This document shows, in pieces, positions 1 through 64,000 of a stretch of DNA of 64,000 bases (position 1 is the stretch's first letter; each line of letters begins with the position of its first letter). The DNA is taken from the NCBI RefSeq assembly GCF_000166135.1, contig NC_014666.1, positions 1,798,001 through 1,862,000 on the forward strand, in the 5' to 3' direction. Under the pieces are notes generated by a model that made no database searches, was not told the DNA's origin, and worked only from the letters and a program-made list of their open reading frames with translations. The DNA is from Pseudofrankia inefficax. Its GTDB lineage: Bacteria; Actinomycetota; Actinomycetes; Frankiales; Frankiaceae. The position numbers were made by a program, and so were the translations under genes.

Positions 1-38
1 GCGCTGCTCACAGCGCTTTCGGGCAGGCGGCGACTAAG

Positions 39-560
39 TCAGTGCACGAGGCCCTGGTGTCCCCAGCGTGGGGTGGGTCCGGGATCGCCGAGGTCGGTTC
101 CGGCGGGGTCCAGGGAGACCTGTTGGGCGATGGCGGTGCCCCAGCCGAAGTAGTCCATGAGCGTCGCCGCCAGTTCCGGCCGGCCGGGGAGTATCTCGTT
201 GATCGCGTCGGCCATCAGGTCGAGCCAGCGTTGGCGGTGTTCGTCGCGGATGCCCAGGCCGAGGTGGCTGCGTAGCAGTGCCTGATGGCCGCCGAGGTGT
301 GCGGAGAAGTCGGCGGGCCCGCCGAAGACCTCGGCCAGCCAGACGGCCACGTGATCGAGGTGGGTCGGGGTGAAGTGGGCGAACACGGGAGCGAGGAGTT
401 CGTCGGCGAGCACGCGGTCGTAGAACGCCGCGGACAGCCGCCGCAGGCCGTCGAGACCGCCGACCTCGGAGTAGAGCGAGGAACCCACGATGACCTCCCG
501 AGGGCTGGTACGCGGGGGCGCCCAGAGGTCCACCATGCCAGACCCGTCGCTGCGGGTCAT
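39..560 (-). CDS. truncated haemoglobin (group II-like)
   Basis: The 173-residue product is a truncated globin, a haem protein that binds O2/NO. A B-helix AFYDRVLAD segment (Tyr47) and an RSHLGLGI segment whose His99 matches the proximal haem ligand of group II truncated globins are visible, followed by the conserved downstream Trp (RQRWLDLM). The globin fold begins near residue 30, so the first 20-odd residues are an extension and an internal ATG at residue 9 is an alternative start. It is followed on the same strand by a permease remnant that is not part of a functional operon. The family is clear; the physiological role (NO detoxification or O2 handling) is inferred from relatives. Confidence 0.85.
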   Translation of the reverse strand: MTRSDGSGMVDLWAPPRTSPREVIVGSSLYSEVGGLDGLRRLSAAFYDRVLADELLAPVFAHFTPTHLDHVAVWLAEVFGGPADFSAHLGGHQALLRSHLGLGIRDEHRQRWLDLMADAINEILPGRPELAATLMDYFGWGTAIAQQVSLDPAGTDLGDPGPTPRWGHQGLVH

Positions 561-622
561 GGCTGGGGTGATCTTGAAAGCTGGTCGGTCGCGTTCGTCT
601 CACGGTGCTGGTCGTCGCTGGG

Positions 623-805
623 TCAGGTGGCTTCGACGAGGTAGAGGACGGCGAGCGCGATCGCGAGGCCGCCGAGGACCAGTCGCAGGGCGGCATTCGG
701 CAGCCTGCCCTGGAGCCGGGCGCCCAGATAGCCGCCCGTGAGACCGCCCGCGCCGCAGGCGAGACCGAGCGCCCAGTGAGGAGCGATGTTTCCCGGGGTC
801 GTCAG
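623..805 (-). pseudogene. C-terminal remnant of a TauE/SafE-type permease
   Basis: Read on the minus strand, about 60 codons end at a TGA and encode the typical last two transmembrane segments of a sulfite exporter TauE/SafE protein: GNIAPHWALGLACGAGG, then GGYLGARLQGRLP, then a final hydrophobic helix. Full-length members have about 250 residues, so roughly three quarters is missing and no start codon serves this fragment. It sits between the globin and an unrelated membrane protein. I interpret it as the relic of a deletion. Confidence 0.6.
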
Positions 806-874
806 CCTCCGCCGTCGCCGAAGGCCGCTCGGGGAGACACGCCGATCGGACCAGCCGGGCTCCGGGCCCTCTGA

Positions 875-1393
875 TCAGAGGGGTCGTGGGGATGTGTTCC
901 TCGTCGCCGCGGCCGTTCTGGCGGCGGCGAGGGTGGTCGCGGTATGGAGCGCCGCGACGATGGCCGCGATGACGGCGACCGACACGGTTCCCTCGCGCGC
1001 CTGGTGGTGGATCTCAGCGATGTCGAGGACCGCCGCGCTGGCGGCGAACAGGGCGACGAGCGCGCAGACACCTGTCGACGGGCGGCGCCAAACAGCCGCG
1101 GCGAGGAGCAGCGACGCGGCCACGAAGGCCGCGACGGTGCCGGGTGACTCTGCGGGGATCCCGAACACGGTCTCGGACTCGTGCGCGTCGCCGGCCGCGC
1201 GTTCCCCGCTTTCACCAGCCTCGCGGCTTTCGCTGTCTGCGGTGCCGGTCCTTTCGTCGGCTTCACTGGTTTCGCTGTGCCCGCCTTCCGGTTCGGTCCC
1301 GGCGGTTTCGCCGGGATGCGCTGGCTGTTCGGAAGCGGCCTCGTGATGGGGGCGGGCCTCCACACGTCCGCCTGCCCGGTATGTCCGCGTCAT
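875..1393 (-). CDS. small membrane protein with acidic, Glu/Ser/Thr-rich N-terminus
   Basis: The product has 172 residues. Residues 1-80 are low-complexity, rich in Glu, Ala, Gly and Ser, and probably disordered. Residues about 85-165 form three hydrophobic stretches consistent with three membrane helices (around FVAASLLLAAAVW, ALVALFAASAAVLDI and VAVIAAIVAAL). No enzymatic motif is visible and I do not recognise the family. The stop is followed by the permease remnant. The coding frame is supported by the clean hydrophobic pattern; function is unknown. Confidence 0.55.
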   Translation of the reverse strand: MTRTYRAGGRVEARPHHEAASEQPAHPGETAGTEPEGGHSETSEADERTGTADSESREAGESGERAAGDAHESETVFGIPAESPGTVAAFVAASLLLAAAVWRRPSTGVCALVALFAASAAVLDIAEIHHQAREGTVSVAVIAAIVAALHTATTLAAARTAAATRNTSPRPL

Positions 1394-1437
1394 CCTCGCG
1401 GCTCACCGGCACCGCACCGCCGGGTTGTCGGTGCGAA

Positions 1438-1719
1438 CTATCGATGGGCGCGAGGGGTGGGCAGGCCCAGGTCGACCGGGCCGGGAACGGCCCGGCAGGC
1501 CGCATGGCGGCGACGGCGGACCACGACGACCCCGACCAACGCGGCGACCGCCATCACGGCGAGCACGGGAACCCACAGGGCGGCGACCGTCGCGGCGGCG
1601 GCGACCGTGCCGAGGACGGCGAGCAGCGGGCCGGCACAGCACACCGCACACGCCGCGACCACGGCGACGCCGGCGCCGATCCGCGACCACGGACCAGACC
1701 TGCCAGGCGAGGCGCTCAC
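1438..1719 (-). CDS. small MerT-like membrane protein next to a MerR regulator
   Basis: This 93-residue protein has two hydrophobic segments, a vicinal cysteine pair in the first (AVCCAGPLLAVLG) and an Arg-rich cytoplasmic tail. The paired cysteines in the first membrane helix resemble those of mercuric transporters, although the family assignment is by analogy. The start overlaps the stop of the upstream MerR gene (ATGA-type 4-base overlap), so the two are translationally coupled and probably answer to the same metal or thiol-reactive signal. Confidence 0.65.
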   Translation of the reverse strand: MSASPGRSGPWSRIGAGVAVVAACAVCCAGPLLAVLGTVAAAATVAALWVPVLAVMAVAALVGVVVVRRRRHAACRAVPGPVDLGLPTPRAHR

Positions 1720-2498
1720 GCCGTCACTCCGAACAGATCAGCCAGCAAGCCAGTAGCGGCCTGGGGTGCGCGGACGGTCAGGACCAGCGCGCCAGCAGCG
1801 AGTTCGAGGGTGAACGCGAAGAACGCGCAGCAGTCCTGCTCGGCCGCCGCAAGCGCGGCAACCCGGCCGGCGAGATCCGGGCCGGGCGGGAACGTCAGAC
1901 GCAGCCCGTCCGTGATCTCCTGCCGGCTGACCGCAGTGCCGAGGAGCTCGCGCCACTGGCCGGCACGGTCGGCCTGCTCGTCCCCACCGAGGGCGCATGC
2001 CACTGGCGCATCACGCCGTGTCTCGTCCTCGGCGGTGTCGGCGGGTCGGGTCGGGGACAGCGTGAGTGACACCGGGCCGGCGGTTGCCGGACCGGCTGTG
2101 GTCAGGCAACCGCAGTCCGGACCACACCCGCCCACGGGCGCCTCCTGCCCGAGCTCGGTGTGGAACGCGGCCAGCCGCGCGGAGAACGCCGACAGCTCGG
2201 CCGCGCGCTGGTCGGCGTCCGCGATCCGGGCGGCGACCAGCGGGCGCATCCGTTCCCGGACCGCCGCGCACACCCCCTGCTCCCACACCCCCAGCAGATC
2301 GCCGATCTCCTCCAGCGACAGCCCGAGCAGCTTCCCGGAGGAGATGAACGCCAGCCTCTCCACAGCGTCGTCGTCGTAGACGCGGTAGCCCGACGGGGTC
2401 CGCTCGGCAGGCAACAGCCCGGCTGTCTCATAGAACCGCAGCGTCGTCGCCGGCACACCGACACGATCCGCCAGCTGCGAAATCCGATAGGAAACCAT
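1716..2498 (-). CDS. MerR-family transcriptional regulator with Cys-rich C-terminal half
   Basis: The product has 260 residues from the ATG at 2498. The N-terminal 70 residues are a classic MerR winged HTH (RISQLADRVGVPATTLRFYE, then RVYDDDAVERLAFI), followed by the dimerisation helix. A CGPDCGC cluster lies near residues 118-125. The C-terminal segment contains EQDCCAFFAFTL, seen in actinobacterial MerR proteins that accompany small membrane proteins. A longer reading frame exists upstream, but the HTH begins directly at this ATG and the operator lies just upstream. It probably senses a thiophilic metal and autoregulates the two-gene operon; the ligand is inferred. Confidence 0.85.
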   Translation of the reverse strand: MVSYRISQLADRVGVPATTLRFYETAGLLPAERTPSGYRVYDDDAVERLAFISSGKLLGLSLEEIGDLLGVWEQGVCAAVRERMRPLVAARIADADQRAAELSAFSARLAAFHTELGQEAPVGGCGPDCGCLTTAGPATAGPVSLTLSPTRPADTAEDETRRDAPVACALGGDEQADRAGQWRELLGTAVSRQEITDGLRLTFPPGPDLAGRVAALAAAEQDCCAFFAFTLELAAGALVLTVRAPQAATGLLADLFGVTA

Positions 2499-2511
2499 GA
2501 CCGGACCGTAA

Positions 2512-2536
2512 ACCTTCGACCCGACTCGAAGGTCAA
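2512..2536 (-). promoter_or_regulatory. MerR-type promoter/operator
   Basis: A perfect dyad ACCTTCGA-N6-TCGAAGGT occupies 2512-2533. On the minus strand it follows a TTGACC -35-like box (2531-2536), and a TTTACGG -10-like stretch lies 18-19 bp downstream. An elongated spacer carrying a dyad is the hallmark of MerR-controlled promoters, and the start codon of the MerR gene lies 14 bp downstream of the dyad. Confidence 0.7.
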
Positions 2537-2681
2537 GGCCGCGGTCGACCCAACGGCACCATAGGCCGCTGACCGATTCCGTCTCGACCGTCAGCTTCAG
2601 GTGTTCGCTGCCGTGTGGGCGTAGTCGGTGAAGCTGGTCGGTGGGCGTCCCCAAGGCCTGACCCTCGGACACAATGAGCGG

Positions 2682-3170
2682 GTGTCCGATATCGCGTGGG
2701 ACGACGTGCACATCGACTTTGACCCCGACGTGAACGGGGTCTTGCCTGACGTCGTTATCGAGTCGGCGGGCATCGACGACTGGCAGGCGGTGCTTGACTT
2801 CGTCAACGCACGGGGCTGGGCCTACGACTACGGGGACGAGGCCGGGAACCGCCTCGTCCTACCCACCGCTCAGCAGTTCTTCGCCCGACGCGACCGGGGC
2901 ACGCCGCTCGCGGTCTGGCCCGGGCCGGGTATGAGGGTCAACTTCTGGTCTCTGGACGAGGGCACGATCGACGCCGATGTGGATCTTCGGGAGCTTCAGG
3001 GGCAGGAACCGCTGGACCAGCTCTGCGATCTGATCCGGGCTCTCGGGCAACTCCTGCGCAAGCCTGTGGTGATGCTCGCGGAAGGCTGCGGCCCACCGCG
3101 GTATCCGATCCTGGCCTACGACGTCGAGGCGGACCGGGTAGTTGTGTTGGCTCGGTCCACTGCCGACTGA
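2682..3170 (+). CDS. hypothetical protein, 162 aa
   Basis: I do not recognise the family. The protein is acidic and looks globular and cytoplasmic (SDIAWDDVHIDF at the start, NFWSLDEGTIDADVDL in the middle, a helix ending in LLRKPVVMLAEG). No signal peptide or membrane helix is seen. I chose the GTG at 2682 because the codons upstream overlap the MerR promoter region and lack similar composition; an upstream ATG at 2628 is possible. It is the last gene before the tRNA-derived attachment repeat, so it probably belongs to the chromosomal backbone side. Confidence 0.55.
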   Translation: MSDIAWDDVHIDFDPDVNGVLPDVVIESAGIDDWQAVLDFVNARGWAYDYGDEAGNRLVLPTAQQFFARRDRGTPLAVWPGPGMRVNFWSLDEGTIDADVDLRELQGQEPLDQLCDLIRALGQLLRKPVVMLAEGCGPPRYPILAYDVEADRVVVLARSTAD

Positions 3171-3293
3171 CGGTCCGCCCCCGGCAGCCTCACACGAACA
3201 TGTGGCTGCCAGCGTGGCTGCCAGAAACGATCAAAGATCGCCGCCCATGATCCACTCTGGGGCGGCGACCTGTGAAAACTACATAGCGTGAGC

Positions 3294-3368
3294 GTGGGGC
3301 GGGTGGGGCTCGAACCCACGACCGGAGGACTATGAGGACTTTGCGGGCTTAGCGGTGTGCTGAGCTGC
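3294..3368 (-). repeat. tRNA 3'-end fragment / attachment-site repeat, copy 1
   Basis: On the minus strand the sequence reads as the 3' half of a tRNA: an anticodon loop CTCATAG, a T arm with GTGGG/CCCAC flanking TTCGAGC, and a CCGCCCC acceptor strand plus A. No matching 5' half follows. The first 47 bp are identical, apart from one base, to the copy at 48960-49006 in the same orientation. Similarity continues through GGCTTAGCGGTGTGCTGAG and, more weakly, to about 3415. This is what integrases that use a tRNA 3' end leave behind. The anticodon would be CAT (Met or Ile2). Confidence 0.7.
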
Positions 3369-3415
3369 GAAGACGCAGGTCGTGCGCGACCGTGGATCGC
3401 CGAATACTCCGCTGT

Positions 3416-3689
3416 ACGGGAGCCGGCTGGGTCTGTGGCTTGTCGGCGAGATCACAGGTCCAGCGGGGCGTTCGCCATCGTTCCAGGGGCGGCCCTGACC
3501 CGGATGGGCCGCTTGGGGTGGCCGCGTTCTCATGAGTACGCGTCCCGCGCGAGCAGCGATCTGCGTCGGGCGGAGCTGCCGCGCGGATGTCCTCGACGGG
3601 TGCCGACCACCGATCCGCCCCGGGTCGTCGCCAGCCGCCGGGACCGTGTCGGGGCGTCGGCTGACTGCGTGCCTCCGTCAGCGCGAGTC
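3416..3689. other. gene-free stretch inside the left element end
   Basis: No convincing coding frame, hairpin or RNA gene is seen here. It separates the attachment repeat from the triplet of 23-bp repeats and is probably element-derived non-coding DNA or decayed sequence. Confidence 0.4.
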
Positions 3690-3758
3690 GGCGCTTGGAA
3701 GACCATCGCTCATGCGATTGGAAGACTAGAGGTTCTGCGATTGGTAGACTGACGAGGT
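3690..3758 (+). promoter_or_regulatory. three tandem 23-bp repeats upstream of the ATPase gene
   Basis: Three units with an exact 23-bp period begin at 3690, 3713 and 3736. Their conserved core is GCGATTGGAAGACT, with variants GCGCTTGGAAGACC and GCGATTGGTAGACT. The last unit runs into the GTG start at 3757, where its GACGAGG also supplies a Shine-Dalgarno-like sequence. Close tandem spacing immediately before a start codon suggests an operator array or leader element for the following gene. Confidence 0.5.
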
Positions 3759-5025
3759 GGTCGACTATCGGCGCCGGATCATTGACGACATGCTGGACGA
3801 ACTCCAGCCGCATCTGCGCGCCCTGTCGATCCATGGCCCGAAGGGCGTCGGTAAGACCGCGACCGCGATGCAGCGTGCCGTATCGGTCGTCGACCTCAGC
3901 CTGGCCGGCCAGCGCGAGATCGTCTCTGCGGACCCGTCGGTACTGACCAGCCTGCCCGGCCCGGTCCTGGTGGACGAGTGGCAGAGACTGCCCGAGGTCT
4001 GGGACCACGTGCGGCGCTCGGTCGACGCCGGCTCGCCGGCTGGCCATTTCATCATCGCCGGCAGTTCCGCTCCCCGGGGCGCCGTGATCCACTCAGGTGC
4101 CGGGCGGATCGTGCCAATGCGGATGCGTCCGCTGAGCGTGGCGGAGCGCGGCCTCGAGACGCCGACGGTGAGCCTGTCCGCGCTCCTCGATGGGACCCGC
4201 GACATTGGCGGAACCACAAAGCTTCGGCTGACGGACTACGTCGAAGAGATCACCGCATCGGGCTTCCCCGCCATCCGCGGCCTGCCACCACGCGTCCGCC
4301 GCGCGGAACTGGATGCCTACCTGGAGAATGTGGTGCACCGGGAGTTTCCCGAGCAGGGCTACCCGGTTCGCCGGCCGGCCGTCCTGCGAGCCTGGCTTGC
4401 CGCCTACGCCGCAGCGACCTCAACGACGACGGCCTATTCGAGGATTCTGGACACAGCCACCGCCGGGCTGGCGAACAAGCCGGCCAAGGAGACCACGCTC
4501 GCTTACCGCGACGCGTTGTCGTCTCTGTGGCTGCTGGACCCGACAGCACCGTGGATCCCTGGTCGCAACCACTTCGACCGGCTCGCGCAATCGCCGAAAC
4601 ACCACCTGGCAGACCCCGCGCTGGCCGCCCGCCTACTCGGGCTCGATGGCCCCGCGCTCCTGCGCGCTGAGCAGGGCAGCGCGAGCCTGTCGGAAGGGAC
4701 GATCCTCGGCGCCCTCTTCGAACACCTCGCGGCGCTGAGCATGCACACCTACGCCGAGGCAGCCGAAGCCCGAGTCGGCCACCTACGCACCCGCAACAAC
4801 GACCATGAGGTGGACCTGATCGTCCAGCGTGCGGACGGCCGAGTGCTCGGTATCGAGGTCAAACTCGCCGACCGCGTCGAGGACGACGACGTCAAGCATC
4901 TCCGATGGCTCCGCGACCGGATCGGGAACGACCTGATCGACGCCGTCATCATCTACGCAGGCGAACGCGCATACCGACGGCGCGACGACATTGCCGCCGT
5001 CCCGCTAGCGCTGATCGGCCCGTGA
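3757..5025 (+). CDS. P-loop ATPase with DUF4143 C-terminal domain
   Basis: This 422-residue protein belongs to the AAA_14/DUF4143 group. The Walker A motif GPKGVGKT is at residues 27-34 and Walker B is around PVLVDEWQRLPEV (about residues 68-80). The C-terminal DUF4143 part ends in a restriction-endonuclease-like signature: EVDLIVQRADGR followed by GIEVKLA, giving the E..D...ExK order near residues 345-370. Such ATPases are widespread singletons with no settled function. A GTG start is used, placed directly after three 23-bp repeats. Its position just inside the attachment repeat suggests it is cargo of the integrated element. Confidence 0.85.
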   Translation: MVDYRRRIIDDMLDELQPHLRALSIHGPKGVGKTATAMQRAVSVVDLSLAGQREIVSADPSVLTSLPGPVLVDEWQRLPEVWDHVRRSVDAGSPAGHFIIAGSSAPRGAVIHSGAGRIVPMRMRPLSVAERGLETPTVSLSALLDGTRDIGGTTKLRLTDYVEEITASGFPAIRGLPPRVRRAELDAYLENVVHREFPEQGYPVRRPAVLRAWLAAYAAATSTTTAYSRILDTATAGLANKPAKETTLAYRDALSSLWLLDPTAPWIPGRNHFDRLAQSPKHHLADPALAARLLGLDGPALLRAEQGSASLSEGTILGALFEHLAALSMHTYAEAAEARVGHLRTRNNDHEVDLIVQRADGRVLGIEVKLADRVEDDDVKHLRWLRDRIGNDLIDAVIIYAGERAYRRRDDIAAVPLALIGP

Positions 5026-5174
5026 CCGCCGCAGCACCTGCCTGCGGCAGAGGTCCTGAATCCGGGCCGCTCGTTGGGGCTGGACAGCGCGGCGCCAGCA
5101 GTCCCTGACCGTTACTTCGGCCGTCCCGGCAGGCACGGATGCATGATCGGGTTAGGGCGTGAAAGGGTCGATCG

Positions 5175-5312
5175 GTGACGCTTCGCATGATGGTCGACCG
5201 TGACTCCCTCACCCTCGACCGGATCTCGCCGCTCTTCGTCGGCGGCAGAGTCTGGCTCCAGGCGGGGAACACGACCTTCCCCTTGTCCGTCCGGTCGCTA
5301 CCCGGGCCCTGA
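5175..5312 (+). CDS. small protein (45 aa) preceding the DUF2637-like gene
   Basis: A short frame from GTG 5175 encodes 45 residues (VTLRMMVDRDSLTLDR, then FVGGRVWLQAG) and ends 16 bp before the next start. Small proteins of this kind often precede Spd-like genes in actinobacterial conjugative elements, but I cannot name a family. The clean composition and the spacing support it; the evidence is modest. Confidence 0.4.
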   Translation: MTLRMMVDRDSLTLDRISPLFVGGRVWLQAGNTTFPLSVRSLPGP

Positions 5313-5328
5313 CCAGGGGCGATGCCCA

Positions 5329-5751
5329 GTGACCGCGCCGACCTCTACATCATCTACCGAATCGAACAAGCGTTCCGTACGCCTGGCGCGTCCGGACGGT
5401 TCGACCCGTCTCGTGACCGTGATCGTCGGCGTGGTCGTCGCTCTAACTTTCCTCTTCGGGTTCGGGAATGTGCTCGCGCTGGAGCTGCGTCTCGGTGTTC
5501 CGATGTGGGTAGCGCCGCTCGTCGCGCCCGCGGTTGATCTGTCGGTCGTGGGCCTTTTGCTCGGCAGCCGGCAACTCGCTGTGAACGGCGGTTCGGTGGA
5601 GGTGTTGCGCTCGGCACGGCGGCTGCTCATCTTCGCGAGCATGGTAACGCTGGCCCTGAACATCGCGGAACCCCTGATCGCCGGCCGCTACGGCAAAGCA
5701 GCGTTCGACGCCGTCGGACCGTTGCTTCTTATCGGCCGGGCCGAGGTGGGA
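5329..5751 (+). pseudogene. truncated DUF2637/Spd-like membrane protein of a conjugative element
   Basis: From GTG 5329, about 141 residues show the pattern of DUF2637 (SpdB/excisionase-neighbour) membrane proteins: helices around VTVIVGVVVALTFLFGFGN, WVAPLVAPAVDLSVVGLLLG and RLLIFASMVTLALNIAEPLI, then FDAVGPLLLIG. Family members continue with a second, DNA-binding half; here homology stops near 5751 and the frame runs on to a stop at 5820 through unrelated DNA. It is therefore the relic of an integrative element, cut by recombination with the gene on the opposite strand. Confidence 0.65.
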
Positions 5752-5793
5752 GTGCGCCACGAAGCAGTGTGTGACCGAGTGGAGGTGGAAGGA

Positions 5794-6306
5794 CTCCGCC
5801 AGGATGGCTGGGTCGAGTAGGTCCCAGAAGACGTCGAAGGCGGGTGTGCCGTCGGGTAGCTGGGCCCATTCGAAGGTGTGGTTGTGGTAGCCGAGGCGAA
5901 TGCCGTGTTCGGCCAGTTCGCCTGCGGCCGAGTTGAGGCGCAGTGCGAAGGCGGTCAGGGTCTGGCGGTCCTCGAAGACGGTGCCGTCGAATCCTTCGAC
6001 GAGGAACGGGATCGGCACGAAGACGGTGTCTGTGCCGAGGATGTGGCACGTCTCGACGAGAGTGGCCTGGCTGTCGGCGGCAATCGCGCCGTGCAGGGAG
6101 CTGACCGCGAGGCCCGCCGCGTCGAGGTCGGCGCGCAGTGCTGTGGCGTCGGTGCGGCTCTGCTCAGCAGGGGTGTTCCAGAGGCTGAGGACGAACGGTT
6201 CGACGTACCGGTAGCCGAGGTCAGCCAGCCGCCTGAGGGCGCTGGGACGGTCCGCGGCGAGGGAGTCGCGGACGCTGTAGAGCTGCACGCCGAGCGTGCC
6301 CGTCAT
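5794..6306 (-). pseudogene. N-terminal part of a sugar phosphate isomerase/epimerase-like TIM-barrel protein
   Basis: The minus strand encodes about 171 good residues of an AP-endonuclease-2/xylose-isomerase-like barrel: GVQLYSVRDSLAADR, then SSLHGAIA, then GYHNHTFEW with the conserved metal-site His residues, then FDVFWDLLDPAILAE. Members normally have 250-280 residues. Here homology ends at 5794 and the frame continues to a stop at 5443 through the antisense of the transfer-gene remnant. The first helix and RBS are intact, so a chimeric protein could be made, but the barrel lacks its last strands and is probably inactive. Confidence 0.6.
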
Positions 6307-6402
6307 ATCGGTCGCCTCCTTCGGCGGCTTTTCCGGAGACGTGTGCTGGGCCTCGGTCGGCGCGCGGTCCAGCCGGTCCTCGATGCTGGTCGGAGCACCG
6401 GG

Positions 6403-6912
6403 CTAGAGGCCGGTCTTGCGGAAGTCCCAGCTCACGATCTTGATCGGGGTGAGCTTCAGCCAGGCGTGGCGGCCGTCGTAGTGGAAGGTGCCGTTGCTGT
6501 ACTTCTCGCCGAACAGGCGCTCAGGCTCGGTGAGCAGCGCCGCAGCCTCGGGCGCGCCTGTCCGCGGTACCTCGCCGACGATCTCGGCCTGGCCGATCAG
6601 CTCGACGCCGCGCAGGTCGCCGAAGCCGTGGCCGGCGTCGACGATGACCGACGCCCGTGGGTCACGGGTCAGGTCGGTCCAGCGCTGGCTCTTGACGATG
6701 CTGTTGAGCCACAGCGCGGTGCCGTCCCAGACGAACCACAGGGCGGAGATGTGCGGGGCGCCGTCTGCGCCCACCGTCGAGACCCTGCAGGTCCGCTCCT
6801 CGGCGAGGAATCCGTCGCGCTCTTGCGGCGTCATCGCTATCCGCCGACCACGTCGCTGCTCGCGCAGCGGTGTGGCGTATCCGTGGTCGCTGCTGGCCGG
6901 CTCGGCACTCAT
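6403..6912 (-). CDS. pyridoxamine 5'-phosphate-oxidase-like (split-barrel flavin/F420) protein
   Basis: The 169-residue product has the split beta-barrel order of the PPOX superfamily: MTPQERDGFLAEERTCRVST, then ISALWFVWDGTALWL, then KSQRWTDLTRDPRASVIVD, then GVELIGQAEIV. In actinobacteria such proteins bind FMN, F420 or haem; which cofactor applies here is not readable. The ATG at 6912 is chosen because an AAGGAAGAC-type RBS lies just upstream. Only 35 bp separate it from the upstream SDR, so the two are probably one transcript. Confidence 0.8.
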   Translation of the reverse strand: MSAEPASSDHGYATPLREQRRGRRIAMTPQERDGFLAEERTCRVSTVGADGAPHISALWFVWDGTALWLNSIVKSQRWTDLTRDPRASVIVDAGHGFGDLRGVELIGQAEIVGEVPRTGAPEAAALLTEPERLFGEKYSNGTFHYDGRHAWLKLTPIKIVSWDFRKTGL

Positions 6913-6947
6913 CGAGGTCTTCCTTTCGTCGGCGCGTCTGGGCGGAA

Positions 6948-7721
6948 CTAGAGGCGGGTGATCCATCCGCCGTCGACGAGGATCGTCTGGCCGGTGATCC
7001 AGTCGCCGGCTTGGGAGCACAGCAGGAGCAGCGGGCCGACCAGGTCCTCGGGCGGGCCGGACTTCTTGCCCGGGATGCGTGCCTCGATCGCGGCGCGGAA
7101 CGGCGAGTCCTGGGGCAGGGAGACGTAGCCGCTGTCGTTGGCGACGAGGCCGGGCGCGATCGCGTTGACGTTGATGCCGCGGGGGCCGAGCTCGGCGGCG
7201 AGGTTGATCGTCAGGCCGTGGAGCGCGAACTTGCTGAGGCCGTAGATACCGCCGGTCATGAAGGCTCCGGCGGACAGTCCGTTCACGATCCGGCCGCCGC
7301 CGCGTTCGGTCATCGACGCGACTACGGCCTGGGTGCAGAGCAGCGGCCCGCGCAGGTTGACGTTCATGACACGGTCGTAGTCGGCGACGGGCATGTTCGA
7401 GAGTCCGTAGGGCGGCAGGTTCGTCATGATCGCCGCGTTGTTGATCAGGATGTCGATCCCGCCGAACGCGGTGACAGCGGCGGCGGCCATCGCCGCGGTC
7501 GACTCGGCGGACGAGACGTCGACCTGAGCCGCCGTGGCTGCCAGTCCCTGGCTGGTCAGCTTCTCGGCCGTGCGCTCGGCCGCGTCGCCGTCCAGGTCGG
7601 CGACGACGACGCGGGCGCCGGCCTGACAGAGGGCCTGCGCGTAGACCACGCCGATGCCTCCCGCTCCGCCGGTGAGGACCGCGACCTTGCCCGTGAGGTC
7701 GAACAGCTCCGTGGGTGTCAT
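6948..7721 (-). CDS. SDR family NAD(P)-dependent oxidoreductase
   Basis: This is a 257-residue classical short-chain dehydrogenase with the cofactor motif TGGAGGIG (residues 17-24), NNAA, and the catalytic YGLSK. The C-terminal end is INVNAIAPGLV...WITGQTILVDGGW. It is divergent from the aldehyde dehydrogenase operon across an 84-bp gap and probably shares its regulation. The substrate is unknown; the family oxidises or reduces alcohol/ketone groups. Confidence 0.88.
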   Translation of the reverse strand: MTPTELFDLTGKVAVLTGGAGGIGVVYAQALCQAGARVVVADLDGDAAERTAEKLTSQGLAATAAQVDVSSAESTAAMAAAAVTAFGGIDILINNAAIMTNLPPYGLSNMPVADYDRVMNVNLRGPLLCTQAVVASMTERGGGRIVNGLSAGAFMTGGIYGLSKFALHGLTINLAAELGPRGINVNAIAPGLVANDSGYVSLPQDSPFRAAIEARIPGKKSGPPEDLVGPLLLLCSQAGDWITGQTILVDGGWITRL

Positions 7722-7770
7722 GCGGCCACTAAGTCATGCGCATACTTCCCGAGTCAAGTACCTTCGGTCT

Positions 7771-7786
7771 TAAAGCGACTGCTTTA
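7771..7786. promoter_or_regulatory. candidate TetR operator between divergent genes
   Basis: The inverted repeat TAAAGC-GACT-GCTTTA lies in the 84-bp gap between the divergent SDR and aldehyde dehydrogenase genes. It is a plausible binding site for the TetR protein encoded at the end of the downstream operon. The link is inferred from position only. Confidence 0.35.
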
Positions 7787-7805
7787 GCTGGGAGGAGGGT
7801 CTGTT

Positions 7806-9266
7806 ATGGGCATCGAGCGCACGGTCCCCGCCGTACACCTGCACATCGGCGGCCAGGCACGGGCGGAGGGCACCGGCGGCATGGCCGAACACGTGTACCC
7901 CGCGACGGGAGAGGTCCAGGGCCTGGTCCCGCTCGCCGGGCCGGCCGACGTCGCGGAGGCCGTCGAGGCGGCACACGCTGCGTTTCCGGCCTGGCGCTCG
8001 TGGACGCCGGCGGAGCGCCGCGGCGTACTCGTCCGGCTCGCGGAGCTGATCAAGGCGGACGTCGCGGAGTTGGGCCGGTTGTCGGTGCTGGACAACGGGA
8101 TGACGCATCGCATCGGTCTGCACCTGGCGAGCGCGATGGCTGGCTACACGGAGTACTACGCCGGCTGGGCGGACAAGATCGAGGGCCGGGTCACCACGGC
8201 GCCGGCACAGCGCCGGGAACTCGCCTACACGATCCCCGAGCCTTACGGTGTCGTTGGGATCATCCTCACCTGGAACGGTCCGCTGATCTCGGTCGGGATG
8301 AAGGTCATCCCGGCGCTCGCGGCGGGCAACACCGTCGTCGTCAAGCCGTCCGAGCTGACGCCCTACGCGACCGAGCACCTGATGCGCCTCGTGCGTGAGG
8401 CGGGGATCCCGGACGGCGTGGTCAACCTGGTCCTCGGCGGCCCGGACGCGGGTGAGGCGCTCGTGCGCCATCCGCTCGTACAGAAAGTCAGCTTCACGGG
8501 CGGCCCCACGACCGCGCGGAAGATCCTCGCGTCGTGCGCGGAGTCGCTCAAGCCCGCGGTACTTGAGCTTGGCGGCAAGTCAGCCAACCTCGTCTTCCCG
8601 GACGCCGACCTTGATCGCGTCACTCTGATCAACACGTCGTCGGTGTTCGAGACGTTGGCGGGCCAGGGCTGCGCGATCCCGTCGCGGCTGCTCGTGCACG
8701 AGTCGGTCTACGACGAGGTCGCAGAGAAGGTCATCGCGCGGGTGCGCTCGCTGCGGTTCGGGGATCCGTTCGACCCGACGACCAACGTCAGCCCGGTGGT
8801 CACGCGCGCGGCCCGCGACCGGATCCTCGGGATGATCGACCGGGCGCGGTCGCAGGGCGCGGGCAGGCTGCTCGCTGGTGGCGGCGTGCCCGACGGCGTG
8901 CCGGCGGGCGGCTACTACGTCGAGCCGACGGTCTTCGGTGACGTCGTGCCGGACAGCGAGATCGCCCAGGTGGAGGTGTTCGGCCCGGTCCTGTCGCTGC
9001 TGCGGTTCTCCTCCGAGGAGGAGGCGGTCGCGATCGCGAACAGCACGTCCTACGGCTTGGCGGCCTACGTGAACACCCGCGACATCGGCCGGGTCAACCG
9101 GCTGACGTCCCAGCTGCGCGCCGGCGGGGTCTATGTCAACGGAGCTCCGCCGGTCGTCGGCTATGAACTGCCCTTCGGAGGGGTGGGCATCTCCGGCTAC
9201 GGCCGTGAGGGCGGCCTGGAGGGCCTGCTGGAGTTCGTCCGCACGAAGGCCGTGGCGATCGCATGA
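7806..9266 (+). CDS. aldehyde dehydrogenase family protein
   Basis: This 486-residue NAD(P)-dependent aldehyde dehydrogenase shows the typical order: GVVGIILTWNGPL, KVIPALAAGNTVVVKPSE, the Rossmann turn SFTGG, ELGGKSANLVF, and the catalytic cysteine in ETLAGQGCAIPSRL. The usual GQ-x-C is here GQGC. The end is FGGVGISGYGREGG. An AGGAGGGTCTGTT RBS precedes the ATG. It starts a five-gene unit in which every stop overlaps the next start by four bases, so the steps it catalyses should belong with the SDR, HIBADH-like and CMD-like enzymes. Confidence 0.93.
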   Translation: MGIERTVPAVHLHIGGQARAEGTGGMAEHVYPATGEVQGLVPLAGPADVAEAVEAAHAAFPAWRSWTPAERRGVLVRLAELIKADVAELGRLSVLDNGMTHRIGLHLASAMAGYTEYYAGWADKIEGRVTTAPAQRRELAYTIPEPYGVVGIILTWNGPLISVGMKVIPALAAGNTVVVKPSELTPYATEHLMRLVREAGIPDGVVNLVLGGPDAGEALVRHPLVQKVSFTGGPTTARKILASCAESLKPAVLELGGKSANLVFPDADLDRVTLINTSSVFETLAGQGCAIPSRLLVHESVYDEVAEKVIARVRSLRFGDPFDPTTNVSPVVTRAARDRILGMIDRARSQGAGRLLAGGGVPDGVPAGGYYVEPTVFGDVVPDSEIAQVEVFGPVLSLLRFSSEEEAVAIANSTSYGLAAYVNTRDIGRVNRLTSQLRAGGVYVNGAPPVVGYELPFGGVGISGYGREGGLEGLLEFVRTKAVAIA

Positions 9267-10069
9267 CCCGGCCCCTGACGCTCACCGGCGCTGTCACCGC
9301 CGTGACCGGCGGCGGCAGCGGGATCGGCCGGGCCGCCGCGCTCGCCTTTGCCCGCCGCGGCGCCCGGGTCGCCGTGAGCGACCTCGATCTCGACCGGGCG
9401 CTCGCCGTCGCCGCCGAGATCACCGCCGCCGGCGGCGAGGCGTTCGCCACCCGGGTCGACGTCACCCGCGAGGCCGACTTCGCCGCCTGGCGTGACGCCG
9501 CACTCGACCGGTTCGGCCAGGTCGACCTCATCATGAACAACGTTGGCGTCCTCGCCCTGGGTGCCCCCGAATCGCTCCCGGACGAGGCCTGGCAGCGCGT
9601 GCTCGACCTCAACCTGATGAGCATCGCGCGCAGCAACCGGGTGTTCCTGCCCCTCCTGCTCGCCCAGGGTCACGGCCATGTCGTCAACACCGCGTCAGCG
9701 TCGGGGCTGCTCGCCTATGGCTTCGACCGGCTGCCGTACGTCGCGAGCAAGCACGCGGTCGTCGGACTATCTGAGGCACTCGCCCTCTACCTGGGTCCCC
9801 GCGGCGTCGGGGTCACCTGCCTGTGCCCATCCGGGGTGATCACGAACATTCTTGAGCAGGTGACCGTCTACGGCGAGGTTGCCTCCTCGCCGCGCGCTCC
9901 TGATCATCCCGTGGTGCCCGCGGACACCGTGGGTGATCTCGCGGCGGACGCGGTGACGCAGGGCCGGTTCCTTGTCCTGACGGCTCCCGCGATCCATGAC
10001 GAGCTGGCAGCTCGGGCCCACGACCTGGAGGCCTACCTCCAGGCCCGGATCAGCGAGCAGACGCCGTGA
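9263..10069 (+). CDS. SDR family oxidoreductase
   Basis: The product is a 268-residue classical SDR. The cofactor motif is TGGGSGIG (residues 15-22), VSDLD follows beta-2, NNVG replaces NNAG, and the catalytic segment is YVASKHAVVGLSEAL. The ATG overlaps the aldehyde dehydrogenase stop (ATGA). The substrate-binding C-terminal part (EQVTVYGEVASS and after) is variable, so specificity cannot be read. It is most likely an alcohol dehydrogenase step feeding or following the aldehyde dehydrogenase. Confidence 0.9.
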   Translation: MTRPLTLTGAVTAVTGGGSGIGRAAALAFARRGARVAVSDLDLDRALAVAAEITAAGGEAFATRVDVTREADFAAWRDAALDRFGQVDLIMNNVGVLALGAPESLPDEAWQRVLDLNLMSIARSNRVFLPLLLAQGHGHVVNTASASGLLAYGFDRLPYVASKHAVVGLSEALALYLGPRGVGVTCLCPSGVITNILEQVTVYGEVASSPRAPDHPVVPADTVGDLAADAVTQGRFLVLTAPAIHDELAARAHDLEAYLQARISEQTP

Positions 10070-10917
10070 GCGGGGCGAACGAGGAAGGCGGCCTGCGGGT
10101 CGGTTACATCGGGCTCGGCTCGCAGGGCGGCCCGATGGCTCGAAGGATCATCGACGCTGGCTTCCCGACCACGCTGTGGGCGCGCCGCCCCGAGGCACAG
10201 CAGGCCTTCGCGGGCACACCCGCCCGCTTCGCCGCGAGCCGGGTCGCGCTCGGCGCCGCCAGCGACGTGCTCGGCGTGTGCGTGGTGGGCGACGCCGACG
10301 TGGACGAGGTGCTCCGCGGACCGGCTGGTGCGCTCGCCGGCATGGCGCCGGGCGGGATCGTCGTGGTGCACAGCACCACCCGTCCGGATACCTGCCGCCG
10401 GCTGCAGGAGGACCATCCGCACCTGCATGTCCTGGACGCGCCCGTCAGCGGCGGCGGTAGGGCCGCGGCTGAACGCGCGCTGCTGGTGATGGTCGGCGGC
10501 GAGGCGGAGATCCTGGAGCGGTGCCGGCTGGTTCTCGCCGCCTTCGCCGACCCGATCGTGCACCTTGGGCCCCTGGGCAGCGCCCAAGAAGCGAAGGTGT
10601 TCAACAACGCCCTGTTCACCGCTCAGCTCGCGCTCGCCGCTGAGGTCCACTCGGCCGCGCAGCGCCGCGGGCTCGACCCCGCGGCCATGGCGACCGTGCT
10701 ACGCCGCGGCAGCGGCCACAGCTTCGCTGCCGACGTCGTCGCCAGGAACGGCTTTCACCTGGCCCCCCTCGCGGGCAGCGCCGGAGGGCTGCTCGCCAAG
10801 GACGTCGGGATCCTTGCCGACCTGCTCGCACCCGCCGGGTCACCGCTGATCGACATGGCTGAGACGGCGTTGGCCGCCATGGGCCTCGCCCGCACCACAC
10901 GAGAGGACCACGCATGA
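10066..10917 (+). CDS. NAD(P)-dependent oxidoreductase, 3-hydroxyisobutyrate dehydrogenase-like
   Basis: This 283-residue beta-hydroxyacid dehydrogenase family member has the N-terminal Rossmann motif GYIGLGSQGGPMARRI. The substrate-binding DAPVSGGGRAAAERALLVMVGG is present, as is the conserved catalytic lysine in EAKVFNNALFT. A GTG start overlaps the previous stop (GTGA). The family oxidises 3-hydroxy acids or reduces semialdehydes and imines. In this operon it probably acts on a branched or cyclic acid intermediate; the exact substrate is not readable. Confidence 0.87.
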   Translation: MSGANEEGGLRVGYIGLGSQGGPMARRIIDAGFPTTLWARRPEAQQAFAGTPARFAASRVALGAASDVLGVCVVGDADVDEVLRGPAGALAGMAPGGIVVVHSTTRPDTCRRLQEDHPHLHVLDAPVSGGGRAAAERALLVMVGGEAEILERCRLVLAAFADPIVHLGPLGSAQEAKVFNNALFTAQLALAAEVHSAAQRRGLDPAAMATVLRRGSGHSFAADVVARNGFHLAPLAGSAGGLLAKDVGILADLLAPAGSPLIDMAETALAAMGLARTTREDHA

Positions 10918-11678
10918 CCTCGCCGACGACCGCGGACGACGTCTACCGCACCGTCATGACCGTCGACCCGCCGACGCCACGGACACCCTTCGACGAGGCG
11001 TCACGCCAATACCTGTTCGGAGAGGTCTGGAACAGGCCCGGCCTGGGTATCCGCGACCGACGCTTCGTGACGCTCGCCTGTGTCGCCGCCGCCGACGCAG
11101 TGACACCGATCGACCAACACGTCTACGCGGCGCTGCGCAGCGGCGACCTCACGATCGAGCAGATGAACGAGGTCACCCTGCACTTCGCTGTCTACTGCGG
11201 CTGGCCGAAAGCCTCGGCACTGGAGCAGACCGTCCGCAAGCAGTGGAACCGCCTCCATGCCGAGCGGGGACAGGAGGCGCCGGCCTGGCCGACGCTCACC
11301 GTCGAGGACCTCGGGCCGGCGGACCGCGAGGAACGGATCCGCGGCGGGCAGGAGGAGTTCAGGACCGTCAACGTCATCCCCGCTCCGCCACCCGACTCGC
11401 CATACTTCTACGCCGGCATCCTCAACTTCGTCTTCGGCCACGTCTGGCGCCGCGACGGGCTCAGCCGCCGTGAACGGCGGCTCGTCACGATTCCCTGCGT
11501 CGGAGCCTCGGACGCGGTCGGACCGATCTTCTCCCATGTCGGGTCGGCACTAGAGTCAGGCGACGTGACCTACGAGGAGATGCAGGAGATCATCCTGCAC
11601 TTCAGCGCCTACTACGGAATCGCGAAGGGCGAGGCGCTGCACGAGGCCGCACGCCGCTGGCGAGCAGGCCAGCCGTGA
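10914..11678 (+). CDS. carboxymuconolactone-decarboxylase-like protein with two CMD domains
   Basis: The product has 254 residues and two internally similar halves (about 20-110 and 150-250), each with the pattern RRFVTLACVAAADAVTPIDQH or RRLVTIPCVGASDAVGPIFSH followed by EMNEVTLHFAVYCGW or EMQEIILHFSAYYGI. There is no CxxC, so it is not an AhpD-type peroxidase but closer to gamma-CMD proteins. It is coupled to both neighbours by ATGA/GTGA overlaps. In related actinobacterial gene sets it is a common partner of SDR/ALDH catabolic operons; its reaction here is unknown. Confidence 0.82.
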   Translation: MTSPTTADDVYRTVMTVDPPTPRTPFDEASRQYLFGEVWNRPGLGIRDRRFVTLACVAAADAVTPIDQHVYAALRSGDLTIEQMNEVTLHFAVYCGWPKASALEQTVRKQWNRLHAERGQEAPAWPTLTVEDLGPADREERIRGGQEEFRTVNVIPAPPPDSPYFYAGILNFVFGHVWRRDGLSRRERRLVTIPCVGASDAVGPIFSHVGSALESGDVTYEEMQEIILHFSAYYGIAKGEALHEAARRWRAGQP

Positions 11679-12361
11679 GCCAGCCGCAGGGCACCCCGGC
11701 CGGTGCGATGGCACTGCAACTCCTGCTGACCGCCGAGCGGCTCTTCGCCGAGCACGGCATCGACGGGGTGTCCCTGCGGCAGATCGCCACCCAGGCCGGG
11801 TCTGGCAACAACTCGGCCGTGCACTACTACTTCGGCTCGAAACGACAGCTGATCGAAGCGATCTTCGCCCACCGCATGCCGCAGCTGGTCCAGCGGCGCG
11901 CGCTCCTGCTCGCCCGCATCGACCCCGACGACCTGCGAGCCCGATTCGAGGCACACCTGCTACCCGTGCTGGAGCTGGCAGAATCACCGGACAACTTCTA
12001 CGTGTCGTTCGTCGAACAGCTCCAACGTAGCGCCGAAGCCACCGGCGCCCTCGTCCAGTCGGGAGAGATCCGGCGGTCCCAGGACGCATTTCTCCACGAC
12101 ATGCGCCGCCTCGTCCCCCACGTCGAGGAACCTATCCGCACGATGCGCATCCGTGAGGTCCAGGAACTCGGCGTGCACGCCGCGGCCCGCCGCGAGCGGG
12201 CAATCGCGGCCGGCGAACAGGTCGTCCCCTTCGGCCTGTTCGTCAGCACCTTGATCGACGGTTTCACCGGACACCTCGCGGCTCCGGTGTCGCCAGAGAC
12301 CCGGCGATTCCTCGCCACGACCGACCAGACACTCCCGGCCATATCGCAGCCGGCACTCTGA
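11675..12361 (+). CDS. TetR family transcriptional regulator
   Basis: The 228-residue regulator begins with a TetR HTH (AERLFAEHGIDGVSLRQIA, then NNSAVHYYFGSKRQLIEAIF). It is the last gene of the five-gene coupled operon, sharing a GTGA overlap with the CMD gene, so it is probably autoregulated with the operon. The inverted repeat upstream of the aldehyde dehydrogenase gene is a candidate target. The C-terminal ligand domain is divergent. Confidence 0.88.
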   Translation: MSQPQGTPAGAMALQLLLTAERLFAEHGIDGVSLRQIATQAGSGNNSAVHYYFGSKRQLIEAIFAHRMPQLVQRRALLLARIDPDDLRARFEAHLLPVLELAESPDNFYVSFVEQLQRSAEATGALVQSGEIRRSQDAFLHDMRRLVPHVEEPIRTMRIREVQELGVHAAARRERAIAAGEQVVPFGLFVSTLIDGFTGHLAAPVSPETRRFLATTDQTLPAISQPAL

Positions 12362-12662
12362 TTGCGATTCGACGTTGTCCGCTGGCACCGGTCCGCGGCG
12401 CGCCTATAAAAGTCACGTCGCACAGGTCGCGACAAGACCCTCATCATTTGAGCGATCGCCTGGCGAGGTATCGACGGCACGCAGGTCAGCCAGGGATTCG
12501 GGGCCAGAACGGCAGGAGGTCATTCCCCCTGCCGGCCGCCGACATCACACCGTTGCGCCGATCACGTCGAGACGCATGGAGCCGTCGCGCGCTGGCATTG
12601 CCGAGTCCGCCAACGCCAGCGGCGACGTCTGCTAGCTGCCCGTCATTCGTGGCGAGGCGGAT
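12362..12662. other. gene-free stretch between convergent operons
   Basis: About 300 bp between the TetR stop and the convergent P450 stop. No frame with coding character, strong hairpin or repeat is seen. Confidence 0.4.
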
Positions 12663-13862
12663 CTACTTCCGCAGGACGATCGGAAGCTTCTCCCAGCCCC
12701 GTACTGTCGAGGTACTCGCGAGCTTGGCGCCGCTCCAGTCGACGTCCCACCCCTTCGGGAAACGCTTCACGAGTTCTTCGAGGACGATGCGTCCTTCCAT
12801 GCGGGCGAGGTTCGCGCCGAGGCAGTAGTGCAGGCCGTAGCCGAAGGTGCGCTGCGCCGTGATGTCGCGGTGGATGTCGAGGTCGTCGGGGTTGGCGAAC
12901 TTGGACTCGTCACGGCCGGCGGAGCCGACGATGAACAGCGCGGTGCTGCCTTCGGGGATGGTCTGGCCGTGAAACTCCACGTCCTTGGTGACGTACCGTC
13001 CCACCGCCTGACCGACCGGTTCCAGGCGCAGGATCTCCTCGACCGCTTTGGCTGACAGGGACGGGTCGGCGACGACCTCCTGGTACTGGGCGTGGTTGTT
13101 CTCCTCGCCGAAGATCTTGCCGATCCAGCCCATGAGCTGGCCGGTGGTCTCGTTGCCGGCGCCGGCGATGACGGCGCAGTAGACCAGGATCTCCTCGCGG
13201 GTGAGCTTGCGGGTGGTGCCGTCGTGGTCCTCGAACTCCACGCCCAGGAGCTTGGTCATGATGTCGTCGGAGGGGTTCGCGATGCGCCAGTCGATGTAGC
13301 TCTCGAAGATGTCGGTCGCGATCTGCGACGCCTCCGCGTCGATCTTGCCGCCCTCCTCGGTCTTGAGGTTGGCGACGGTCCGGTCGCGGACCGACTGCTG
13401 CATCTGCTCCGGGATGCCGACGAGCATGCCGATCACACGCATCGGCACCTTGTCCGAGAGGATGTCGATGACGTCGAAGCCGTCGCCGCCGTGCACCGGG
13501 TCGAGCTGGCGGGCGACGTAGTCGCGGATCTTCGGCTCCAGCGCCCTGATGCCGCCGGGGGAGAACAGCCGGGAGACCAGGCGCCGGTGGATGTCGTGGC
13601 TGGGCGGGTCCTCGAAGATCACGCTACCCGGGGGCATCTCGATGCCGGACTTGATGAACTCGTAGATGTTGCCGCGGGCGTTGCTGAAGTGCTCGATGTC
13701 CGGCAGACCGCGGTCCACGTCGTCCCACCGCGCGAAGGCATAGAAGTCGTGCTCGTCGTTGTAGTAGACCGGAGCCTCGGCGCGCAGGCGCTTGTAGATG
13801 GGGTACGGGTCCACCCAGATGTCGTGGCGGAACGGGTCCCAGTAGAGGTCGGTGGCGGTCAT
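12663..13862 (-). CDS. cytochrome P450
   Basis: This 399-residue bacterial class I P450 has the I-helix AGAGNETTGQLMGW, the ExxR motif in VEEILRLEP, and the haem loop FGYGLHYCLGANLAR with the Cys ligand. It shares strong local similarity with the second P450 at 17363-18556 (both begin ...YWDPF...DPYPIYxRLRAEAP), so the two are paralogues. Electrons probably come from the ferredoxin encoded at 15464. The substrate is unknown; the genes around it suggest hydroxylation of a hydrophobic carbon skeleton that is then oxidised by SDRs. Confidence 0.93.
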   Translation of the reverse strand: MTATDLYWDPFRHDIWVDPYPIYKRLRAEAPVYYNDEHDFYAFARWDDVDRGLPDIEHFSNARGNIYEFIKSGIEMPPGSVIFEDPPSHDIHRRLVSRLFSPGGIRALEPKIRDYVARQLDPVHGGDGFDVIDILSDKVPMRVIGMLVGIPEQMQQSVRDRTVANLKTEEGGKIDAEASQIATDIFESYIDWRIANPSDDIMTKLLGVEFEDHDGTTRKLTREEILVYCAVIAGAGNETTGQLMGWIGKIFGEENNHAQYQEVVADPSLSAKAVEEILRLEPVGQAVGRYVTKDVEFHGQTIPEGSTALFIVGSAGRDESKFANPDDLDIHRDITAQRTFGYGLHYCLGANLARMEGRIVLEELVKRFPKGWDVDWSGAKLASTSTVRGWEKLPIVLRK

Positions 13863-13872
13863 TCGTCGTCTC

Positions 13873-14493
13873 TCATTCCTTCACTGGGGTGGTGTTGGCG
13901 GCGAGCCAGTTCTCGATCCAGGTACGGGTCTCGTCGTGCCCGTCAGTGAAACCGAGCAGGCGATCGTTCGCTTCTAGCTGCGCCAGGCCGGTGGTGAGCA
14001 GCAGAACGACCATCGGTGGTATGACCTCGGGTGAGATCGACTCGCGGTCGAGGGCCGCTCGCGCGAAGTCGAGCTGCGCGTTGCGGAAACGTCGCGCGTA
14101 GGAGGCGATCTCCAACCGCAGCGCGGGGTGGCGCTGGGCGAGAGCCACGAACTCGGCCATGAGTTTACTGGCGCCGGCGTCGCCATGGATCTTCCAGAAT
14201 CTGCGGAGCGAGGCCTCACCCTTCGCGATCTCGGCGAGGCGGGCAAGGTTCTCCTCGGCGCCACGGCGGAACGCCTCTATGAAGAGGTCCTCCATCGAGG
14301 CGAAGTAGTAGTGGACGAGCTGGTACTTCACTCCGGCAACCTCCCCGATACGGCGCGTCGTGATGGCGCCGTACCCCTCCTTGGCGAGGAGTTGGAGCGT
14401 CGCGGCGACGATCCGGTCGCGGGTCTCGGGAGCGCGGGAACCCCGCGAACGAATCTCTTGCCCTGGCTGTCCCACAGACGTACTTTTACACAC
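13873..14493 (-). CDS. TetR family transcriptional regulator
   Basis: The 206-residue product has the TetR HTH at residues about 25-70 (RIVAATLQLLAKEGYGAITT, then YQLVHYYFASMEDLFIEAF). It lies 10 bp upstream of the P450 gene on the same strand and is divergent from an SDR gene, so it can control both directions. The chosen GTG start lies in a GACGT-N10-ACGTC inverted repeat (about 14478-14496). That arrangement would suit autoregulation, but a start a few codons later is also possible. Confidence 0.85.
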   Translation of the reverse strand: MCKSTSVGQPGQEIRSRGSRAPETRDRIVAATLQLLAKEGYGAITTRRIGEVAGVKYQLVHYYFASMEDLFIEAFRRGAEENLARLAEIAKGEASLRRFWKIHGDAGASKLMAEFVALAQRHPALRLEIASYARRFRNAQLDFARAALDRESISPEVIPPMVVLLLTTGLAQLEANDRLLGFTDGHDETRTWIENWLAANTTPVKE

Positions 14494-14525
14494 GTCAAAA
14501 CTTCGTGTCCAGTAGGGAGCAACGC

Positions 14526-15275
14526 ATGGCTCGCGTCGCAGTCGTCACGGGTGCCGCCGAGGGCATCGGTTCCGGGATCGCCACGCGGCTGGCGAAGGAC
14601 GGCCACCGGGTCGCGATGCTCGACTGGCAGGGGGACAAGGTCGAGAAGCTCGCCGCCGAGCTCACCGCCGCCGGCGGGAGCGTCCTGCCGCTCACCGTGG
14701 ACGTCTCCGACCGCGCCTCGATCGAGGCCGCCTACGCGACGGTGCGCGAGACGTTCGGGCCGATCCACATCGTCGTCGCGAACGCCGGCATCTCCAGCAT
14801 GATCCCGTTCGTGCAGCTCGACCAGGCGACCTGGGACCGGATGATCGCGGTCAACCTCACCGGCGTCTTCCACACGGTCCAGGCCGCGGTCGCGGACATG
14901 ATCGAGGCGAGCTACGGCCGGATCGTCACCATCTCGTCGTCCAGCGCCCAGTCGGGAGCGCCGGCGATGGCGCACTACGTCTCCAGCAAGGGCGGAGTGA
15001 TCGGCCTGACCAAAGCGCTGGCCCGCGAGCTCGCCGAGCACCGCATCACCGTGAACACGATCCCGCCGACGATCGTGGACACCCCGATGGCGCACCACGA
15101 GGCGGGCCAGGCCGGCGGCGCGGAACAGTTCCTCGAAGCCGTCAGCGCGATGGTGCCGCTCGGCCGGGCCGGCACCCCCGCCGACATCGGCAACGCCGTG
15201 TCGTTCCTCGTCTCCGACGACGCCGCCTACATCACCGGCCAGATCATCGGCGTCAACGGCGGCATGTACATCTGA
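14526..15275 (+). CDS. SDR family oxidoreductase
   Basis: The 249-residue classical SDR has the cofactor motif TGAAEGIG (residues 9-16), NAGIS, the Ser-Tyr-Lys set (SSSSAQSGAPAMAHYVSSKGG) and a C-terminal ITGQIIGVNGGMYI. The ATG at 14526 is preceded by AGTAGGGAGC; a GTG seven codons upstream is possible but less well spaced. Divergent from the TetR/P450 pair, it probably oxidises the hydroxyl group made by the P450. Confidence 0.9.
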   Translation: MARVAVVTGAAEGIGSGIATRLAKDGHRVAMLDWQGDKVEKLAAELTAAGGSVLPLTVDVSDRASIEAAYATVRETFGPIHIVVANAGISSMIPFVQLDQATWDRMIAVNLTGVFHTVQAAVADMIEASYGRIVTISSSSAQSGAPAMAHYVSSKGGVIGLTKALARELAEHRITVNTIPPTIVDTPMAHHEAGQAGGAEQFLEAVSAMVPLGRAGTPADIGNAVSFLVSDDAAYITGQIIGVNGGMYI

Positions 15276-15463
15276 CCCGGGGCAGGTGTCGCGCGGCGTG
15301 TGCGCGCAGCACCACAGAACATCGTTGGGGGTCGCCCTGGGATGCGGTCGCCCTTCCCAGGGTCCTGGTCTTCATGCAGATCGTGACACCTTCATGTCGA
15401 TGATCGTCGGGGGCGGCGAAGGGCGTCGGTCTGTTTTCGCGAGTCGTATCGATGGAGGTCTCT

Positions 15464-15658
15464 ATGCGGGTGGTCGTCGACCCCGTGCTTTGTGAGAGCA
15501 ACGCGCTGTGTGTGGGTCTTGCACCCTCGGTATTCGAGCTTGACGGGGACGACACGCTCACGGTGCTGGAGGAGCGTCCAGAGGAGGACCTGCGCGCAGA
15601 TGTGCAGGCGGCTGCGGCGGCCTGCCCGAAGAGAGCGATCAGCGTCATCGACGGCTGA
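15464..15658 (+). CDS. ferredoxin, [3Fe-4S] P450-partner type
   Basis: The product is a 64-residue ferredoxin (MRVVVDPVLCESNALCVG) with three visible cluster cysteines: Cys10 and Cys16 in CESNALC, and the third in AAACPKRAI. The missing fourth Cys is typical of single-cluster [3Fe-4S] ferredoxins that serve bacterial P450s. A GGAGG box five bases before the ATG fixes the start. It lies between the two P450 genes and can supply either or both; no ferredoxin reductase gene is visible in the window. Confidence 0.88.
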   Translation: MRVVVDPVLCESNALCVGLAPSVFELDGDDTLTVLEERPEEDLRADVQAAAAACPKRAISVIDG

Positions 15659-15862
15659 CCGTACCGAGAGCGGCCGAGGCTGTCGGCCCGGGTCGTGACG
15701 TCTCCCCTGATTCCCGCACGCCGTATCCGATCTGCCGGCGGTCGCGGGACTCGGTGACAGCCAGAAGAGATGGTGGCCAACTCGCGACCCTGCGATGCGC
15801 GCACGCGCCGACCGCAGGAGATGCCGACGTGCTCGGTGATCGCGCTTGTGGGAGGGAATCCT

Positions 15863-16654
15863 ATGGAGCTTGTCGGCAAGGCCGCAGTGGTCGCGGGTGG
15901 CGCGGGTGGTCTCGGGGGAGCGACGGTACGGCGTCTGGCCACGCAGGGGGTCGGAGTCGTGGTGCTCGATCCCGATGCGCACCGCGCAGCGGCGCTCGTC
16001 GCCGAATTGGGTCCCACGGTCAAGGCGGTGACCGGCGACAGCAACGACGACGAGGCCGTGGCCGCCGCGATCTCGGCGGCACAGACCCTCGGCGTCTTCT
16101 CCATCGCCGTCAGCGCGACGGGCGTCGTCATCCCCAGTCCCCGGCTCGTCGGCGATGACGGGTCGGTCATGCCGACGGACGTACTGCGCGCGAATCTCGA
16201 CCTGCATGTGTGTGGCCCGTTCAACCTCACCCGGCTCGCGGCGTCGGCGTTCAGCGCCAACGTGCCGGACGAGGACGGTCAGCGCGGAGTCGTCGTGCAG
16301 ACAGCGTCGATCAGTGCGTTCGACGCCCAGGCGACCATGGTTCCCTACGCCGCGGCCAAAGGGGCGATCGTCGCGATGCTGCTGCCCATGGCGCGGGACC
16401 TCGCCGCGATTGGCATCCGGGTGTGCGCGATCGCGCCCGGCGCCTTCGCCACGCCACGGCTGTCGAACCCCGTGGTCCAGGAGCTGCTCGTCCGCGACGT
16501 CCTGTTCCCGAAACGGCTGGGCAGGCCTGAGGAATACGCCCAGCTCGCGGAGGCGATCATCCGCAATCCCTACCTCAACGGGGAGGTCATTCGGCTCGAC
16601 GGCGCAGCACGCCTCTCCGCCGAGATGGCCCCCAGCCCGCCACGCCAGCACTGA
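15863..16654 (+). CDS. SDR family, HSD10-like 3-hydroxyacyl-CoA dehydrogenase
   Basis: The product has 263 residues from the ATG at 15863, preceded by GGAGGG. The cofactor motif is GGAGGLGGATV and the catalytic segment is ...TMVPYAAAKGAIVAM. The C-terminal part, FPKRLGRPEEYAQLAEAII followed by YLNGEVIRLDGA, closely follows the type-2 3-hydroxyacyl-CoA dehydrogenase (HSD17B10) pattern. It would oxidise 3-hydroxyacyl-CoA or a hydroxysteroid-like alcohol. It is last before a strong terminator hairpin. Confidence 0.87.
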   Translation: MELVGKAAVVAGGAGGLGGATVRRLATQGVGVVVLDPDAHRAAALVAELGPTVKAVTGDSNDDEAVAAAISAAQTLGVFSIAVSATGVVIPSPRLVGDDGSVMPTDVLRANLDLHVCGPFNLTRLAASAFSANVPDEDGQRGVVVQTASISAFDAQATMVPYAAAKGAIVAMLLPMARDLAAIGIRVCAIAPGAFATPRLSNPVVQELLVRDVLFPKRLGRPEEYAQLAEAIIRNPYLNGEVIRLDGAARLSAEMAPSPPRQH

Positions 16655-16668
16655 CCCCCGCACGTTTC

Positions 16669-16712
16669 CGTGCGCAGTTCGACTGGCTCGTGCCGCCGTC
16701 GAACTGCGCACG
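16669..16712 (+). terminator. terminator hairpin
   Basis: A perfect 15-bp stem (CGTGCGCAGTTCGAC and its complement) encloses a 14-base loop, starting 15 bp after the HSD10-like stop. It probably terminates the SDR transcript and separates it from the convergent remnant. Confidence 0.6.
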
Positions 16713-16882
16713 GTGACGCTCACCCCGCAGTGCCGACGAGCCCGACGGCCAGCGTTAGCGACCGGAGCGGTGGCACACTCACGCGGAGCGGTCAAAGGTC
16801 TGACCGCCAGCGTCGTTACCGCTGAGGGGGAAGGGTTGCCAGCCGCGCAAGCGCGTCGCGGCCCGGCCGCGGCCGGCCCCCA

Positions 16883-17360
16883 TCATGAGTGGTTCGAGAG
16901 CGCTTGCCCGCACCAGAACCCGTGGTGGTCGAGCGCCGCCGGCGGCTGGACCGTCGCGAAGCTGTTTCTTGAGGGGTCCGCCTTGACGAAGTTCTCACAG
17001 AGCACTGGCTCCTTGGGCTTCGCTAGATCCACCGGAGCCGTGATCCCGCTGCCGGTGAAATCTGTCACGTGGCGGAGTTTGTCGACGAACGCGGTACGGG
17101 TGGGGCATGATCCCGCGAGTTGTAGACCCTGGAGCATCTCGTCCGTGGCAACATAAGACGAGGTCGCGACCTCGTCGCTCGGGTCGGCCAACTCAGGCGC
17201 GTAGATGCTCATTGCATGCCTGTAGGAGATCATCGCCGGGGATTCCGGGGCAGCGAACGTCGAGATCGCCGACATCCCCGCCATCCTCGAACCGAACGTT
17301 CTGAACAGCGAGGCGCCGTAGCCGACGGCGATGAGGTCGGCGCCCTCCCAGACGAGGCGG
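16883..17360 (-). pseudogene. C-terminal remnant of a periplasmic ligand-binding (branched-chain amino-acid type) protein
   Basis: The minus frame from about 17360 reads EGADLIAVGYGASLFRTFGS, then YAPELADPSDEVATSSYV, then TAFVDKLRHVTDFTG, then a Cys-containing tail. This is the final third of a LivK-type solute-binding protein. The open frame is interrupted at its left limit by the end of the P450 gene and has no start or signal peptide of its own. It is a relic that marks a deletion between an ABC transporter locus and the P450 cluster. Confidence 0.55.
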
Positions 17361-17362
17361 TG

Positions 17363-18556
17363 TCAGCCGACGCTGAGGGGGAGGGTCTCCCAACCCCGCA
17401 TGGTCGAGGTCGAGGACAGCGCGGTGTTGTCCCAGTCGATGTCCCAGGCCTGGAACCTGGTGAGGAACTCCTCCAACGCGATCCGGCCTTCCAGTCGGGC
17501 CAGTGCCGCGCCGAGGCAGTAGTGCGTACCGATCCCGAAGGTGATGTGCTGGTCGATCTTGCGGCGGATGTCGTAGGTCTCGCCGTCGTCCCAGCGTTTC
17601 TCGTCGCGGTTCGCCGAGGCGACGAGCAGCATCATCGCGCTGCCCTCCGGGACCGTCTGGCCGTACAGCTGCACGTCACGCGCGACGTAACGGGCGATGG
17701 CATGGCCGGTCGGCTCGAAACGCAGTGTCTCTTCGATCGTGTTCGGGATCAGCTGACGGTCCGCGAGAAGCTCGGTGCGCTGGTCCGGATACCGGGCGAG
17801 CAGCGCGACGAGCCAGCCGATCAGCCGGGCGGTCGTCTCGTTACCAGCGCCGGCGAGCACCGTGACGTAGGTGAGGATCTCCTCGCGGGTCAGCGTCCGC
17901 GTGGTCCCCGTCTCGTCCTCGAACTCGGCGTTCAGGAGCTCGGTCATCAGGTCGTCGGAGGGGTGCTCGGCCCGCCAGTCGATGTAGTCCGCGAACAGAT
18001 CGGTGTCCATGATCGCCTCCCTGGACACCTTCATCTGCTGGCCGGGCTCCGTGCGCAGCTTCGCATCGGCGCGCTCCCGGACTGTCAGCTGGTCGTCCTC
18101 GGGAATCCCGAGCAGCATGCCAATGACCCGCATCGGCACCTCGTTGGCGAACTCGGTCATCAGGTCAAACGCGTCGACACCGTCGAGCCGGTCTAAGCAG
18201 CGGACGCAGTACTCGCGGATGGCCGGTTCCAGCGACAGCACCCTGCGGGGGGTGAACACGCGCGCGAGCAGGCGGCGGTGGATGTCGTGGATCGGCGGGT
18301 CCTCCATGAGCAGCGTGCCGGGTGGGATCTCGATGTTCGCCTTGATGACCTCCAGGATCGGGCCCCTCGACGAGGAGTAGGTCGCCCAGTCGACCAGCGC
18401 GCTGTTGATGTCGTCCCAGCGGCTGAGGACCCAGAAGTCGTGGCGCTCGTTGTACCAGAGCGGCGCCTCGGCGCGGAGCCGCCGGTAGATCGGGTACGGG
18501 TCACGAGCGATCTCGCGGTCGAACGGGTCCCAGTAGACCGGGCTCGCGTTGCTCAC
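17363..18556 (-). CDS. cytochrome P450, paralogue of the P450 at 12663-13862
   Basis: The product has about 397 residues from a GTG at 18556 (VSNASPVYWDPFDREI). It carries the I-helix AGAGNETTARLIGW, the ExxR motif in IEETLRFEP and the haem loop FGIGTHYCLGAALAR. Colinear similarity to the other P450 runs over nearly the full length, down to the SSTSTMRGWE end (other copy: ASTSTVRGWE). An upstream ATG at 18607 would add 17 unrelated residues. It is divergent from a TetR gene, and a TTTGA-N8-TCAAA dyad lies in the gap. Confidence 0.92.
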   Translation of the reverse strand: MSNASPVYWDPFDREIARDPYPIYRRLRAEAPLWYNERHDFWVLSRWDDINSALVDWATYSSSRGPILEVIKANIEIPPGTLLMEDPPIHDIHRRLLARVFTPRRVLSLEPAIREYCVRCLDRLDGVDAFDLMTEFANEVPMRVIGMLLGIPEDDQLTVRERADAKLRTEPGQQMKVSREAIMDTDLFADYIDWRAEHPSDDLMTELLNAEFEDETGTTRTLTREEILTYVTVLAGAGNETTARLIGWLVALLARYPDQRTELLADRQLIPNTIEETLRFEPTGHAIARYVARDVQLYGQTVPEGSAMMLLVASANRDEKRWDDGETYDIRRKIDQHITFGIGTHYCLGAALARLEGRIALEEFLTRFQAWDIDWDNTALSSTSTMRGWETLPLSVG

Positions 18557-18594
18557 TCCGACACCTCCGGCGTCACGGTTCACTACACGTCGTC

Positions 18595-18612
18595 TTTGAG
18601 CGGTCATTCAAA
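18595..18612. promoter_or_regulatory. candidate TetR operator (TTTGA-N8-TCAAA)
   Basis: The inverted repeat TTTGA-GCGGTCAT-TCAAA lies between the divergent P450 and TetR genes. On the minus strand it reads TTTGAATGACCGCTC, and the related sequence TTTGACCGACCGCTC recurs on the plus strand at 19306-19320, just after the TetR gene. The recurrence of TTTGANNGACCGCTC on both sides of a regulator gene supports a shared operator. Confidence 0.4.
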
Positions 18613-18684
18613 CTTCGATGGCACATGCTGTCAACACGCTCGACCGTCCGGCAGGATGGGATGAGGGACTGAGGGAGGAGCTGG

Positions 18685-19281
18685 ATGGCCGAGCCGCGTC
18701 GCCGGCGCGCGGCGACCGAGGAGAAGGTCACCCGCGTGCTCAACGCCGCGGAGGAGATCATGCTCCTGGAGGGCTACGCCGCCGTGACCTCACGCAACGT
18801 CGCCAACCGGATCGGCCTGAGCTCACCGCTGCTGCACTACTACTTTCCGACGATGGACGAGCTGTTCGTCGCCCTGCTGCGCAGGCGCTCCGAGCGCGTC
18901 GTCGCGCGTATGGAGGAGGCGCTGGCCTCGCCGCGGCCCCTGCAGGCCTGGTGGGACCTCGCTTCGGATCCCCGTGGCGCTGCGCTGTTCATCGAGTTCC
19001 TCGCCGCGGCGAACCACCGGCCGGCGCTGAAGGACACGATGGGTGAGGTCGCCCGCGAGGTACGGCGCCTGCAGATGGCGGTCCTCGACAAGATCGCCCC
19101 CGAGTACGACCTCGACCCGCGTGACTACCCACCCGCCCTGATCGCCGCGACCATGCAGGGCTTGGCCCTCGGCCTCGTCGCCGACGAGGTCGCTGGCTAC
19201 GAGACCGCGCACAAGCAGGCCCGTGCCGCGATGGGCCGCCTGATCCGGCGCCTTGAACAGCACCGGGCCCGGCGCCGCTGA
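18685..19281 (+). CDS. TetR family transcriptional regulator
   Basis: The 198-residue TetR protein has its HTH near residues 13-60 (RVLNAAEEIMLLEGYAAVTS, then SSPLLHYYFPTMDELFVALL). A GAGGGAGGAGCTGG RBS precedes the ATG. It is divergent from the second P450 with a dyad between them, so it probably represses that P450. The ligand domain is similar in plan to the regulator at 13873, which guards the other P450; P450 and TetR may have been duplicated together. Confidence 0.87.
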   Translation: MAEPRRRRAATEEKVTRVLNAAEEIMLLEGYAAVTSRNVANRIGLSSPLLHYYFPTMDELFVALLRRRSERVVARMEEALASPRPLQAWWDLASDPRGAALFIEFLAAANHRPALKDTMGEVAREVRRLQMAVLDKIAPEYDLDPRDYPPALIAATMQGLALGLVADEVAGYETAHKQARAAMGRLIRRLEQHRARRR

Positions 19282-19305
19282 CGCCAGGATCCGGCGTCCG
19301 GAAAG

Positions 19306-19320
19306 TTTGACCGACCGCTC
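19306..19320 (+). promoter_or_regulatory. second copy of the TTTGANNGACCGCTC motif
   Basis: The sequence TTTGACCGACCGCTC lies 25 bp after the TetR stop and upstream of the next regulator gene. It matches 13 of 15 positions of the minus-strand motif at 18612-18598. It may place the following gene under the same repressor. Confidence 0.3.
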
Positions 19321-19554
19321 CACTATCGGATGGAGTTTGGGCATCGACACTGCTCGCCAGCCGTGCGGACGGTGCCGAGGTAGGGCGTGGCCCCGGTGAC
19401 CGCCTCCCTGGCGGGGTTGACTCTTACCCCGTCGCGGCGAAGGGGCATGCGACGCGGCCCACGCGTCGACCGGTTCGCCCGAAGGCAGCCGTCGCCGGCG
19501 CTCGGAGGCAGCCGGCCTGTAGTTCCGGCCGGGGCAGGTGGGTACCGTCGGCTG

Positions 19555-20220
19555 GTGGAGCGTCGTGGTCGTGGGCGTGTGCCGACCTTCAGCCGCGAGG
19601 AGATGATCGCGGCGGCCCGGCGGCTCGGCCCCGATGCCGCGAACCCGGCCGCGCTGGCCGCCGAGCTCGGTGTGGCCCGGACCAGCATCTACTGGCACGT
19701 CCGCGACCGCAGCGACATCGGTGAGCTCGTCCTCGGCGCGATCATCGACGAGGGTGAATCGGCGCGGTGGTCTCCGCAACCGGCGCGCAGCTGGAACGAG
19801 GTGATGGAGTCCTACGCCCGCGTGACGCGTGCCGGGCTCATGGCGGCCGGAGGGTGGATCCGGTTCGCCACACCGCGACTCGTGCTTGGGCAGGGGCAGT
19901 TGCGTGCCATGGACGACATGGTCGCCCGCCTTCGTGCCTGCGGCTTCTCGATCAACGATGCCACCCGCGCCTATGCGTTCCTCATCCAGGTGGTCCTGGC
20001 GAGCATCGGATCCGGTGACGCGCCGGTGATGGGGATGCACCGGGCGCTCCTGACCGAGCTTGAGACCGTGGAGGCCAACGAGCTCACGACGCTGCGTGAG
20101 GTGGCGGCGGCGGCTGCCAAGACCTCACCGGACGCACAGTTCGAGTACGACCTCGACTGCGCGCTGCGGGGGATCGCAGCCCGCAGCGGAGTGCGGCTCG
20201 GCGCCTTGCCGACGACCTGA
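19555..20220 (+). CDS. TetR-like regulator with C-terminal TetR_C domain
   Basis: The product has 221 residues from GTG 19555 (an ATG-type start further upstream, at 19387, would add 56 unconvincing residues). The N-terminal HTH is SREEMIAAARRLG, then LAAELGVARTSIYWHVRDRS, the TetR-class pattern with SIYWHV. Then comes an all-helical ligand domain. It has no close neighbour on its strand and could control the flanking lipoprotein or amidohydrolase genes; this is inference. Confidence 0.75.
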   Translation: MERRGRGRVPTFSREEMIAAARRLGPDAANPAALAAELGVARTSIYWHVRDRSDIGELVLGAIIDEGESARWSPQPARSWNEVMESYARVTRAGLMAAGGWIRFATPRLVLGQGQLRAMDDMVARLRACGFSINDATRAYAFLIQVVLASIGSGDAPVMGMHRALLTELETVEANELTTLREVAAAAAKTSPDAQFEYDLDCALRGIAARSGVRLGALPTT

Positions 20221-20652
20221 GTCAGCGCCCCGGTCGCTCCCTCTCCCGCGGGCGTCGCCGTCGCCGGCCAGGCAGAGTGCCCTGAACAAAGATCATCCTG
20301 GTCCCTTGGTCGACGACGCCGGGGGCCGGGCAGCTCCGGCACATCTTCTCTCGACATGCGTCGAGAATTCTGGTTACCTCTCACTGTCGCGGTCGGAGCT
20401 AGTCGCCTGTTCCGAGGAGGGGGCAGGCTTGACGGTCAGCGTTCGGGCCGGTGATGACCGCGATGCGTGCGACCTGCCGTCGTGCGGGTGAAGGTTCGCG
20501 GTCGAGCCGCCCGAGCGGCGCAACGCCTCGGTACCGGCTGGGCGGCAGTGAGCACGTCCGAGTCGGCCGGGGATGACCGGGCCGTTCACAGCCTCATCGC
20601 CCGAGGGACGCGCCAGCTGATCTGGTGTCTGGAAGAATTGAGAGAGCTCTTC

Positions 20653-21201
20653 ATGCGCCGACGCATGCTCCTGCTTGTGGTGCCCCTGGTGTTGGCGGTC
20701 GGGTGCGGATCGACCGGCGGCCATGCCGCCGCCACTCCCAGCGCCCGACTCGAAAGCAACTCGACGCCGCCCGTCGCTGCGACCACCTTCTCTATCGAAA
20801 CTGTTCCGACGGCGACAGCCTCGGCTTCGAAGGACCCGGCCGGGCCGACCGGAACCATCATGATGATCAAACTTAATGTTGGCAGCCTCGACGCGGGCGT
20901 GAAGTTCTATGGCGCGGTCTTCGGCGCGAAACTCGCTCTCAAAATCCAGAGCAACGCAGGCGTCGTGACGTTTCCCAACGGCGGCCCCGGATTGATCCTG
21001 CTGCCTGGGCACGCCGACGGCGCGAAGGCGGGAGCCTTCGTCATCCAGGTCCCGAACCTGCGCGAGGCACAAGCACGGGCGGTCTCGAACGGCGCCACCG
21101 TGCAGGGGGAGTTCACCGGGACCCCGAACAACCAGACGGGGCGATCCATCGACCTTCTCGACCCCTGGGGAAACCAGGTCGAAATCTTGCAGCTCGGTTG
21201 A
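20653..21201 (+). CDS. VOC/glyoxalase-fold lipoprotein
   Basis: This 182-residue secreted lipoprotein has the signal peptide MRRRMLLLVVPLVLAVGC, with a lipobox ending AVG-Cys18. A Ser/Thr/Ala-rich linker follows to about residue 65, then a vicinal-oxygen-chelate domain (MIKLNVGSLDAGVKFYGAVF, then RSIDLLDPWGNQVEILQL). The final DPWGN-x-VEI is the glyoxalase/bleomycin-resistance signature. It sits upstream of the amidohydrolase and is probably a surface-anchored binding or isomerase-type protein; the ligand is unknown. The ATG is chosen because the signal peptide starts there. Confidence 0.8.
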   Translation: MRRRMLLLVVPLVLAVGCGSTGGHAAATPSARLESNSTPPVAATTFSIETVPTATASASKDPAGPTGTIMMIKLNVGSLDAGVKFYGAVFGAKLALKIQSNAGVVTFPNGGPGLILLPGHADGAKAGAFVIQVPNLREAQARAVSNGATVQGEFTGTPNNQTGRSIDLLDPWGNQVEILQLG

Positions 21202-21336
21202 TGGCGATGCCGCGACGCACCGCCCGGTCGCGGCCCGCTGTTGGTGGTCTGGTCAAACGATTCGCGTCGCGAGTCCCGTCAGATGCCCGGCACCTGGTTC
21301 GTGTCTGCGCCGGCCCGATCAACAGGAGGTGACCCC

Positions 21337-22626
21337 ATGACTTTATCCACCGACCCGGTCATCGTGGTCTCGAACGACACGCACATCGGGCCACGGCTGA
21401 CCGAGGACCTGCGCGCCTACTGCCCGGCGAGGTATCTCGACGACTTCGACCGCTTCGCCGCGAGCGAGAGTGCGAACAAGGAGGCCGCGGCGACGATGCT
21501 CGCGGGCAGCGGCTACCTCGATCACCCGAACTTCCGTACCGCCGGGCACCACGACTCAGCGGCGCGTCTCGCCGACTACGACCACGACGGCATCGCCGCC
21601 GGGGTGATCTTCCACGGTTCGATGAACCTGGAACCGATCCCGTTCGTCTCCTCGCCGTTGGGCAAGCCAAAGCCTCAAGGTGACCGGGAGCTCATCGACG
21701 TCGGGCAACGGATCTACAACAGATGGCTCGCCGACTTCGTCGCGCAGGCACCGCATCGCCACATCGGCCTCGCCTACCTGCCGATGTGGGACGTGGACGC
21801 CGCCGTCGCGGAGGTGGCGTGGGCCCGGGAGGCCGGGCTGCGGGGGGTGAACTTCCCGGCGATGCGCGACGGCGAACTACCGGAGTACAACCGGCGTCTG
21901 TGGGAACCGCTGTGGTCGGCCTGCGAAGAACTCGGGATGCCGCTGGTCACCCACGTCGGCGGGGGTATGACCGCCCGCTACACGGGACTTGAGTCCGTCG
22001 CGCTGATCCAGTTGGAGTCGGCGGGATTTCTCTCCCAGCGGGCGGTCTGGTGGCTGATCTTCGCGGGTGTTTTCGAGCGCCACCCGGGCCTCAAACTGGT
22101 GATCACAGAGACGCCTGGTAGCTGGTTTCCCGCGAAGGCGATCGAACTCGACGCGCTGTACGCCTTCTACGTCTCCAAGCGCGACGAACCACTCAACAAG
22201 GCCCTGCTCGAACAGGTACCACGACGGCCCAGCGAATACCTGACTGCCAACGTCTTCTTCGGCGCGAGTTTCGCCTCGCCGTACGAGGTCGAGGAGGCGG
22301 TCAGCCATGGGCTGCAGTCTCAGCTGCTGTGGGGATCCGACTACCCCCACCTTGAAGGCACCTTCGTCTATCCCGACCGCCAGGACACGCCGTCGGTCAC
22401 CCGGCTCGCGCTGCGCAACACCTTCAACGCCATGGCACCGGCGGACACCCGGCGGATGGTCGGCGAGAACGCGATCGACGTCTACGGCCTCGACCGCACC
22501 GCCCTCCAGGCCATCGCACGCGACATCGACGCTCCCAGCACCGAACAGCTCGCCACCCCGATCGACGCCGTCCCCGCGGGCGCCAGCATCACCGCCTTCC
22601 GTACAGGAGCCGGTGGCTGGAGCTGA
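21337..22626 (+). CDS. amidohydrolase family (amidohydrolase-2, PF04909-type) protein
   Basis: The product has 429 residues from the ATG at 21337, preceded by AGGAGGTGACCCC. The metal-dependent amidohydrolase-2 fold is recognised from the early SNDTHIG, GLRGVNFPAM, MPLVTHVGGG (metal-ligand His), KLVITETPGSWFP, and the final WGSDYPHLEGTFVYP with the catalytic Asp. Members decarboxylate or hydrolyse aromatic and cyclic acids. An N-terminal DxH instead of the classical HxH is seen in this subgroup. It closes the catabolic region and probably cleaves a ring-derived acid. Confidence 0.88.
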   Translation: MTLSTDPVIVVSNDTHIGPRLTEDLRAYCPARYLDDFDRFAASESANKEAAATMLAGSGYLDHPNFRTAGHHDSAARLADYDHDGIAAGVIFHGSMNLEPIPFVSSPLGKPKPQGDRELIDVGQRIYNRWLADFVAQAPHRHIGLAYLPMWDVDAAVAEVAWAREAGLRGVNFPAMRDGELPEYNRRLWEPLWSACEELGMPLVTHVGGGMTARYTGLESVALIQLESAGFLSQRAVWWLIFAGVFERHPGLKLVITETPGSWFPAKAIELDALYAFYVSKRDEPLNKALLEQVPRRPSEYLTANVFFGASFASPYEVEEAVSHGLQSQLLWGSDYPHLEGTFVYPDRQDTPSVTRLALRNTFNAMAPADTRRMVGENAIDVYGLDRTALQAIARDIDAPSTEQLATPIDAVPAGASITAFRTGAGGWS

Positions 22627-23112
22627 CCCGCCTACAGACCAAAGCAGGCCGGATGAGGACCGCCGCCTCCACGGCTTATAGGCCGCTGTCCGGTCTTGCG
22701 CGAGGTGCCGCCGCTGGCATCGGGTAGTCAATCGCCCCAATACGTGACCCGCAGCGATCATGAACCCGACGGCGCCGAGGGAAGTTCTAGAAGGCTCCGA
22801 GGTCGACCAGTCGACCTGAGCGCGGGCGCCACGTACACCTTCGCGATGGCAGACACGTACGTCGTGGTCAAGCGGTCTACGGTCACACGCAACGCCGACC
22901 AGAACCCGCCCCACGTCCTGATCCAGAGCATGCTTCAGGTCCCCATCGTGTTAAGCGGGATGCGGACCGGACCGTTCGTTCGACCACGGCTCCAATGTTG
23001 ACCTCGGAGCCTCTAATAGCGAAACCCCCGGAATCCCGGTGGTTGAACACATCGGGTTTTCCGGCGGGTAGGGGCGGTCGTCGCCGTCTTTTCGCAGGGA
23101 TAAGAGGACAAG
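22627..23112. other. gene-free stretch before the beta-propeller lipoprotein
   Basis: No credible coding frame or RNA is visible in these 486 bp. The final part contains the RBS (AGAGGA) of the next gene and presumably its promoter. Confidence 0.4.
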
Positions 23113-25167
23113 ATGCCCTTACGTTTGACGAGTTTTCGTGCCGCCCCACAGATAGCACACCCCTCCGCTAGAGCGACCGCGACTGGTCATCGGCTGCCAT
23201 CTGTGGCCGCGGGGCCACGGTGGTCGGCACTGGGCTTGGTGATGGCGCTGATGGTCGCGGTGGCGGCGTGCTCGTCGTCCGGCTCGGCCGGCACCACGGG
23301 AGCGGCGCCCTCCGGGATCAACGCGCTTCCCGAGGTGGTGAGTAATCCGCCGGCGCCGAAGCCGGAGCCGATCTCGGTCAGTGAGTTGCCATTGCCTCCG
23401 GTGACGACTAATACCGCGTCGGGTGGCTGTACGGTGGCGGTCAACCCGCACGGGACGGGTTGTATCGGCCAGTCGGTCGGTCTGCAGTCGGGTGGCTATC
23501 TGCCGGACGGGCACGCGGTCTCCGCGATGGTCAGTTTCGCTGGGGCGCCGGCGGCTCCCGACCCGGCGAGTGTCTACGCGGGCCCGCAGATCATCATTGT
23601 GCGGACCGACGGCACGACCTTCCCTGGCGGCGACGCGTGGAAGTGTGTGACCTGTGGTGTCCCGGCCGCGAATCAGGCCGGGCGCAACGAGGCCCTGGAC
23701 TATCCGCAGCCGTTCAACGACGGCAAGCGGATCCTGGCCGGCACGAACGTCATCGACTGTGGGTCGTTCAAGCTCGCCGATACCGGCTGCGCCCCGGGCC
23801 GGGTCCATGTCTATCCGGTCCGGTTCAACAACACGGCCGACGGGTCCGGCAAGGGCGGGAGTATCCGTGAGCTGCGGCTGAACCCGGACAACGTCCATCT
23901 CGGCTTCAACAGCTTCACGTTCTCAGGCGGCGCGATCGGGCAGTTCGGCTACCTCGGCCGGCTGACGTTCAACCCGAACCCCACCACCGGCACCCCGCTG
24001 GCTGCCCGCTACGACCTCACGTCGGTCACCCGGCTGTTCGACACCGCGACCGACAAGCAGACCGTGTACGTCGATCCGGCCCACCCCGGCCAGCTGACGA
24101 TCAACCGCAACGCGATCTCGGTGGGTGAGCTGCGTGGCTTCAGCAAGGACGGCAAGGAGGTCACCTACATCGGCTACCCGGACGAGTCGTCCAACATCGA
24201 TGTCTTCGCCGCCGACCTGACCACCGGCAAAGTCCGCCGGCTCACCAGCAACCCCGAATACACCGACCCGATCGACCTCTCGCCCGACGGCGACTGGACC
24301 GTCGCCATGGACACCCGCGGCTCCGACCGCCAGGAGTTCCTCGCCGGCATGCGGGGCATCCCCCCGATCACCGACCTGGTCACCCCCGGCGCGGTCTCCT
24401 CGGTGCGCAACAACGGGACGCGACGCTTCTTCCAGCCCATCCTGATCGACCGCTACGGCGACCGCGGCACCTACCAGGGCCAGCAGATCAACGCCGCCGG
24501 CGACGGCAGCCCCGGCGCGGTCAACGACCCGAACTGGAACGGGGAGGCCGACCCCCGCTGGTCACCGGACGGCACCGCCGTCGTCTACTGGCAGGCACTC
24601 GCGACCCCACCCGCCTGCGGCGGCGCGAACCCGCTGACATGCGAGACCTCCACCGAACCCGGCGGCCGGACCGCCCGCCTGATGATCGCCACGTTCACCA
24701 GCCGCAAACCAGCACCGGCACCCACCGTCGCCCCGATCTCCGACACCGTCCCCTGGGGCACCCCCTACGTCCCCGGCAGCCCGATCCCGACCCGCCCCTT
24801 CCCACCCACCGGCTCCTACACACTCGCCGGAGCCAAGACCGGAACAGCGGCCGTCACGATCACCGAGAACGCGGCGAAGACCGCGATCGACACCATCGCC
24901 GTCCGCTACACCAACTACTCCGACGACGGCCTGCGCACCCTCAACGGCACCGAGAAAGTCACCGCCGCCGCCCCGAGCCTCACCGTCTCCAAACTCGACT
25001 GGTACTCCGACCTCACCCAGACCGGCATCACCCCAAGCACCAAGAAAACCAGCCCCGACGGCTTCCACCTCACCATCGACCTACTGACCAACGACTTCCA
25101 AGCCACCGGAACGATGACCACCACCATCAACGGCCACGCCTACCACCAGCCACAGAACAGCACGTGA
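23113..25167 (+). CDS. large TolB-like beta-propeller lipoprotein
   Basis: The 684-residue secreted lipoprotein has a long N-region, then a hydrophobic stretch LGLVMALMVAVAAC with lipobox AVAA-Cys53. The body carries TolB/WD40-like propeller blades (VGELRGFSKDGKEVTYIGYP, NIDVFAADLTTGKVRRLTS, DPIDLSPDGDW, DPRWSPDGTAVVYW) and a cysteine-pair module WKCVTCG near residue 175. Residues 565-684 form a separate beta-rich C-terminal domain rich in Thr. It stands alone, followed by a strong terminator. It may be a surface-anchored sensor or binding protein; enzymatic activity is not evident. Confidence 0.8.
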   Translation: MPLRLTSFRAAPQIAHPSARATATGHRLPSVAAGPRWSALGLVMALMVAVAACSSSGSAGTTGAAPSGINALPEVVSNPPAPKPEPISVSELPLPPVTTNTASGGCTVAVNPHGTGCIGQSVGLQSGGYLPDGHAVSAMVSFAGAPAAPDPASVYAGPQIIIVRTDGTTFPGGDAWKCVTCGVPAANQAGRNEALDYPQPFNDGKRILAGTNVIDCGSFKLADTGCAPGRVHVYPVRFNNTADGSGKGGSIRELRLNPDNVHLGFNSFTFSGGAIGQFGYLGRLTFNPNPTTGTPLAARYDLTSVTRLFDTATDKQTVYVDPAHPGQLTINRNAISVGELRGFSKDGKEVTYIGYPDESSNIDVFAADLTTGKVRRLTSNPEYTDPIDLSPDGDWTVAMDTRGSDRQEFLAGMRGIPPITDLVTPGAVSSVRNNGTRRFFQPILIDRYGDRGTYQGQQINAAGDGSPGAVNDPNWNGEADPRWSPDGTAVVYWQALATPPACGGANPLTCETSTEPGGRTARLMIATFTSRKPAPAPTVAPISDTVPWGTPYVPGSPIPTRPFPPTGSYTLAGAKTGTAAVTITENAAKTAIDTIAVRYTNYSDDGLRTLNGTEKVTAAAPSLTVSKLDWYSDLTQTGITPSTKKTSPDGFHLTIDLLTNDFQATGTMTTTINGHAYHQPQNST

Positions 25168-25206
25168 CCCTTAGGCGGTAAGGCGCTTCCACCACCGCAC
25201 AAGGAT

Positions 25207-25250
25207 GCGTATGGCCGACACGGATAACCCCATCCGTGTCGGCCATACGC
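25207..25250 (+). terminator. strong terminator hairpin
   Basis: A perfect 19-bp stem (GCGTATGGCCGACACGGAT and its complement) encloses a 6-base AACCCC loop, 40 bp after the lipoprotein stop. There is no T-tract, as is usual in high-GC actinobacteria. Confidence 0.75.
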
Positions 25251-25592
25251 CGTCCAGGACCTACTGAAGGGAAGGCAGCCTCGCGGACGCGATGAGACCG
25301 CCACCCACAGCGGTTCCGCCCCGCGAGCTACTTCGGCCCCTCCAGCACCCGCCGGAAACGTCTGGACGGTGGATGAGCCGGTAGCAGCGCTTCCTGGCGA
25401 GCCCGAGGTTGCGGATCAGGTGTCCAACGCTCACGAAGAACCTCGATGTCGATTCCGCCGACGGCGGCGCGCTGCCGTCGGCCGGGAACCGCGCCGACCG
25501 ATCGCCGCGTCCCGGCCCAGCGGCCAGCCGTGAGTAGCCAGCAGAAGACCAGGCCGCCCGGACAGCGTCTCCGGCGGCCTCAGCGGCACCCG
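25251..25592. other. gene-free stretch after the terminator
   Basis: 342 bp between the hairpin and the end of a convergent TetR gene. I see no gene, repeat or RNA here. Confidence 0.4.
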
Positions 25593-26237
25593 TCAGGGAC
25601 GTAGGGCCCGCACGAACAACTCGACCGCCACCTGCCGCTCAACCTTCTGGGTAGCTGGGTCGCGAGTGACGCCGAACGCCGCGAACAGGCTCGGCGCGGT
25701 CGCGACCATAGCGAGGAAGTGCCCGGCGAGGATCTCAGGCTCGTCCGCGACGATCGCGCCAGCGGCGGCGTGGCGGCGCAGCAGGTCAGCCACCTGACGT
25801 TGCCGTGGCCAGTGGACCAGGCGGGCGCGGCGACCGAGGGCCGGAAACCGAGCCTCCTGTGCAATTGCGATCTTGAAGACGGCGACCATCTGCGGGTCGA
25901 GCGCGCGGCGTACGGCCGCCTCCGCGATCGCCGTCAGCGTCTCCTCCAGGCTGTCAGAGTCGGGTAGCTCCGGTTCGGGCACGGGCCAGTCGGACCGGCC
26001 CATCGCCCACTCGAACGCGCGCTCGAACACGGCTTCCTTGCTGGGGAATCGGGCGTAGAGCGTGGCCTTGGTCGTGCCCGCGGCCTGGGCGATCGCGGCC
26101 ATGGTAGTGGCCTCGTAGCCATGTTCAAGGAACAGCCGCAGTGCGCTTTCGCGGACGTCCCGATCTAGGCGGGCAGCGTCCGCCGATGTCGGTCGGCCAC
26201 GGGGCAGCCGGGTCTGCGCGGCACGGGACCCATCCAT
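25593..26237 (-). CDS. TetR family transcriptional regulator
   Basis: The 214-residue regulator has a TetR HTH near residues 30-80 (ESALRLFLEHGYEATTMAAI, then TKATLYARFPSKEAVFERAF) and a C-terminal TetR_C-type domain. It is divergent from the LuxE/LuxC-like pair across about 200 bp. That gap contains AACCGGTCGGTCTAG, of the kind bound by TetR proteins. The most economical inference is that it represses the acyl-reductase operon in response to a lipid or acyl ligand. Confidence 0.87.
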   Translation of the reverse strand: MDGSRAAQTRLPRGRPTSADAARLDRDVRESALRLFLEHGYEATTMAAIAQAAGTTKATLYARFPSKEAVFERAFEWAMGRSDWPVPEPELPDSDSLEETLTAIAEAAVRRALDPQMVAVFKIAIAQEARFPALGRRARLVHWPRQRQVADLLRRHAAAGAIVADEPEILAGHFLAMVATAPSLFAAFGVTRDPATQKVERQVAVELFVRALRP

Positions 26238-26438
26238 GACCAGACAGTCTCGCCGAGATAACTGAACCGGTCGGTCTAGCTTTACCGGCGGTGACCTTAC
26301 GTCGTCGATCCAGTGCTCAAGGTGGAAGGTGGTGGATAATTTGACTCACGAGTCTATTTATCGGACGCTGGACCAGCGCCAGCCAGCGATGAGGTGACGC
26401 GCCCCCTCCCTGGCTGAGCCTGTCCCCGAGGAGGTCCT

Positions 26439-27779
26439 ATGACTTCGGCACTTGAGCAGCTACTCCGCCTACGCGATGCGGATGATCGCTACGACCGACC
26501 CGTCGAAGATCTCGTGCCGCTGCAGCTGGCCGCGGCGAACGAGCGACTGGAGACCCGCGCGGCGCGAATTCCGCTACTGAAGAACCGCCTGGACAGCAGC
26601 GGCCTGACCAAGATCACACGGTCGGCCGACCTCGTCCCGTTGTTGTTCGCGCACAACACCTACAAGAGCTACGGCGAGTCGTGGCTGGCAGCCGGCCAGT
26701 GGGATCGGATGGCCCGATGGCTGCAGACCGTGTCGACCTACCCCGGGCACGCCAGCTTCGCGGGCGTGGACGGGCTCGACGAGTGGATCGCCCGGCTTGA
26801 GACCGAGGGGCGCTTCGTCGCGTGCTCGTCAGGGACAACAGGAAAGCCTGCGATGCTGGGCGCCACCGACGCGGATCTAGACTTCTCGTCGCGGGCGAAC
26901 GTTTCCTCGTTCGCGTGGGCGACCGGCATCAGGCCCGCCAACGATCGAAAGTTCTTCGGGCTCGGCCCGCGTACGACCGTCACGCGGAACGAACGCATCC
27001 GCGAAGCGATGATCGCCGCATACGGCTCACCGACGGAAGAGCCGTACCAGCTACCGGTCCCGCCGATCAGCGTCGGCTCGACCATGGCGATGATCCTGCT
27101 GCGCAGGCGGATCACCGAAGGGACTGCGCGCGCGGCAGAGATCGCCGAGTTCGAACGACTGAGCGGCGAGCGGCAGGCGAACCTCGACGCCGCACAGGCC
27201 GACGCCGTTGCGGCCCTCATCAAGTCCCGTGAGCACAGGCTGCTGCTGACAGGGTTCTTTCCCAGCCTCTACCCGCTTGCCATCGCCGTCCGCGAGCAGG
27301 GCTTCGGCACGGGTTTCCACTCGGATAACGCGGTGCTGACCGGAGGCGGGCTGAAGGGTGTGTCGCTTCCGCCGGACTACCGCGAGGTCATTCTGGAGAC
27401 GTTCAGCGTCCGAGAGCGACACGTTTTCCACCTGTACTCGATGCAGGAGCTCAACACACCGTTCCCCCGCTGCGCCGCGGGTCGCTACCACGTAGCGCCC
27501 TGGGTCATCGCGCTGCCGCTCGACGAGCCAGGAGAGCAGCTGCTGGACACCACAGGCGGCGAAATCCAGGCACGAGCGGCGTTCCTGGACCTGTCCCTGG
27601 ACGGCCGCTGGGGCGGGATCATCTCCGGCGACCGGATCTCCATCGATGTCCGGTCCTGCGCCTGCGGTCACCAGGGCCCGACCATCGGTCCGGAGATCGT
27701 ACGTTTCTCGGACCTCGCCAGTGGCGACAAGATCACCTGTGCCGGCACGATCGACGCCTATGTAAGGGGTGTGGCATGA
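26439..27779 (+). CDS. LuxE-like acyl-adenylate-forming protein
   Basis: The 446-residue protein belongs to the adenylate-forming LuxE/acyl-protein-synthetase group. The ATP-binding motif SSGTTGKPAML lies near residues 130-140. A conserved HLYSMQELNTPFPRC region and a final Cys-rich SCACGHQGPTIG segment are also present. GAGGAGGTCCT precedes the ATG. Its stop overlaps the LuxC-like start (ATGA). In lux systems LuxE activates a fatty acid and passes it to LuxC for reduction to aldehyde; here the same chemistry probably makes an aldehyde without a luciferase, since no luxAB is visible. Confidence 0.75.
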   Translation: MTSALEQLLRLRDADDRYDRPVEDLVPLQLAAANERLETRAARIPLLKNRLDSSGLTKITRSADLVPLLFAHNTYKSYGESWLAAGQWDRMARWLQTVSTYPGHASFAGVDGLDEWIARLETEGRFVACSSGTTGKPAMLGATDADLDFSSRANVSSFAWATGIRPANDRKFFGLGPRTTVTRNERIREAMIAAYGSPTEEPYQLPVPPISVGSTMAMILLRRRITEGTARAAEIAEFERLSGERQANLDAAQADAVAALIKSREHRLLLTGFFPSLYPLAIAVREQGFGTGFHSDNAVLTGGGLKGVSLPPDYREVILETFSVRERHVFHLYSMQELNTPFPRCAAGRYHVAPWVIALPLDEPGEQLLDTTGGEIQARAAFLDLSLDGRWGGIISGDRISIDVRSCACGHQGPTIGPEIVRFSDLASGDKITCAGTIDAYVRGVA

Positions 27780-29170
27780 CCACGGGCGGCGTCCACACCG
27801 CGCCGTTCTTCGTCCGCGGCACCCTCGTCGAGGGGGAGACCGTCCGGCACACCTCCCGCGATCTCGGCGCGGATTTCACCACCCCCGAACTGGACCTGGA
27901 CCAGGTGGTCACCCCCCGCTCCACCCTGCCACCGCTGCTGGACGTCAAGGTCTCGGAGATCATCGACTTCCTGGTCGAGACCGGTCATGCGCTCGCGCTC
28001 GACCACAACCCGCACATGCAGTCCTGCCTGGAGATGCTGGCCGCGACCAACCCCTTGCCACGACGGGTCGTCGAAAACCTGTACCGCACAGCGCCGGACC
28101 TGCTGTCCCGTGCGTCCTTGGAGTCGATGATCACCTCGAACTTCGGCGGCCCGGATGCTCTGGACGGGTGGGTGACGCGAACCGATAAGCATGGAAACAA
28201 AGGCCATCTTCGCGCCTTCCCACCCCGGATGGTGCACATGCTGGCAGGCAACGCCCCGGCGGGCTGTATCGCCTCGATCGCACAAGGGGCCCTGGTCAAA
28301 GCCATCAACCTGTTCAAGATGCCGTCCAGCGACCCGTTCACCACCGTCGCCGTGCTGCGGACCATGGCCGAGATCGACCCCAACCACCCAGTCGTGCGAT
28401 CGATGTCCGCCGTGTACTGGCAGGGCGGCGACGAGACCGTCGAGAGCACCCTCTACCGACCGCAGTTCTTCGACCGGATCGTCGCCTGGGGAGGCGGCCC
28501 GGCCATCATGAACGTCATCAAATACCTCGGACCCGGCATCCAACTCGTATCCTTCGACCCCAAGTCGTCGATCTCGCTGATCGGCCGGGAAGCGTTCGCC
28601 TCACCGGACACGGTCGGTGAGGTCGCCGAACGGGTCGCCGAGGACACCACCGTGTTCAACCAGGAAGCCTGCCTGGCCAGCCGGTTCGTCTTCATGGAAG
28701 GCGAACGGGACCAGATCGAGGACTTCTGCGCCGCACTGGCCGCCCGGCTCGCCGTCGACCGGACCTTCGCCTCCGCGCAGGCCCCGCCCCCTCCACGAGA
28801 CCTCCGCGACGAAGTCGAAGTCATGGCCACCATGGGTGACCTCACGCTGTGGGGCGGATTCGACGGCCACGGCCTAGTCGTTCTATCCGACCAGCCCGTC
28901 GACTTCCACCCCACGAACAAGACGTCCAACGTCGTCATCGTCCCCTCGCTCGAAAACGCGCTGAGCTACGTCACCGTCGCGACGCAGACCGTCGGGGTCT
29001 ATCCCTGGCACCGGAAAGCCGAACTGCGCGACGCCCTAGCAAGCGCCGGCGCCCAGCGAGTCTGCCGCGTCGGCACAGCGAACATGCACGTGCCAGGAGG
29101 CCCACACGACGCGATGTTCGCCCTCCAACGCTTCGTCCACTGGATGGGCGACGACGACATCGAACGGTAG
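27776..29170 (+). CDS. LuxC-like acyl reductase
   Basis: The 464-residue product is an ALDH-fold acyl-CoA/acyl-protein reductase of the LuxC type. MVHMLAGNAPAGCIASIAQG forms the cofactor region. The catalytic cysteine is in TVFNQEACLASRFVFMEG (about residue 295). The end has ATQTVGVYPWHRKAELRDAL. It is coupled to the LuxE-like gene by a 4-base overlap. It should reduce an activated acyl group to an aldehyde using NADPH. The aldehyde dehydrogenase and P450s nearby could act on long-chain or cyclic intermediates of the same pathway; that link is inference. Confidence 0.82.
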   Translation: MTTGGVHTAPFFVRGTLVEGETVRHTSRDLGADFTTPELDLDQVVTPRSTLPPLLDVKVSEIIDFLVETGHALALDHNPHMQSCLEMLAATNPLPRRVVENLYRTAPDLLSRASLESMITSNFGGPDALDGWVTRTDKHGNKGHLRAFPPRMVHMLAGNAPAGCIASIAQGALVKAINLFKMPSSDPFTTVAVLRTMAEIDPNHPVVRSMSAVYWQGGDETVESTLYRPQFFDRIVAWGGGPAIMNVIKYLGPGIQLVSFDPKSSISLIGREAFASPDTVGEVAERVAEDTTVFNQEACLASRFVFMEGERDQIEDFCAALAARLAVDRTFASAQAPPPPRDLRDEVEVMATMGDLTLWGGFDGHGLVVLSDQPVDFHPTNKTSNVVIVPSLENALSYVTVATQTVGVYPWHRKAELRDALASAGAQRVCRVGTANMHVPGGPHDAMFALQRFVHWMGDDDIER

Positions 29171-29972
29171 CGACGACACGAACTCGCCTCTGGTGACGAG
29201 CCTGCGCCCACCTTGACCCGCGGATGGACGCGTGATCGACATCGCTTCCCGTCGCCACCCCTACCACCGAGGCACCGTCCTGACTGTTGGCACCGCCGCC
29301 TGGGTCAGCCGCCACCACGACGGTCGGCAACAGCGCCAGCGCCGCGTGCCGGCGAAGATCGTTTGATGCCGCGTCGTCCGCCCAGCAAGGCCTCCCGAGC
29401 CTTGGCCGCCGTCGGTACATGCCGCAATGTGCTTCACCGGGGCGCGCTGTGCTGTGCAGTTCGGCATCACGTCGGCGTCATCGATCCGCCGTCCTATCGG
29501 AGAAGCTGCAACACACTGTCAATGACACACAGTGATGTCGATCCGAGCCCGGTCCGGTACGCGGGCTCCCGCTGGCGGCCCATCCGATCTCGGCAGGGCG
29601 GCTCTGGCTTTCTGGATCGCGATACATGGGCATTACGAGCGTCGCCCACGACTGATGGCGGGGCCGCGGGAGGTTGATCGCCTGGCGGCGAGGGAGATCA
29701 TCGGCCAGCTCGATCTCTCCGACGCGCGCCTGGCCCGCCGCCGGCCGGTCCGGTCGCTCCTGCCGGTCTGCGGGGATGGGCGCGACCGCGCCGGCTCGCG
29801 TTTTGGCGTCCCCGCATGCCCGGAGAAGCAGCGTAGGCGCGACAGGTGCGCGACGCGGGGGGCCCGGCGAGGGTCAGGGTGAGGGCGGTCGATTGGACGG
29901 TGGGATGTAACCGGGTGAGGGGTGCTGGACATTGACGGATGAGGACCCGCGAAAGGACTGCCCCTGTGCACC
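29171..29972. other. gene-free stretch before the sigma/NB-ARC fusion gene
   Basis: About 800 bp without a frame of coding character on either strand. I see no repeats or hairpins of note. It may hold decayed sequence plus the promoter of the fusion gene. Confidence 0.4.
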
Positions 29973-32846
29973 GTGCCCTCGTTCGAGGCGCTGTTCGGGG
30001 AGCACCGCGGGGCGGTCCTGCGGTTCGCGCAGCGACGCCTTGGTAGTGACGCCGCCTGGGACGTCGTGTCGGAGACCTTCCTCGCGGCTTGGCGGCATTG
30101 GCAGGGCAGCCCCGCCACCTCGGAGGAGACCAGGGCGTGGCTGTTTGGAATCGCCGGCAATTTCGTGCGCAACCAGCGCCGCGCGGGGATCCGACGGCTA
30201 CGGCTCGAAGTCCGGATGGTCGGGTTCGTGCGGCTTGTCCTCGCCGACATCGATCTCCTCATAGACCAACTCCGATCTTTCGGCAAAGATCTCGGTTACG
30301 GGGCCATGCTCCGGTCGATGGTTGTTCGTTCGGGGGGACGGCACAGCGTGGATGGTCTTTGGGCGGGCGAGGACGACGGGGCTGTCGCCGCTGGCGGCGT
30401 GGCGCCGGAAAGCGCGATCGTGTGGGACCTTCCGTGGCCACGGAACCCGCACTTCGCGGGCCGCGTCGGCGAACTCGCGGCGCTGAACGCCGGGCTGGCC
30501 GCATCGGGCGCGTTAGTCCTGCTGCCGGCGCGACCGCACGCGCTTGGTGGTGTCGGCCTTACCCAGCTGGCGGTCGAGTACTGCTACCTCCACGCCGCCG
30601 AATACCAGGTCGTCTGGTGGGTGCGAGCTGATGGCCTGGCCTTGATGACCGCGTCGCTCGCCAGGCTGGCGGATCGGCTCGGCGTCTCCCATGCCGGGTC
30701 CGTGATGAACACGGTCCGTGCGGTGACGGCGCTCCTGGCCTGGGGACCTCCGCAGGGCCGCTGGTTGCTGGTTCTGCAGGACGCCGACGCGCCAGAAGCG
30801 GTCGACGACACTGCTTCTGCCCTGGGCGACTGGATCTCCGGCGCGGAGCCGTCGGCCGTCATACTCGGTCTGCTCCAGGCGGCGCAGTCCGGCAACGGCC
30901 AGGTACTGGTGACGTCGCGCGACCCCGGGTGGTCGACGAGGATGCGGACCCTGGAGGTCGATGCGCTGCCGACGGCCGATGCGGTGTCTCTCCTCCGCGG
31001 CCACGTGCCACAGATCAGCGCCGAGGACGCACACGAACTGGCGGCGACGCTCGAGGGACTCCCGCTGGCTCTGGACCAGGCGGGGGCGTTCCTCGGCGCC
31101 ACTGGAATGGAACCGGCGGAGTACCTGGGCCGGCTGCATGCCCAGTCGCACAGCCAGGCGCGGGAGGAGCGATCCGCGCCGGCACCGGCGGTCGCGGCGA
31201 CCTGGGCCGTCGCGCAAGACGTGCTGGGACCGGCGGAACCAGCCGTGTTGCTTCTCGCTCAACTCTGGGCGCATTTCGGCGCCAGCCCGATTCCCCTAGA
31301 TCTGATCCGGCCCCGGACGGCCGGCATACTGCCGCCGCCACTCCGAGAACTGGCCGATGCTCCGGCGCTGTTCACTGCGCTGGTCGACCGGCTCGTCGCC
31401 TTGGCCTGCGTCCGCCGCACGAACGGCACCGTCTCGATGCACAGACTGACTCAGTGGACACTGCGTGACGACACCCCGGCCGATCTGCGATCAACACTGC
31501 GTGCCGTGGCGCGAGCGCTGCTCGCGCAGGGCGAACTCGTTTCGTCGACACGGAACCCTGCCGCGTTGGAACGGTCCGCCGATATCCACGTCCACGCGCT
31601 TGCGACCGGTCTGGTCGGTGACGACGGTGCAGCCAGTCGACGCGTCGTCATTGTTCTCATTTCCCACCTGTCCGCGCTCGGCGACCACGTGAATGGCCGC
31701 CGCCTTGGTACCGACGCGCTGCGCAGGTGGTCGGAGCCTCTCGGCGAAGACCATCCCGATCTGATCACGACGCTCGGCAGCCTGGGCGCGGTGGCGCGCT
31801 CCCAAGGCGACTATCTCGCCGCACGCGACATGTTTAACGAGCTGCTGAACATGTCGCGTCGGACGCTCGGCGAGAACGCGGGCGACACTCTCCGCGCCTG
31901 GTGTTCGCTGGCGTCCGTGATCCTCGACGGTGGTGACCCGGCCTCCTCGCGGGAGATGTCCGCCGACCTCGTCAGCCGGGCGCGCACCGCCCTCGGAGAG
32001 GACCACCCCGTCACTCTGAAAGCCGAGCACAATCTCGCCCGCGCGCTTCGCTACCAGGGCGACACCCGAACGGCGCGCGAGATCTTCTCCGACGTGCTGG
32101 ACCGAGCGCGCCGGGCGTTCGGCGAGGACGACCCTGACGTGCTCGTGACCGCGCACAACCTGGCTTCAACCTTGGCTGCCGAGGGCGATCATGAGTCGGC
32201 TCGAGAGATGTTCGAAGATGTACTCGCACGTGCACGGCGTGTTCTAGGCCCGGATCACCCGGCCACGCTCACCACCACCCACTACCTGGCAGTCGTCATG
32301 CACGCGGCGGGCGACTGGTCCGGCGCGCACGTGATTTTGGAAGATCTTCTTCCCAGGCGCCGTCGGGTTCTCGGCAATGACGACCCGCGCACGCTCGCGA
32401 CCGCGCATGCCCTCGCGTCGGTGGCTCGCGAGCGCGGCGACTATGCGGCCGCGCAGGCGATGTTCAGCGATCTGCTCGCCCGGCGGCGGCGCAGGTTCGG
32501 CGCCGACGACCCGAGCGCCCTGAAGGCCGCCCACAACGTCGCGTCCGTCTTGCGGGTTCGGGGTGACCTCGCGGAGGCGAGGGGCTTGTTCGAAGATCTG
32601 CTGCGGCGGCGGACCCGCGTTTTGGGTGAGGATCACGTCGACACACTGACGACCCGCTATGAGCTCGCGTTCGTCATACGGTCACAGGGTGACCCATCTG
32701 AGGCCAAGGAAAGGTTCAGGGATCTCCTTTCCAGGCTCCAGGAGGTGCTCGGCGCTCGACATCCACTGAGCGAATCGGTGCGGCGGGCGTCGGATGAGCT
32801 CGATTCTCTCGCTGCTGACGATGGCCCCGAGGAGCGGTGGGAATGA
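29973..32846 (+). CDS. fusion of ECF sigma region 2 with degenerate NB-ARC and TPR domains
   Basis: The 957-residue protein starts (GTG) with a sigma-70 ECF region-2 segment: FEALFGEHRGAVLRFAQRRL, DVVSETFLAAWRHW, WLFGIAGNFVRNQRR (residues 4-75). Region 4 is absent. An NB-ARC/STAND core follows from about residue 150, with QVLVTSRDPGW and GLPLALDQAGAFL. Walker A reads GGVGLTQ with Leu in place of the essential Lys, and Walker B reads LLVLQDADAP with Gln in place of Asp, so ATP hydrolysis is unlikely. Residues 560-945 are TPR repeats of about 42 residues with the LGEDHPxTL signature. It is followed by an EAD1-TPR gene and probably acts as a regulator or decoy partner. Confidence 0.82.
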   Translation: MPSFEALFGEHRGAVLRFAQRRLGSDAAWDVVSETFLAAWRHWQGSPATSEETRAWLFGIAGNFVRNQRRAGIRRLRLEVRMVGFVRLVLADIDLLIDQLRSFGKDLGYGAMLRSMVVRSGGRHSVDGLWAGEDDGAVAAGGVAPESAIVWDLPWPRNPHFAGRVGELAALNAGLAASGALVLLPARPHALGGVGLTQLAVEYCYLHAAEYQVVWWVRADGLALMTASLARLADRLGVSHAGSVMNTVRAVTALLAWGPPQGRWLLVLQDADAPEAVDDTASALGDWISGAEPSAVILGLLQAAQSGNGQVLVTSRDPGWSTRMRTLEVDALPTADAVSLLRGHVPQISAEDAHELAATLEGLPLALDQAGAFLGATGMEPAEYLGRLHAQSHSQAREERSAPAPAVAATWAVAQDVLGPAEPAVLLLAQLWAHFGASPIPLDLIRPRTAGILPPPLRELADAPALFTALVDRLVALACVRRTNGTVSMHRLTQWTLRDDTPADLRSTLRAVARALLAQGELVSSTRNPAALERSADIHVHALATGLVGDDGAASRRVVIVLISHLSALGDHVNGRRLGTDALRRWSEPLGEDHPDLITTLGSLGAVARSQGDYLAARDMFNELLNMSRRTLGENAGDTLRAWCSLASVILDGGDPASSREMSADLVSRARTALGEDHPVTLKAEHNLARALRYQGDTRTAREIFSDVLDRARRAFGEDDPDVLVTAHNLASTLAAEGDHESAREMFEDVLARARRVLGPDHPATLTTTHYLAVVMHAAGDWSGAHVILEDLLPRRRRVLGNDDPRTLATAHALASVARERGDYAAAQAMFSDLLARRRRRFGADDPSALKAAHNVASVLRVRGDLAEARGLFEDLLRRRTRVLGEDHVDTLTTRYELAFVIRSQGDPSEAKERFRDLLSRLQEVLGARHPLSESVRRASDELDSLAADDGPEERWE

Positions 32847-32927
32847 ACCGGAGCTCGAAACCAGGAGCAATCTCTGGCGCCGGAACGGGATTCCGCGCGG
32901 ACCGGGCAATTGAGAAGTAGTGGAATC

Positions 32928-34181
32928 ATGAAAGAGCTCTCCGAGCAAGAAATACAGGCGCTGATCGATGCATTTCCCGGGCCCGTGGAGGCCAGGGAGA
33001 TCCTGATTCGTGCGGGTGTACGCGCGGGCAGCGTGACCTGGGAGTCGGTGACCGCCACGATGTTTTGGCAAGGAGCCGCGCGTCAGCTCGCCAGCGGCCT
33101 GCTGATTGACGGCGCACTCAGGCTGCTCGAGGCTGCCAGTGACGAACGTCCGGGAAATTTCGTATTCACCGCCGGCGTCAAGGCTCGGCGCCCGGCCAGC
33201 GGCCCACGCCCCTCAGCCCGCGAAGATCCCGTCGACCCGGCGAATTGGCCACGTTATGAGGGCGTGCTGGCTGGCTATCTGCGGGCGCCCGCGCAGAGCA
33301 TCGCGGACGCCGAAACCGACGCCAACCTGCGCGCGGACCTTCTGAAGACCTGTACGTACCTGCACGCGGTTGGCCGATACGACGTGGCTCGCGAACTAGC
33401 CGCTGGCCTGCGCGGACACCTGACCGTCGTGCTGGGGGTCGACGACCTGGACACGTGGGCCGCGGCGCACCATCTTGCGAGCGCGCTCCTCGGCGGGAAG
33501 GACTATGAGACGGCGGCCGTGCTCCTGACCGAGGTGCTGGCTGCGCGCGAGCGGCGGTTGGGCGCACGCGACCCGGCCACCAGCGCCACCCGGGCGAACC
33601 TTGGCGTGGCCCTCACCCGGCTGAATCGGCTCCAGGACGCGGAGGACCATCTCCGCACGGCGCTGCGAGACCGGATCGCAATCCTCGGTGCCAATCACGG
33701 GGACACGGTGATGTCGAGGTTGAACCTCGCCGCCTGGCACCGCGAGCGTGAGGAGGCGGACGACGCCTACCGGCTCGATGCCGAGGCCCTTGCGTCCGCC
33801 GAGAAGCACCTGGGCGGCAAGCATCCGCTGACGCTGGAGGCGGTGGTTTGCGTCAGCGTGGATCTCATCTGGCTGGCCCGCGGCTACCAGAAGCGAGACG
33901 CGAGGGAGGCGAGCTACGCTTCGGCGGTCGAAGGGCTGAGACGCGGCCACGGCGGCCGGATGGAGATCTTCGGCGCGGACAGTGTGGTGACGCTCGAGTC
34001 GGCCGCGCGGTTGGTAGCGGTGCTACTCCAGCTCCGGCGCTGGGCCGAGGCCGAGCCACTCGCGCGGCGGACCTTCTTGGCGAGTCAGCGTGTCCTTGGC
34101 CGCTCCCACCCTTTGACCTCGCAACTCGGGCGCTACCTCGAACTGTGCGAGGAAGCCATGCAGGCCCGGCGCCGACGGTAG
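32928..34181 (+). CDS. EAD1-TPR protein without NTPase domain
   Basis: The 417-residue product begins with an effector-associated domain of the EAD1 type: MKELSEQEIQALIDAFPGP, FWQGAARQLASGLLIDG, LLEAASDERPGNFVF. A linker and about six TPR units follow (for example LGARDPATSATRANLGVALT). There is no NB-ARC core. The ATG at 32928 is used because EAD1 starts there; a TTG 18 bp upstream is possible. It is 81 bp downstream of the degenerate NB-ARC protein on the same strand, which itself lacks an EAD. EAD1 domains are thought to pair like with like, so this protein could adapt to the intact EAD1-NB-ARC protein at 38352. Confidence 0.8.
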   Translation: MKELSEQEIQALIDAFPGPVEAREILIRAGVRAGSVTWESVTATMFWQGAARQLASGLLIDGALRLLEAASDERPGNFVFTAGVKARRPASGPRPSAREDPVDPANWPRYEGVLAGYLRAPAQSIADAETDANLRADLLKTCTYLHAVGRYDVARELAAGLRGHLTVVLGVDDLDTWAAAHHLASALLGGKDYETAAVLLTEVLAARERRLGARDPATSATRANLGVALTRLNRLQDAEDHLRTALRDRIAILGANHGDTVMSRLNLAAWHREREEADDAYRLDAEALASAEKHLGGKHPLTLEAVVCVSVDLIWLARGYQKRDAREASYASAVEGLRRGHGGRMEIFGADSVVTLESAARLVAVLLQLRRWAEAEPLARRTFLASQRVLGRSHPLTSQLGRYLELCEEAMQARRRR

Positions 34182-34184
34182 TCC

Positions 34185-36128
34185 TCACGGCAGCGGGTTC
34201 TGGATCTCGGGTGGGTCGTCCGGCTCACCGAAGGGCTCGCGGTCCGGTGCCGGCCGGCCGGCACCGGGGGCCGCGTCGGCGTTCCGCGGAACCGGACCAT
34301 AGCCGTCCTCGGGCGGGTCGGTGTCCCGGCCATCGGTGTACCAGTCGGACAGATCACGTGCGCGGTCATTCCCGCGCTCGCGTGCTCGGGCGACGACCTG
34401 CTCCGGGCGGTCGAGCGGGTAGTCACTGGGGCTGTCGGCCTCGTCGAGCATCGTCACGGCGGCCTCGTTGCCGTGGCGCGCGAGGACCAGCGGCCCGGCA
34501 ATCAAGGTGAACCCGGCCAGCATCGAGGTCTCACGGAAGAATCCCAGCACTGCCTGACCGCCTCGCCGCGCGGCCTCGTCGAGCTCGGCGGAGCTGCTGG
34601 CACTCGCCGGCGCGACGGCATCCAGCGCGCGGCGCGCTTCCAGACGGACGGCCTCCGCCGTGTAGCCACCCACCGGCCGCAGCAGGTACATGCGCATCCA
34701 GGAGCCGCGAATCACGTCGCCGGCCAGGGCGACCTCGAGATGGAGCGCATCGAAGACCGGTTTAACGTCCTCCTCGAACTTCGAGGCTCCCTGGTCTGTC
34801 AGGTCGTCGGAGGAGTACACGCCGCCTTCGAACGCCATACCGTATTTCTGATACAGCTCGCGCCGACGGGCGGCAGCCTTCAGCCTGACCTCGAGAATGC
34901 CGACCTCGAGCTCCATCTGCGCCGCGACGACCTCGCCACTCACCTGACGGCCCTCGCTGTCGGTGGAGGCGACTACCAGGCTCCGCTTGATGATGAGGGG
35001 TACCAGGTCGATGAGGACACCGGCGAGCAACAGGACCAGGCGGGTTGGCAGTCGGGTGGTCGGGCGTTCCTCGAGGTAGTCGATCCCTGCCTCGATGCGT
35101 GGCCCGATGCCGTCGTCGGCGGCTATGGCGGTCTGGCTGTCGAGCGTGCGGTCGTGCGTCTTTCCCTGAATCTCGCCGGCTTCGTTCTGCAGTTGCGTGA
35201 GCGTGGAACCGTTCTTGGCGTTCCATTCGTCCAGGGCTTTCGTCGCCGTGGTCAGATCCGAATCGCGCGCAGTCGCCGCGACCTCGTAACCCGGCCGGCC
35301 CGTTCCTGGGAAGGAGGCACAGTCGACTGTGGTTTCGGGATCATTCGTCAGGTGGCTGACGTTACCATTCTGCTCGCAGGCGAGCCGCTCGCGCGCGGCG
35401 TTCTTATTTTTCTGCAGCTGGCGTTGCTGGTTGAGCAGCTGGGCGTAGACACCGGTGGGCTGCCCCTTCGCATCGACCAGCCCGTTCGCCTGCGCGCCGG
35501 TCGCCGTGTTCGTCTCCGTATTGACTGCGGCCGTGTTCTCCTTGGAATGGTTGGCGGCCACCACTCGGGTCAGGCTCGGCGCGAAAAGCAGCTGCACGAG
35601 CATCTCGGAGACGAGAACACCGAACACGATAGCGACACCGACCCGGCCCCAGAGCCCGTACAGCCGATGAACGCTGTGGCGCCGGCCGGACTTGGTCGTC
35701 GCCGCGCGTACCGAAGACGTCCCGACCTGGCTGGTGATGGAAAGCTCAAGCGCGTAGATGAAAATGGCCCAGACGGTGGCCGCCTCCCAGTAGCTCAGGT
35801 GACCCACGAACCTCGCCGCGCCCCTGGTGCTCGATGAGCCGGTCAGGTCGCGCAGCGCCTGGGCGTCGAGGGCGAGCGTCAGGAAAATACGCGCGCAGAT
35901 CCAGTGAATGGCGATGACGACCACCATGGAGAGCCCGAGCGCGCGGTAGCCCGCGCGGCGGCCCGCGGTCATCACGTCACTCGGCCGAGTGCCCGTCAGT
36001 CGAATCGGCAGCCCGAGCAGTTCCCACCAGAGCTGCTTCACGGCTGTGACCGCGTGACTGCGCGCCTGCGCCGCCCAGATCCTCAGGACCTTCAGCGACG
36101 AACGGACCCGGTCGGCTGCCGGCGACAT
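34185..36128 (-). CDS. DUF4407-type membrane protein
   Basis: The 647-residue membrane protein has four predicted helices: around LGLSMVVVIAIHWICARIF, WEAATVWAIFIYALELSI, VGVAIVFGVLVSEMLVQLLF and TRLVLLLAGVLIDLVPLII. Between helices 3 and 4 lies a long soluble, partly coiled-coil region with two or three Cys (LACEQNG, VDCASFPG). A further coiled-coil and a disordered Pro/Asp-rich tail follow. This plan matches DUF4407. Its stop lies 3 bp from that of the convergent EAD1-TPR gene. A role as a membrane effector or sensor for the neighbouring conflict proteins is inference from location. Confidence 0.75.
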   Translation of the reverse strand: MSPAADRVRSSLKVLRIWAAQARSHAVTAVKQLWWELLGLPIRLTGTRPSDVMTAGRRAGYRALGLSMVVVIAIHWICARIFLTLALDAQALRDLTGSSSTRGAARFVGHLSYWEAATVWAIFIYALELSITSQVGTSSVRAATTKSGRRHSVHRLYGLWGRVGVAIVFGVLVSEMLVQLLFAPSLTRVVAANHSKENTAAVNTETNTATGAQANGLVDAKGQPTGVYAQLLNQQRQLQKNKNAARERLACEQNGNVSHLTNDPETTVDCASFPGTGRPGYEVAATARDSDLTTATKALDEWNAKNGSTLTQLQNEAGEIQGKTHDRTLDSQTAIAADDGIGPRIEAGIDYLEERPTTRLPTRLVLLLAGVLIDLVPLIIKRSLVVASTDSEGRQVSGEVVAAQMELEVGILEVRLKAAARRRELYQKYGMAFEGGVYSSDDLTDQGASKFEEDVKPVFDALHLEVALAGDVIRGSWMRMYLLRPVGGYTAEAVRLEARRALDAVAPASASSSAELDEAARRGGQAVLGFFRETSMLAGFTLIAGPLVLARHGNEAAVTMLDEADSPSDYPLDRPEQVVARARERGNDRARDLSDWYTDGRDTDPPEDGYGPVPRNADAAPGAGRPAPDREPFGEPDDPPEIQNPLP

Positions 36129-36189
36129 CAGCCCCTACCGCTCGGCGACGTAGGGGAAACACCAGGAGTAAAGCAGCCGACCTCGACGG

Positions 36190-36470
36190 AAAATATCTTC
36201 ATGCGCCCCCCGACCCATGACTGTCGCGTGTCGCGACGTGCACATCATCCACCCGGCGGGAGTCGCTGCTCAACCGGCCCTGCTGATGAGACGGCGAGGA
36301 CCTGGACGTGTGTCGGTCTGGCATCGTGAGGCGGAGGTCCCCGGTGCCGCGCTGCAGGACCCGCAGTATTGCCACGGAGACGCCGGAGCGATCGGCGAGT
36401 TCGCGCTGTGAGACGTGGCGTTCAGCCCGGCGGGGGACTTCCCGAAAGTGCGGCAGAGCCGCAGGTCAGG
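36190..36470 (-). pseudogene. remnant of an XRE-type HTH regulator
   Basis: A minus-strand frame contains HVSQRELADRSGVSVAILRV then LQRG, the core of a Cro/CI-type HTH. It is bounded upstream by an in-frame TGA and has no start codon. Downstream it degenerates quickly. I treat it as a relic; it lies in a decayed stretch with the DUF488 relic. Confidence 0.4.
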
Positions 36471-36699
36471 CGCTCCCGCCCGATGCGCCCGATCTCAGGG
36501 GCGCGACGCTGGCGCTCATCCGATGGGAGGTAGCACAACTGCGCTCTCCCCTGGCGGACCGCGGCGCGTTGACGCGACCGGAGCTCCGATCCGCGGTCAT
36601 CACGTTCGGTCAAGTCGATCGGCCATAGGCCCCTGATGCTGGGGACGGTGAGGACGTCCGTCCAGGCGGCGGGCCCGGTCGCGATGCTCCTCTCGCGCG

Positions 36700-37063
36700 C
36701 CTGACGACGGTAGCCCGCTGCCGGCCGCGCGAGGTAATCGACCAGAACCACGGCGTGGTTGATGGCCTCGTCCTTGGCTGCATAGAGAAACGTCCTCGTC
36801 GGGAGCGTTGCCACAGTTTCGCGGAGGCGGCCGACCGCGGGATTCTCGTTGAACTCGGCCCGGTAGCGGTTGCCGAAGTCCGAGAAACGAATCTGGTGTT
36901 GGCCGTAAAAGGTACGTAGCTGTCCGCTGGGAGCGACCTCCTTGCATCACTGGTCGACGGCGGCGCGCTCTTTCGACAGGCGCCGCGGCCGCAGTCGCTC
37001 GGCTGGGACCCGCAACCCGCCTTCGGACTCTGGGGCGTCATGGGCGCGCTTGACTCGCACCAC
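36700..37063 (-). pseudogene. DUF488-family pseudogene with in-frame stop
   Basis: On the minus strand from GTG 37063 the sequence reads VVRVKRAHDAPESEG, LRPRRLSKERAAVDQ, then TGA where the family has Trp, then CKEVAPSGQLRTFYG, RFSDFGNRYRAEFNENPAVG and FLYAAKDEAINHAVVLVDYL. The order and residues match DUF488 proteins of about 120 residues. The internal stop sits at the conserved DxW position, and the leading VDRLWPRGLS block has drifted to AERLRPRRLS. The gene is therefore dead or relies on readthrough. Confidence 0.65.
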
Positions 37064-37174
37064 CGTGTGCTCCGTATCCTCGCTGACGGTCAGCCTGTCT
37101 CGACGTGCCCGATCGTGTTGTTGTCCTCGCCATGGGCATGATCAGGCAAGATCCGCCGCCCAGATCCGGCCGGC

Positions 37175-37342
37175 ATGCCTGCCCTTCCGAACGAGTACGA
37201 TCGCGCCATTCGCGAGCCGGGCGGTGCGTGGCTGATGAGCCGCGTCCGTATCGACCGCGAGAAGGCACGCGGCCGCCTCGATCGAATGATCGTCCGCAGC
37301 CGACGCAAGATCACCGAGGAGCCCGACTTCCCGGGGCAGTGA
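37175..37342 (+). CDS. possible small protein, 55 aa
   Basis: The frame from ATG 37175 gives MPALPNEYDRAIREPGGAW, then LMSRVRIDREKARGRLDRMI, ending EEPDFPGQ. It is charged and helix-rich, with a clean composition unlike the surrounding decayed DNA. I recognise no family and no strong RBS. It may be a genuine short gene or a relic of a longer one; low certainty. Confidence 0.3.
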   Translation: MPALPNEYDRAIREPGGAWLMSRVRIDREKARGRLDRMIVRSRRKITEEPDFPGQ

Positions 37343-38351
37343 TCACATGGGCGGCGCAAGTGCCGCCGGGACCGGAACCGTTGTTCCAGGCCGTCCTGGG
37401 GAAGATCCGCGTCCTGCGGAACGGCCCAGGCCGGCCTGGCTTCTCACCCGGGAAGCCGGCGGCTGGCACAGCGTGGAAGCGGACCTGCGCGCCGCCGCCG
37501 ACCCGGACCCCCGCTTGGTCTCCCTCGGACGCGCGGCTGCGCGCCTGGCTGGCAACAGACGCCGCGACGACCTGGCAACCCCTTCCCAAAGCCCAGCAAG
37601 GCATGGATGGCCGTCTACCTCTCCAACGCGGGACGCTACGACGCCGGCCCCACGCCGGCTGGCCCTCTACGCCGGAATCAGACCCAGAGCCCCACTGCCA
37701 CGCACCGAACGCGAAACGGTGACAACAACCAAACTCCGTCGCCGGCCGCGCCTCGCCTGGGCGCTGACCACTGCAACGACTACGACAATCTCATCGCTCG
37801 TGCCCGTTGGCGGACGCGACGGCACACAATGACATTCACCCACGATGCACAGGTTGATGCACCGCGACGTTGATCGCGATGACTCCACGGAAATTGCGGC
37901 GCAGCTGCAATTTCCATGTGTGCCGGGGCGTGGCGGAGACCACTGATGGGTCGTACCTGCCATCTGAACTCGTCCAGGCGAGGTAGGCCTCTAGCCAGTC
38001 ATCGGGCAGGCCGTCGAGGAGAGCTGGTCCAGCCGAACAAAAATCCAGTAGAAGTCTGAACTCGATCTGAATGATAGTGAATGCCTTCTTGATTTTTTGG
38101 TCGCGGCGTGGATTTCGGCCAGCCACGTGACGACCGTGGAGCGACGCTCCCCGCGTGGCGCGTCTGCGGGCTGTTACTGCGGCAGAGGAGGCTGCTCGCT
38201 AGCGTCGAGTTGATGGGCGCCGTAGTAGGGGGTGACGCTAGTCCGGGCTAGGTTCATGCGGAGGCCATGATCACGGACCTCGGAGGTGGGATGCTGGTCG
38301 TCTCTGCAATGGAGCCAAACGCTCCGGTGCATTGGCGAGCGGCGGTGAGAG
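37343..38351. other. decayed, gene-poor stretch before the STAND gene
   Basis: About 1 kb in which frames on both strands are open but lack conserved motifs. The part around 37900-38130 is noticeably less GC-rich, and its minus frame includes LPDDWLEAYLAWTSS, possibly a fragment of an unknown gene. The last 100 bp should hold the promoter of the STAND gene. Confidence 0.35.
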
Positions 38352-41117
38352 GTGCACGGGTTGACTCCGGAGGAGATCCGGGCTCTAGCAGACGTGTTCG
38401 CGGACCCGGTCGCGGCCGGCCAGCTGGTGGAAGCGGCAGGGTTGGCCCGGAGCCGCCATCCGGCGTGGCCTGCTGGCGGGTCCGGGTCGTTCTGGAGCGA
38501 GGTTTCCCGACTACTGGCGGCGGGAGCCCTCGTAGACGGGCGGGAGAATCTGCTGGCGGTGGCCGCAGCCCTTTACCCCGCGAACGCAGCCTTCGGCACC
38601 GTGGCCCCAGTCGCTGAGCCTGGGTTCGATCGCGACGCGACCGTTCTGCCGCTCTGGTATGTGCCGTGGCTGCGCAACCCGAACTTCACCGGCCGCGATG
38701 ACGAACTGAACGCGCTGCGCGAGCGGTTTTCCGCGAAGGGCGCGGTTTCGATGCTTCCCCAGGCGCTTTACGGCCTCGGCGGCGTCGGCAAGACCCAGCT
38801 CGCGGTCGAGTACTGCTACAGGTTCCGCGACTTCTATGAGATCGTCTGGTGGATCTCGGCCGGACCTGGTGGCCTGGTCAGCGGGCTTGCTGAGCTGGCA
38901 CGCCGTCTTGGAGTGGCGATCCACGGAGCGGCGGCTGAGTCCGCGGCGCACGCCGTCGATCTACTCGCTGGACACCGCCGAGTACATCGCTGGCTAGTGG
39001 TGGTCGACGACGCTGGCAGCCCTCCAGATCCCGCTGCCGAAGATCCGGACAGGCAGGTGTTGACCGCTCTCCTACGGGCAACAGGAAGCGGCGGCCAAGT
39101 GCTAGTGACCTCCCGTGACCCTGCCTGGGCCGGCCTGGCGGAAGCGGTGCGCGTCGAGGTCCTTCGGAGAGTCGAGGCGGTCCGGTTCCTTCGCCGTCGT
39201 GCCCCAAGGCTGTTGGAGGTGCAGGGTGAACACCTCGCCGACCTGCTCGGCGACCTGCCACTTGCCTTGGAGCAGGCCGGCGCGTGGCTCGACCAGTCCG
39301 GCATGGCGGTTGAGATCTACCTCGACCTGCTCGACCGACGGACCCAGGCGATTTTGGCCGAGGGGAAACCAGACGGCTACCCAGTGCCGGTTGCAGCGAC
39401 ATGGACGCTCGCTGTGGACCGCCTCAAAAATCCGGCGGCCATTTGGCTGCTGCGCCTGTGGGCACACTGCGGGCACGACCCGATCCCCGCCGATCTGATC
39501 GGACCCGGTGTCGCCCACCTCCTGCCCGCCCCGCTTGACGAGTTTGCAGCCGATCCGCTGTCCTTCGGGCGATTGGTCCAAACTTTGACCGCGCTAGGCC
39601 TGCTTCGAGTGCTGCCTCACGGATTTGTGCTACACCGATTGGTCCAGGCAGTCCTCCGCGCACACACCCCGCCACACGACAGGGACACTGCGCGCCGCGC
39701 TCTACACCAGTTGCTGGCCGCCGCCGACCCCGCCGACCCCGATCTCCCCGCGAACTGGCCGCGTTATGCGCAGCTGCGCCCACATGCGGTCGCTTCCGGC
39801 CTGGCGGACAGCGACGACTACGGTTGCCGCCAACTCGCACTGCGGCTTCCCTGGTTCCTGAATGCGGCCGGTGACTACCAGGCGAGCCTCGTATTGGGCA
39901 CCGACACTTACAATCGCTGGTCGCGCCGGCTCGGTAGTCATGACTCGCAGACCCTGGCTATCGGGATCGGCCTCGTCGGCACGCTGATCGCGCTTCGCGA
40001 CGACGTCTCGGCTCACACGCTGGCTGAGGAGGTGCGGGCCCGCGTCCCCGGCGCCCTCGGCGACGACCACCCCACCACCCTGATGGCGGACTCCGGTCTC
40101 TCGGCCGCGCTGCTGTCGACGGGCGACTATGCCGAAGGCCAAGCGCTGGCAGAGGCGATCCTGGCCCGCCGACGCGCCACCCTCGGTGACGACCACCCTC
40201 TGACGCTCGGTGCAGCAATCGGTGTCGCCGCCGCACTGCTGGGGAAGGGGGAATTCTCGGCCGCACGCACCCTGTCAGAGCAGGTACACACCAGACTGCG
40301 GGGCATCCTCGGCGAGGACCACCCCACGACCCTGACAGCTGCATCCGGTCTCGTTACCACCCTGACCTTGCTGGGTGACCTACCTGCCGCTCGCGCGCTA
40401 GCCGAGGAGGTGCTGGCCCGGCGCCGCGCCGTTCTCGGTAACGATCATCCGCACGCACTCGACGCGGCAGCTAACCTCGCCGGCACCCTGCTGGCCTTGG
40501 GCGACCTATCGGACGCGCACAGGCTGTTCGAGGACGTGCTGGCGCGGTGCCGTGAGGCCTTCGGTGACGACCACCCCAGGACTTTGAGCGCCGCGGCCAA
40601 TCTCGCGGCCGCGCTGGGGTGCTTGGGCGACGCTTCGGCAGCCCGGAGCATGCTCGATGAGGTGGTAATCCGAAGCCGTGACACGCTCGGCGACGACCAC
40701 CCGGACACTCTGACAGCCATGGCTAAGCTCGGATACGCCCTTATCTCGCTCGGCGAGATATTCACAGCCCAGACGCTCCTCGAGGAGGTCTGGGCCCGCG
40801 GCCGAGATGCCCTCAGCGACAATCACCTTTCGACTTTGGGCGCCGCCACGGGCCTTTCCACGATATTGGCAGAGCAAGGCGACCATCTGGCAGCCCGCGC
40901 ACTTGCTGCGGACGTGTTGGCCCGCTGCCGGACCACCTACGGTGACGATCACCTGCAAACTCTGACCATCGCGGTGATTCTCGCCGACGTGCTGGTAGAG
41001 ATCGGAGATCAGGACGCGGCCCGGACTCTGTTCGAAGAGGTTCTGACCCGTAGCAGGAACCTCCTCGGCGACGAGCATCCATTCACTGTGAGTGTCCGGA
41101 GGTCGCTTCTCCTTTAG
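38352..41117 (+). CDS. EAD1-NB-ARC-TPR STAND protein
   Basis: The 921-residue protein starts with GTG 38352. An EAD1 domain occupies residues 2-85 (LTPEEIRALADVFADP, FWSEVSRLLAAGALVDG, AALYPANAAF). The NB-ARC core follows with an intact Walker A (GLGGVGKTQLAVEYC), Walker B (RWLVVVDDAGSP), QVLVTSRDPAW and LPLALEQAGAWL. From about residue 480 there are about ten TPR units of 42 residues carrying the LGDDHPxTL signature. STAND proteins of this build switch on ATP binding, and EAD1 recruits an effector bearing a like domain. No caspase- or trypsin-type effector with EAD1 is visible here; the EAD1-TPR protein at 32928 is the obvious partner. Confidence 0.88.
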   Translation: MHGLTPEEIRALADVFADPVAAGQLVEAAGLARSRHPAWPAGGSGSFWSEVSRLLAAGALVDGRENLLAVAAALYPANAAFGTVAPVAEPGFDRDATVLPLWYVPWLRNPNFTGRDDELNALRERFSAKGAVSMLPQALYGLGGVGKTQLAVEYCYRFRDFYEIVWWISAGPGGLVSGLAELARRLGVAIHGAAAESAAHAVDLLAGHRRVHRWLVVVDDAGSPPDPAAEDPDRQVLTALLRATGSGGQVLVTSRDPAWAGLAEAVRVEVLRRVEAVRFLRRRAPRLLEVQGEHLADLLGDLPLALEQAGAWLDQSGMAVEIYLDLLDRRTQAILAEGKPDGYPVPVAATWTLAVDRLKNPAAIWLLRLWAHCGHDPIPADLIGPGVAHLLPAPLDEFAADPLSFGRLVQTLTALGLLRVLPHGFVLHRLVQAVLRAHTPPHDRDTARRALHQLLAAADPADPDLPANWPRYAQLRPHAVASGLADSDDYGCRQLALRLPWFLNAAGDYQASLVLGTDTYNRWSRRLGSHDSQTLAIGIGLVGTLIALRDDVSAHTLAEEVRARVPGALGDDHPTTLMADSGLSAALLSTGDYAEGQALAEAILARRRATLGDDHPLTLGAAIGVAAALLGKGEFSAARTLSEQVHTRLRGILGEDHPTTLTAASGLVTTLTLLGDLPAARALAEEVLARRRAVLGNDHPHALDAAANLAGTLLALGDLSDAHRLFEDVLARCREAFGDDHPRTLSAAANLAAALGCLGDASAARSMLDEVVIRSRDTLGDDHPDTLTAMAKLGYALISLGEIFTAQTLLEEVWARGRDALSDNHLSTLGAATGLSTILAEQGDHLAARALAADVLARCRTTYGDDHLQTLTIAVILADVLVEIGDQDAARTLFEEVLTRSRNLLGDEHPFTVSVRRSLLL

Positions 41118-42137
41118 CTAATTCGCCGTGGGCAACAGTCTCGGCCGAGATGGGAACCGAGAAGAACGGAGTCCCGCCACGGGATGGGATGGCAGTCGGT
41201 CGGAAATGGCCCGTGCCATTGGTCCGGCACGGCGCGCTCGCGGTCCTGGAGCAAGGTATGGGGTCCACGCAGGCCAAGACATTCGTTTCAGACATTCGAG
41301 CGAAATACACGTTCGGGGCTGGGCGAACTCCGATAATGGCGGACCGGCCGGCGAACTCCGGGCGACTGCGTGTCTGAGATTGCTCTCGGCGAGGGCCGCC
41401 AGGATTTTCAGATCCGCGAGGAGTTCGGGCGGGAGGAGGCCGCAGGCCGGCCCCGCTTCGGCAACTATGTGGGTCAGGCGGTCCTGCTCGTCGACGGTCC
41501 GTCTGGGTCGTAGGTGGGGGTTGTCGCGAATCTGGGCAGCAGCGCAGACGTCAGAGTTGCACTGCGCGTCCGTAGTGAGCCGGCGGACGATGGGCCCGGC
41601 CTTGGAGTCGCTCGACGCGAGGGCGAGGAGGCTGAGGCCAAGACGGCTGCGGAAGACGACGTCGGCACGGTCAGCGTCGAGCGTGAGGTAGTTCGCTACG
41701 GCCGCCGAGAACACCGTCTCGAATGGCATGTCGCCGGCCCGCAGGCACAGGAGGCGCAGCGCGGCCGCGACGGCGTTCTCCCAACGATCCTGCGTGAGGC
41801 TGGCGTCGAGGCAGTCGAGGGCTTTGCGGTGGTCTCCGGTGGCGCAGTGGGCGAGGACGAGGACCTGGCGGCCGTCGAGAAGGCGTTGGCCGATTCCGCG
41901 GTGCCGACGGACGTGATCGAGCGCCTTAGCCCAGTGACCGGCTCGTGTCAGGGCACGGGTGCCATCGGCGAGGAGCACGGTCCAGAGGAATCGTTCGGCC
42001 GGATCGGGCGTCAGGCCCGGGGTCACGCCGGTGAGCTCGCCGACGGTCTTGTTCGTCGCGGTGGCGCCACCTGTTGGTAGTGCCGCTCCGGTCGCCCGCG
42101 GGTCACCGCCCAGGCGTTCATCGAGGACAGGCTGCAT
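41118..42137 (-). CDS. helical protein associated with the FxLD lanthipeptide locus
   Basis: The frame from the ATG at 42137 (MQPVLDERLGGDPRATGAA) gives 339 residues; an ATG at 42164 is also possible. The middle (residues 50-260) is regular alpha-helical, TPR-like sequence: TRALTRAGHWAKALDHVRRH, RKALDCLDASLTQDRWENAV. I know of no assigned activity. The last 80 residues differ in composition and look like readthrough of former non-coding DNA, so the natural end may lie near 41380. Its stop abuts the convergent STAND gene. It lies 102 bp downstream of the FxLD precursor and is probably cotranscribed. Confidence 0.6.
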   Translation of the reverse strand: MQPVLDERLGGDPRATGAALPTGGATATNKTVGELTGVTPGLTPDPAERFLWTVLLADGTRALTRAGHWAKALDHVRRHRGIGQRLLDGRQVLVLAHCATGDHRKALDCLDASLTQDRWENAVAAALRLLCLRAGDMPFETVFSAAVANYLTLDADRADVVFRSRLGLSLLALASSDSKAGPIVRRLTTDAQCNSDVCAAAQIRDNPHLRPRRTVDEQDRLTHIVAEAGPACGLLPPELLADLKILAALAESNLRHAVARSSPAGPPLSEFAQPRTCISLECLKRMSWPAWTPYLAPGPRARRAGPMARAISDRLPSHPVAGLRSSRFPSRPRLLPTAN

Positions 42138-42239
42138 GGTCAGGGCCTTCGCTCCAGATGGCACGGCCCGGCCGGTGGAGGGGGTGTCCGGCCGGGCCGT
42201 GCTGGATTCGACGAGGTCAGCGACGGGCGGCGATCGCCG

Positions 42240-42401
42240 TTACGCGCAGGTGTTGGTGCAGGCGCTCTGGCACGTGGTGCCGCAGTTGTCGTCGGTCAGG
42301 CGCATCAGCTCGTCGAGGATCGGGCCGGACTCGACGATGCTCACGTCGAGATCGAAGTCCGTGTCGACGGCCGGCGCCGCGGCGGTCGTGGGCGGGGTCA
42401 T
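42240..42401 (-). CDS. FxLD family lanthipeptide precursor
   Basis: This short gene encodes 53 residues. The leader contains the FxLD signature TDFDLDVSIVESG (FDLD at residues 16-19). The core ends DNCGTTCQSACTNTCA, with Cys at 40, 44, 48 and 52 in a regular CxxxCxxxCxxxC pattern among Thr and Ser residues, as needed for lanthionine rings. A perfect AAGGAGG lies nine bases before the ATG. The methyltransferase gene immediately upstream belongs to the FxLD system. A leader/core cleavage site is not readable. No LanB- or LanC-like gene is in the window, so modification would have to be encoded elsewhere or the locus is a remnant. Confidence 0.9.
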   Translation of the reverse strand: MTPPTTAAAPAVDTDFDLDVSIVESGPILDELMRLTDDNCGTTCQSACTNTCA

Positions 42402-42448
42402 GGGATTTCCTCCTTGGAGAACGGCGGGAGTGCGGGGCTTTCCGAGGG

Positions 42449-43699
42449 TCAGTTCGGAAGATCGGTGGCGGTCGGCCAGGAGACGGCCAGTCGCCGGTGT
42501 CGCCGGTCGAGAACCACGGCACCTGCGGGAAGCACGAGGTCAGGGGCGTCGGCGGGGAAGGCTTCGATGCGCGCGGTGAGGCTGCCGCCGTCCCAGGTTC
42601 GGATGCGGGCGGCCATCCGCTCGGCGAGCGCCTCGGCGTCCGGGCCGTGTGCGTACACGCCGAACTCACGCGACGTCTGGCCCGGGGCCTTCGGGCTGAG
42701 CGCGAGGTAGGCGAAGCTGCCCTTGCCGACGATCGTCGGGATGCCCAGCGGCCAGGCGTGGCCGACGACGCCGCGCGCGACGGCTGCCGGCCGGGCCATG
42801 AGCAGCCCGAAGTTGTCGAGCCCGGTCGCCAGCCACAGCAGCAGGCCCTCGAACGACCCGTCCTCGCCGACGCTGGCACTCGACCAGACCTCGACCCGCG
42901 GCCAGGACACCGCCTGACGGACCAAGACCGGGTCGGCGTCCGGCGGATCCTCAAACCGGATCGCCGCATCGTCACCATCGAGGCGGATCACCTCGTCAGG
43001 GTGGGCGCCCACCCCGCGCACAGGGACGAAGCTGCACAGCTCATAACCCCGGCTCACCAGCCGGCCGCCGGCGGACTCGAACACCACCGACCGCGTGAGC
43101 CCCCGCAGCCGCAGCGGGATGACCAGACGGCCGCCAGGCGCGAGCTGGTCGGTGAACGCGGGCGGGATGTCCCACATCCCGGTGGTCACCAACACCAGGT
43201 CGAACGGCGCCCGGTCCGGGACACCGGCGTCGGCGTCCGCGAGCACGACCGTCACCTGGTCGTAGCCGGCGGCGGCCAGACAGCTGCGCGCCCGGTCGAC
43301 GACCTCCGGGTCGATGTCGACCGTCGTCACCGCGCCCGACGGCCCGACCAGCTCCGCGAGCAACGCCGCGTTGTAGCCGCCGCTGCCCACTTCGAGGACC
43401 CGCATCCCGGGCCGGACCTGTACCTGCTCCAGCATCATCGCCTGGATGTGCGGCGCCGAGACCGTGCTGACCAGCGCTCCGGTGTCGTCCCGCCGCACAA
43501 GCACCGTGTTCTCCGGCGCGTACGCCGCTTCGAGGCTCGCGCCTGGCGCGAACAGGTGCCGGGGCACCGTCGAGAACGCCCGCGCCACGTCCTCGCCGCG
43601 CACGGCGCCCAGCTCGCGCAGCCGCTGGACCATCGCCGCTCGCCGCGCTCCGGCTCGGTCGTCGTCAGCGGGGCCGGGTTCCACTCGGGCGTTGCTCAT
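42449..43699 (-). CDS. FxLD-system methyltransferase (PIMT-like)
   Basis: The 416-residue protein is a protein-L-isoaspartate-methyltransferase homologue of the type attached to FxLD lanthipeptides. AFSTVPRHLFAPG opens the catalytic domain. The SAM-binding motif is VLEVGSGGYNAALLAEL, followed by VTTVDIDPEVV and LVLVTTGMWDIPPAF. A second, C-terminal domain of about 190 residues ends in VLDRRHRRLAVSWPTA. It would convert an Asp or the C-terminus of the peptide to an isoaspartyl or methyl-ester form. It is 47 bp upstream of the precursor on the same strand and divergent from an XRE regulator. Confidence 0.87.
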   Translation of the reverse strand: MSNARVEPGPADDDRAGARRAAMVQRLRELGAVRGEDVARAFSTVPRHLFAPGASLEAAYAPENTVLVRRDDTGALVSTVSAPHIQAMMLEQVQVRPGMRVLEVGSGGYNAALLAELVGPSGAVTTVDIDPEVVDRARSCLAAAGYDQVTVVLADADAGVPDRAPFDLVLVTTGMWDIPPAFTDQLAPGGRLVIPLRLRGLTRSVVFESAGGRLVSRGYELCSFVPVRGVGAHPDEVIRLDGDDAAIRFEDPPDADPVLVRQAVSWPRVEVWSSASVGEDGSFEGLLLWLATGLDNFGLLMARPAAVARGVVGHAWPLGIPTIVGKGSFAYLALSPKAPGQTSREFGVYAHGPDAEALAERMAARIRTWDGGSLTARIEAFPADAPDLVLPAGAVVLDRRHRRLAVSWPTATDLPN

Positions 43700-43911
43700 G
43701 CTCCCCTTCTTGGTGCCAGATCTGGCTCTCCCGGCGGGTCGCGCCCCGGAGAGGCTTGGTTGTGCCGTTCAGAGCGTCGGCCGTGCCGAATGGCGCCGCC
43801 ATGCGACGAACGGATACAGGCCATACGCATCACGCATAGACACCGCTACAGCCGGTGCTAGCGTCCACCTGTTGACCGGCCCAGCCAGCAACCCCGGGGA
43901 GACGGCCTGGC

Positions 43912-45405
43912 ATGACCAGCGACCGCCCGCGCCGCCACTGTTCCCGCTGCGGCCACCGCCTCGCAGCCGACAACCGGGCGGCGACCTGCAGCGCCTGCCA
44001 GAGCACGGCGACCAGCGATCGCGGCCACCCGCCCGACGTCCCGAACGAGTTCTGGCGGGCAGTCGCGATCGGCGAGGCCATCGCCACCTGGCACATGGGC
44101 CGGGTGATCTACGCCTACCGCTGCCACCCGTGGCACGGCCAAGCCCTGCCGCAGGAGCTCGTCGCCGGCTGGCTCGGACTCACCCAGGCGCAGCTGAGCC
44201 GCATCGAGAACGGCCGCGCACCGGAGGAGCTCAGCAAGCTGGTCCGCTACAGCCAGATCCTCGGCATCCCCGCCGACCTCCTCTGGTTCGACCGCCCCGG
44301 CGATCCGCGCCAGCGCCAGCCCGCCGATCCACCGCGATCCAGGGAATCCGACGTGGAACTCCTCGGCGTTGCGGCGGCGGACGGCGGGGGAGGTCCTTAC
44401 CGGGTCCTCGCCGAGGTAGGAGAGGTGATCATCGTGGCGGTCGACCGGCGGACGTTCCTCGCGGGCAGCGGAGCGGGGCTCCTCGTCGGTGGGCAGGCCG
44501 TACCGGTCGAATCACCGGGACAGGTCGCTGGACAGGTTGTCGACCACCTGACCGGCCAGATCGAGAGCTTCTACGCCGCCGAAGCCGTCTACGGCCCTCG
44601 CGCTGTCATCCCGTCCGTCCTGGTCCAACAGGAGCTGACCCGTCAGCTGGTCGGCGCCTCCCGGGGCGCGATTCGCCAGGATCTACTCCGTACCAGCGCC
44701 GCCTACACCGGCCGGTTGACCTGGCTGCGCCAGGACGCCGGTGACTTCGCCACCGCGTCGCAGTGGGCCAACGAGACCCTGGAACTGTCGCACCGGGTCG
44801 GCGACGCCCAGCTCATCCGCCACGCCCTGGTGAACAAGGCGATGATCTGCACCGACCAGCGCGACGGCGCGGGAACGCTCGACCTGACCGACGCGGCACT
44901 CGCCGACGAGGCGGTCCTCTGCGCGAAGGTCCGCGTCCAGGCCCTTCAGCAGTCCGCCCACGGCCATGCGCTGCTCGGCGACCGCACCGCGACCGACACC
45001 GCGCTCGACCAGGCGTCCGCGCTGCTGGCCCGGGTCGACGACGACTATCCCTGGTACAACGCGTGCCGCCGGACTCCGAACTATCTGGAGGCCCAGCGCG
45101 CCACCTGTTACAACCGCCTCGGCCTCGGCACCGAGGCGCGGACGCTGTGGGAGCAGGTCATCGGCGCCCTGCCGCCGGGGGCTCGCCGCGACGCGGGCGT
45201 TTACCAGACCCGGCTCGCTCTTTCCTACGCACAGGCCGAGCAGCCGGACGAGGCCGTCGGCGCGATCGACGACGCCGTCACGATCGCCCGCGAGACCGGC
45301 TCGGCCCGGCTACGCCAGGAACTTCACGACGTGTGGCACCAGCTCACGCCCTGGCACGACGCCCAACCAGGACGCGAGGCCAAGGACCTGCTCGCGACGC
45401 TGTAG
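43912..45405 (+). CDS. XRE-family regulator with N-terminal zinc ribbon and TPR-like sensor
   Basis: The 497-residue regulator starts with a zinc-ribbon motif (Cys10, Cys13, Cys26, Cys29). A Cro/CI HTH follows around residues 70-125 (PQELVAGWLGLTQAQLSRIE, then NGRAPEELSKLVRYSQILG). A long alpha-helical TPR-like domain runs from about residue 220 to the end (ASQWANETLELSHRVGDAQL). It is divergent from the FxLD methyltransferase, so it probably controls the lanthipeptide genes. The chosen ATG lies at the first cysteine-rich segment. Confidence 0.85.
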   Translation: MTSDRPRRHCSRCGHRLAADNRAATCSACQSTATSDRGHPPDVPNEFWRAVAIGEAIATWHMGRVIYAYRCHPWHGQALPQELVAGWLGLTQAQLSRIENGRAPEELSKLVRYSQILGIPADLLWFDRPGDPRQRQPADPPRSRESDVELLGVAAADGGGGPYRVLAEVGEVIIVAVDRRTFLAGSGAGLLVGGQAVPVESPGQVAGQVVDHLTGQIESFYAAEAVYGPRAVIPSVLVQQELTRQLVGASRGAIRQDLLRTSAAYTGRLTWLRQDAGDFATASQWANETLELSHRVGDAQLIRHALVNKAMICTDQRDGAGTLDLTDAALADEAVLCAKVRVQALQQSAHGHALLGDRTATDTALDQASALLARVDDDYPWYNACRRTPNYLEAQRATCYNRLGLGTEARTLWEQVIGALPPGARRDAGVYQTRLALSYAQAEQPDEAVGAIDDAVTIARETGSARLRQELHDVWHQLTPWHDAQPGREAKDLLATL

Positions 45406-45417
45406 GAGGACGACACG

Positions 45418-45735
45418 ATGGGACTACGCGACCCGCTGCCAGCCGACGAGGTGACCCGCCGGCTCGCCCAGCTCGAAGGCTGGGAGAAGGCGCCCGACCG
45501 CGAGGAGATCCACAAGACGTTCCGCCTCGACTACTACGCCTCCGTCAAAGCCCTCAACGACGTCATGACCCCCGCCCAGGAACTCCAACACCACCCCGAC
45601 ATCGACCTGCGCTGGGAGACCCTCCACTTCAGCCTCACCACCTACACCGCCGGCCAGAAAATCACCGAACTCGACTTCCTCCTCGTCGACCGCATCGAAC
45701 AGGTCCTGGCGGGATACATCACGGCCGCGGAGTAA
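45418..45735 (+). CDS. 4a-hydroxytetrahydrobiopterin dehydratase-like protein
   Basis: The product has 105 residues of the PCD/DCoH fold. It dehydrates 4a-hydroxy-tetrahydropterin in cofactor recycling. Visible motifs are RRLAQLEGWEKAPDREEIHK, then LQHHPDIDLRWETLHFSLTT, then YTAGQKITELDF. The HHP pair is kept, but the third catalytic His of the family (usually in TTH-D-G-G-LT) is Tyr here (TTYTAGQKIT). Loss of that His usually lowers activity, so the assignment to this reaction is uncertain. It follows the regulator by 12 bp and is probably in the same transcript. Confidence 0.75.
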   Translation: MGLRDPLPADEVTRRLAQLEGWEKAPDREEIHKTFRLDYYASVKALNDVMTPAQELQHHPDIDLRWETLHFSLTTYTAGQKITELDFLLVDRIEQVLAGYITAAE

Positions 45736-45955
45736 GCGCCCGGTTGGCGTTGCTCCGGCCATGCAGAATCGGTTCGCTGGGCGCCGAGCCTGGGTCTCTT
45801 TGCATCTCTGGCTTGCGATGGCGTCAGGCCAGTTGACCGCTCGTCAGGGCCGCGGCCTCCTGCAACGCTCTTGGGCTGTCGGCTAATATCCAACCTGCCC
45901 GTCGTGTCCACGCGTCACGGGGGCGGTGGAACCGAGCCGGGCATTCGGGGGGCCT

Positions 45956-46885
45956 GTGGGTATCGCCATTGTCGACGCAGTCAAGCTTGCGAAGGACAAC
46001 AAGCGCTCGTACGAGCATCTTGATGCGCGCCGCCAGTCATTGGCGCAGAAGATGGCTGCCGAGTCAGGGGCCCAGCAGAAGAGCCGCACTGAACTGTACG
46101 AATCGGCGCTGGCGCCGTTCCAGAAGGTGTTCGGTCGGCTGAAGAACGTGGACCTGGTCGAGCTTGCCAGGATCGACCTGATGACGGGCCGGAACCTGCC
46201 GGAGGCCGCGCTGCCCGGGATTCGGATCGGGGTGGTGCAGTCGCTGGGAGTGTTAGCCGGTGGTGCCGCGGCGGGCGCCGGGGTGGGCGCCGCGACCTTC
46301 GCGGCGGTCGGTGCGTTCGCGACGGCGTCGACCGGCGCCGCGATCTCCGGTCTGTCCGGCGCGGCGGCGACGAGCGCGACGCTGGCCTGGTTGGGCGGCG
46401 GATCGATCGCCGCGGGCGGTGGAGGTGTCGCCGCCGGTACCACCGTTCTTTCCGGGATTGTGGCAGCGCCGGTGGCACTCGCTCTCGTGGCGATTGTTGA
46501 GTGGCAGGGGCGGAAGGCCCGCAACGGCGAGCGTGTGACGTCGGCCAAGCTCGTCGAGGCGGCAGCCGCGCTGGACCGCGCTGAGGCTGATTCCGCCCTG
46601 GTGCGCCGACGAAGCCGGCAGGTGCGAGACGTTCTCGGGGACCTGCGCGTCGCGCTGTCCGATCGGTTGCCGTCGCTGGACGCTCTCATCACCTCGAACC
46701 CGGACTACATGACCTACACCAGCGAGCAGCGGCGCGTAGTCGCCCAGCCGGTCGCGATCGCCTCGGCCGCGGTCATGGTGATGAGCACGCCGATCGCGAC
46801 CGACGACGGGACGGTGAACGAGCACATTCGTCCCGCCGTCCTCGCCGCCAAGCAGCGGCTGCTCCTCATGACGGAACCGTCATGA
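45956..46885 (+). CDS. Gly/Ala-rich membrane-associating protein, first gene of a coupled pair
   Basis: The product has 309 residues from GTG 45956. Residues 1-85 are a charged helical region (AKDNKRSYEHLDARRQSLAQ). Residues about 90-180 form a glycine/alanine-rich hydrophobic hairpin with the recurring small-residue pattern GAAISGLSGAAATSATLAWL then GGGSIAAGGGG. A helical region and a conserved C-terminal block (SNPDYMTYTSEQRRVVAQPV) follow. The hairpin recalls a wide family of uncharacterised proteins, some found near dynamin-like or conflict genes; this is from memory and not verified. Its stop overlaps the next start (ATGA), so the pair is translationally coupled. Confidence 0.65.
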   Translation: MGIAIVDAVKLAKDNKRSYEHLDARRQSLAQKMAAESGAQQKSRTELYESALAPFQKVFGRLKNVDLVELARIDLMTGRNLPEAALPGIRIGVVQSLGVLAGGAAAGAGVGAATFAAVGAFATASTGAAISGLSGAAATSATLAWLGGGSIAAGGGGVAAGTTVLSGIVAAPVALALVAIVEWQGRKARNGERVTSAKLVEAAAALDRAEADSALVRRRSRQVRDVLGDLRVALSDRLPSLDALITSNPDYMTYTSEQRRVVAQPVAIASAAVMVMSTPIATDDGTVNEHIRPAVLAAKQRLLLMTEPS

Positions 46886-48381
46886 CTTCCACCGAGCCCG
46901 ACCACACTCCGTCCCAGGCCGCGACCGGACGATTCCCCGGTTGGCTAACAGGTGGTGCCGATGCAGCGGTCCTGGCAGTCATCGACCTGGCGACCCGTCG
47001 GACCGCCGCCGAGGTCGTCGAGACACTGAACGGCCGCGACACCGTGGTTCGGCTGGCCCAGCGATATGCCAACCTGGGCAACCCGCAGCGCGCCGGGCAC
47101 CTGTTCGAGGTGATGCACACCGTCGGGTTCAACCGCCACGCGGCACGGGCAGGCGCGACGGTGCGCGCGCAGGTGCTGGAATGGACGCAGGGCGGCTCAC
47201 AGAACGGTCCCGCCGACATCCGCCTGGTCGATGGTGGCCGCACGATCGCCGAGATCCAGGCGAAGCTCGTCGGCCGAGTTCCGGGCGCGGCCCGCGAAAT
47301 CTCCCGGCCGTCCTACCGTGGCATGGGACGACTCGTCGCGGCCGATCGCCTCGACGACGTCAACAATCTGCTCGACCGCCGGCTGACCATGCACCCGCAA
47401 GGCGTCTTCTTCGACGATTACCTCGACGCGAGAGCGCGCACGTCCAGCCAGCTGGCGCACGAATCCGTCCGTGGCGACCCGATCGGCTACCAGCAGGCGC
47501 AGGTGGCCGCCAGCGACCCGATCGGATGGGCCAACCATCAGGTCGCCTCCGCCGTCGCCCGTGACGTCGTGGCGGCGAGCGCCGCCGCGGCCGCCGCGGG
47601 CGCGGTCGTGGGCGCGCTGGTCTCCGCGGTCGGCGAGACCGCGCGGGTCCGGGCCGGTGAGACCTCCGCGGGCGCCGCGATCATTACCGCGGCCGGCGCC
47701 GCAGCCCGTGGCGCCGCCCGCTCCGGCACCGTCGGTGCGATCTCGGCCTCTGTCCGGACGGCCGCCGCGACGGGCGTCCTGCCGACAGCGCTGGGCGGTG
47801 GCACCGTGCCTGCCGCCATGGCCGACGCCGTGTGGGTGGTGGCCGATGCCGGCCTGCAGCTGGCGAAAGGCCACATCGACCCAGGCGAGTTCGCCGCCCG
47901 CGGTGCGGCGGGAACCATCCGGGCCGGCATGGTGTGGGCCGGCGGGCTCGTCGGTCAGACCGTCCTGCCTGTGCCCGTCCTCGGAGCACTCGTGGGCGGT
48001 GTCGTGGCCCAGGCCACCGCCGCCCTCGTCCTGCAGGGGCTCCAGCTGGCGATCGTCGCCGCGCGCGCCGACGGCACAGATCACGACCACCTCGCGCTCC
48101 TGGAGGCCGAGACGGTCACCACCGCAGCCACGGCCGCGCTTATCGGCAGGGCCACCAAGGCTCTCGGCGAGGACCAGCACACCCAGCTGGCCCTCGCCGC
48201 GCTCCCCGCCCTCGCCCACATCCAGGCGACGCTGGCCTCCCCGGACCCCGGCAAAGCGATCACTGAACTCGCGACGGTCACCTGCCGCCATGCCAGCCAG
48301 CCCACCTTCACCACCGCGGACGAGTTCGACCTCTGGATGATCAACGACAACACCGGGCTCGTCCTCAACCCGAACTGGTAA
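46882..48381 (+). CDS. protein with nuclease-like N-terminal domain and Gly/Ala-rich membrane region
   Basis: This 499-residue protein is the second of the coupled pair. The N-terminal 170 residues show the order HLFEVMHTVGFNRHAARAG, then ADIRLVDGGRTIAEIQAKLV. The E...DIR...EIQAK arrangement resembles the PD-(D/E)XK restriction-endonuclease-like fold of conflict-related nucleases (E..D..ExQxK type). Residues about 215-420 are alternating Ala/Gly-rich amphipathic and hydrophobic helices (AAAAAGAVVGALVSAVG, AGGLVGQTVLPVPVLGALVG), suitable for membrane insertion. No signal peptide is present. I have no family name. Nuclease activity and membrane action are both inferences from sequence pattern. 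Confidence 0.6.
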   Translation: MTSTEPDHTPSQAATGRFPGWLTGGADAAVLAVIDLATRRTAAEVVETLNGRDTVVRLAQRYANLGNPQRAGHLFEVMHTVGFNRHAARAGATVRAQVLEWTQGGSQNGPADIRLVDGGRTIAEIQAKLVGRVPGAAREISRPSYRGMGRLVAADRLDDVNNLLDRRLTMHPQGVFFDDYLDARARTSSQLAHESVRGDPIGYQQAQVAASDPIGWANHQVASAVARDVVAASAAAAAAGAVVGALVSAVGETARVRAGETSAGAAIITAAGAAARGAARSGTVGAISASVRTAAATGVLPTALGGGTVPAAMADAVWVVADAGLQLAKGHIDPGEFAARGAAGTIRAGMVWAGGLVGQTVLPVPVLGALVGGVVAQATAALVLQGLQLAIVAARADGTDHDHLALLEAETVTTAATAALIGRATKALGEDQHTQLALAALPALAHIQATLASPDPGKAITELATVTCRHASQPTFTTADEFDLWMINDNTGLVLNPNW

Positions 48382-48427
48382 ATGCCCAGGGGGAACCTGT
48401 GCCCAGCGGCCCGAAGGGGTGACGTAA

Positions 48428-48670
48428 TCAAGCCGTCGGCGGGGCTGGCGAATCGCCGATCGCCTCCCGCCTTGTCCGCCGGGTGATCGTCGCCAGTTGG
48501 CCGAGGGCGTCGTCCCGGGCCCGTTCGGCGGCTTGGCAGGCGGCCTCGGCGTGGGCGGCGCGATCGATCGCATCGTGGGCTTCGGAGCGGCTGCTCGTAC
48601 CGGGAAGCCAGGCGGCGTACCGCTCGCGTAGGCCGTGATGTGCTCGCGAGTGAAGGTCGCCGCGCTCCAC
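48428..48670 (-). CDS. possible small helical protein, 80 aa
   Basis: A minus frame gives a hydrophilic helical protein (ERYAAWLPGTSSRSEAHDAI, then AQAAERARDDALGQLATIT) that may form a coiled coil. The RBS is weak and no family is recognised. It lies convergent to the Gly/Ala-rich pair and close to the attachment repeat; it could be a real short gene or a fragment. Confidence 0.3.
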   Translation of the reverse strand: MERGDLHSRAHHGLRERYAAWLPGTSSRSEAHDAIDRAAHAEAACQAAERARDDALGQLATITRRTRREAIGDSPAPPTA

Positions 48671-48959
48671 TCAGACCGGCGCGCGGACCCGGGCGGCAGT
48701 GCAGGCGTCGGCGCAGCCGTACCTTCCGCCGGTGAGGGCAACGCCGCAACTATCGGCCGGTGCAGGCGGCACGGAACCTTCCCACCGGTGTCCTCGTCAG
48801 CTGGACCGCTGCCCGTCCGTCATGATCCGTGAAGAACCTCAGGAGCGGCCGGCGACAGCCGAGATCGCTCCCGTCGGGATGGCATCACCTTGGCATCAGA
48901 ACCACAAGTACGCGATCTTCAGTGTCAAGATCCCGACACAAACATGCAGGTCAGGCCAG
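48671..48959. other. gene-free stretch before the second attachment repeat
   Basis: No gene or notable repeat is seen in the 290 bp that lead into the tRNA fragment. Confidence 0.35.
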
Positions 48960-49033
48960 GTGGGGCGGGTGGGGCTCGAACCCACGACCGGAGGATTATG
49001 AGGACTGTCCGGCTTAGCGGTGTGCTGAGCTGC
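48960..49033 (-). repeat. tRNA 3'-end fragment / attachment-site repeat, copy 2
   Basis: On the minus strand this reads CTCATAA (anticodon loop), TCCTC, CGGTC, the T arm GTGGG-TTCGAGC-CCCAC and the acceptor CCGCCCC plus A. The 5' stem partner of the anticodon arm is absent. It matches copy 1 at 3294-3368 with a single mismatch in the first 47 bp and one 1-base indel within the next 28 bp. Weaker similarity (GAATACCCCGCTGTA versus GAATACTCCGCTGTA) reaches about 49081. It marks the junction between two integrated elements. Confidence 0.72.
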
Positions 49034-49081
49034 ATCAACGCAGCTCGCGTAGCACCGTCGGGTGTCGAATACCCCGCTGTA

Positions 49082-49513
49082 TCGCGGTCGACTCGCGAGC
49101 AGATCCGGCGCGCTTGTAGTGTTGTACATCACAAGCGTTGAGAGGTCGACATGACGCCCTGTGTCCAATCGCAGACGTTCGGTCGCCGAGTGCCCACGGG
49201 CTTCTGTCGTTGCGCCTGCACACCCTTAGGCGCCACGCTCCCGAAGGCGGCATTGCCTGGCCTCGGCCAGCTACGCCCCCGCGCGGGTTAGCCCTCTGAT
49301 GCGGTCAGCTAGAGTCCAACAGCTCGCCCGGCCCAGCCCGGACGCGAAGGCCAAGCGGGGGCCGCCGTGTCCGCCGCCTTCGGTCGGGACCTAGCGGCGC
49401 CTACGACCCCGCCTCGACGCATGGCGATGGCCAAACTGGCACAAGTCGACGCGGGGACGCCCCACGGGGGACTGCCGCCACGCGAGTTCCTGCCTCGGTG
49501 AGAAGATCGGACT
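49082..49513. other. gene-free stretch at the left end of the second element
   Basis: About 430 bp with no convincing gene. It precedes the TIR-WD40 gene and should contain its promoter. Confidence 0.35.
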
Positions 49514-51253
49514 GTGGGGGACGCGAGCGCAGAGCCGCAGGCGGAGAGCTGGGACTTCTTCGTCTCCTACACAACCGCTAACAAAACCTGGGCTGTCTGG
49601 GTGGCATGGCAATTGGAGGATGCCGGATACCGGGTGCTCATCCAGGAGTGGGATTTTGTGCCAGGATCAAACTGGCACGCCCGCATGCAGCAAGGAGTCC
49701 TCTTTTCGCAGCGAACGATTGCGCTGCTTTCAAACGCCTATCTCAATTCGGTCTATGGGCAACAAGAATGGCAGGCGGCCCAACAGGCCGACCCGCAGGG
49801 TTTCAAGCGTAAGTTGCTACCTATCCGGATAGAGGACTGCCCGCGGCCAGGCCTGCTCGGTTTGGTCGTGTCCATCGACCTGTTCGGCCGCGATGCCGAC
49901 GACGCTCGCAGGCATCTGCTTGACAAGGTCGAACATGCAATCAAGGGTCGGGCAAAACCGCACGCGGCCCCAGACTTCCCACAGTTTGCGAAGGCCGCAA
50001 CCCCGCCCAACGAACCCGGGTTTCCTGCCGACAATACCCGACCAGACATGCCCATTCCCGATCCGCAAGCCCCACCTTTCTCGGGTCAGTCGATCCGGGC
50101 CGTTCTCGATTCGCGCCCGACAGAAGCGCCGTATGACCAAAATTCTTCGGAACCGCCTCCGTCCACGGGGGAATCAAGATCGTCTGCTGCGGATGCTCGG
50201 CCGAATCGAACTCTCTCGGATAACCCGACCTGGTCTGTCCCGGCTCCGCCCCGCCGATCAAACCTCAATCGGGGGAGCAGGAGCCTCCCGGATCCACGCC
50301 CGGCGGGCGCGCCGCTACTCGGCCACACGCGCGGAGTGCGGTCGGTCTCGTTCAGCCCCGACGGTAAAATTCTCGCGACTGGCAGTAGTGACACAACTGT
50401 CCGGTTCTGGGACGTGACTGATTCCGCCCGCAGCGGCGAGAGCACCACACTACTCACCGATCACACCGGCGGAGTGAGTGCAGGAGTCTTCGGCTCATAC
50501 GCTCAGATTTTCGCCACATGTGGCGGCGATGTGAGGCTCTGGAATATGACCAATCCGGCGGCACCTCAACTCATCACTGCGTTGCCCAGACCGAGTCTTG
50601 GGGCCGTGAGAACCTTGGCGTTCAGCCCCGACGGCCGCACTCTCGCCACCGGCAGTGTCGACGCAATCGTGAGATTGTGGGATCTAAGAAATCCAGCCCA
50701 GCCCAGCCCGATCGCCACCCTTCCCACTCGACACACTGGCGTCGTGGGAGCATTGGCATTCAGTCCCGACGGGCACGCTCTTGCTACCGCGAGCAGCGAC
50801 GAATCGGTGCTGATATGGGACGTGGATAGACCCGGACGTCTTTTTGCCGAACTGAGCGGGGTAAATGCAGCAATGTGGGCAATTGCCTACAGCCCGGATG
50901 GGCGAACCCTCGTTTTCGGCGGCGAACGCCAGTCGGTAATAATCTGGAACGTGGAGGACGCAAGGCGGCCCCGAAAGATTGCCGCCCGGCTCGGCAGCCA
51001 CGCCGAGGGGGTTCGTTCCCTAGTATTCAGTCCCGACGGTTCAATGCTCTTCACGGGATCTGTCAATCAAACAGTCCGGATATGGGATGTGGCCAACCCG
51101 GTCCGACCGTCGCTAATCGACGATCTGGTAACTGCACACACTGGCATCGTGAATGCGATGGCATTTAGTCCGGACGGGCGGAAGCTCGCCACCGGAAGTA
51201 GTGATACTACTGTTCAGCTCTGGCAGACGCGCCCATCCGAGCAAGGCACCTAA
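49514..51253 (+). CDS. TIR domain-WD40 repeat protein
   Basis: The 579-residue protein (GTG start) has an N-terminal bacterial TIR domain, residues 12-150: WDFFVSYTTANKTWAVWVAW, IQEWDFVPGSNW, TIALLSNAYLNSVYGQQEWQ, LPIRIEDC. A Glu (in QQEW) sits where NAD-cleaving TIR enzymes keep their catalytic Glu. After a Pro/Ser-rich linker there are WD40 blades (SFSPDGKILATGSSDTTVRF then W, AFSPDGRTLATGSVDAIVRL then W, and others), about six in all. GC content and codon use are lower than in the neighbours, suggesting transfer. TIR-WD40 proteins are thought to sense invaders and deplete NAD; the trigger here is unknown. Confidence 0.88.
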   Translation: MGDASAEPQAESWDFFVSYTTANKTWAVWVAWQLEDAGYRVLIQEWDFVPGSNWHARMQQGVLFSQRTIALLSNAYLNSVYGQQEWQAAQQADPQGFKRKLLPIRIEDCPRPGLLGLVVSIDLFGRDADDARRHLLDKVEHAIKGRAKPHAAPDFPQFAKAATPPNEPGFPADNTRPDMPIPDPQAPPFSGQSIRAVLDSRPTEAPYDQNSSEPPPSTGESRSSAADARPNRTLSDNPTWSVPAPPRRSNLNRGSRSLPDPRPAGAPLLGHTRGVRSVSFSPDGKILATGSSDTTVRFWDVTDSARSGESTTLLTDHTGGVSAGVFGSYAQIFATCGGDVRLWNMTNPAAPQLITALPRPSLGAVRTLAFSPDGRTLATGSVDAIVRLWDLRNPAQPSPIATLPTRHTGVVGALAFSPDGHALATASSDESVLIWDVDRPGRLFAELSGVNAAMWAIAYSPDGRTLVFGGERQSVIIWNVEDARRPRKIAARLGSHAEGVRSLVFSPDGSMLFTGSVNQTVRIWDVANPVRPSLIDDLVTAHTGIVNAMAFSPDGRKLATGSSDTTVQLWQTRPSEQGT

Positions 51254-51376
51254 CGTCCCCGTCCAGCGATTTTCTGTGGCCAACTCGAACCAGTCGCGTC
51301 GCGACTGTGATCCGAATTGGACCACGAATTGGTCGGCCGCAGCACTGGACAAAAGGGTTTCCGTGCTCAACACCTT

Positions 51377-51649
51377 CTATAGCCGGATTCCATCTGCCTT
51401 TCTACGTCGCCGCGCTTGCGCGGCCTTGAGAGCGAGACTTGTGAAGTAGGCACGGCGCGCGGAGTCGGCGCGCCGGGCGCGCTCGGCGGATGGCAGTTTG
51501 CGATCTGGGTCGACCTGTCGTTCGAAACGGTCGAGGAATGCGGCGCGGGCGGGTGCGGTTCGGGCGGCCCGGTCCTGTGTCTTCGCCCAGGACGAGTGGG
51601 ATGCGATTCGGGCGATCATGCTGCGGTCCTCTGGGCGCGCGGCGGCCAT
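51377..51649 (-). CDS. conserved hypothetical protein of actinobacterial integrative elements
   Basis: The 90-residue product reads MIARIASHSSWAKTQDRAAR early and SAERARRADSARRAYFTSLA late. It is strongly basic, helical and rich in Arg and Ala. Similar small proteins accompany transfer genes in actinobacterial integrative elements, and one of the shared features is the SHxSWA.T.DR start (from memory). Function unknown, possibly nucleic-acid binding. An internal ATG at residue 11 is an alternative start. Confidence 0.65.
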   Translation of the reverse strand: MAAARPEDRSMIARIASHSSWAKTQDRAARTAPARAAFLDRFERQVDPDRKLPSAERARRADSARRAYFTSLALKAAQARRRRKADGIRL

Positions 51650-51828
51650 GGGACGACCCTTCAGTGAATGATGCCGGGAGCGCAGACCGGCGGGAGATGA
51701 GAGGTAGCGGGTAGCGCAAGGTGCAGCGCGGAGGCACGGCCCTGAGCGCGTTTTCGGTCGACGGGCGCGCCGTCCGCTACCCGCTACAGGGCGCGATGTG
51801 TGCTGTTCAGAAGGCGTGTGACGGGTCG

Positions 51829-51860
51829 CCGGGGGTGTAGCGCTGCCGCTACACCCCCGG
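51829..51860 (-). terminator. terminator hairpin after the FtsK-like gene
   Basis: A perfect 14-bp stem (CCGGGGGTGTAGCG and its complement) encloses a CTGC tetraloop, 8 bp beyond the stop of the minus-strand FtsK-like gene. It is the likely end of the transfer operon. Confidence 0.7.
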
Positions 51861-51867
51861 TGTGTCG

Positions 51868-54006
51868 CTACAGGTCGGCGCGGGCGCGGTGGGCTTCGCG
51901 GATGGCGTCGGCTCGGGCGCCTTTGCGGACCTGCCCGTCTCGGCGGACGTCGACCGAGGGCACGCCGAAGGCGCGAAGCTGGGCGCTGATCGCCTCAGCT
52001 GTGGCGTCTCGGTAGTGCTCTGGGTAGGCGGTCGCGAGACGGATGGCCAGCTCGGCCCAGTGGAGCCCGGGGGCGCCGTCCGCGAAGACCGACAGCGCAT
52101 CGGCCAGGACGTCGCGCTGCTCGCGGTGGGCGATCTGTCCGGCTGCTTGGCCGGACAGGGTGCCGGTGAACTCGCGGAGTTTGCGGGCGATGGCGAGAAG
52201 GTGTGCGGCGTCCTCGGCGTCCGCGAGGTAGGTGCGGACGGTCGGGTTCGTGTCGCTGGCGCCGCGGAGGATGCCGGCGCCTTTGTGCTCGGCCGTTAGG
52301 GTCGAGGAGTCGAGCCCTTCGCTGAAGGCGCCCGCGCCGAGGACCAGGTCAGAGACCTGCCATGATCCAGTGCGTAGCGCGAAGCGGACGAGGTGGTTGT
52401 CGCGGTAGTCGGTGAACTTTTTCGCGACGTCGCCGCTACCGATCCCCGAGGGCCGCTGTGTGGCGCTGCCGATGATGACGCCGGCCGCTGGGGCGACCCT
52501 GATCAGATAGACCAGCAGCGTGGCTATTTCGCTGTCGGCCGCGGGGTTGCCGGTCGCGAACCATTCTTGAAACTCGTCCAGCAGGAGCAGCCGGACGGGC
52601 ATGCCGTACTTGGGGTCACGTGAGATCTCCCGGGTCAGCTTGCCCTCGGGCACCACGTCTGGTGGCAGGTCCGAGAGTGCCAGGTAACGCGCTTGGACGT
52701 CGGACCGGATCTCGCGCAACGTGTCGATGAGAATCTCGACCGGGTCGCCGTCGCGGGTAGGCGCCAGCCCGAAGACGGCTCGGTCCGCGATGGCCTCGAA
52801 CTTGCGCCAGTCGGGTTTCCCGCCACCGTCGGCCACGGTGATCCTTACGTACGGGTCGAGAGCGGCGAACAGGCCGAGCGACCGGAGCGCGAACGTCTTG
52901 CCTTGCCGGGGTTGGGCGCCGACCAGGATCGAGTTCCACATCAGGTCGACCGTCACGGGTCGGGCGCGTTCGTCCAGCCCGAACGGCGCGGGCGTCCAGA
53001 TGTCCGTGGGCCTCCCGCGCAGGAGCGGCGTTCGTCCTGCGGGTATCGCGAGGGGGTCACGGTCGGCTACCCAGAGGGTGTGGCGTCGGTGCGACGTGGG
53101 ATCGCGGGTGAGGAAGACTTGGGTGACCGCGACGTCGAGGCCGGAGGCGATGGCGCCGTGAGCCTTGACGGCGTCGGTGAACCCGCGGCCGTAGGGAAGA
53201 TCGACCGCGACGCGGGAGCCGTCGCCGTCCCTGGCCATCGGCGAGCCGAAGGTCACCCGTTGATCGTCTTTGTCCGCTCCAAGCCGCGCGGCGTAGTAGG
53301 CGCGTAGGACGACGTCAGCGTTGAGCTTGCGGAATCGTGGCGTGACGATCGCGGGTGCGATCAACGGTCCTCCTGCCGGTCGCCCGGCACGCGCGAGCAC
53401 GGCCACGAGCAGTGCGACGGTCAGCGCGGTCGCGGGCCACGGAGCGTTCGCCAGCGCGGGCAGTGTGGCCGTCAACGCGGCGAGGATCGCGCCGCCGGCG
53501 ACGACGGTCAGGCCGGTGCGCGTTCGGCGGGTGGACCGCGCTTCGCGGTCCAGGCGTAGCCAGGCCGCGCTGTCGCCGCTGTCGACTGCGGCCCGGCGAA
53601 GCGGCGCGGACTCGGCGCATGCCCACCACCGGACGAGTCGGGCGACCAGGCGGCACGCGCCGAGGACCGAGGCCCGTGCCACAACGATCAGGTACCAGGG
53701 TGCGCGAACGGCATGGAAGGCGCCGATGTGCGCCCATCGGCCGCTCGTATGCCGGAGGGTAGGACCGAGCCGGCTGCTGCGGAGTTGCTCGGGGATGACC
53801 GGTCGGCGCCCGATATCGGCCGGTCGGTCGCCCGAGGGGTCGACGGGCGCGAGCCGGCCGTCGGGTCTCTGGTCGATCGGCCATTCGTAGCTACGCTCCT
53901 GCGTACCCGTCGCAGCGGGCAACATCGGCCTGATTTCGGCCAGGACAGCGGGGATGTCCGGTACCCAGCCCGATTGTTCGGCCGGCACGGGCAGGTTGTC
54001 CGTCAT
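51868..54006 (-). CDS. FtsK/SpoIIIE-type DNA transfer ATPase (TraB-like)
   Basis: The 712-residue protein is the double-stranded DNA translocase of actinobacterial conjugative elements. Two hydrophobic segments (about residues 101-125 and 165-205) anchor it. Walker A is GAQPRQGKT (363-371) and Walker B is RLLLLDEFQEWF (about 465). RIHL-like arginine and sensor regions follow (GVIIGSATQRPSG). The last 60 residues, starting AEAISAQLRAFGVPSVDVRR, form a short winged-helix gamma-like domain that would recognise clt repeats. It transfers the element as dsDNA between hyphae. It is the last gene of the spd-tra run. Confidence 0.9.
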   Translation of the reverse strand: MTDNLPVPAEQSGWVPDIPAVLAEIRPMLPAATGTQERSYEWPIDQRPDGRLAPVDPSGDRPADIGRRPVIPEQLRSSRLGPTLRHTSGRWAHIGAFHAVRAPWYLIVVARASVLGACRLVARLVRWWACAESAPLRRAAVDSGDSAAWLRLDREARSTRRTRTGLTVVAGGAILAALTATLPALANAPWPATALTVALLVAVLARAGRPAGGPLIAPAIVTPRFRKLNADVVLRAYYAARLGADKDDQRVTFGSPMARDGDGSRVAVDLPYGRGFTDAVKAHGAIASGLDVAVTQVFLTRDPTSHRRHTLWVADRDPLAIPAGRTPLLRGRPTDIWTPAPFGLDERARPVTVDLMWNSILVGAQPRQGKTFALRSLGLFAALDPYVRITVADGGGKPDWRKFEAIADRAVFGLAPTRDGDPVEILIDTLREIRSDVQARYLALSDLPPDVVPEGKLTREISRDPKYGMPVRLLLLDEFQEWFATGNPAADSEIATLLVYLIRVAPAAGVIIGSATQRPSGIGSGDVAKKFTDYRDNHLVRFALRTGSWQVSDLVLGAGAFSEGLDSSTLTAEHKGAGILRGASDTNPTVRTYLADAEDAAHLLAIARKLREFTGTLSGQAAGQIAHREQRDVLADALSVFADGAPGLHWAELAIRLATAYPEHYRDATAEAISAQLRAFGVPSVDVRRDGQVRKGARADAIREAHRARADL

Positions 54007-54042
54007 GGAAGGTCCCTTCGAGAGTCGGTTGAGACGATGGGG

Positions 54043-54081
54043 AGGCGCGTCCCGCCATCGCGGGGATGGCGGGACGCGCCT
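54043..54081 (-). terminator. strong hairpin between the Spd-like gene and the FtsK-like gene
   Basis: A perfect 17-bp stem (AGGCGCGTCCCGCCATC and its complement) with a 5-base loop lies between the stop of the 66-aa protein gene and the FtsK-like start, on the same strand. It may attenuate transcription into the transfer ATPase. Confidence 0.65.
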
Positions 54082-54093
54082 GCGATTACCGCT

Positions 54094-54294
54094 CTAGTAA
54101 CGGATTGGTAGCGTGCGCAGGAATCCGTGAATCTGCGTGAGGACGGCCGCGATGGTCGGCACGAACCCGGAGCCGGCCCAGTACCAGCCGAGCAGAATGC
54201 ACACCACGGGAACCAGGCTCCGGGTTCGGGTTCGCGGTGCGATCAGCGCGACCAACAGCAGTGCCCCAAGGAGAATGACGATGGTGATCTCCAT
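54094..54294 (-). CDS. small Spd-like membrane protein (66 aa)
   Basis: The product has two membrane helices (MEITIVILLGALLLVALI, then VVCILLGWYWAGSGFVPTI), with a soluble C-terminus. Size, topology and position match the Spd-type spread proteins of actinobacterial conjugative elements. It ends just before a strong hairpin that separates it from the transfer ATPase. Confidence 0.7.
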   Translation of the reverse strand: MEITIVILLGALLLVALIAPRTRTRSLVPVVCILLGWYWAGSGFVPTIAAVLTQIHGFLRTLPIRY

Positions 54295-54300
54295 GACGGG

Positions 54301-54660
54301 TCAGGCCTCGCTGTCGTCGTAGTCGTCGCCGTGGTCGTAGTCGCGGATGTCGGGGCCGAGGTCTTCCTGTAGGTCCGGAGGGATCTCAATGCCGGCGACC
54401 GCAGCCCACGTCCGGTAGGTCGCGGCCCACTCATGGCGGGTCTTTTCGCGGTAGCGGTGAATGAATGTGATGGCCTCGTCGACCAGTTCGGCCGCCTCCT
54501 GGTCGTATTCGGGGAGAGCCGCGAGCGCGCGGTGCAGGACGTCTGTAGCGTCGTAGGTCGCGATGTGGTCGGCGTAGGCCTGATCGGCGCGCAGCGCGAG
54601 ATCGTCCAAGGTCAGCGACCCGTAGCCGATCAAGGGCGTGCTGCTATCAATGCGGATCAT
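54301..54660 (-). CDS. hypothetical protein of the transfer operon, 119 aa
   Basis: This acidic, helical protein (LGSL-free N-terminus MIRIDSSTPLIGYGSLTLD, then YDQEAAELVDEAITFIHRYR) ends in an Asp-rich tail. Only 6 bp separate it from the next gene, so it is cotranscribed with the Spd-like genes. An AGGAGA-like RBS precedes the ATG. No family is recognised. Confidence 0.65.
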   Translation of the reverse strand: MIRIDSSTPLIGYGSLTLDDLALRADQAYADHIATYDATDVLHRALAALPEYDQEAAELVDEAITFIHRYREKTRHEWAATYRTWAAVAGIEIPPDLQEDLGPDIRDYDHGDDYDDSEA

Positions 54661-54696
54661 GAAAGGTTCTCCTTCAAAGCGGGAGAGGGAATGCAG

Positions 54697-54939
54697 CTAG
54701 CGAGACGTCGCGGTCAGAAGTAGCGGAGTGAATCGCGCGGCCGAGGCGAACAGCCAGACGAGGCAGACCCACGCCCTTACCGAGGCGCGGAGCGGCTTCG
54801 CTCCAGACCCCATCAGACCTAGGAGAAGGACGGTTTCGAGTAGCCACCATGCGGCGTCGTAGGAGAGTAGGAAGGCGCCGGAGTCCGGGCCTGTCGCGGG
54901 CCTGGAGAAAACTGGATTGAGGCCGATGGCGAGGCTCAC
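54697..54939 (-). CDS. small membrane protein of the transfer operon, 80 aa
   Basis: The frame from GTG 54939 (VSLAIGLNPVFS) has two hydrophobic segments (AWWLLETVLLLGLMG and VRAWVCLVWLFASAA). The GTG overlaps the stop of the 65-aa protein gene (GTGA), so translation is coupled. Longer frames upstream exist but would run through the whole previous gene. Confidence 0.6.
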   Translation of the reverse strand: MSLAIGLNPVFSRPATGPDSGAFLLSYDAAWWLLETVLLLGLMGSGAKPLRASVRAWVCLVWLFASAARFTPLLLTATSR

Positions 54940-55133
54940 CGGTCTCGGCCGCGGTGGACAAGGAAGACGGCGCCGTAGGCTAGGCCGGCGACGATCAGGA
55001 AGGGGCCGACGGCCGACAGGAGATGGCCGGCCACGTAGGACAGGCCGAACAATGCGAGGTACAGGGCTGAGACCGCCAGTGACCAGCGGAACAGCCGCGA
55101 CAACAACGAGGGCCGGTAGACGAATCGAGGCAT
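54936..55133 (-). CDS. small Spd-like membrane protein (65 aa)
   Basis: The product reads MPRFVYRPSLLSRLFRWS followed by two membrane helices (LAVSALYLALFGLSYVAG, FLIVAGLAYGAVFLV) and a basic tail. It is the first gene of the minus-strand spd-tra run and is coupled to the next by a 4-base overlap. Confidence 0.7.
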   Translation of the reverse strand: MPRFVYRPSLLSRLFRWSLAVSALYLALFGLSYVAGHLLSAVGPFLIVAGLAYGAVFLVHRGRDR

Positions 55134-55762
55134 GGAGACTCCAGGCGTTATTGGCGAGAGGGGCGCCTCCGACTACTTCCCGGGGCGCGTTGGCATCGCC
55201 AGTATTGGCCTCGCGGCGCAGGGGTTTTGCCCCCAATATCGGTCAGTGATATGCGCCGATACACGGCGGGTCGTTGCGTTCGGATTGGGCGGCACAGTGA
55301 CCACGCGTCAGGGCATCGCCGTGGCACGAAACATGGCAGCGGATCGGTTACAGATCCGAGCCGACCGCCCGCAAGCAGCGCGCGGAGCTGCGTGTTCAGG
55401 AGTTCTCATAGGCCCTCGTCGCGCCTCTCGCGTCCCCGGCCAGGGTGCGCCTGCCACCGATCAGCCTCGGTCGTGACCAAGACCGCCGCGCCTACTGCGC
55501 GAGGGCCCACCAGATCCGCTGCACCGACGCGCGTCCCGTCCTACTTCGGCGGGCCCGCTTCCTCTCGACCGCCGAACGGCCGTCAGCGGCGGCTTCGGGC
55601 AGTCATCGACAGCTAGTGGACACAAACGCAGCAGAAAAGGACAAAGCATGAGATAGTTGTCGACGTTGCCCAGCGAGTACCCCGCAAGGGCAACACCAGA
55701 CACCGAAGGAGGAACTGCGGCGGGGGACGCGGGGGCCTACACAGGCCCACGCCGAACGCCAC
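55134..55762. other. regulatory region between divergent element operons
   Basis: About 630 bp with no convincing gene. Near 55140-55260 the related sequences GCCAGTATTGGCC and CCCCAATATCGGT lie close together and may be operator half-sites. A frame ending TWQRIGYRSEPTARKQRAEL at about 55410 resembles the end of a short basic protein but has no start. Confidence 0.35.
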
Positions 55763-56149
55763 ATGCACACCCACGACAGGCCGGACGTCGAGACGGTCGA
55801 AACGCTCCTCGGCAAGGCCCGGCGCCACGGCGCCGGAGCCGCCGAGCTGGCACGACACAGACCCGACCTGGTCGACCTGCTCACCCCGCCCGACGGGACC
55901 AGCCCGAAAACACGGGCCTTACTCGCCGAGCGGATCATCAGGGCCGCGATCGACCGGCTCGACCCGCCAGCGGACAGCGCCATGAGGGCTCTGTTCGGCC
56001 TGACGGCCGAGACCCGGCGCAGGAGCGTCGCCTACCGCCGAGACGAGGCGGCGCGCCTCATATGCCTCACTCCCGGCGCCTTCCGGCGTCCCAACCGGGA
56101 GGGCTCCATGATCCTCGACATCGCCTTCGAGATCGTGACCGCGGAGTGA
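55763..56149 (+). CDS. hypothetical protein of the second element, 128 aa
   Basis: This all-helical soluble protein (VETVETLLGKARRHGAGAAE, then LLAERIIRAAIDRLDPP, then TRRRSVAYRRDEAARLIC) is divergent from the spd-tra operon. Its C-terminal half has a DNA-binding look, but no clear HTH is visible. It ends 121 bp before the operator of the next gene. Function unknown; a regulator of transfer or replication is a guess. Confidence 0.55.
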   Translation: MHTHDRPDVETVETLLGKARRHGAGAAELARHRPDLVDLLTPPDGTSPKTRALLAERIIRAAIDRLDPPADSAMRALFGLTAETRRRSVAYRRDEAARLICLTPGAFRRPNREGSMILDIAFEIVTAE

Positions 56150-56255
56150 CCTCGGCAGTAGCGGCGAGAAGTGGGCCGCGCGGAGCAACCAGCCGCGCGG
56201 CCCACACACGTTCGCGGGTAACCCGAGAGATTCCGCCCCGAGGCCCGTTCCCGCC

Positions 56256-56271
56256 CGTTACGATCGTAACG
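56256..56271. promoter_or_regulatory. 16-bp palindrome overlapping the start codon
   Basis: The perfect palindrome CGTTACGATCGTAACG ends on the first base of the GTG start of the following gene. Its right half, GATCGTAACG, recurs four times within that gene and a degenerate fifth copy follows. Binding here would block initiation or transcription, which fits autorepression. Confidence 0.65.
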
Positions 56272-57347
56272 TGACGATCGATACTGCCTGCCGGTGCGGC
56301 TGCGGTGCCCTTGTGCCTGCGGCGCCCGCCCGCGGTGGCCGGTCCCCGGCATGGGCCACGAACGCGTGCCGTCAACGGGCGTACCGGCGCCGGACGGCCG
56401 CCCTTTCCACCGGCCCGGTAGATCCACCGAGCGTCGCTCCGTTGCTCGCAGCGATCCGTGACCTTGCCGGACTCCTTGACGGCGGCCAGGCGCCCACCGC
56501 CGACCAGGCTGCCGCCGTGGCCGACGGAGCTAACGCACTTCTCACCCGCGCGGGAACGTCCGCCCGCATCAAGGTGGCGTCCGATCGTAACGAGACGATC
56601 GAAACGAGCAGCTCAGGCCATAGCGCGAGCCGTCCGCGGCGTGCGCCGGCCGCTGCTCCGGCCGATCGTAACGAGACGACTGAGCCGGGCGGTCCGGCCC
56701 ACAGTGCGAGCCGGGCCGAGCCGGGCCCAGTCGCTCTGGCGGCCGATCGTAACGAGACAACCGACACGGCGGCCCCGCGCGCGAGTCGCCGTGCGCGTGC
56801 CCTGATCACTCCACCGGCCGATCGTAACGAGACGACCGAAACGAGCGCCCCGGCTAAGGGCGTGAACCGTCCCGAACCCGTGCCAGCGTCCGATCGTCAC
56901 GGGACAAACGAACTGGTAGACGCGATGCGCGCAAACAGGGCCGCTCTTGAAGCCGCTGTGCGGGCAGTTCGGACCGCGCCCCCGGATGCGGTACCCGCGT
57001 TCGTGCGAGCGAGTGACGGCGGGTGGACGGTCGTGATGGGCGACGTCCCGATCGGAGTGCTACAGCCGACCTACGGGGTTCGGAGTCGCTCGGGCTGGGA
57101 AGCCCGCGACATCGCATCGATGGTGCCCCGCGGCCAGCATCCAACCCGGGCAGGCGCCGCTCTGCTGCTCGCCGATTCCCTGCTCAGGAGGCCCGACATC
57201 GCCGGTCGTCCCGACGACGTCGCGGAGGCCACCGTCCGGGCGTGGCGGGAGACCGGAGAGACATGGGCTCAGATCGGCGCCCGGGTCGGCTTGTCCAGTC
57301 GCGCGGCATCGAAGCGGTGGGGTCAGACGGCCGCTCATCGCGGCTAA
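56271..57347 (+). CDS. zinc-finger/HTH protein with five internal DRNET repeats
   Basis: The 358-residue product starts with a CxCxC...C finger (Cys7, 9, 11, 33) followed by NACRQRAYRRR, a motif common in actinobacterial element proteins. Residues about 105-210 contain five tandem units of 24-27 residues that each begin DRNET-(T/I)-E, the last degenerate (DRHGTNEL). The C-terminal 130 residues include an HTH (VRAWRETGETWAQIGARVGL, then SSRAASKRW). The DNA for each repeat begins with GATCGTAACGAGAC, that is, half of the operator at the start codon. Candidate roles are copy or replication control, or a repressor of element transfer. Confidence 0.7.
   Translation: MTIDTACRCGCGALVPAAPARGGRSPAWATNACRQRAYRRRTAALSTGPVDPPSVAPLLAAIRDLAGLLDGGQAPTADQAAAVADGANALLTRAGTSARIKVASDRNETIETSSSGHSASRPRRAPAAAPADRNETTEPGGPAHSASRAEPGPVALAADRNETTDTAAPRASRRARALITPPADRNETTETSAPAKGVNRPEPVPASDRHGTNELVDAMRANRAALEAAVRAVRTAPPDAVPAFVRASDGGWTVVMGDVPIGVLQPTYGVRSRSGWEARDIASMVPRGQHPTRAGAALLLADSLLRRPDIAGRPDDVAEATVRAWRETGETWAQIGARVGLSSRAASKRWGQTAAHRG
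56583..56907 (+). repeat. five spaced copies of GATCGTAACGAGAC inside the reading frame
   Basis: Copies lie at 56583, 56664, 56745, 56820 and 56892 (spacings 81, 81, 75 and 72). The first, second and fourth are identical over 16 bases (GATCGTAACGAGACGA), the third differs at one base, and the fifth reads GATCGTCACGGGACAA. All spacings are multiples of three, consistent with repeat expansion at protein level. The match to the upstream palindrome suggests the sites are also bound by a protein. Confidence 0.75.
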
Positions 57348-57411
57348 CAGTCGGACGATGGCCGCCGACGGGCGATGCGAACGCTTGCGAGCGGCTCGCG
57401 CTCGGCATCGG

Positions 57412-58545
57412 TCAACCTGCGAAGACGGCGAGCGCGTGTGCGGCGTCGCGGAGCGACCGAGGCGCGGCCGGTGAGCGCTTGACCGTGTCGGCCAGGCGGA
57501 CGATGCGGACGTTCAATCGCCCCGAGTGGCTGTCGTCCGCGGCGTCGACAATGTCTCGCACCGTGCCTTCCGCATCCCGCCATGCCCCCGCGAGAACCTG
57601 GCTCAGCGCGAGATTTGGGAGCGTCAGAGAGCAATACAGACTGTCGGGCCGCGTTTCGAGGTACTCCCGAAAGGCCCTGATGGCCAACTCGTGCTCGTCA
57701 AGATCCTTCAGCAGAAGTGCCTTTTGAAGTTCCATCTGCTCGTCGTCCAGCCACCACACCCAGTAAGGATCCGAATCGCGCACCCCGTCGCCGAACTCGG
57801 CGACGGCTCGTTGCCAAACTCTCCTCGACTCGTGGTCGCCGCGTGCCGCGAGCGCACGCGCTTCACGCACGTGGAACATCGCGGACAGCCGTGGTGAGAG
57901 CGGCTGGTCCAGGACGCCGCGCGCCAGATAGAGCGCTTCGGTGGCCCTGCCGGTCTCACACAGGTGCATGGATTCGTTCTGCAGAACGAATATCTCCATA
58001 CCGTGGTCACCGGCGACCGCCGCGTGGTGGAGTGCTCGGCTGTTGGCGTGGTCCACATCAGTCGGCCGCGCGGCATCGACCAGGAGCCAGCCTGAGATCT
58101 CGAACAGCTCAGCGGCGACCGCGTGGGCTTCGGACTTGTAGCCGGGGCGGACACCTGCGTCGGTTATCCGGCGTTCGAATGCGCGGGCGGAGTCGACGGC
58201 AAGGTCCGCGATGCGGGTTCCTCCGAACGTGCGCTCCATGGCAAGCAGCTGTTTCACCCGGTCACGCGCACGTTCGGTGTGAAGGGGACCGACCGGCTCT
58301 GTCGGGCCGACCTGCACAGGATCATGAACCTTCTCGGGCTCGTCGCCGTTGAGAAGATGATCTAGATCATCGAGCGATATTTGGAGGATCTCGGCCAGTG
58401 GCGCGCGGGTCGCGGGCTGCGGCGCTACCTCGCCGCGTTCCCACCGGGCGACTGTCGACCGGGCGGTTTCCAGCGCCTCGGCGAGGCCCTCCTGCGAGAG
58501 ACCGACAGCTTTGCGCCGGGCGGCAAGTCCGGGGCGCTTCTCCAT
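57412..58545 (-). CDS. XRE-family regulator with TPR-like C-terminus
   Basis: The 377-residue regulator starts with a Cro/CI HTH (LAARRKAVGLSQEGLAEALE, then TARSTVARWERGEVAPQPAT, residues 6-55). A linker and a helical TPR-like domain follow (AAELFEISGWLLVDAARPTD, LALSQVLAGAWRDAEGTV). It is convergent to the DRNET-repeat gene with a 64-bp gap and divergent from the 169-residue gene at 58728. Such regulators often control morphological or secondary-metabolic genes; its target here is not readable. Confidence 0.85.
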   Translation of the reverse strand: MEKRPGLAARRKAVGLSQEGLAEALETARSTVARWERGEVAPQPATRAPLAEILQISLDDLDHLLNGDEPEKVHDPVQVGPTEPVGPLHTERARDRVKQLLAMERTFGGTRIADLAVDSARAFERRITDAGVRPGYKSEAHAVAAELFEISGWLLVDAARPTDVDHANSRALHHAAVAGDHGMEIFVLQNESMHLCETGRATEALYLARGVLDQPLSPRLSAMFHVREARALAARGDHESRRVWQRAVAEFGDGVRDSDPYWVWWLDDEQMELQKALLLKDLDEHELAIRAFREYLETRPDSLYCSLTLPNLALSQVLAGAWRDAEGTVRDIVDAADDSHSGRLNVRIVRLADTVKRSPAAPRSLRDAAHALAVFAG

Positions 58546-58727
58546 GAGTCAATTCTGCGCCATCGGGCCGGCACGTTTTCGGACTGTTGCGTCGACATCT
58601 GGCGCGTCACTCTTGCCGTGGCTCCCGGGCCGGCTGTCCCCCAAGCCGGTCCGGGACGACCGCAAAACGACCAGAGACCTCCCCAGACCATGTCACGGGC
58701 GAGGTCCGAGCGACGGGAGGACCGGCG

Positions 58728-59237
58728 GTGACAGTGGTGGAAGGCGTGAGCGGCCTCGTGATCGGCCGTGGTGGCGCAGCGGCGATCGGCCGATGGCTCC
58801 GCCGCTCCCGGCGCGGGCGCCACCAACTCGGCCCGCGGACGATGGCGTTGGTTGACCGCGGCGACGGTCCGCGGGCCACGTGGGTACGCCTTTACCGCGC
58901 AGCTTCTCCCCACGACCCGAACGACGCCGCCGCGGTGCAGGCTGGCGACGCCAGCGGTCCGGAGCCCGAGGCGCCCGGCTTTGGACCGTCCGAGTCCCAG
59001 CCATGCCGTGTGAAGGCTGCCGTTGGTGGGCCGGCGGTGACCGTGACCATCTGGCCGGGCCAGCGCCCGGACGATCTCATCGATCAACTCGCGCGAGTCT
59101 CCGACGGCATGGAATTCGTCGAGGTGTTCGGCGACCGCAGCCTCGTCCTCGTCTACGGACCAACCGGCGTTCCACCGACGCGACGATCGATGCTGCGCGC
59201 GGTCGTCGCCTCGCTCGGCCCAGATGACGACGGATAA
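58728..59237 (+). CDS. hypothetical protein, 169 aa
   Basis: From GTG 58728, preceded by GGGAGG, the product has a Gly-rich basic N-terminal part (GLVIGRGGAAAIGRWLRRSR) and a C-terminal block (PAVTVTIWPGQRPDDLIDQL, then FVEVFGDRSLVLVYGPTGVP). I recognise no family. It probably belongs with the regulator from which it diverges, a common arrangement for small effectors under XRE/TPR control in Streptomyces-type genomes; this is by analogy only. Confidence 0.55.
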   Translation: MTVVEGVSGLVIGRGGAAAIGRWLRRSRRGRHQLGPRTMALVDRGDGPRATWVRLYRAASPHDPNDAAAVQAGDASGPEPEAPGFGPSESQPCRVKAAVGGPAVTVTIWPGQRPDDLIDQLARVSDGMEFVEVFGDRSLVLVYGPTGVPPTRRSMLRAVVASLGPDDDG

Positions 59238-59328
59238 CCGTCACCCACCACTCAATCTGTCGACCGGGTCGCCCGGTCGTGAACAGGGCAGATCTCGATC
59301 AAACGTAAGCCATCGAAGGGAATTTGAA

Positions 59329-59529
59329 ATGATCGGAGAGATCCAGGTTGAAATCACAGCCAAGATCACAGTAGCCGTAAACAAATGGGCCCACGCCTTT
59401 GAGATTCCCCTAGCCGCCGACGCCGTTGCGGCAAGTATAGTGTCCTACTACTCGAACGTCATCGCGGAGGCAAACCTGCGGGCTCCGGGAGTCTGCGCCA
59501 TCAGTAGCCAGGTTCACAGAGAAGCATAA
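59329..59529 (+). CDS. small hypothetical protein, 66 aa
   Basis: From ATG 59329, preceded by GAAGGGA, the product reads MIGEIQVEITAKITVAVNKW, then AADAVAASIVSYYSNVI. Its base composition is lower in GC than that of the neighbours. I recognise no family. It follows the 169-residue protein by 91 bp on the same strand. A GTG-type start 105 bp upstream exists but has no RBS. Confidence 0.55.
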   Translation: MIGEIQVEITAKITVAVNKWAHAFEIPLAADAVAASIVSYYSNVIAEANLRAPGVCAISSQVHREA

Positions 59530-59661
59530 GACCGCTCCGAATCCCACTACCAGTGCTTGCGGGCTGCTTGCAGAAGTTAGCACCGGCGTCCAGGCGCGAC
59601 ATCGGCGAGTTGCCGAGTCAGCGTTCCGCTTCTGCAGCATTCGTTGACGACGAACCCGGAA

Positions 59662-61014
59662 TCAATGGCTGGGTTTTGATGCGCGGCGGATCTGGAGACG
59701 CTCCAACAGGAAGAGGATCGCGAAGACAGTTCCGGCCGCCAAGATCAGGCCAAGAACCGCAAGGTACATGTCGTGGTAGTGGGACCAGTCGAACATGGAC
59801 CTGTTGCCGTCGACCTGCGTGTAGTTGCCGCCGAAGAAGCCGAGGATGATTCCGATCGGAACGGCGATCGTGGACAGAAGGCCGATCGTCACGCCGTAGC
59901 GCAGTCTGCGCAGGTCCTGGCGCTGGGCATCCAGGGCCGTCTGGGAGCCCTCCTCGGCGGCCAGGACCGACGTGGCGCGGGCGAGCATCGTCGACACGGT
60001 CTCGATACTGTCGCGCAGCCCCGTACAGGCCACGAGTTGGCGATGAAAGTTCTCGACCCGCAGTGCTGGAACCAGGATCCCGATCTCGCACGCAGCTTCC
60101 ACGCCGAACGTCAGAGCCAGCTCCTGCTCGGCTAAGGTCTCGTGAAGCCGAGCCAACTCGGCCCGTCGCTCCGGCCTGCTCATCGTGGCTCGCGTCGTGC
60201 CGAGTTCGCGGACACGCAGCAAGGTCTCATAAGCAGCGAATCTGACCCGACGAATCTTGCACGACGCCGCGACAACCTGAACCGAGGACAGCAGCGCGCA
60301 GTTCTCGATGTAGTCCTGTTGCGCCGCCAACACAGAAACGTAGGCGCCGACAGCGGCCCCGCTGGTCGGCCGCCGGTTGAGTTCCGCCGGGTACTGGATC
60401 GATGAATACTGAGGGTTCGCGTCGAGGTCAGCTCGGTAGATGAGACGTTGAACCGAGTCCTCGGGCAGCGTGGCCGAGGTGAACACCATCTGGTGGCGCT
60501 GCGAGGTCAGCTCCAGCCGACTCCCGGCGCTGTGCCGGACCGCGGCGTCCACCCCATCGAGAAGATCGGCCGCCACCCCGTCGATCGGGCTGCCGCCGAT
60601 GGTCAAGTCGTCGTAGTAAAGATCCTCAAGAAATGGGATCAGTACCAACGGCTCGCAGTCGAGGTCGACGGACAGCACGGCCACGATGGGGCCAGCCTGG
60701 ACGTCGAACAGCCACAGTCGAGCCGCCCGGATCGTCGCCGCGGTTCCCCCGCCCCTCCGGAAGGCCAGCGTCGGCGGATCGAGATCGCGTACCGCCAGGA
60801 CACGGGGAAGTTGGCTGTCGGCATCGCGGTAGAACGCCGCAAGCCGACCCAACCGCAGGTACGTCTCCGGAAGCTGGCCGTCAGCGCGCAACAGGTCCGC
60901 AGTCTCGGCACTGGTCGCGATCACGATGGACAGCCGATGCGACGGCCGCGCCACGATCGGATCAAACGGCCGCGCGGAGCCCGCCGAAGCCGCGGCGCTC
61001 AATGAGCCCACCAC
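59662..61014 (-). CDS. CorA-like membrane protein with large soluble N-terminus
   Basis: The 450-residue product has a mostly soluble N-terminal 380 residues with a long helical segment. Two membrane helices follow at the end (TIGLLSTIAVPIGIILGFFG and MYLAVLGLILAAGTVFAIL), with a GGNYTQVDGNRSMFDW loop between them where CorA-type channels keep their GMN loop. The canonical GMN is missing, so Mg2+ selectivity is not expected. Its start overlaps the end of the APH-like kinase gene by 16 bp, so the two are coupled. Confidence 0.65.
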   Translation of the reverse strand: MVGSLSAAASAGSARPFDPIVARPSHRLSIVIATSAETADLLRADGQLPETYLRLGRLAAFYRDADSQLPRVLAVRDLDPPTLAFRRGGGTAATIRAARLWLFDVQAGPIVAVLSVDLDCEPLVLIPFLEDLYYDDLTIGGSPIDGVAADLLDGVDAAVRHSAGSRLELTSQRHQMVFTSATLPEDSVQRLIYRADLDANPQYSSIQYPAELNRRPTSGAAVGAYVSVLAAQQDYIENCALLSSVQVVAASCKIRRVRFAAYETLLRVRELGTTRATMSRPERRAELARLHETLAEQELALTFGVEAACEIGILVPALRVENFHRQLVACTGLRDSIETVSTMLARATSVLAAEEGSQTALDAQRQDLRRLRYGVTIGLLSTIAVPIGIILGFFGGNYTQVDGNRSMFDWSHYHDMYLAVLGLILAAGTVFAILFLLERLQIRRASKPSH

Positions 61015-61907
61015 CGGGTCGCAGGCGGACCGACCGACTCACCGATCGTCCCAACACGCAGCCTGATCTCATCGTCGATCACGGCCGAGGTCCCGTACTG
61101 CTGCAACAACCAACTGACCATGCCCAGCTCCCGCAGCCGAACCAGCGTCTCAACGTCCGGGGACGTCCGCAGATCAAAGCCATAGGCGGCGCAGAACTCC
61201 TGGTAGTCGGACTCGGCCAGCCCGAAGCGGCGCACCGTCACCAGGTTCGGGACCAGGTCCCACTCCCGCGGCCCACGACAGACCTGATCAAAGTCGATCA
61301 GGAGCAGACGTCGGCCCGGCAGGCACAGCACGTTGCCGTAGTGCATGTCCCCATGCATCACGCCGATCCCGAGCCGCGCCGACAGCCGGTCGACCGCCGT
61401 CTCCAGCGACGCGAGCAGGTCGACCAACGGCCCGGTCAACGATCGGTCGAATCCATCGCGCTCCGCCGCGGCCAACCTCGACCGAATCAACCCGAACGGC
61501 TCCCACTCGTCCAGGAGATCGGCCTCCGGCGCCGCAAGCTCATGGAACTGACGGACCAACCCGCCCAGCTCCGCGGCGCTCACCCGGCAGCCCTCATCCA
61601 CGTCATGCAACGTCCACAGCGTCACGACCCCGGTCGACGTCACGACCGGCTGCACCAGCTCCGTCAGGTCAGCAGGCTCCGAAACAGGCATCCCGCGCGC
61701 CGCGACCCGCCGGACGAACTCCACCGTCTGGGCGACGTGCGTTGGATCGGTAGATGGTCGAGCCACTCTGACAACCAGCCGCCGTTCGCGGAACGCGTAC
61801 AGCGCGTTCTCCCCGAACCGCAGCAACTCAAGATCCGGCGGATCCACACCCAGCCGCGCCAGCACATCGAACGCCGCCATCCGAGCGTCCGACTCCTTCC
61901 AAGCCAC
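60999..61907 (-). CDS. aminoglycoside-phosphotransferase-like kinase
   Basis: The 302-residue protein has the APH/choline-kinase fold. The ATP-binding lobe is LLRFGENALYAFRERRLVVR. The catalytic loop is GVMHGDMHYGNVL, with HGD-x(4)-N (residues near 190). The metal-binding motif is LLIDFDQVCRG. It phosphorylates a small molecule or protein hydroxyl; which one is not readable. It is the first gene of a two-gene unit with the CorA-like membrane protein. The distant homology makes antibiotic resistance a weak assumption. Confidence 0.85.
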   Translation of the reverse strand: MAWKESDARMAAFDVLARLGVDPPDLELLRFGENALYAFRERRLVVRVARPSTDPTHVAQTVEFVRRVAARGMPVSEPADLTELVQPVVTSTGVVTLWTLHDVDEGCRVSAAELGGLVRQFHELAAPEADLLDEWEPFGLIRSRLAAAERDGFDRSLTGPLVDLLASLETAVDRLSARLGIGVMHGDMHYGNVLCLPGRRLLLIDFDQVCRGPREWDLVPNLVTVRRFGLAESDYQEFCAAYGFDLRTSPDVETLVRLRELGMVSWLLQQYGTSAVIDDEIRLRVGTIGESVGPPATRWWAH

Positions 61908-62361
61908 AGAGCCAGCCCTACCTGTCAGACCACGACGCGATCGATGTCAAGGCTGTTGCCTCCGACAGCCCACTCGCCACTATCAAATCGACAACGACGT
62001 GCGCTCGCGCGATCAAAATCCTGGTCACGGTCACTCCCGAGCTGGCCCATCGGTCAGCCTAAGCGACTACGACCCGGCGGCGGGCCCGAAAGTCAGCTTC
62101 GCCAGGATGCGCGCCTTGCGCGGACTGCCGACTTGGGATGAAGCGTCGGCCACCTGGCAGCGGCGTCGCGGCTGCTGCACCTCGCGCTGGCTCGGGGTAC
62201 CTCGCATCGTCGCCCTGCCAAGACGTGCCCTACCCCGGCGGCCCTCATCCGTGATGTCGATACTGCAAAATCCTCGTGACGTCGACGCGTTCATTCACTA
62301 CTGTTCAGCAGGATCCTTGAAATCGGATGCCCGCAACTTCTGACATCGGAGGCGACTTGAT
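61908..62361. other. gene-free stretch before a lower-GC gene
   Basis: About 450 bp without a recognisable gene. The final bases supply an RBS-like GGAGGCGAC before the next start. Confidence 0.35.
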
Positions 62362-63069
62362 ATGCCAGAATACGCACCCCCGAACCGTTCTGGCTTCGCC
62401 GAAAGCCGGGAGTCGATGGCCTGCATGGGTCGTGCGTACTGGCTTCAGATTATTCAAGCGTCGCGATGGCAGGAAGCTCGTCGCATGAAAGGACCCGTCA
62501 CTTCCTATCCAACGTTCATACGACGCGAAGAGCCCTCGCCCTGGCTTGGGCGCGCGCCTCTGCGTGTGACCATTACGTCGGGGACCTTCCAGAAGAGTTC
62601 GCGCGCGCTCAGCCGAATTCTGTCGCTTTCAAAACTCGAAGATCGGGTCGAGATTCATGCGCATCGCGATATCGTCATCCCCGTCTTCGAAAGTCGAATT
62701 CACAGATTCGATTGGGAGCTACACGGTCCCGCTGGCGGCTGGATAACGACCGATTCCAAGCCGAACACGTTAACTGCATTGAACCCGACCCATGATGTTC
62801 GCCTAGGGTGGGAAGTGTGCGCCGATCGAACTTATCCCGCCCTACCAAGGGAGGATGCCCGTCGACTACACTTGGAAGTAGCAGCGCATGCCGCACTCGA
62901 AAACGACATCCTTATTGCCGAAGATCCGAAGCTCCTCGCCGATAGGTACGAGGTGGCCGACTTGGGTGCGGCGGGAGTATTCTCCCCATCCGAGGCGGTT
63001 CGAATACTTGAGCTGTGGATACGCGACCGCGGCGAATCATTCATGATTCTCAATGAAGTTGTCAAATGA
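62362..63069 (+). CDS. hypothetical protein of lower GC content, 235 aa
   Basis: From ATG 62362 the product is soluble: VTSYPTFIRREEPSPW, then SKLEDRVEIHAHRDIVIPVF, then DWELHGPAGGWITTD. It has no signal peptide or membrane helix. GC content is clearly below that of neighbouring genes, and it sits next to an IS110 element, both signs of recent acquisition. I recognise no family. The leading 40 residues could be part of a longer or alternative start; GGAGGCGAC supports the ATG used. Confidence 0.6.
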   Translation: MPEYAPPNRSGFAESRESMACMGRAYWLQIIQASRWQEARRMKGPVTSYPTFIRREEPSPWLGRAPLRVTITSGTFQKSSRALSRILSLSKLEDRVEIHAHRDIVIPVFESRIHRFDWELHGPAGGWITTDSKPNTLTALNPTHDVRLGWEVCADRTYPALPREDARRLHLEVAAHAALENDILIAEDPKLLADRYEVADLGAAGVFSPSEAVRILELWIRDRGESFMILNEVVK

Positions 63070-63074
63070 TCAAG

Positions 63075-64000
63075 CTAGGCTGCGGCCGCGATCAGGGGCG
63101 GTGGGGCTGGTTGGTAGCAACGGTTGTCGCGCAGGAGCGCCCAGATCACGTTGACGCGACGGCGGGCGAGCGCGAGGACGGCCTGGGTGTGGCGTTTGCC
63201 CTCGGATCGTTTGCGGTCGTAGAAGGTTCGTGACTGGTCGTTGTAGCGGATGCTGACCAGCGCGGAGGTGTAGAAGACGCGTTGCAGGCCGCGGTGGTAG
63301 CGGCGGGGACGGTGCAGGTTGCCGCTGATCCGGCCGGAGTCGCGTGGGGCCGGGGCCAGGCCGGCGTAGCCGGCGAGGTGGTCGGCGGAGGTGAACGCGG
63401 CCATGTCGCCGCCGGTCGCGGCTAGGAATTCCGCGCCCAGTAGGACCCCGATGCCGGGCATGCTCAGCAGGGCGGCGGCGTGTCGGTGGCGGTGAAACCG
63501 GCCCTCGATGAGCGTGTCGGTCTGCGCGATCTGCTCGTCGAGGGACATCACCCCCTTCGCCATGTCCGCGACGAGCTGCGCGGCCAGTTGTTCGCCGGGC
63601 AGGGTGGTGCGTTGGGAGTTCGCTGCCGCCGTGACGGTGGCGGCCAGTGCGGCGGCGCCGCGAACCTTCTGCGACCGCAGCCACTGTTCGAGCCCGGCCG
63701 GGCCGAGCTGGCGGATGGCGGCCGGGGTCTGGACGTGGGTGAGCAGGACCAGCGGTCCGCGGTTGGTCAGGTTCAGGACGCGTTCGAGGGCGGGGCTGAT
63801 GCCCAGCAGGTGCTCGTGCAGCCTGTTGACCAGGCGAACCCGGTCGCCGGCGAGGTCGCGGCGGCGGGCGACCAGCATCCGCAGCTCGACGATCAGTTCG
63901 TCGTCGACGCGCATCGGGGCCAGGTCCCGGCGCATGCGGACCTGGTCGGCGATGATCGCGGCGTCTTTCGCGTCGGTCTTGCCTTCGCCCCGGTAGCCGC
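63075..64000 (-). mobile_element. IS110-family transposase, cut by the window edge
   Basis: The minus strand encodes at least 308 residues of an IS110 transposase, open beyond the right edge. The DEDD catalytic start region is partly visible (KTDAKDAAIIADQV). The C-terminal transposase_20 part has MPGIGVLLGAEFLAATGGDM, LAGYAGLAPAPRDSG and the catalytic Ser-containing RGLQRVFYTSALVS. The stop lies six bases from the orphan gene's stop. The left end of the element should lie between 63070 and 63075 or within the last gene; IS110 elements lack long inverted repeats, so the boundary cannot be set by eye. Confidence 0.88.

Follow-up and report, generated by a model that had tools for sequence, protein, structure and literature searches.

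A zinc-finger gene on a chromosome-size contig (8,815,781 bp) of Pseudofrankia inefficax probably works like the SpdA/sps locus of Streptomyces plasmids, enlarged and diverged and carried on an integrative element, with autorepression at its start and a further role for an array of sites written into its coding region. The gene (Table 1) lies in the window, a stretch of 64,000 nucleotides at positions 1798001–1862000 of this contig. Self-carried binding sites in a finger gene are already known from Streptomyces plasmids, as shown in the available text on SpdA2 of pIJ101 (Thoma et al. 2014, PMC4170104). New here are the six sites, the shifted site sequence, the three reading frames of the site, and the presence of this finger, together with an embedded CGTGAYGAAA motif, in TetR-, MerR- and Mom-like proteins.

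A half-site repeated at the start and inside the gene

The original prediction described a palindrome ending at the first base of a GTG start, whose half-site recurs inside the gene. The repeated half-site is a real observation, and both the palindrome and the four internal recurrences were confirmed in the sequence. Exact copies of GATCGTAACG stand at six places in the window: 56256 (−), 56262 (+), 56583, 56664, 56745 and 56820. Copies with one mismatch are at 56270 (−), 56597 and 56892 and at five other positions of the window. Of 100 dinucleotide shuffles, none gave as many as these 14 occurrences with at most one mismatch, the shuffled count being 3.72 ± 1.75. The start site is better described as the 18-bp palindrome GATCGTAACGTGACGATC, which overlaps the 16-bp one and has its centre at the start codon, and its core CGTAACGTGACG is one base from sps CGTCACGTGACG, the site of SpdA2.

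The internal copies start 81, 81, 75 and 72 nt apart (27, 27, 25 and 24 codons), a near-regular spacing as had been noted. Five internal repeats encoding DRNET had been claimed: four are exact and do so, while the fifth, at 56892, is weak with one mismatch and reads DRHGTN. All five are in frame and begin GAT CGT, followed by AAC GAG in four and by CAC GGG in the fifth. One half (GATCGTAACG) is kept in the internal sites and the centre is altered to CGAGAC, so that they are imperfect palindromes and may bind weakly; relative to sps, the start copy is one base off and the internal copies are two or more off. Across the whole contig, five occurrences of GATCGTAACGAGAC were counted at up to one mismatch, and each of them is at the finger gene. 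A site search of the same genome that tolerated one mismatch gave seven forward sites, four of which fell outside the finger gene, apparently by chance.

Table 1 Features of the finger gene and its surroundings (positions in the window)
Feature	Position	Strand	Basis or remark
CDS, GTG start, 358 aa	56271..57347	+	open reading frame
Finger-coding segment, residues 7-41, CRCGCG...ACRQRAYRRR	56289..56393	+	profile matches
Region for residues 106-211, holding most DRNET repeats, predicted disordered	56586..56903	+	AlphaFold2
16-bp palindrome CGTTACGATCGTAACG	56256..56271	.	last base is first base of GTG at 56271
Near-perfect 18-bp sps-like palindrome GATCGTAACGTGACGATC, one pair mismatched	56262..56279	.	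0 mismatches to GRTCRTNACGTNAYGAYC
Putative -10 element TACGAT, 6 nt before GTG, of predicted leaderless promoter	56259..56264	+	TANNNT survey
Internal site 1, GATCGTAACGAGACGATC, DRNETI	56583..56600	+
Internal site 2, GATCGTAACGAGACGACT, DRNETT	56664..56681	+
Internal site 3, GATCGTAACGAGACAACC, DRNETT	56745..56762	+
Internal site 4, GATCGTAACGAGACGACC, DRNETT	56820..56837	+
Weak internal site 5, GATCGTCACGGGACAAAC, DRHGTN	56892..56909	+
128-aa gene upstream	55763..56149	+	homologue on contig of relative L025
712-aa ATPase, FtsK/TraB-like by eye	51868..54006	−	homologues near relatives L025 and L026

The finger protein and its surroundings

The 358-aa protein is predicted to comprise an N-terminal finger, a helical segment, a disordered repeat region and a C-terminal beta/helical domain. 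In the AlphaFold2 model, built on a shallow alignment of 8, the 10-residue blocks of residues 106–211 mostly have pLDDT values of 31–42, mostly below 50 and without secondary structure, and the C-terminus is modelled with low confidence. Searches of Pfam and NCBIfam gave no family above cut-off and no replication family, a Foldseek search of the model returned nothing at E ≤ 0.001, and tblastn of the whole protein against the plasmids, phages, genome_contigs and viral_contigs sets found no relative. As for the proposed zinc-finger/HTH nature of the protein, the finger part stands through its profile link to SpdA2, whereas the HTH part is weak, given the HTH_23 match in Pfam at E 0.41 and 11 bits against a cut-off of 24.6 and the low-confidence C-terminus.

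Genes outside annotated records were called with a simple G+C-based script. The FtsK-like gene (by eye) lies 2.3 kb from the finger gene and an integrase gene, at contig position 1863436, lies 8 kb from it and 1.4 kb beyond the window, which suggests that the finger gene is carried by an integrative, mobile element. For the 712-aa ATPase, the Pfam match is below cut-off and NCBIfam gave none; the 128-aa upstream protein belongs to no known family in Pfam or NCBIfam. Adjoining the finger gene, 57412–58545 (−) encodes an XRE/TPR protein assigned to the NsdA family by NF053720 (139.8 bits; cut-off 75), and near the island edge 49514–51253 (+) encodes a TIR-like domain followed by WD40 repeats (by eye).

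The DNA site is kept where the peptide changes

Outside the repeats, the finger gene uses GAC and GAT at 12 : 4 and CGT for 8 of 39 Arg residues. The 15-nt core is identical (15/15) in all six pairs among the four exact internal copies, and their 30-nt flanks agree at 9–18 of 30 positions on the left and 13–19 of 30 on the right. When codons were shuffled synonymously within the gene, four exact half-sites were reached in 4 of 20,000 trials; of 1500 trials scored for 18-mer sites with up to two mismatches, one reached the four seen in the gene. It is therefore well supported that the internal copies serve both as a coding repeat and as a DNA site, a double use that had been proposed at the outset and that codon usage, shuffles and the frames of relatives bear out. 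As part of the explanation we prefer, the codons of the disordered linker are probably fixed by the DNA site and not by the peptide.

The opposite reading, in which it is the peptide DRNET that is conserved and the DNA match arises as a side effect of recent tandem duplication, is in keeping with the single frame shared by the five window copies and with the relatedness of the repeat units. However, the flanks have diverged to 9–19 of 30 around an identical core, the rare codons GAT and CGT are used throughout, relatives use other frames and the region is predicted to be disordered, and on these grounds the protein-level tandem repeat was rejected as largely refuted and is very improbable.

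The protein matches in two of the eight genomes of the genus, its own included, and by tblastn in 10 of the 35 genomes of the family; the N-terminal profile A2 matches 13 of the 35, four of them weakly (G002, G005, G010 and G018). The palindrome GRTCRTCACGTGAYGAYC, or a form with one mismatch, is present in the genes of several relatives, several of which have the exact core CGTCACGTGACG. The relatives L025 and L026 carry five palindromes at corresponding places, before the promoter, at the start, mid-gene and over the stop codon: two are 51 bp apart around promoter and start, two are 71 bp apart mid-gene and one covers the stop. From the start onward, the in-frame readings (L025/L026) are DRHVMN/DRHVMT, RSSRDDR/RSSHDDR, DRHVTI/DRHVAT and IVT-stop. 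L027 and L028 each have a single internal copy in the RSSRDDR frame, and L031 has DRHVMT and GRHVTT copies, its upstream palindrome containing the predicted GTG of a divergent gene. Judged from these sequences, one DNA palindrome is read in three frames, and the DNA is conserved over the peptide. Relatives without the DNA motif had been named as the observation that would count against double use; the opposite was found, with the palindrome kept and the peptide changing with the frame.

Synonymous shuffles (n = 1500 each) reached the observed sites 0 times for L026, 14 for L025, 46 for L027, 59 for L028 and 34 for L031, a test that is weak for the three relatives with a single internal site (L027, L028 and L031) and moderate for L025. 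The reversed-pattern control of the 18-mer search in the family genomes contains CTAG, so its zero counts are flattering, and we relied on the shuffles, codon usage and frames instead; CTAG is rare in genomes of the Frankia family. The gene of G004, from the same genus, is apparently truncated (G004:C1:4891321-4891851): it lacks the finger part and retains two sites, GATCGTAACGAGACGACC and GATCGTAACGTGGCGACC, and its frame continues into unrelated sequence, so it is probably a remnant.

The exact 18-mer was found at 31 places in 15 of the 35 family genomes, 12 of them within or next to finger genes that we recognised, L130 on contig G019:C16 among them, and 19 elsewhere, several of the latter on contigs with ParA-, GntR- or FtsK-like genes (by eye). 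The site is therefore not exclusive to the finger family, and another protein might own it. In three Frankia contigs (L105 at 7253, L113 at 4771 and L109 at 2061), an intergenic 18-bp site is followed by (G/A)CTTTCGGCA(A/G)CC, and those of L105 and L113 also have a TTGACAATGTCAAC-like stretch before them; these sites perhaps mark a shared control or transfer region. The 18-mer had one match in viral_contigs, in a STAS-type gene (by eye), which was judged to be chance. A tblastn search of L026 in plasmids gave one weak match to its post-finger segment (62.5% over 40 residues, E 0.1) at 11827–11946 of the Frankia torreyi plasmid AY027524.1, where no gene is annotated.

Relation to SpdA and sps

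According to the available text of Thoma et al. 2014 (PMC4170104), SpdA2 of pIJ101 is a DNA-binding protein with a zinc-finger hit, which in EMSA shifts DNA carrying the 12-bp palindrome sps CGTCACGTGACG, and sps lies inside spdA2; sps occurs two to three times inside most spdA genes, where it encodes SRDD/E, and lies over the start codon in pSVH1. As far as that text goes, loss of spdA2 or sps lowered the segregational stability of pIJ303 after two sporulation cycles and left replication, copy number and transfer of pIJ101 unaffected, putative actinomycete regulators found by BLAST share the SpdA N-terminal segment, the S. coelicolor chromosome has a single sps, and SpdA homologues are reported on Streptomyces plasmids only; the word stem 'autoregul' is absent from the paper (PMC4170104).

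In pIJ101 (L216), sps lies at 8140 and 8173. The SpdA2 finger scored 33.7 bits (E 1.9e-10) against the general profile A3 and 17.4 bits (E 2.6e-5), over 36 positions, against A2, which includes the window protein, both E-values being computed for the frames of pIJ101 alone. From this finger match and the sps core in the Frankia palindrome, we conclude that the finger gene probably works like SpdA/sps and is related to it through the finger. The window finger itself scores 12.6 bits with A3 and was not found at E ≤ 0.001, so the link to SpdA2 runs through intermediates.

Thirteen SpdA loci, comprising pIJ101 and 12 of 22 further plasmid records, were compared. Site and peptide are CGTCACGTGACG with SRDE or SRDD in pIJ101, pJV1 and L218, CGTCAACTGACG with STDE in L221 and L224, and CGTCAGTTGTCG with SVVE in L228; among the 13, no site was seen in L226. 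SRDE thus goes with CACGTG, STDE with CAACTG and SVVE with CAGTTGTCG. The fingers also differ (for example SCRQRAY and THRELAY), and a joint change of site and finger is seen by eye across the 13 loci. A plasmid recorded from Pseudomonas sp. SK2 (NZ_CP061946.1) is 100% identical to pIJ101 over 107 SpdA2 residues, and is possibly a shuttle vector or contamination.

The likeness to SpdA/sps thus comprises a related zinc finger, a palindrome inside the gene or, in pSVH1, over the start, similar cores (CGTCACGTGACG there and CGTAACGTGACG in the window), and a site that encodes peptide (SRDD/E there and RSSRDDR in Frankia relatives). In contrast, the window gene has up to six sites, a shifted site sequence, the DRNET frame and an extra C-terminal domain, and its finger, with CRCGCG, does not begin with CxxC as that of SpdA2 does (by eye). 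Since the window protein has 358 aa, against 117–163 aa for published SpdA, and is encoded on a chromosome-size Frankia contig rather than near rep/sso or traB on a Streptomyces plasmid, we do not file it as a member of SpdA.

Other known systems resemble the window gene in part. In E. coli, lac O2 and gal OI are repressor sites inside a coding region that act with a promoter-proximal operator; they are likewise within coding sequence, but single and in target genes, whereas the window sites are repeated and in the putative regulator's own gene. TRS, the TraB clt repeats of Streptomyces conjugative plasmids, are a different 8-bp direct repeat, alike in being short repeats near or inside plasmid genes and beside an FtsK-like translocase. 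In phage lambda, ori-lambda lies within the O gene, and repeated inverted-repeat sites stand inside the binding protein's own coding sequence (PMC5043065, available text).

With this precedent (PMC5043065, in the same text), with palindromes repeated within a gene whose element is probably mobile and with the integrase gene 1.4 kb past the window, the array could be an iteron-type replication origin or a handcuffing array, as the original prediction had put forward. However, pIJ101 replicates at normal copy number without spdA2 or sps, and sps affects its stability instead (PMC4170104, available text). Ten 200-bp bins from 55600 contain 25–38% A+T, with no A+T-rich stretch near the finger gene, and the sites are wider apart than in lambda. 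At 7.7 turns, both 81-bp spacings fall out of helical phase, those of 75 and 72 being near whole turns, and related finger/motif pairs occur in TetR and MerR regulators. A replication role is not expected, and we consider an origin or handcuffing array highly improbable.

The finger and an embedded motif in other actinobacterial proteins

Profile A2 matched 40 loci in genome_contigs, most of them through the finger part. Ten proteins scanned with Pfam comprised five TetR proteins with three kinds of C-terminal domain (L056, L122, L124, L134 and L136), two MerR proteins (L071 and L121), a Mom-like protein below cut-off (L039), a LuxR protein (L041) and L026 without assignment; the finger is not named above cut-off by Pfam or NCBIfam in the proteins scanned. 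One of the finger/motif pairs in TetR and MerR regulators, L057, is on a 13-Mb contig. The best 50 of 848 Foldseek matches of a TetR-finger model are TetR-type regulators, with SimR at the top. The Mom-like protein of Streptomyces radicis, encoded in L039 (7500–8126), matches PF25680 at E 1.5e-4, short of the cut-off; it has its finger at the C-terminus, and tandem CGTGACGAAA is present as well. In loci such as L041, from Lentzea and others, a finger of the same kind is N-terminal and has no CGTGAYGAAA beside it.

RDE peptides stand directly before the finger in many of these fusion proteins. Taken by regular expression from 59 records, and counting those outside the Frankia family, 31 RDE/RNE peptides at 21 loci use CGT for Arg in 30 of 31 cases against a background of 5.3% (of 737), GAA for Glu in 30 of 31 against 18.7% (of 380) and GAT for Asp in 15 of 30 against 10.5% (of 296), the background being the same open frames; some of these loci are close relatives, so the 31 are not independent events. 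In 30 of 31 the codon that follows has A as its first base, and its residue varies (T, I, N, S, K or M); L066 is the exception for Arg, Glu and the next codon.

In a class-level search with A3, the finger was found in 62 of 246 genomes. At 125 distinct finger places, obtained by a profile search in place of the regular expression and with identical contexts removed, CGTNAYGANA lies within 110 nt upstream in 35 and is absent there in 90; at its rate elsewhere in the same loci (0.034 per kb), about 0.5 would be expected. The profile was made from 13 fingers, 11 of them with the motif, and excluding these 13 rows leaves 24 of 112. The RDE frame (phase 0) accounts for 38 matches, and other frames or the other strand for 12. 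In a reverse test with DNA alone across 393 genomes, tandem CGTGAYGAAA occurred at seven places, six beside a finger (four already known), and inverted pairs at four places, two beside a finger (one already known). In our literature search, which covered few subscription journals, neither the Frankia case nor the motif inside regulator fusions was found to be described, and with four spellings of the motif none of the matches listed was about it.

The fusion motif sits just 5' of the finger segment whatever comes before, as would be seen if it marked a boundary of recombination or fusion and so carried the finger module from gene to gene. That reading has little probability, since copies also flank promoters and a stop codon, and in the window the copies follow the finger segment, starting 190 to 499 nt past it.

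Predicted leaderless promoters at the start sites

Leaderless genes in high-G+C bacteria are marked by TANNNT about 12 bp upstream of the start (PMC3160421, available text). TANNNT was found 6–7 nt before the start in 12 of 18 finger genes, whose start codons were chosen by us, against 2 of 51 called window genes; the six finger genes without it are L024, L122, L123, L130, L136 and L160. The TACGAT of the window lies within the 16-bp palindrome. Strict half-sites CGTNAYGA overlap TANNNT in the window, flank it on both sides in L025, L026, L027, L028, L031 and L124, and lie only downstream of it in L029, L032 and L125, and L127 and L214 have the inverted pair TTTCRTCAC...GTGAYGAAA on either side of it. 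Four genes (L124, L125, L127 and L214) have a CGTGAYGAAA copy immediately after the start codon, and in L025, L026 and L031 two palindromes 50–51 bp apart bracket the TANNNT promoter. Half-sites placed around TANNNT in this way have an operator-like geometry, from which we infer a promoter and its repression. A GATACGAACGTATC-like palindrome lies upstream of three finger-TetR genes (L124, L125 and L127), where it may act as operator for the TetR part or for a divergent gene.

Discussion

Under the SpdA/sps-like reading, the N-terminal zinc finger would bind palindromes built from the half-site (GAT)CGTNAYGA. One site cluster covers the putative -10 element and the GTG of the leaderless promoter, so that binding there should block transcription and lead to autorepression; control of its own start by the finger protein is plausible from this arrangement. 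The same protein may occupy the four to five further internal copies, which encode the disordered linker, and this internal array, as in pIJ101, probably serves maintenance of the element, through a nucleoprotein complex, and/or reinforces the autorepression by providing auxiliary operators.

A different weighting is possible but unlikely: the array would be centromere-like or serve positioning, with the protein as a partition adaptor and autoregulation in a minor role. It would agree with the fall in segregational stability of pIJ303 without spdA2 or sps (PMC4170104, available text). ParA-like genes (by eye) lie about 1–5 kb from sites or finger genes in L028, L031, L105 and L109. The parS site of ParB contains TCACGTGA, which is common to it and the sps core. 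However, no ParA was seen by eye among the called genes in the 44–64 kb part of the window, integrated elements require partition only when excised, and the motif is also present in TetR and MerR fusions.

Beyond the window gene, the chances seem about even that these loci represent a general actinobacterial module, a small zinc finger with its own site written into the adjoining or surrounding coding sequence, borne on unrelated proteins (TetR, MerR, Mom-like, SpdA and the Frankia family), in which site and finger change together and the peptides SRDE, STDE, SVVE, RDET, DRNET and DRHVTI are only the shadow of the site.

The SpdA/sps system, little studied and reported as confined to Streptomyces plasmids, is extended here to Frankia elements, and an embedded site of the SpdA kind is shown in regulators previously noted merely for sharing the finger. 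These genes are a clear bacterial example of a DNA site that, in three reading frames, determines which codons and even which residues a gene contains. With CGT at 30 of 31 against 5.3%, the codon signal makes a direct test by recoding easy. The findings suggest an identity for the unexplained RDE/RNE peptides beside the finger and a route to the binding code of the finger.
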